NCBI GenBank assembly: GCA_003551985.1
Contig: PUOB01000416.1
Location: forward strand, 1 to 11,136
DNA from: Desulfobacteraceae bacterium
GTDB taxonomy: Bacteria > Desulfobacterota > Desulfobacteria > Desulfobacterales > Desulfosalsimonadaceae
Reading direction: 5' to 3'
DNA length: 11,136 nt
The notes under the pieces were generated by a model that was not told where the DNA came from, ran no database searches, and worked only from the letters and a program-made list of their open reading frames with translations. Position numbers and translations under genes: made by a program. Shown here piece by piece: positions 1-11,136 of the stretch (position 1 is the first letter of the stretch; each line of letters starts with the position of its first letter).

Positions 1-279
1 ACGCGCCTGGTCTGCCCGGAAGCCAATATTCCGGCGACGACCGCCCTGGCCACGATCAGCGCCGCTGACGGCATAAAGAAAGGGCTTACGCGGGGGGCAA
101 ATGTCGTGATGCCAAACCTGACCCCCCCGACGTACCAGCGGCTCTACGCGGTGTATCCGGGCAAAGCCTGCATTTCAGACAATGGCGCTCATACGGAAGC
201 TGACGGGGTTCACCGGTGGATATCTGAAATCGGCCGCAGCGTGGGCTCCGGGCAGGGGGGCCGCCGGCATGGTCCATAA
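1..279 (+). CDS. hydE: HydE, [FeFe]-hydrogenase H-cluster radical-SAM maturase (C-terminal part only)
   Basis: The open frame runs in from the left edge and stops at TAA 277-279, leaving the last 92 residues. The conserved C-terminal HydE block is plain: ANIPATTALAT (residues 9-19), then RGANVVMPNLTP (31-42), then the Y/YPGKAC segment ending at Cys57. HydE is a radical S-adenosylmethionine enzyme that works with HydG and HydF to build the diiron subcluster of [FeFe]-hydrogenases; its CxxxCxxC radical-SAM motif would lie upstream of the window. In Thermotoga HydE an auxiliary Fe-S cluster is held by three C-terminal cysteines. Here only the first (Cys57) is present and the other two positions are non-cysteine, a known kind of variation since that cluster is reported as dispensable. 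The tail ends Gly/Arg-rich, as in other HydE proteins. Its place next to hydCBA fits a hydrogenase maturation and structural locus. Biotin synthase-like or PylB-like relatives are less likely because of the ANIPATTALAT/GANVVMPNLTP pair. Confidence 0.92.
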   Translation, partial: TRLVCPEANIPATTALATISAADGIKKGLTRGANVVMPNLTPPTYQRLYAVYPGKACISDNGAHTEADGVHRWISEIGRSVGSGQGGRRHGP

Positions 280-287
280 CATTTTCA

Positions 288-323
288 GCCAACCGATTTT
301 CTCTTTAAAGCCGCGCCAACCGA
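288..323 (+). repeat. 9-bp direct repeat upstream of the sigma-54 promoter
   Basis: GCCAACCGA occurs at 288-296 and again at 315-323, 27 bp apart start to start, just upstream of the -24/-12 element at 346-361. This is where an activator could bind. It might be a pair of half-sites for a regulator, but 27 bp is about 2.5 helical turns, so the copies would lie on opposite faces of the helix, and there is no dyad symmetry. Chance recurrence in a short GC-rich stretch is possible. The repeat is seen; its function is a guess. Confidence 0.3.
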
Positions 324-345
324 CTGACCGAAGGCCAGGCATATA

Positions 346-361
346 TGGCATGGGACTTGCT
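346..361 (+). promoter_or_regulatory. Sigma-54 (-24/-12) promoter for the hydCBA operon
   Basis: The sequence TGGCATGGGACTTGCT matches the sigma-54 consensus TGGCACG-N4-TTGCW at every defined position except one (T for C at position 6). The essential GG (347-348) and GC (359-360) are in the exact spacing required. It lies in the only long non-coding gap of the window, on the strand of the genes, and predicts a transcription start near 372, giving a leader of about 210 nt before hydC. Sigma-54 promoters need an AAA+ (NtrC-family) activator; none is encoded within the window. No better sigma-70 promoter is evident in the same gap. No IHF consensus site was recognised between this element and the end of hydE. 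Confidence 0.72.
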
Positions 362-371
362 GTTATATTTA

Positions 372-581
372 CGACCGTTGAACGCTTGAAATGCCTTCAT
401 GCCGGTTTCGGCAAGATCATTGATAAATCCAAACTCGTGCAGCCGTTGGGGAACGGTACAAAAAACCCGTAGTGAATCGGAGACGCAACCTGACTGTTTA
501 CGAAGCCGCAAAATAATGACGGATAGAGGCTTTTTTCGGGAATATCAATTTGGTCGGGAACATCAATTAAAAGGGGGGCCT
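372..581 (+). other. Non-coding leader of the hydCBA transcript (predicted)
   Basis: This stretch between the predicted start point and hydC has no convincing gene. It holds three small potential RNA structures: TGCCG/CGGCA with a GTTT loop (400-413), CCGTT/AACGG with a GGGG loop (443-456), and AAGCC/GGCTT (503-507 with 528-532) followed by a T run (531-536). The last resembles a weak intrinsic terminator or attenuator, but its stem is only 5 bp with a 20-nt loop. No known riboswitch was recognised. The ribosome binding site AAGGGGGG (571-578) lies just before the hydC ATG. The length of the leader is the main reason to suspect post-transcriptional control. Confidence 0.4.
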
Positions 582-1109
582 ATGAAACCGATTCCAGTTG
601 GGCAGCAGGCGGCTGCAGACGAATTTACCCCGGAACAATGGGGGAAAATCGATGCCGTGATTGCAGCATACCGAGGCAAACCGGGGGCGCTGATTCCCGT
701 GCTGGAAGAAGTCCAGGGAATCAGCGGGTATCTGCCGGAAATCGTCCAGCGCCGTGTGGCCGGGGGACTCGGAATTCCCTTGTCCCAGGTCTACGGTGTG
801 GTCACGTTTTATTCCTTTTTTACCATGAAACCCCGGGGCAGGCACCAGGTGCGGGTATGCCTGGGAACGGCATGCCATGTGCGGGGCGGACACCTGCTGG
901 AAAAAAAGATCTCACAGGGCCTGCGAATTCAACCGGGCGAAGTGGACAAGGACCGGCTTTTCAGCCTGGAAATCGTCCGGTGCGTAGGGGCCTGCGGGCT
1001 GGCGCCGGTCGTGGTGGTGGATGATGACACCCACAAGCAGGTCAAGGCGGCCAGGGTGGAAGAGATTCTTGATGGCTACCGAAACAGGGAGGAGGAACGC
1101 TATGCTTGA
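582..1109 (+). CDS. hydC: HydC, NuoE-like [2Fe-2S] subunit of NAD(P)-linked [FeFe]-hydrogenase
   Basis: A 175-residue protein of the NuoE/HydC (24 kDa, thioredoxin-like ferredoxin) family, about the usual length. It has the N-terminal helical bundle (residues 15-60), the family motif YGVVTFYSFF (71-80), and four [2Fe-2S] ligands: Cys93 and Cys98 (CLGTACHVRGG) and Cys134 and Cys138 (CVGAC). In HydABC complexes this subunit docks to the NuoF-like subunit, and its cluster is thought to exchange electrons with or near the FMN. The ATG at 582 was chosen because it follows a strong Shine-Dalgarno (AAGGGGGG, 571-578) and because the family-like sequence begins there; the frame is open upstream to 399, but that part is unlike the family and would cover the leader. 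The 3' end overlaps hydB by 8 nt. It is the first gene of the structural operon behind the sigma-54 promoter. Confidence 0.94.
   Translation: MKPIPVGQQAAADEFTPEQWGKIDAVIAAYRGKPGALIPVLEEVQGISGYLPEIVQRRVAGGLGIPLSQVYGVVTFYSFFTMKPRGRHQVRVCLGTACHVRGGHLLEKKISQGLRIQPGEVDKDRLFSLEIVRCVGACGLAPVVVVDDDTHKQVKAARVEEILDGYRNREEERYA
1086..1095 (+). promoter_or_regulatory. Ribosome binding site deciding the hydB start
   Basis: AGGGAGGAGG lies inside the end of hydC, 6 nt before ATG 1102. The hydB frame is open further upstream (to 1021), but only the 1102 start has this site, and it starts the protein right at the thioredoxin-like domain. hydC stops at 1109, so the two genes overlap by 8 nt and are probably translationally coupled. 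Confidence 0.8.
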
Positions 1110-4100
1110 AAAAATCACATCGCTTGAGGCATTGCAGGACATTGCCCGGCAGGTGGCACAGGATCATCAGAAATACCGCCTGCGTTTGATGGTTTGCGGA
1201 AGCAATGACTGCCACCTGACCGGAAGCAATGAAATCATTGACGAATTTCAAAAACAGATCCAGCAAAGAAATCTTGAAGATCAGGTCCAGGTGGTGGCAA
1301 CCGGATGCATCGGTTCGTGTTCCATGGGCCCTGTCATGACCGTCTGGCCCGAGGATATTTTCTACATGAAGCTGCAGCCGGCAGATGTCGCGGAAGTGAT
1401 GGACAGCCACGTGGAAGGCGGCCATCCGGTCGAACGCCTCATGTATCATGATCCGAACACCGGCCAGGCGATTGCCCATAGTGCGGACATCCCGTTTTTC
1501 GCCCGACAGCATGCTATTGTCCTTGGCAACAAGGGGCTCATCGACCCTGAAAGCCTCCGGGATTATATCTGGCAGAACGGCTACCAGGCCCTGCATAAAT
1601 GCCTTACAGCGCTGTCCCCCGAAGAAATTATCGCTGAAGTCAAAGCCGCCGGACTTCGCGGCCGGGGCGGCGGCGGTTTTCCATCGGGCTTGAAGTGGGA
1701 ATTCTGCGCCAACACCAAAGGCGACGTCAAGTATGTGCTGTGCAACGCGGACGAAGGAGATCCCGGGGCGTTCATGGACCGGCGCATCATGGAAGACGAC
1801 CCGCACGCCATTCTGGAAGGCATGGTTATCGGGGCCAAAGCCATCAATGCCAGCCAGGGGTATATTTACTGCCGGGCGGAATACCCCCTTGCGCTGGAGC
1901 GCCTGTATGCGGCCCTTGACCAGGCCAGGTCCATGGGGCTTCTCGGAAAAAACATCATGGGAACGGGTTTTGACTTCGATATAGAGATTTACAAGGGGGC
2001 CGGCGCCTTTGTATGCGGCGAGGAGACCGCCCTTATGACTTCGATCGAAGGCAAGCGCGGCACACCCAGACCCCGCCCCCCCTTTCCCGCCATATCCGGT
2101 TTGTGGGGAAAACCCTCGATTCTCAACAACGTGGAAACATGGGCGACCGTTCCCCGGATTCTTTTTGACGGCGGGGACGCCTATGCAAAAATCGGCACGG
2201 AAAGCTCCAAGGGCACCAAGGTGTTCGCCGTTACCGGCAATATAAACAATATCGGGCTGGTGGAAGTCCCCATGGGCACATCCATCGGCGAGATCATCTT
2301 TGACATCGGCGGCGGCGTCTCAGGTGGCAAACAATTCAAGGCGGCCCAGCTCGGCGGGCCATCGGGCGGGTGCGTGCCGGCCGCGTACCTGAACCTGCCC
2401 ACGGATTACGAGGCCATTGTCAAGGCCGGCGCCATCATGGGCTCCGGTGGCCTGATCGTCATGGACGAAGATACCTGCATGGTGGACATGGCCCGCTATT
2501 TCATGGATTTCTGCCAGGACGAATCCTGTGGCAAGTGCACCCCCTGCCGTGTGGGAACAAAACGGATGCTGCAGATCGTTGAGAATATCTGCAAGGGGGA
2601 GGGCCGGCCCGAAGACCTCGACCTGCTGGAAAGCCTGTCGCACACCATCAACGATGCCTCCCTGTGCGGCCTGGGTCAGACGGCTCCGAACCCGGTCCTT
2701 AGCACCCTCAAGTATTTCATGGACGAATACAGGGCCCATATCGAAGATAAAAAATGCCCCGCCGGTGTTTGCGCGGATCTTTTTACAAGCCCCTGCCAGA
2801 ATGCCTGCCCCGTGGAAATGGATATTCCGGCCTATATTGCTTTGGTACGGGCCGGCCGCCTGGCGGACGCCTACAAGGTGCTCAAGCGGACCAACCCGTT
2901 TCCGGGCGTCTGCGGAAGGGTCTGCGGCCATCCCTGCCAAAGCAAATGCAGACGATCGCAGCTCGACGAAGCGCTCGCCATCAAAAACCTCAAGCGGTTC
3001 ATCACCGATTATGTGCCGCCGCTTCGGCCTGAGCCAATTCCGGTCGTTCATCCCGAAAAAATCGCCGTTATCGGGGCCGGTCCCGCCGGCATGACCGCGG
3101 CGCTGGAAATGAAAAAACGCGGCTACGCGGTGACAGTATATGAAGCGCTGTTCGAAGCGGGCGGCATGCTGCGATGGGGCATTCCTGAATATCGACTGCC
3201 CAGGGAGATCCTGGCCCGGGAACTCCAGGAGATTCTGGATACGGGTGTAGTGCTCAAAACCAACGTCAAAATAGGGGAGGATATATCGTTTGACGATCTG
3301 AAATCGGACCATGACGCCGTTTATATCGGCATCGGTGCACAAAAAAGCTCACCCCTCGGGCTTTCCAACGAGAGTGCAGCCGGCGTGATCGGCGCTGTCG
3401 AATTTTTGAGAGACTATACCATGGGCAAGGATGTCTGGGTGGGCAAACGGGTGGCCGTCGTCGGCGGGGGAAACTCGGCCATCGATGCCGCCCGGACCGC
3501 CCTCCGGCTGGGGGCCGAGTCGGTGACGATACTCTACCGGCGGGAGCGAAAAGACATGCCGGCCCTTGAGGCGGAAGTCAAGGCGGCGGAAGAAGAAGGC
3601 GCCGTCATCGATTTCCTGGTTGCGCCCCTGGAAATCGGTGTTTCCGATGGAAGCATAAAGGGGCTTACGCTTCAGCGAATGCGGCTGGGCGACTTCGATG
3701 CAAGCGGCCGCCGCCGCCCCAGGGCCATAGAGGGCCAAATCGTCGAGATGGAAATCGATATGCTCATTCCTGCAATCGGTCAGCAGGCCGAGCTGGACTT
3801 TCTTTCCCCGGCGACACAAATCGATGACAACACAAAAGACACCGTTGCCATTGATGCCGGCGGGAACACGATCCTCGTAAACAAGGATTATTCAACGGAT
3901 CATGCCGGCGTCTGGGCCGGTGGCGACATTGTAACCGGGCCGGCCATGGTCATCGACGCCATTGCCGCAGGGCAAAAAGCCGCCGTTTCCATGGACCGGG
4001 CACTTCGGGAAGCCAAGGGGGAACAGCCCTGGAAGGAGACAGAGGACAAAATTGAAATCCCTGTCGAGGTGGACGAGGAGGTCGAAACGCTCTTGCAAAT

Positions 4101-4230
4101 CCGGATCCGGGAATTGTCTACGGCGGAAAGAAGCCGGAATTTCAGCGAAGTTGAGTTGGGATACGACGAGGATATGGCCCTGCGCGAGGCAAGACGCTGC
4201 ATTCGCTGCGATGTGAAAACAGAAGCATAA
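1102..4230 (+). CDS. hydB: HydB: NuoF-like NAD(H)/FMN subunit fused to a GltD/NfnB-like FAD/NADP(H) oxidoreductase
   Basis: A 1042-residue fusion. Residues 1-95 are a thioredoxin-like [2Fe-2S] domain with Cys32, Cys37, Cys69 and Cys73. Residues about 130-545 are NuoF-like: FMN/NADH loop RGRGGGGFPSGLKW (186-199), NADEGDPGAF (215-224), GAGAFVCGEETAL (299-311), SLBB-type GGPSGGC (418-424), and the [4Fe-4S] ligands Cys476, Cys479, Cys482 and Cys522. His546, Cys552 and Cys557 resemble the hinge before the C-terminal part of HydB, where bifurcating complexes carry zinc. In place of the usual two-cluster ferredoxin domain, residues 565-1042 are GltD/NfnB-like: Cys565/Cys569, Cys604/608/612/616, FAD motif GAGPAG (658-663), second dinucleotide motif GGGNSA (788-793) with YRR at 812-814 typical of NADP(H) binding, and AGGD (939-942) near the second flavin. 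The tail carries Cys1033/Cys1036. It lies between hydC and hydA and should be the cytoplasmic electron-distributing subunit. NADPH use is inferred. Confidence 0.95.
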   Translation: MLEKITSLEALQDIARQVAQDHQKYRLRLMVCGSNDCHLTGSNEIIDEFQKQIQQRNLEDQVQVVATGCIGSCSMGPVMTVWPEDIFYMKLQPADVAEVMDSHVEGGHPVERLMYHDPNTGQAIAHSADIPFFARQHAIVLGNKGLIDPESLRDYIWQNGYQALHKCLTALSPEEIIAEVKAAGLRGRGGGGFPSGLKWEFCANTKGDVKYVLCNADEGDPGAFMDRRIMEDDPHAILEGMVIGAKAINASQGYIYCRAEYPLALERLYAALDQARSMGLLGKNIMGTGFDFDIEIYKGAGAFVCGEETALMTSIEGKRGTPRPRPPFPAISGLWGKPSILNNVETWATVPRILFDGGDAYAKIGTESSKGTKVFAVTGNINNIGLVEVPMGTSIGEIIFDIGGGVSGGKQFKAAQLGGPSGGCVPAAYLNLPTDYEAIVKAGAIMGSGGLIVMDEDTCMVDMARYFMDFCQDESCGKCTPCRVGTKRMLQIVENICKGEGRPEDLDLLESLSHTINDASLCGLGQTAPNPVLSTLKYFMDEYRAHIEDKKCPAGVCADLFTSPCQNACPVEMDIPAYIALVRAGRLADAYKVLKRTNPFPGVCGRVCGHPCQSKCRRSQLDEALAIKNLKRFITDYVPPLRPEPIPVVHPEKIAVIGAGPAGMTAALEMKKRGYAVTVYEALFEAGGMLRWGIPEYRLPREILARELQEILDTGVVLKTNVKIGEDISFDDLKSDHDAVYIGIGAQKSSPLGLSNESAAGVIGAVEFLRDYTMGKDVWVGKRVAVVGGGNSAIDAARTALRLGAESVTILYRRERKDMPALEAEVKAAEEEGAVIDFLVAPLEIGVSDGSIKGLTLQRMRLGDFDASGRRRPRAIEGQIVEMEIDMLIPAIGQQAELDFLSPATQIDDNTKDTVAIDAGGNTILVNKDYSTDHAGVWAGGDIVTGPAMVIDAIAAGQKAAVSMDRALREAKGEQPWKETEDKIEIPVEVDEEVETLLQIRIRELSTAERSRNFSEVELGYDEDMALREARRCIRCDVKTEA

Positions 4231-4241
4231 GGGAGGATATC

Positions 4242-5969
4242 ATGGTAGCATTGACAATTGACAACCTGGCGGTAGAGGTCCCGGAAGGGACCACCATCCT
4301 GGAGGCCGCCGGAAGTGCGGGAATCCACATCCCGACGCTTTGCGCCCTCCCCGAAATTCATCATAACCCCGGCGCATGCCGGGTCTGCATGGTTGAAGTC
4401 GACCGGGCCCGCACGCTGGTGGCAGCCTGCGTCTACCCGGTGGCAAACGGCATGAAAGTTAAAACCAACAGCCGGCGGGTGCGGGAAGCCCGGCAGGGGG
4501 TAATGGAATTTCTGCTCTCCGACCACCCGCAGGACTGCAACATCTGCCAGAAACACGGCAACTGCGAGTTACAGCAGGTCGCCGAACAAATCGGAACACG
4601 CGATATAACAGTGCCCCGGACGGACTTTACCGTCCACGACATCGACGACCGGTCCGAGGCCCTGGTTCGGGATGGATCCAAGTGCATCAACTGCCTCCGC
4701 TGCGTAACCGTCTGCGACCAAATCCAGGCGGTAAATCTGCTCACGCCCGAAGGGCGCGGTTTTGATTCCCGGATCGTACCCGCCATGGGACACAGCCTGG
4801 CCGATTCCGCCTGCACGTTCTGCGGCCAGTGCGCGGTGGTATGCCCCACCGGCGCCATCGTTGAAAAAGACCACACGAATCTCGTCTGGACGGCGCTGGA
4901 AGACCCATCAAAGCATGTGGTGGTCCAGGAGGCGCCGGCCATCCGGGCCCAACTCGGCGAAGCGTTCGGGATGCCCCCCGGCACGCTGGTGACGGGCCAA
5001 ATGATTACCGCGCTCCGGAGACTTGGGTTCGACCGGGTGTTCGACACCAACTTCACCGCGGACCTGACCATTATCGAGGAGGGCCACGAGCTGCTCGAAC
5101 GAGTCAAAACCGGCGGTGCGCTGCCCATGATCACCTCGTGCAGCCCGGGATGGATCAAGTTTATCGAACACTTCTACCCGGAACTGATCCCGAACCTCTC
5201 CACGTGCAAGTCGCCCCAACAGATGTTCGGCGCCCTGGCCAAGACGTATTATGCGGAAAAGGAGGGCATCGACCCGGCGGACATGGTTGTTGTCTCCATC
5301 ATGCCGTGTACGGCCAAGAAATACGAGGCCGCCCGGCCCGAAATGAACGCCTCCGGCTTTCGGGATGTGGATGTGGTGTTGACCACCCGTGAACTCGGCC
5401 GCCTGCTCCGGCAGGCGGGGATCGATCTGAAAAACCTGCCGGAAGGCGATTACGATCCGCCCATGGGAGAATACAGCGGGGCCGGAACGATTTTCGGTGC
5501 CACCGGCGGGGTTATGGAAGCCGCCCTCAGAACCGTCTATGCGGTGGTAACCGGCAAAAACCTCCCGGACCTGAACATTGAAGCCGTAAGGGGGCTCGAA
5601 GGCATCAAGCAGGCGGGGCTAGTCATCGGTGAACTGGGAGAGGTCCGGGCGGCGGTTTCCCACGGGCTGGGCAACGCCCGCACCATTATGGACCAGATCG
5701 CCTCCGGTCAGGCCGACTACCAGTTCGTCGAGATCATGGCCTGCCCGGGCGGGTGCGTCGGCGGGGGCGGACAGCCGCTGCCGGCCACCAATGAAAAGCG
5801 AAGGCTCCGGGCCGACGCCCTATACCGCGACGACGGCGAGGTACAGCGCCTCCGGCAGTCCCATGAAAACCCGTCGATCAAAGCCATCTATGACGACTTT
5901 CTCAAGGCACCGCTGGGGGAAAAATCCCATCACCTGCTCCATACCCATTATACGGCAAGAGAGGTTTGA
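4242..5969 (+). CDS. hydA: HydA, catalytic [FeFe]-hydrogenase subunit (multi-cluster, NuoG-like N-terminus)
   Basis: 575 residues, close to HndD/HydA length. It contains an N-terminal [2Fe-2S] domain (Cys34, 46, 49, 63), a His-Cys [4Fe-4S] site (His95, Cys99, Cys102, Cys108), and two ferredoxin-type [4Fe-4S] clusters (Cys148/151/154/158 and Cys191/194/197/201). The H-domain has L1 TSCSPGW (298-304), L2 MPCTAKKYE (354-362) and L3 EIMACPGGCVGGGGQP (497-512), and the C-terminal small-subunit-like region ends at HYTAREV. The enzyme interconverts H2 with protons and electrons at the H-cluster and passes electrons to HydB/HydC and ferredoxin. L1 has Ser301 where the textbook motif is TSCCPGW; I recall this variant from HndD-type subunits. 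There is no signal peptide, so it is cytoplasmic, and no extra C-terminal [2Fe-2S] domain as in the longer Thermotoga HydA. The start at 4242 follows GGGAGG (4231-4236), 11 nt after hydB. Confidence 0.97.
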   Translation: MVALTIDNLAVEVPEGTTILEAAGSAGIHIPTLCALPEIHHNPGACRVCMVEVDRARTLVAACVYPVANGMKVKTNSRRVREARQGVMEFLLSDHPQDCNICQKHGNCELQQVAEQIGTRDITVPRTDFTVHDIDDRSEALVRDGSKCINCLRCVTVCDQIQAVNLLTPEGRGFDSRIVPAMGHSLADSACTFCGQCAVVCPTGAIVEKDHTNLVWTALEDPSKHVVVQEAPAIRAQLGEAFGMPPGTLVTGQMITALRRLGFDRVFDTNFTADLTIIEEGHELLERVKTGGALPMITSCSPGWIKFIEHFYPELIPNLSTCKSPQQMFGALAKTYYAEKEGIDPADMVVVSIMPCTAKKYEAARPEMNASGFRDVDVVLTTRELGRLLRQAGIDLKNLPEGDYDPPMGEYSGAGTIFGATGGVMEAALRTVYAVVTGKNLPDLNIEAVRGLEGIKQAGLVIGELGEVRAAVSHGLGNARTIMDQIASGQADYQFVEIMACPGGCVGGGGQPLPATNEKRRLRADALYRDDGEVQRLRQSHENPSIKAIYDDFLKAPLGEKSHHLLHTHYTAREV

Positions 5970-6008
5970 GGCGGCTTTAGAAAATGGATCATCGACAAGG
6001 AGACAGCC

Positions 6009-6413
6009 ATGGAAAAACAACATGAAATCCTGGTCGTGGATGACGACATCGACATTCGCGACGTACTCCGCATTGTTCTGGAAAAAAACGGTTACAAGGT
6101 ACGGCTTGCCAAAAACGGCAAAGACGCGGTAAAAGAACTCCAGGCAAAACAACCCGACCTGATGGTGCTCGATATCATGATGTCCACCGACACGGAAGGA
6201 TTTGACCTGGCCTTTGAACTCCGGAACAACCCGGAATTTGAAAACATGCCCATTATTTTGCTGACCAGCTTCCTGGAAAAGGTACGGGAGGACGGGCCGG
6301 ATCAATTTCAGCATATCCTGGGGGAAGAGTGGCCGGCCAAATGGATGTTCGAAAAACCCCTGAATACGGAAAAGTTTCTGAAAAAACTTGAGGGGATCCT
6401 GGGAAACGCATAG
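6009..6413 (+). CDS. Stand-alone receiver (CheY-like response regulator)
   Basis: 134 residues, a single receiver domain with no output domain. The acidic pocket is Asp11-Asp12, the phospho-acceptor is Asp55 (MVLDIMM), the switch residue is Thr86 (LLTS), and the conserved lysine is Lys116 (EKP). Between Thr86 and Lys116 the loop is longer than in CheY (about 30 residues, with GPDQF and EEWPAKW). Such a protein can only act by phosphotransfer or by protein-protein contact, so it is likely a relay or sink for one of the kinases encoded just downstream. It is separated from hydA by 39 nt and has its own ribosome binding site (AAGGAGA) before ATG 6009. The family is certain; its partner is not. 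Confidence 0.94.
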   Translation: MEKQHEILVVDDDIDIRDVLRIVLEKNGYKVRLAKNGKDAVKELQAKQPDLMVLDIMMSTDTEGFDLAFELRNNPEFENMPIILLTSFLEKVREDGPDQFQHILGEEWPAKWMFEKPLNTEKFLKKLEGILGNA

Positions 6414-6457
6414 CATCGCTATCAGCGGCGCTGCAGCAATGAGGGGAGGAGCGCACC

Positions 6458-8371
6458 ATGAAAATGCGGCTACCCGGTACGAAACAGTCCGTTTCAGGCG
6501 GCGTTCCTCCCCCCTTGTTTCTTGAAGAACTCAAGGATCGCAGCCGCTGGTTCGTCTTTTTGCGTCTCATCGTTCCGCCGGGCATATTGATTGCTGCCGG
6601 GATCGCGCACCTGCTTGGCTACCGGTTTCACATCCCGGCGATCCTTTTAATTGCCGGGATGATTTTCGCCTACAACCTGGTCTTTCTATTATGGATCCGG
6701 AGGATGTCGCCGGGACAATGGCAATCGCCCGAGGGCATCGCAAAGTTTACCTACTGGCAGCTCGGGGCGGATTACGGCGCCCTGCTGCTGCTTATCTATT
6801 TTACGGGGGGAGCGGCCAGCCCGGTCCTCTTTTTTTTCATTTTTCATATCATCCTTGCCGCAATGCTGCTTCCCCGGATATACGCCTATATTTTTGCTAT
6901 CGCCGTCGCAGCCGGCGTATTTCTGATCAACCTGGCGAAAAACCTGGGATGGGCGCCACTCCACCAGGTGTATTACGGCGCCGAACCGGTCCTTATGCCC
7001 TGGCAGACGCCCCTTTTCATGCCGCACCTGCTGTTTTTCACCGCCTCGCTTTTGATAACGGCGTTTCTGGCCACCACGATCATGCGCTTGTTTTACCTGC
7101 GTGTCCGTGAGCTGGATGCACAAACCGACAACCTTGCGGCATATAACGAACGCTTTACAACGCTTTTTTCCCTGGTTGAAGCCATGGGCGCTTTCCGCCA
7201 GCTCGATCCGGTCCTGGAGGTCGCAACCCGGGAGCTGGCATCTGTTATGGGTGTCAGGGCCATTTCCGTCAAGCTCCTGAGCGAAGACGGTGTCTGGCTG
7301 GTTTACAGAGGAAATTTCGGTCTGCCGGAAACATTCGTCCAAAAAAAATCGGTGGAAGTAAAAAAAAGCCCTTTAAACCAGAGGATCATAGAAGGCGAAG
7401 CGTTTGTTACCGGTGATGTCAGCCGCCCGGAAATGTTCCAGTTCGGCGAAGACCTGGCGGCCGCCCGCATCCGGTCCGTCCTGTTCGTACCCATGGTCGT
7501 CGAGCAAAAAACCATCGGCGTGCTTGGCGCCTACTGCCGCATTCCGGGCCGGTTTTCCCGGAACGACATATCCTTCTTCAGGCTGGCCGCCGGCCTGGTA
7601 GCCATTGCCATTGAAAATTCCAGGTCCTATGAGGCCATAGAAAACTTCACTGCGGAACGCTCCCGGTTCATGCTGCGGGTCGCCCACAATCTCCGGGCAC
7701 CGCTGGGAGCGGTTCTCGGCATGCTCGAACTGCTCCGCGAAGAGCACATGGGTTCCCTTACAGCGGAGCAGGCCGAATACCTGCGCCGGGTTGACCGGCG
7801 CACCCGGACCATGCTGGACATGATCAACCAGCTGATGACCCTGGCCACGAGTCGCACAACGCTCCGGCAGCCGGAAAAGACCAGCCTGGATGTATATTGG
7901 CTTGCCGGCCGCGTGGAACGCACCTTCCAGAGCATGGCCGCGGAGCGAAACATCGATTTCGCTGTCCGTGCATCAGACGGTGTGCCGCCTGTATCGGGAA
8001 ACGCGGACCAAATCGAGCAGGTCCTTGAAAACCTGGGGTCAAACGCAATCAAGTACACCCCCGAAGGCGGAAGGGTTCGGATTTTGTTTTCATCGCCGTC
8101 TGCTAACAAGATCATGATCACGGTGACAGATACCGGCATCGGCATTGCCGAAAACGACCTCTCACAACTGTTTTCAGAGTTTTTCCGGGCGGACAACGCA
8201 CGGGAAAAAGAAGAACTCGGAACCGGGCTGGGTCTTGCCATTGCCCGGGAAATCGTGGAATCGCACCAGGGCCGGATAACCGTGGAGAGCCGGGAAGGGC
8301 GCGGCACCACATTTGCGGTCACCCTCCCCGCCGCAGGAGGTGACAAAGGAAACACCCATGCTGGTAAATGA
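6458..8371 (+). CDS. Membrane sensor histidine kinase: six helices (RegB-like), GAF, HisKA, HATPase
   Basis: 637 residues. Six hydrophobic helices (roughly 31-53, 59-80, 100-116, 120-138, 140-160, 187-210) surround a TGGAASPV motif (116-123) that resembles the GGxxNPF quinone-binding motif of RegB/PrrB redox kinases. A short linker leads to a GAF domain (about 233-390). The kinase core follows: phospho-acceptor His410 in AHNLRAPLG (409-417), N-box near Asn525/Asn529, G1 DTGIGI (558-563) and G2 GTGLGLA (588-594). The residue after the histidine is Asn411, where most HisKA kinases have Glu or Asp. The protein has no receiver of its own and is likely to signal to the receivers at 6009 and/or 10421. 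The ATG at 6458 follows GGGGAGGA (6443-6450). The gene contains three 8-base homopolymer runs. It overlaps the next gene by 14 nt. The stimulus is unknown; membrane redox state is an inference from the RegB-like motif. Confidence 0.93.
   Translation: MKMRLPGTKQSVSGGVPPPLFLEELKDRSRWFVFLRLIVPPGILIAAGIAHLLGYRFHIPAILLIAGMIFAYNLVFLLWIRRMSPGQWQSPEGIAKFTYWQLGADYGALLLLIYFTGGAASPVLFFFIFHIILAAMLLPRIYAYIFAIAVAAGVFLINLAKNLGWAPLHQVYYGAEPVLMPWQTPLFMPHLLFFTASLLITAFLATTIMRLFYLRVRELDAQTDNLAAYNERFTTLFSLVEAMGAFRQLDPVLEVATRELASVMGVRAISVKLLSEDGVWLVYRGNFGLPETFVQKKSVEVKKSPLNQRIIEGEAFVTGDVSRPEMFQFGEDLAAARIRSVLFVPMVVEQKTIGVLGAYCRIPGRFSRNDISFFRLAAGLVAIAIENSRSYEAIENFTAERSRFMLRVAHNLRAPLGAVLGMLELLREEHMGSLTAEQAEYLRRVDRRTRTMLDMINQLMTLATSRTTLRQPEKTSLDVYWLAGRVERTFQSMAAERNIDFAVRASDGVPPVSGNADQIEQVLENLGSNAIKYTPEGGRVRILFSSPSANKIMITVTDTGIGIAENDLSQLFSEFFRADNAREKEELGTGLGLAIAREIVESHQGRITVESREGRGTTFAVTLPAAGGDKGNTHAGK
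8345..8350 (+). promoter_or_regulatory. Ribosome binding site deciding the start of the hydrogenase-like sensor kinase
   Basis: AAAGGA ends 7 nt before ATG 8358. A stronger AGGAGG lies at 8335-8340, but it is 17 nt from the ATG and would not suit the in-frame GTG at 8340, which it overlaps. An in-frame ATG at 8313 lacks a good site. The ATG at 8358 places translation start 14 nt inside the previous gene, suggesting coupling. Confidence 0.6.
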
Positions 8372-10379
8372 TCTGCACCCATTGGTACAAACCATCCCGG
8401 ATTCGTGCCGGGCGTGCTACACCTGCGTCCGGGAATGCCCGGCCAAGGCCATCCGGATTTCATCGGGCCAGGCCGAGGTTCTCGTGGAACGGTGCATCGG
8501 GTGCGGAAACTGCTTCCGGGTCTGCTCCCAGAGCGCCAAGCAGGTATACAACTCCATCGGAGAAGTCCGGGAGCTGCTGAATTCAGACGCTTCGGTTGCA
8601 GCCATCCTGGCCCCCAGCTTTCCGGCGGTTTTCGATGAAACCGGATATCGCCGGGTGGTCGGCATGCTACGCGTCCTGGGATTCAAGACGGTTCACGAAG
8701 TCGCCTTCGGCGCGGACCTGGTGGCACGCCGTTACCGCCAGTTGATGACAGACTATCCGAAACGGCGTTTCATCGCCACCACCTGCCCCGCGCTGGTCGA
8801 ATATGTCCAGCGTTTTCATCCCGCCCTGGCGGGTTATCTCGCGCCCGTGGTATCCCCCATGCTGGCCACGGCAAGGGTTTTGCGAAGCATGCACGGGCAA
8901 GCGCTTCGCATTGTATTTGTTGGCCCGTGTATCGCTAAAAAAGCCGAACAAGACCCGGACCGTCCACACGAAATCAACGGCGTACTGACTTTTATCGAAC
9001 TCCAGCAAATGCTGGATGCGGAAGGAATATCGCCGGAATCGGTCATTCGCAGTGAATTCGACGCCCCCCCCGCATCGCAGGGCGCCCTGTTTCCCATCAG
9101 CCGGGGGCTGCTTCAGGCGGCAGACATCAGTGAAGACCTGATGGCCGGGGAAGTGGTGTCGGCAGACGGCCGCCGGGATTTCGCGGAGGCGATCAAGGAA
9201 CTGGAGTCGGGCGCCCTGGATGCCCGCCTGCTGGAGGTTCTGTGCTGCGACGGCTGTATCATGGGGCCGGGCATCCAAAATGATTTGCCCCTGTTTCACC
9301 GGCGAAGCCTCGTCAGCCGCTATGTCCGGCGGCGTTATGCCGAAATCGGAAACGATTCTCCGGAAAAATGGGCGGACCGGTTTGCCGGCCTGGACCTGTC
9401 CCGGCGATTTCCCGCCAGGGAATATCCCATGAAGCGCCCGACCGAGGAAGAAATTCTGGACATCCTGCGGCGCATGGGAAAGTCTGGACCAACCGATGAA
9501 CTCAACTGCGGGGCTTGCGGCTATGAAACCTGCCGGGACCATGCGGAAGCCGTATGGCTCGACCTGGCGGAATCGGAAATGTGCCTGCCCTATACCATTG
9601 AGCAACTGCGCAGGACCCTGGCGGAACTCGACCGCTCCAGGGAGGAACTCGCAGGCGTCCAGGCGGCCCTGATCCAGTCTGAAAAGCTGGCCAGCATGGG
9701 GCAGCTATCAGCCGCGATCGCCCACGAGATCAACAACCCCCTTGGCGTTGTTCTGATGTACGCGCACATGCTGCAGGAAGACTGCCCGGAGGATTCGGCC
9801 ATGCGGGAAGACCTGAAAACCATCGCCGAACAGACCGACCGCTGCAAGAAAATCGTGGCCAGCCTGCTCAACTTCGCCCGGCAGAACAGGGTCATGCATC
9901 AACCGGTGGACATCAACGAAGTGGCTGAACGATGCCTCCGCTCCGTTCCGCTTCCCGAAAACATTGCCATATCCATTATACGGGATATCGAGGACACCAT
10001 AGCCGAACTCGACGCCGACCAGATCAACCAGGTTCTCGTCAATCTGGTTTCCAATGCAGTAGAAGCCATGCCCGAAGGCGGTACGCTGGCCCTTACTACC
10101 AGCGGCACGGAACAACACGTCTGCTTTACCATCACGGATACGGGCTGCGGCATTCCGGAGCAAAATCAACACAAGATCTTCGAACCGTTTTTTACCACCA
10201 AGCAAGTCGGACGGGGCACCGGATTAGGTCTGGCGATCAGCTATGGCATCATCAAAATGCACAACGGGGATATACAGGTGACCTCCAGCGCCGATCCGTC
10301 CGCAGGCCCAACGGGCAGCACATTCACCATTACGATTCCCCGAACGGCACAGCAGAGGCATCTGCCGGCAAGACCGTAA
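8358..10379 (+). CDS. Sensory [FeFe]-hydrogenase-like protein fused to a histidine kinase (HydS-like)
   Basis: 673 residues, no membrane helix, so cytoplasmic. Order: two ferredoxin [4Fe-4S] motifs (Cys17/20/23/27 and Cys46/49/52/56); an [FeFe]-hydrogenase-like domain (about 75-345); a four-cysteine Fe-S domain (Cys384/387/392/409, PF04060-like); a helical linker (about 413-445); HisKA with His456 in AHEINNPLG; and HATPase (N-box Asn562/Asn566, G1 DTGCGI 594-599, G2 GTGLGL). The three H-cluster motifs are recognisable but altered: TTCPAL (141-146) for TSCCPGW, GPCIAKKAE (189-197) for MPCxxKxxE, and CCDGCIMGPG (296-305) for MACxxGCxxGGG. Cys143, 191, 296 and 300 align with the four H-cluster ligands, but the proton-transfer cysteine is replaced by Thr142. 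This fits the histidine-kinase-linked sensory (group C) hydrogenases, thought to sense H2. I see no PAS domain between sensor and kinase. Likely targets are the neighbouring receivers. Confidence 0.93.
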   Translation: MLVNDLHPLVQTIPDSCRACYTCVRECPAKAIRISSGQAEVLVERCIGCGNCFRVCSQSAKQVYNSIGEVRELLNSDASVAAILAPSFPAVFDETGYRRVVGMLRVLGFKTVHEVAFGADLVARRYRQLMTDYPKRRFIATTCPALVEYVQRFHPALAGYLAPVVSPMLATARVLRSMHGQALRIVFVGPCIAKKAEQDPDRPHEINGVLTFIELQQMLDAEGISPESVIRSEFDAPPASQGALFPISRGLLQAADISEDLMAGEVVSADGRRDFAEAIKELESGALDARLLEVLCCDGCIMGPGIQNDLPLFHRRSLVSRYVRRRYAEIGNDSPEKWADRFAGLDLSRRFPAREYPMKRPTEEEILDILRRMGKSGPTDELNCGACGYETCRDHAEAVWLDLAESEMCLPYTIEQLRRTLAELDRSREELAGVQAALIQSEKLASMGQLSAAIAHEINNPLGVVLMYAHMLQEDCPEDSAMREDLKTIAEQTDRCKKIVASLLNFARQNRVMHQPVDINEVAERCLRSVPLPENIAISIIRDIEDTIAELDADQINQVLVNLVSNAVEAMPEGGTLALTTSGTEQHVCFTITDTGCGIPEQNQHKIFEPFFTTKQVGRGTGLGLAISYGIIKMHNGDIQVTSSADPSAGPTGSTFTITIPRTAQQRHLPARP

Positions 10380-10420
10380 CAGGCATTTACGCAAAACCGA
10401 CGCATACCGGAGCAAGCTGT

Positions 10421-11136
10421 ATGGAAACACTGAAACTGCTTATCGTCGACGATGAAACCGCCATGGGAAAAGCGGTGGAACGGAGCCTCCGAAACTACAA
10501 AGTGTACGTGCCGGAAGTCGACCTGGATGTGGACTATCGGGTCGAGCACGTGGAAACGGGGGAAGCGGCCGTGGCGATCATCGATAACCGTCCCCCGGAT
10601 ATCCTGCTGCTTGACAACAAGCTGCCGGGAATTTCCGGCATGGAAATTCTTTCTCATCTGTGCGAAAAACCCCGCGACCTTCTCACGGTCATGATCACCG
10701 CGTACGCCTCCCTGGAAAACGCCATTGCAGCCACCCGTCGCGGAGCCTATGACTTTCTGGCCAAACCCTTCACACCGGAAGAGCTGAAGGGAATCGTCTA
10801 CCGAACCACGAAACACCTGCTTTTATGCCGCCATGCGGAAAAAATGGCCCGGGAGAAACACCGGATACGCTTCGAATTTCTGTCCGTTCTGGCCCATGAA
10901 CTCAAATCGCCCCTGGCCGCGGTGGCCCAGTACCTGGAACTTATACGGACCGCGGATCCGGCCGCCGAGGCCGGGTTCATCCAAAAAGCGGCGGATCGCT
11001 GCCTTGAGCGGATCGGGGACATGCGCAAACTTATTCTGGACCTGCTCGATGTTACGCGCCTGGAGTCCGGCCAACGTCCCCGGCAGATACAAAGCGTGGA
11101 CATTGTCCGGGCGGCGGAAAAATCGCTGGAAGCCAT
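10421..11136 (+). CDS. Receiver-histidine kinase hybrid, N-terminal part (runs off the window)
   Basis: The frame is open from ATG 10421 to the window end, 238 complete codons without a stop. A receiver domain comes first: Asp10-Asp11, phospho-acceptor Asp65 (ILLLDNKLPG), Thr93 (MITAYAS) and Lys115 (AKPF). It is followed by a charged linker and a HisKA domain with His159 in AHELKSPLAA. The ATPase domain must lie beyond 11136. The receiver is NtrC/atypical in look, with an insertion of roughly ten residues (about 28-40) before the second strand. An N-terminal receiver on a kinase usually takes phosphate from an upstream kinase and modulates the attached one, so it could integrate signals from the two sensor kinases before it. 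GGAG at 10409-10412 precedes the start; 41 nt separate it from the previous stop. An NtrC-type regulator is excluded by the HisKA domain. Confidence 0.9.
   Translation, partial: METLKLLIVDDETAMGKAVERSLRNYKVYVPEVDLDVDYRVEHVETGEAAVAIIDNRPPDILLLDNKLPGISGMEILSHLCEKPRDLLTVMITAYASLENAIAATRRGAYDFLAKPFTPEELKGIVYRTTKHLLLCRHAEKMAREKHRIRFEFLSVLAHELKSPLAAVAQYLELIRTADPAAEAGFIQKAADRCLERIGDMRKLILDLLDVTRLESGQRPRQIQSVDIVRAAEKSLEA

Follow-up and report, generated by a model that had tools for sequence, protein, structure and literature searches.

The DNA analysed here, referred to as the window, is a stretch of 11,136 nucleotides in which all genes and features lie on the plus strand. It opens with the 3' end of hydE (1-279), which encodes the H-cluster radical-SAM maturase and is cut by the window edge, so that its partial match to TIGR03956 (64.7 bits, model positions 256-337 of 340) falls under the whole-protein cut-off. 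The operon continues with hydC (576-1109), encoding a NuoE-like protein with a thioredoxin-like [2Fe-2S] domain (PF01257, 164 bits; Cys95/100/136/140), a hydB-gltD fusion (1102-4230) and hydA (4242-5969), which encodes the catalytic subunit of an [FeFe]-hydrogenase. The ATG of hydB at 1102 precedes and overlaps the hydC stop codon (TGA, 1107-1109), its own stop codon occupies 4228-4230, and hydA starts 11 bases past its end. HydA carries the P1, P2 and P3 motifs and scores 884.2 bits against NF040763 (cut-off 765), which places it in [FeFe] hydrogenase group A6 of NCBIfam. These genes are followed by a response regulator receiver protein (6009-6413; PF00072), a GAF-domain histidine kinase (6458-8371; Pfam), a sensory-hydrogenase-like histidine kinase (8358-10379) with two [4Fe-4S] sites, an H-domain with its cysteine motifs, and FeS and HisKA/HATPase domains, and a response regulator-histidine kinase (10421-11134; PF00072, PF00512) that is cut by the window edge and whose start is approximate. 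A response regulator likewise lies downstream of fused hydBA in relatives, with the GAF kinase present in the same operons, and the order of fused hydBA and response regulator is matched at L001-L005, L009, L029 and L096. Among the window genes, Pfam identified no glutamate synthase gene, and neither the open frames nor Pfam revealed an NfnA-like gene.

A preliminary description of this locus had reported that HydB consists of a complete NuoF-like half followed by a GltD/NfnB-like module, and this proved correct: a single open frame encodes 1042 aa, with an intact NuoF-type half, a module beginning at about residue 561, and Pfam matches over the cut-offs in both. The domains occur in the order thioredoxin-like [2Fe-2S], FMN domain, SLBB (a match under its Pfam cut-off), NADH_4Fe-4S, Fer4_20 and Pyr_redox_2. 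Scores for Complex1_51K (159 bits), NADH_4Fe-4S (125), Fer4_20 (83) and Pyr_redox_2 (85) are far over the curated cut-offs, and the Pfam scan found no ferredoxin-type Fer4 family besides Fer4_20. All four cysteines of the N-terminal [2Fe-2S] domain are present (1171-1404; PF01257, 41.7 bits; Cys32/37/69/73), the FMN/NAD(H) domain (1639-2157; PF01512, 159 bits) has its GRGGGG at residue 187, and Cys476/479/482/522 lie in the [4Fe-4S] domain (2485-2739; PF10589, 125 bits). Within the module, the Fer4_20 domain (2761-3012; PF14691, 83 bits) provides two [4Fe-4S] sites whose cysteines, C565, C569, C604, C608, C612 and C616, are invariant in alignment A1 (72 rows). Motif matches in the GltD-like FAD/NADP(H) domain (3058-3972; PF07992, 84.8 bits) comprise the FAD motif GAGPAG (residues 658-663; 3073-3090), a second dinucleotide motif, GGGNSA (residues 788-793; 3463-3480), and YRR (residues 812-814; 3535-3543), so that the landmarks of both halves fall where the preliminary description had placed them. 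Arg698 (3193-3195), the counterpart of StnC R239 and NfnB R201, is also invariant in A1. The C-terminal CIRC pair, Cys1033/1036 (4198-4209), whose counterpart is N-terminal in the NfnB module, is at least 90% conserved in the same 72 rows.

A protein search scored 7999 candidates (those with the most shared words), all at E <= 1e-50, and the best 120 of these are mostly about 1000-1054 aa long. In these 120, positions 812, 813 and 814 are Y, R and R in 120, 119 and 120 sequences, respectively, and the GxGxxA motif is likewise conserved among close homologs, which upholds the second nucleotide site suggested earlier. Cys37, however, is absent from 30 of the best 120 and from 3 of 13 FeFe loci, and the N-terminal [2Fe-2S] cluster is therefore dispensable within the family. 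Full-length fused forms also occur in further MAGs and in a cultured organism, Dethiosulfatibacter aminovorans. A chance or mis-joined frame, arising as an assembly accident, was rejected as the source of the fusion because the fusion recurs in other genomes. Fused proteins of this kind are often annotated just as "NADH-quinone oxidoreductase subunit F".

The point at which the two halves meet is well defined. Up to about residue 560, window HydB is 48-65% identical to solved HydB chains, and the alignments of seven PDB HydB/StnB-type chains to it stop at residue 558-564. The linker HIEDKKCPAGVC (2737-2772), which was aligned to the solved HydB/StnB chains, contains His546, Cys552 and Cys557, the presumed metal-binding positions. 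All three residues are invariant in the 72 sequences of A1, in 120/120 of the listed homologs and at 47/47 fusion loci. In solved relatives a metal site holds this linker and a ferredoxin-like domain comes after it, whereas in window HydB it runs into GltD, the first cysteine of which lies 8 residues past the His/Cys/Cys linker, where the ferredoxin domain normally starts. The linker pattern matched 10 of the 23 canonical rows listed, and in eight the CxxCxxC of the ferredoxin domain begins 12-13 residues on; in canonical L031 and L032 the motif differs, yet a Cys stands 13 residues past the linker. The alignment ranges of seven ferredoxin-domain-bearing chains reach model residues 575-628, these being ranges rather than an overlay. 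They give no more than a hint that the Fe-S region of GltD and the canonical ferredoxin domain overlap in space. In StnABC, the C-terminal domain of StnB/HydB (B3/B4) is described as a putative ferredoxin exit, to which the swinging [2Fe-2S] cluster in the NuoE-like subunit gives access (PMC10482914). Since window HydB retains the linker and has a GltD module in place of that domain, its enzyme has exchanged the putative ferredoxin port for one of NADP(H) type in the same position.

We also considered which type of GltD module has been acquired. The preliminary description had allowed for a bifurcating FAD, but Lys631 (2992-2994), the counterpart of StnC Lys170, argues against this option: the position is Glu in NfnB 4ylf_B, where it is a ligand of the proximal cluster, and in GltD 2vdc_G, and the FAD of StnC is described as non-bifurcating in PMC10482914. 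StnC aligns collinearly with the module; residues 8-43 of NfnB 4ylf_B align with the C-terminal end of HydB. The Lys at the NfnB Glu position and the C-terminal CxxC tail indicate a module of Stn type, and the likeness to Stn noted earlier is thereby strengthened. Lys occupies the equivalent position in 8/8 other GltD-bearing proteins of the set, and it therefore characterises permuted GltD modules as a class and not this enzyme in particular. An NfnB-type bifurcating FAD was rejected as the favoured reading, with Lys and not Glu at 631.

Matches to the junction (E <= 1e-28) were found in at least 140 of the 395 genomes in a sample from the phylum to which L001, a Desulfobacteraceae MAG, belongs, and in 73 of 398 sampled from Bacillota, the phylum of D. 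aminovorans. Some of the frames matched at this threshold, roughly 560-830 aa in length, fall short of a full fusion or run into a contig end. In Bacillota, at least 53 of the 73 have an H-domain (E <= 1e-70) no more than 6 kb from the fusion, a count that includes G792 only through a short 663-aa frame. In the phylum of L001, at least 25 of the 140 junction-match genomes have an H-cluster domain (E <= 1e-50) and at least 20 have it within 6 kb of the fusion, contig ends hiding some. The fusion is therefore mostly not part of a hydrogenase in this phylum. At 47 hand-picked, non-random fusion loci, the neighbours were FeFe-hydrogenase (13), molybdopterin (FDH-like) proteins (21), NiFe large subunit (3), a Glu_synthase-domain protein (2) or unassigned (8). 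The label Mo-FDH is based on a few members in which Pfam identifies molybdopterin domains and on resemblance to these members, with formate as the presumed substrate, and L125 was reassigned by hand from Mo-FDH to NiFe. Because 5 of the 21 FDH-type fusions carry CLE instead of YRR, NADP binding is not constant across the wider fusion family. We found no description of fusions with FDH or NiFe partners in the open-licence PMC papers that we searched.

In a "quick" maximum likelihood tree of the NuoF core (73 rows, leaving out L006, which is truncated, L009, with too short a NuoF match, and L036-L040, with distant NuoF of at most 400 bits), the window falls in a 7-row, all-FeFe clade (98, starred), nested in a 28-row fused clade (99, starred) that mixes FeFe, FDH and NiFe neighbours. 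FeFe locus L108 is sister to FDH locus L127 (99, starred), and further fusions are scattered among canonical proteins. The fused label needs 8 changes on this tree, at least 5 of them forced by starred branches, with gain and loss indistinguishable and with one of the 8 involving L011, which is labelled canonical and is really a split fusion. More than one replacement, or restoration, of the ferredoxin domain is therefore probable.

The interpretation we consider reasonably probable is that of a three-pool enzyme acting on H2, NAD(H) and NADP(H) without ferredoxin, namely an [FeFe]-hydrogenase of HydABC type with an exchanged low-potential port on HydB. For the fused HydB, we infer cofactor occupancy, NADP specificity, electron path and direction from the sequence. 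Electrons from H2 would enter at the H-cluster of HydA and pass to the FMN in HydB, where NAD+ would be reduced, the HydBC core (FMN, [2Fe-2S] sites, [4Fe-4S] site and linker) being intact. A second branch would lead from the [2Fe-2S] sites of HydB and HydC through the linker to the two GltD [4Fe-4S] clusters, the FAD and finally NADP+. Every step would be reversible, and the predicted overall reaction, 2 H2 + NAD+ + NADP+ <-> NADH + NADPH + 2 H+, would involve no ferredoxin and run toward H2 at low H2. The branches may be either gated by the swinging [2Fe-2S] domain of HydC, in a true bifurcation, or simply equilibrating. Against a three-pool enzyme, HydA or the GltD clusters could still provide a docking site for ferredoxin.

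With the E' values given in PMC9304861 (NAD, -280 mV; NADP, -380 mV; Fd, -500 mV; H2, -414 mV), the computed H2 pressure at balance is 145 Pa for NADH plus NADPH, 3 Pa for NADH alone and 15.5 kPa for NADH plus Fd. At 1000 Pa H2, electron transfer from H2 to NADP+ is computed to be uphill (+4.9 kJ/mol) and that to NAD+ downhill (-14.4), and coupling would therefore drive NADP+ reduction. At 10 Pa H2 the two transfers add up to +13.3 kJ, and H2 production by the enzyme would be favoured. Given these energies at 1000 and 10 Pa, a shallow bifurcation would be thermodynamically meaningful for the candidate enzyme. We tentatively propose, with some doubt, a ferredoxin-free Bfu branch, in which a gated HydBC core would send part of the H2 electrons to NAD+ at the FMN and part to NADP+ at the Stn-type GltD, an exchange of exits possibly repeated in BfuB evolution; in relatives, formate- or NiFe-derived electrons would take the place of H2.

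In an ungated NAD(P)-dependent hydrogenase, H2, NADH and NADPH would equilibrate without bifurcation, and the module would add NADP(H) and slip transhydrogenation. The E' values of NAD and NADP are close together, and, as both lie near -300 mV, bifurcation is less needed on thermodynamic grounds than it would be if ferredoxin were involved. HydB of S. wolfei, which is without B3/B4, is reported as active and non-bifurcating (PMC11406978, PMC9304861), and the loss of Cys37 in a quarter of the best 120 homologs fits the same idea. However, the window keeps its four N-terminal cysteines, the HydC cysteines and the linker, the residues of which are invariant in the homolog set, and Hnd is reported to bifurcate despite its missing N-terminal cluster (PMC7483475). 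We regard an ungated enzyme as unlikely. Still less likely is the hub envisaged in the preliminary description, which would couple four pools, H2, NAD(H), NADP(H) and ferredoxin, with a GltD FAD bifurcating as in NfnB. The GltD/NfnB fold with FAD and the invariant Arg698 suit such a hub, and PMC11406978 put forward an FAD bifurcation centre as a possibility. The second nucleotide site and the Stn likeness behind this proposal stand, but its ferredoxin pool is weakened because the putative ferredoxin port (B3/B4) is the very part that HydB has lost; Lys rather than Glu at 631 and the lack of an NfnA-like gene among the window genes also speak against it. It is highly improbable that the module passes electrons to a partner protein, such as glutamate synthase, rather than to NADP: the fusions at L097 and L103 adjoin a Glu_synthase-domain protein and five FDH-type fusions have CLE for YRR, but the window genes include no glutamate synthase gene and YRR and GxGxxA are conserved in close homologs.

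If the three-pool reading is true, a large set of hydrogenases and FDH-like complexes common in anaerobes would exchange electrons with NADPH and not ferredoxin, and models of H2 and formate flux would change for sulfate reducers, syntrophs and clostridia. An intermediate H2 ceiling, at the balance pressure computed above, would be predicted for H2 formation driven by NADH plus NADPH. The fusion would also offer a natural test of bifurcation by the HydBC core, having an identical core and another low-potential exit.

The fusion architecture itself is already in print and widespread, as PMC11406978 (mSystems 2024) describes a BfuB "sub-type I" in which the B3/B4 domain is replaced by DPD_II and an FAD/NAD(P) domain. 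Window HydB has the same replacement by Pfam and PDB alignments, and the present analysis adds the exact junction, the Stn type of the module and the varied partner genes beside related fusions. As in BfuABC sub-type I of Hydrogenedentota and relatives, HydA is without a C-terminal [2Fe-2S] (M3a type), and PMC11406978 names sub-type I relatives in Thermodesulfobacteriota (Syntrophus gentianae, Desulfotignum balticum). The window differs in its order, C-B-A with no BfuD or other gene between hydC, hydB and hydA, followed by the response regulator and GAF kinase. However, since several related phyla generally lack BfuD according to the same paper, its absence is no bar to membership of sub-type I. 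Whereas PMC11406978 emphasises that the FAD may be a second bifurcating one, the evidence from the window points to an Stn-type wiring FAD. Of the features of the Bfu family in PMC9304861, the ligands of FMN, B1, the N-terminal [2Fe-2S] and the HydC [2Fe-2S] are all present in the window, and the B3/B4 ferredoxin-interacting clusters of BfuB are missing with their domain. The main text of PMC9304861 nowhere mentions GltD, glutamate synthase, "fused" or "fusion". Consistent with the preliminary description, we found no biochemical demonstration of the function of the fused module in the open-licence PMC papers that we searched.

The "glutamate synthase-linked" label brought up in that description does not apply. 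HydDB group A2 is described as having, immediately downstream of the catalytic subunit, a protein with a GltD-type domain and not NuoF, a definition that excludes NuoF-bearing proteins. Membership of A2 was rejected, as a response regulator follows hydA and the GltD protein lies upstream and carries NuoF. The electron-bifurcating HydABC hydrogenases of T. maritima, A. woodii and T. kivui resemble the window enzyme in HydA, HydC and HydB to about residue 560, but the solved enzymes end in a C-terminal ferredoxin-like domain that is missing from window HydB. NfnAB (T. maritima 4ylf, P. furiosus 5jca) has a GltD fold as well, together with sites for Fe-S, FAD and NADPH. In T. maritima NfnB, however, Glu stands in place of Lys631 and the CxxC segment is N-terminal, and NfnA has no counterpart among the window genes. 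The module is of the type seen in StnABC of Sporomusa ovata (8oh5, PMC10482914), which likewise combines a HydBC-like core with a GltD that carries the proximal-cluster Lys and ends in a CxxC tail. However, GltD is borne in Stn by the NuoG-like StnC, while StnB keeps its ferredoxin domain; in the window, GltD lies on HydB, where it replaces the ferredoxin domain, and HydA retains the H-cluster, which sets this enzyme apart from a transhydrogenase with a GltD-NuoG fusion.

The window itself encodes a histidine kinase resembling those of sensory hydrogenases (8358-10379). This kinase, whose gene comes after those of a response regulator and a GAF kinase, carries the H-domain cysteine motifs TTCP, PCIAKK and CCDGCIMGPG. 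Together with these two regulators, it probably forms an H2-sensing control unit for the hydrogenase operon.

Among loci from other genomes, two from Aminicenantes (L007 and L008) have a long low-complexity tail rich in Glu, Lys and Pro after GltD. In L011, the NuoF part is encoded by one frame and GltD by another directly beside it. L109 and L110 have two hydrogenase operons in tandem. The first is HydCBA, whose HydB is short (547 aa in L109, 536 aa in L110) and ends at the usual start of the ferredoxin domain; HydC, HydB-GltD and HydA come directly after it. In L097 and L103, the B-subunit-GltD fusion adjoins a short NuoG-like [2Fe-2S] protein and one with a Glu_synthase domain, and a real link to glutamate synthesis is possible for these fusions.

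Five fusions adjoining a molybdopterin (FDH-like) protein (L094, L098, L099, L100 and L113) have CLE instead of the NADP(H)-linked YRR; judged from this substitution, their binding of NADP(H) is doubtful. Pfam identified MTHFR-type genes only in L104, a YRR-bearing relative of the CLE fusions. Frames of similar size follow in L094, L098 and L113. At six loci (L116, L114, L118, L126, L130 and L131) the FDH-like partner is two frames (about 360 and 543 aa), broken within the molybdopterin domain. Since a single in-frame stop codon separates them in L116 (6332-9067, minus strand), this break suggests a selenocysteine codon. A formate/nitrite transporter gene follows the split partner there.

Finally, GltD has also joined an FeFe-hydrogenase catalytic subunit, as the 1151-aa HydA of L133 (2991-6443, minus strand) carries both a GltD module close to its N-terminus (residues 109-581) and an H domain (699-1048), with a thioredoxin-like [2Fe-2S] match at the C-terminus. 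H-domain frames of 1152-1196 aa, close to this HydA in size, occur in three genomes (G212, G240 and G263). The GltD module of L133 HydA resembles that of StnC, the GltD-bearing subunit of the Stn transhydrogenase.
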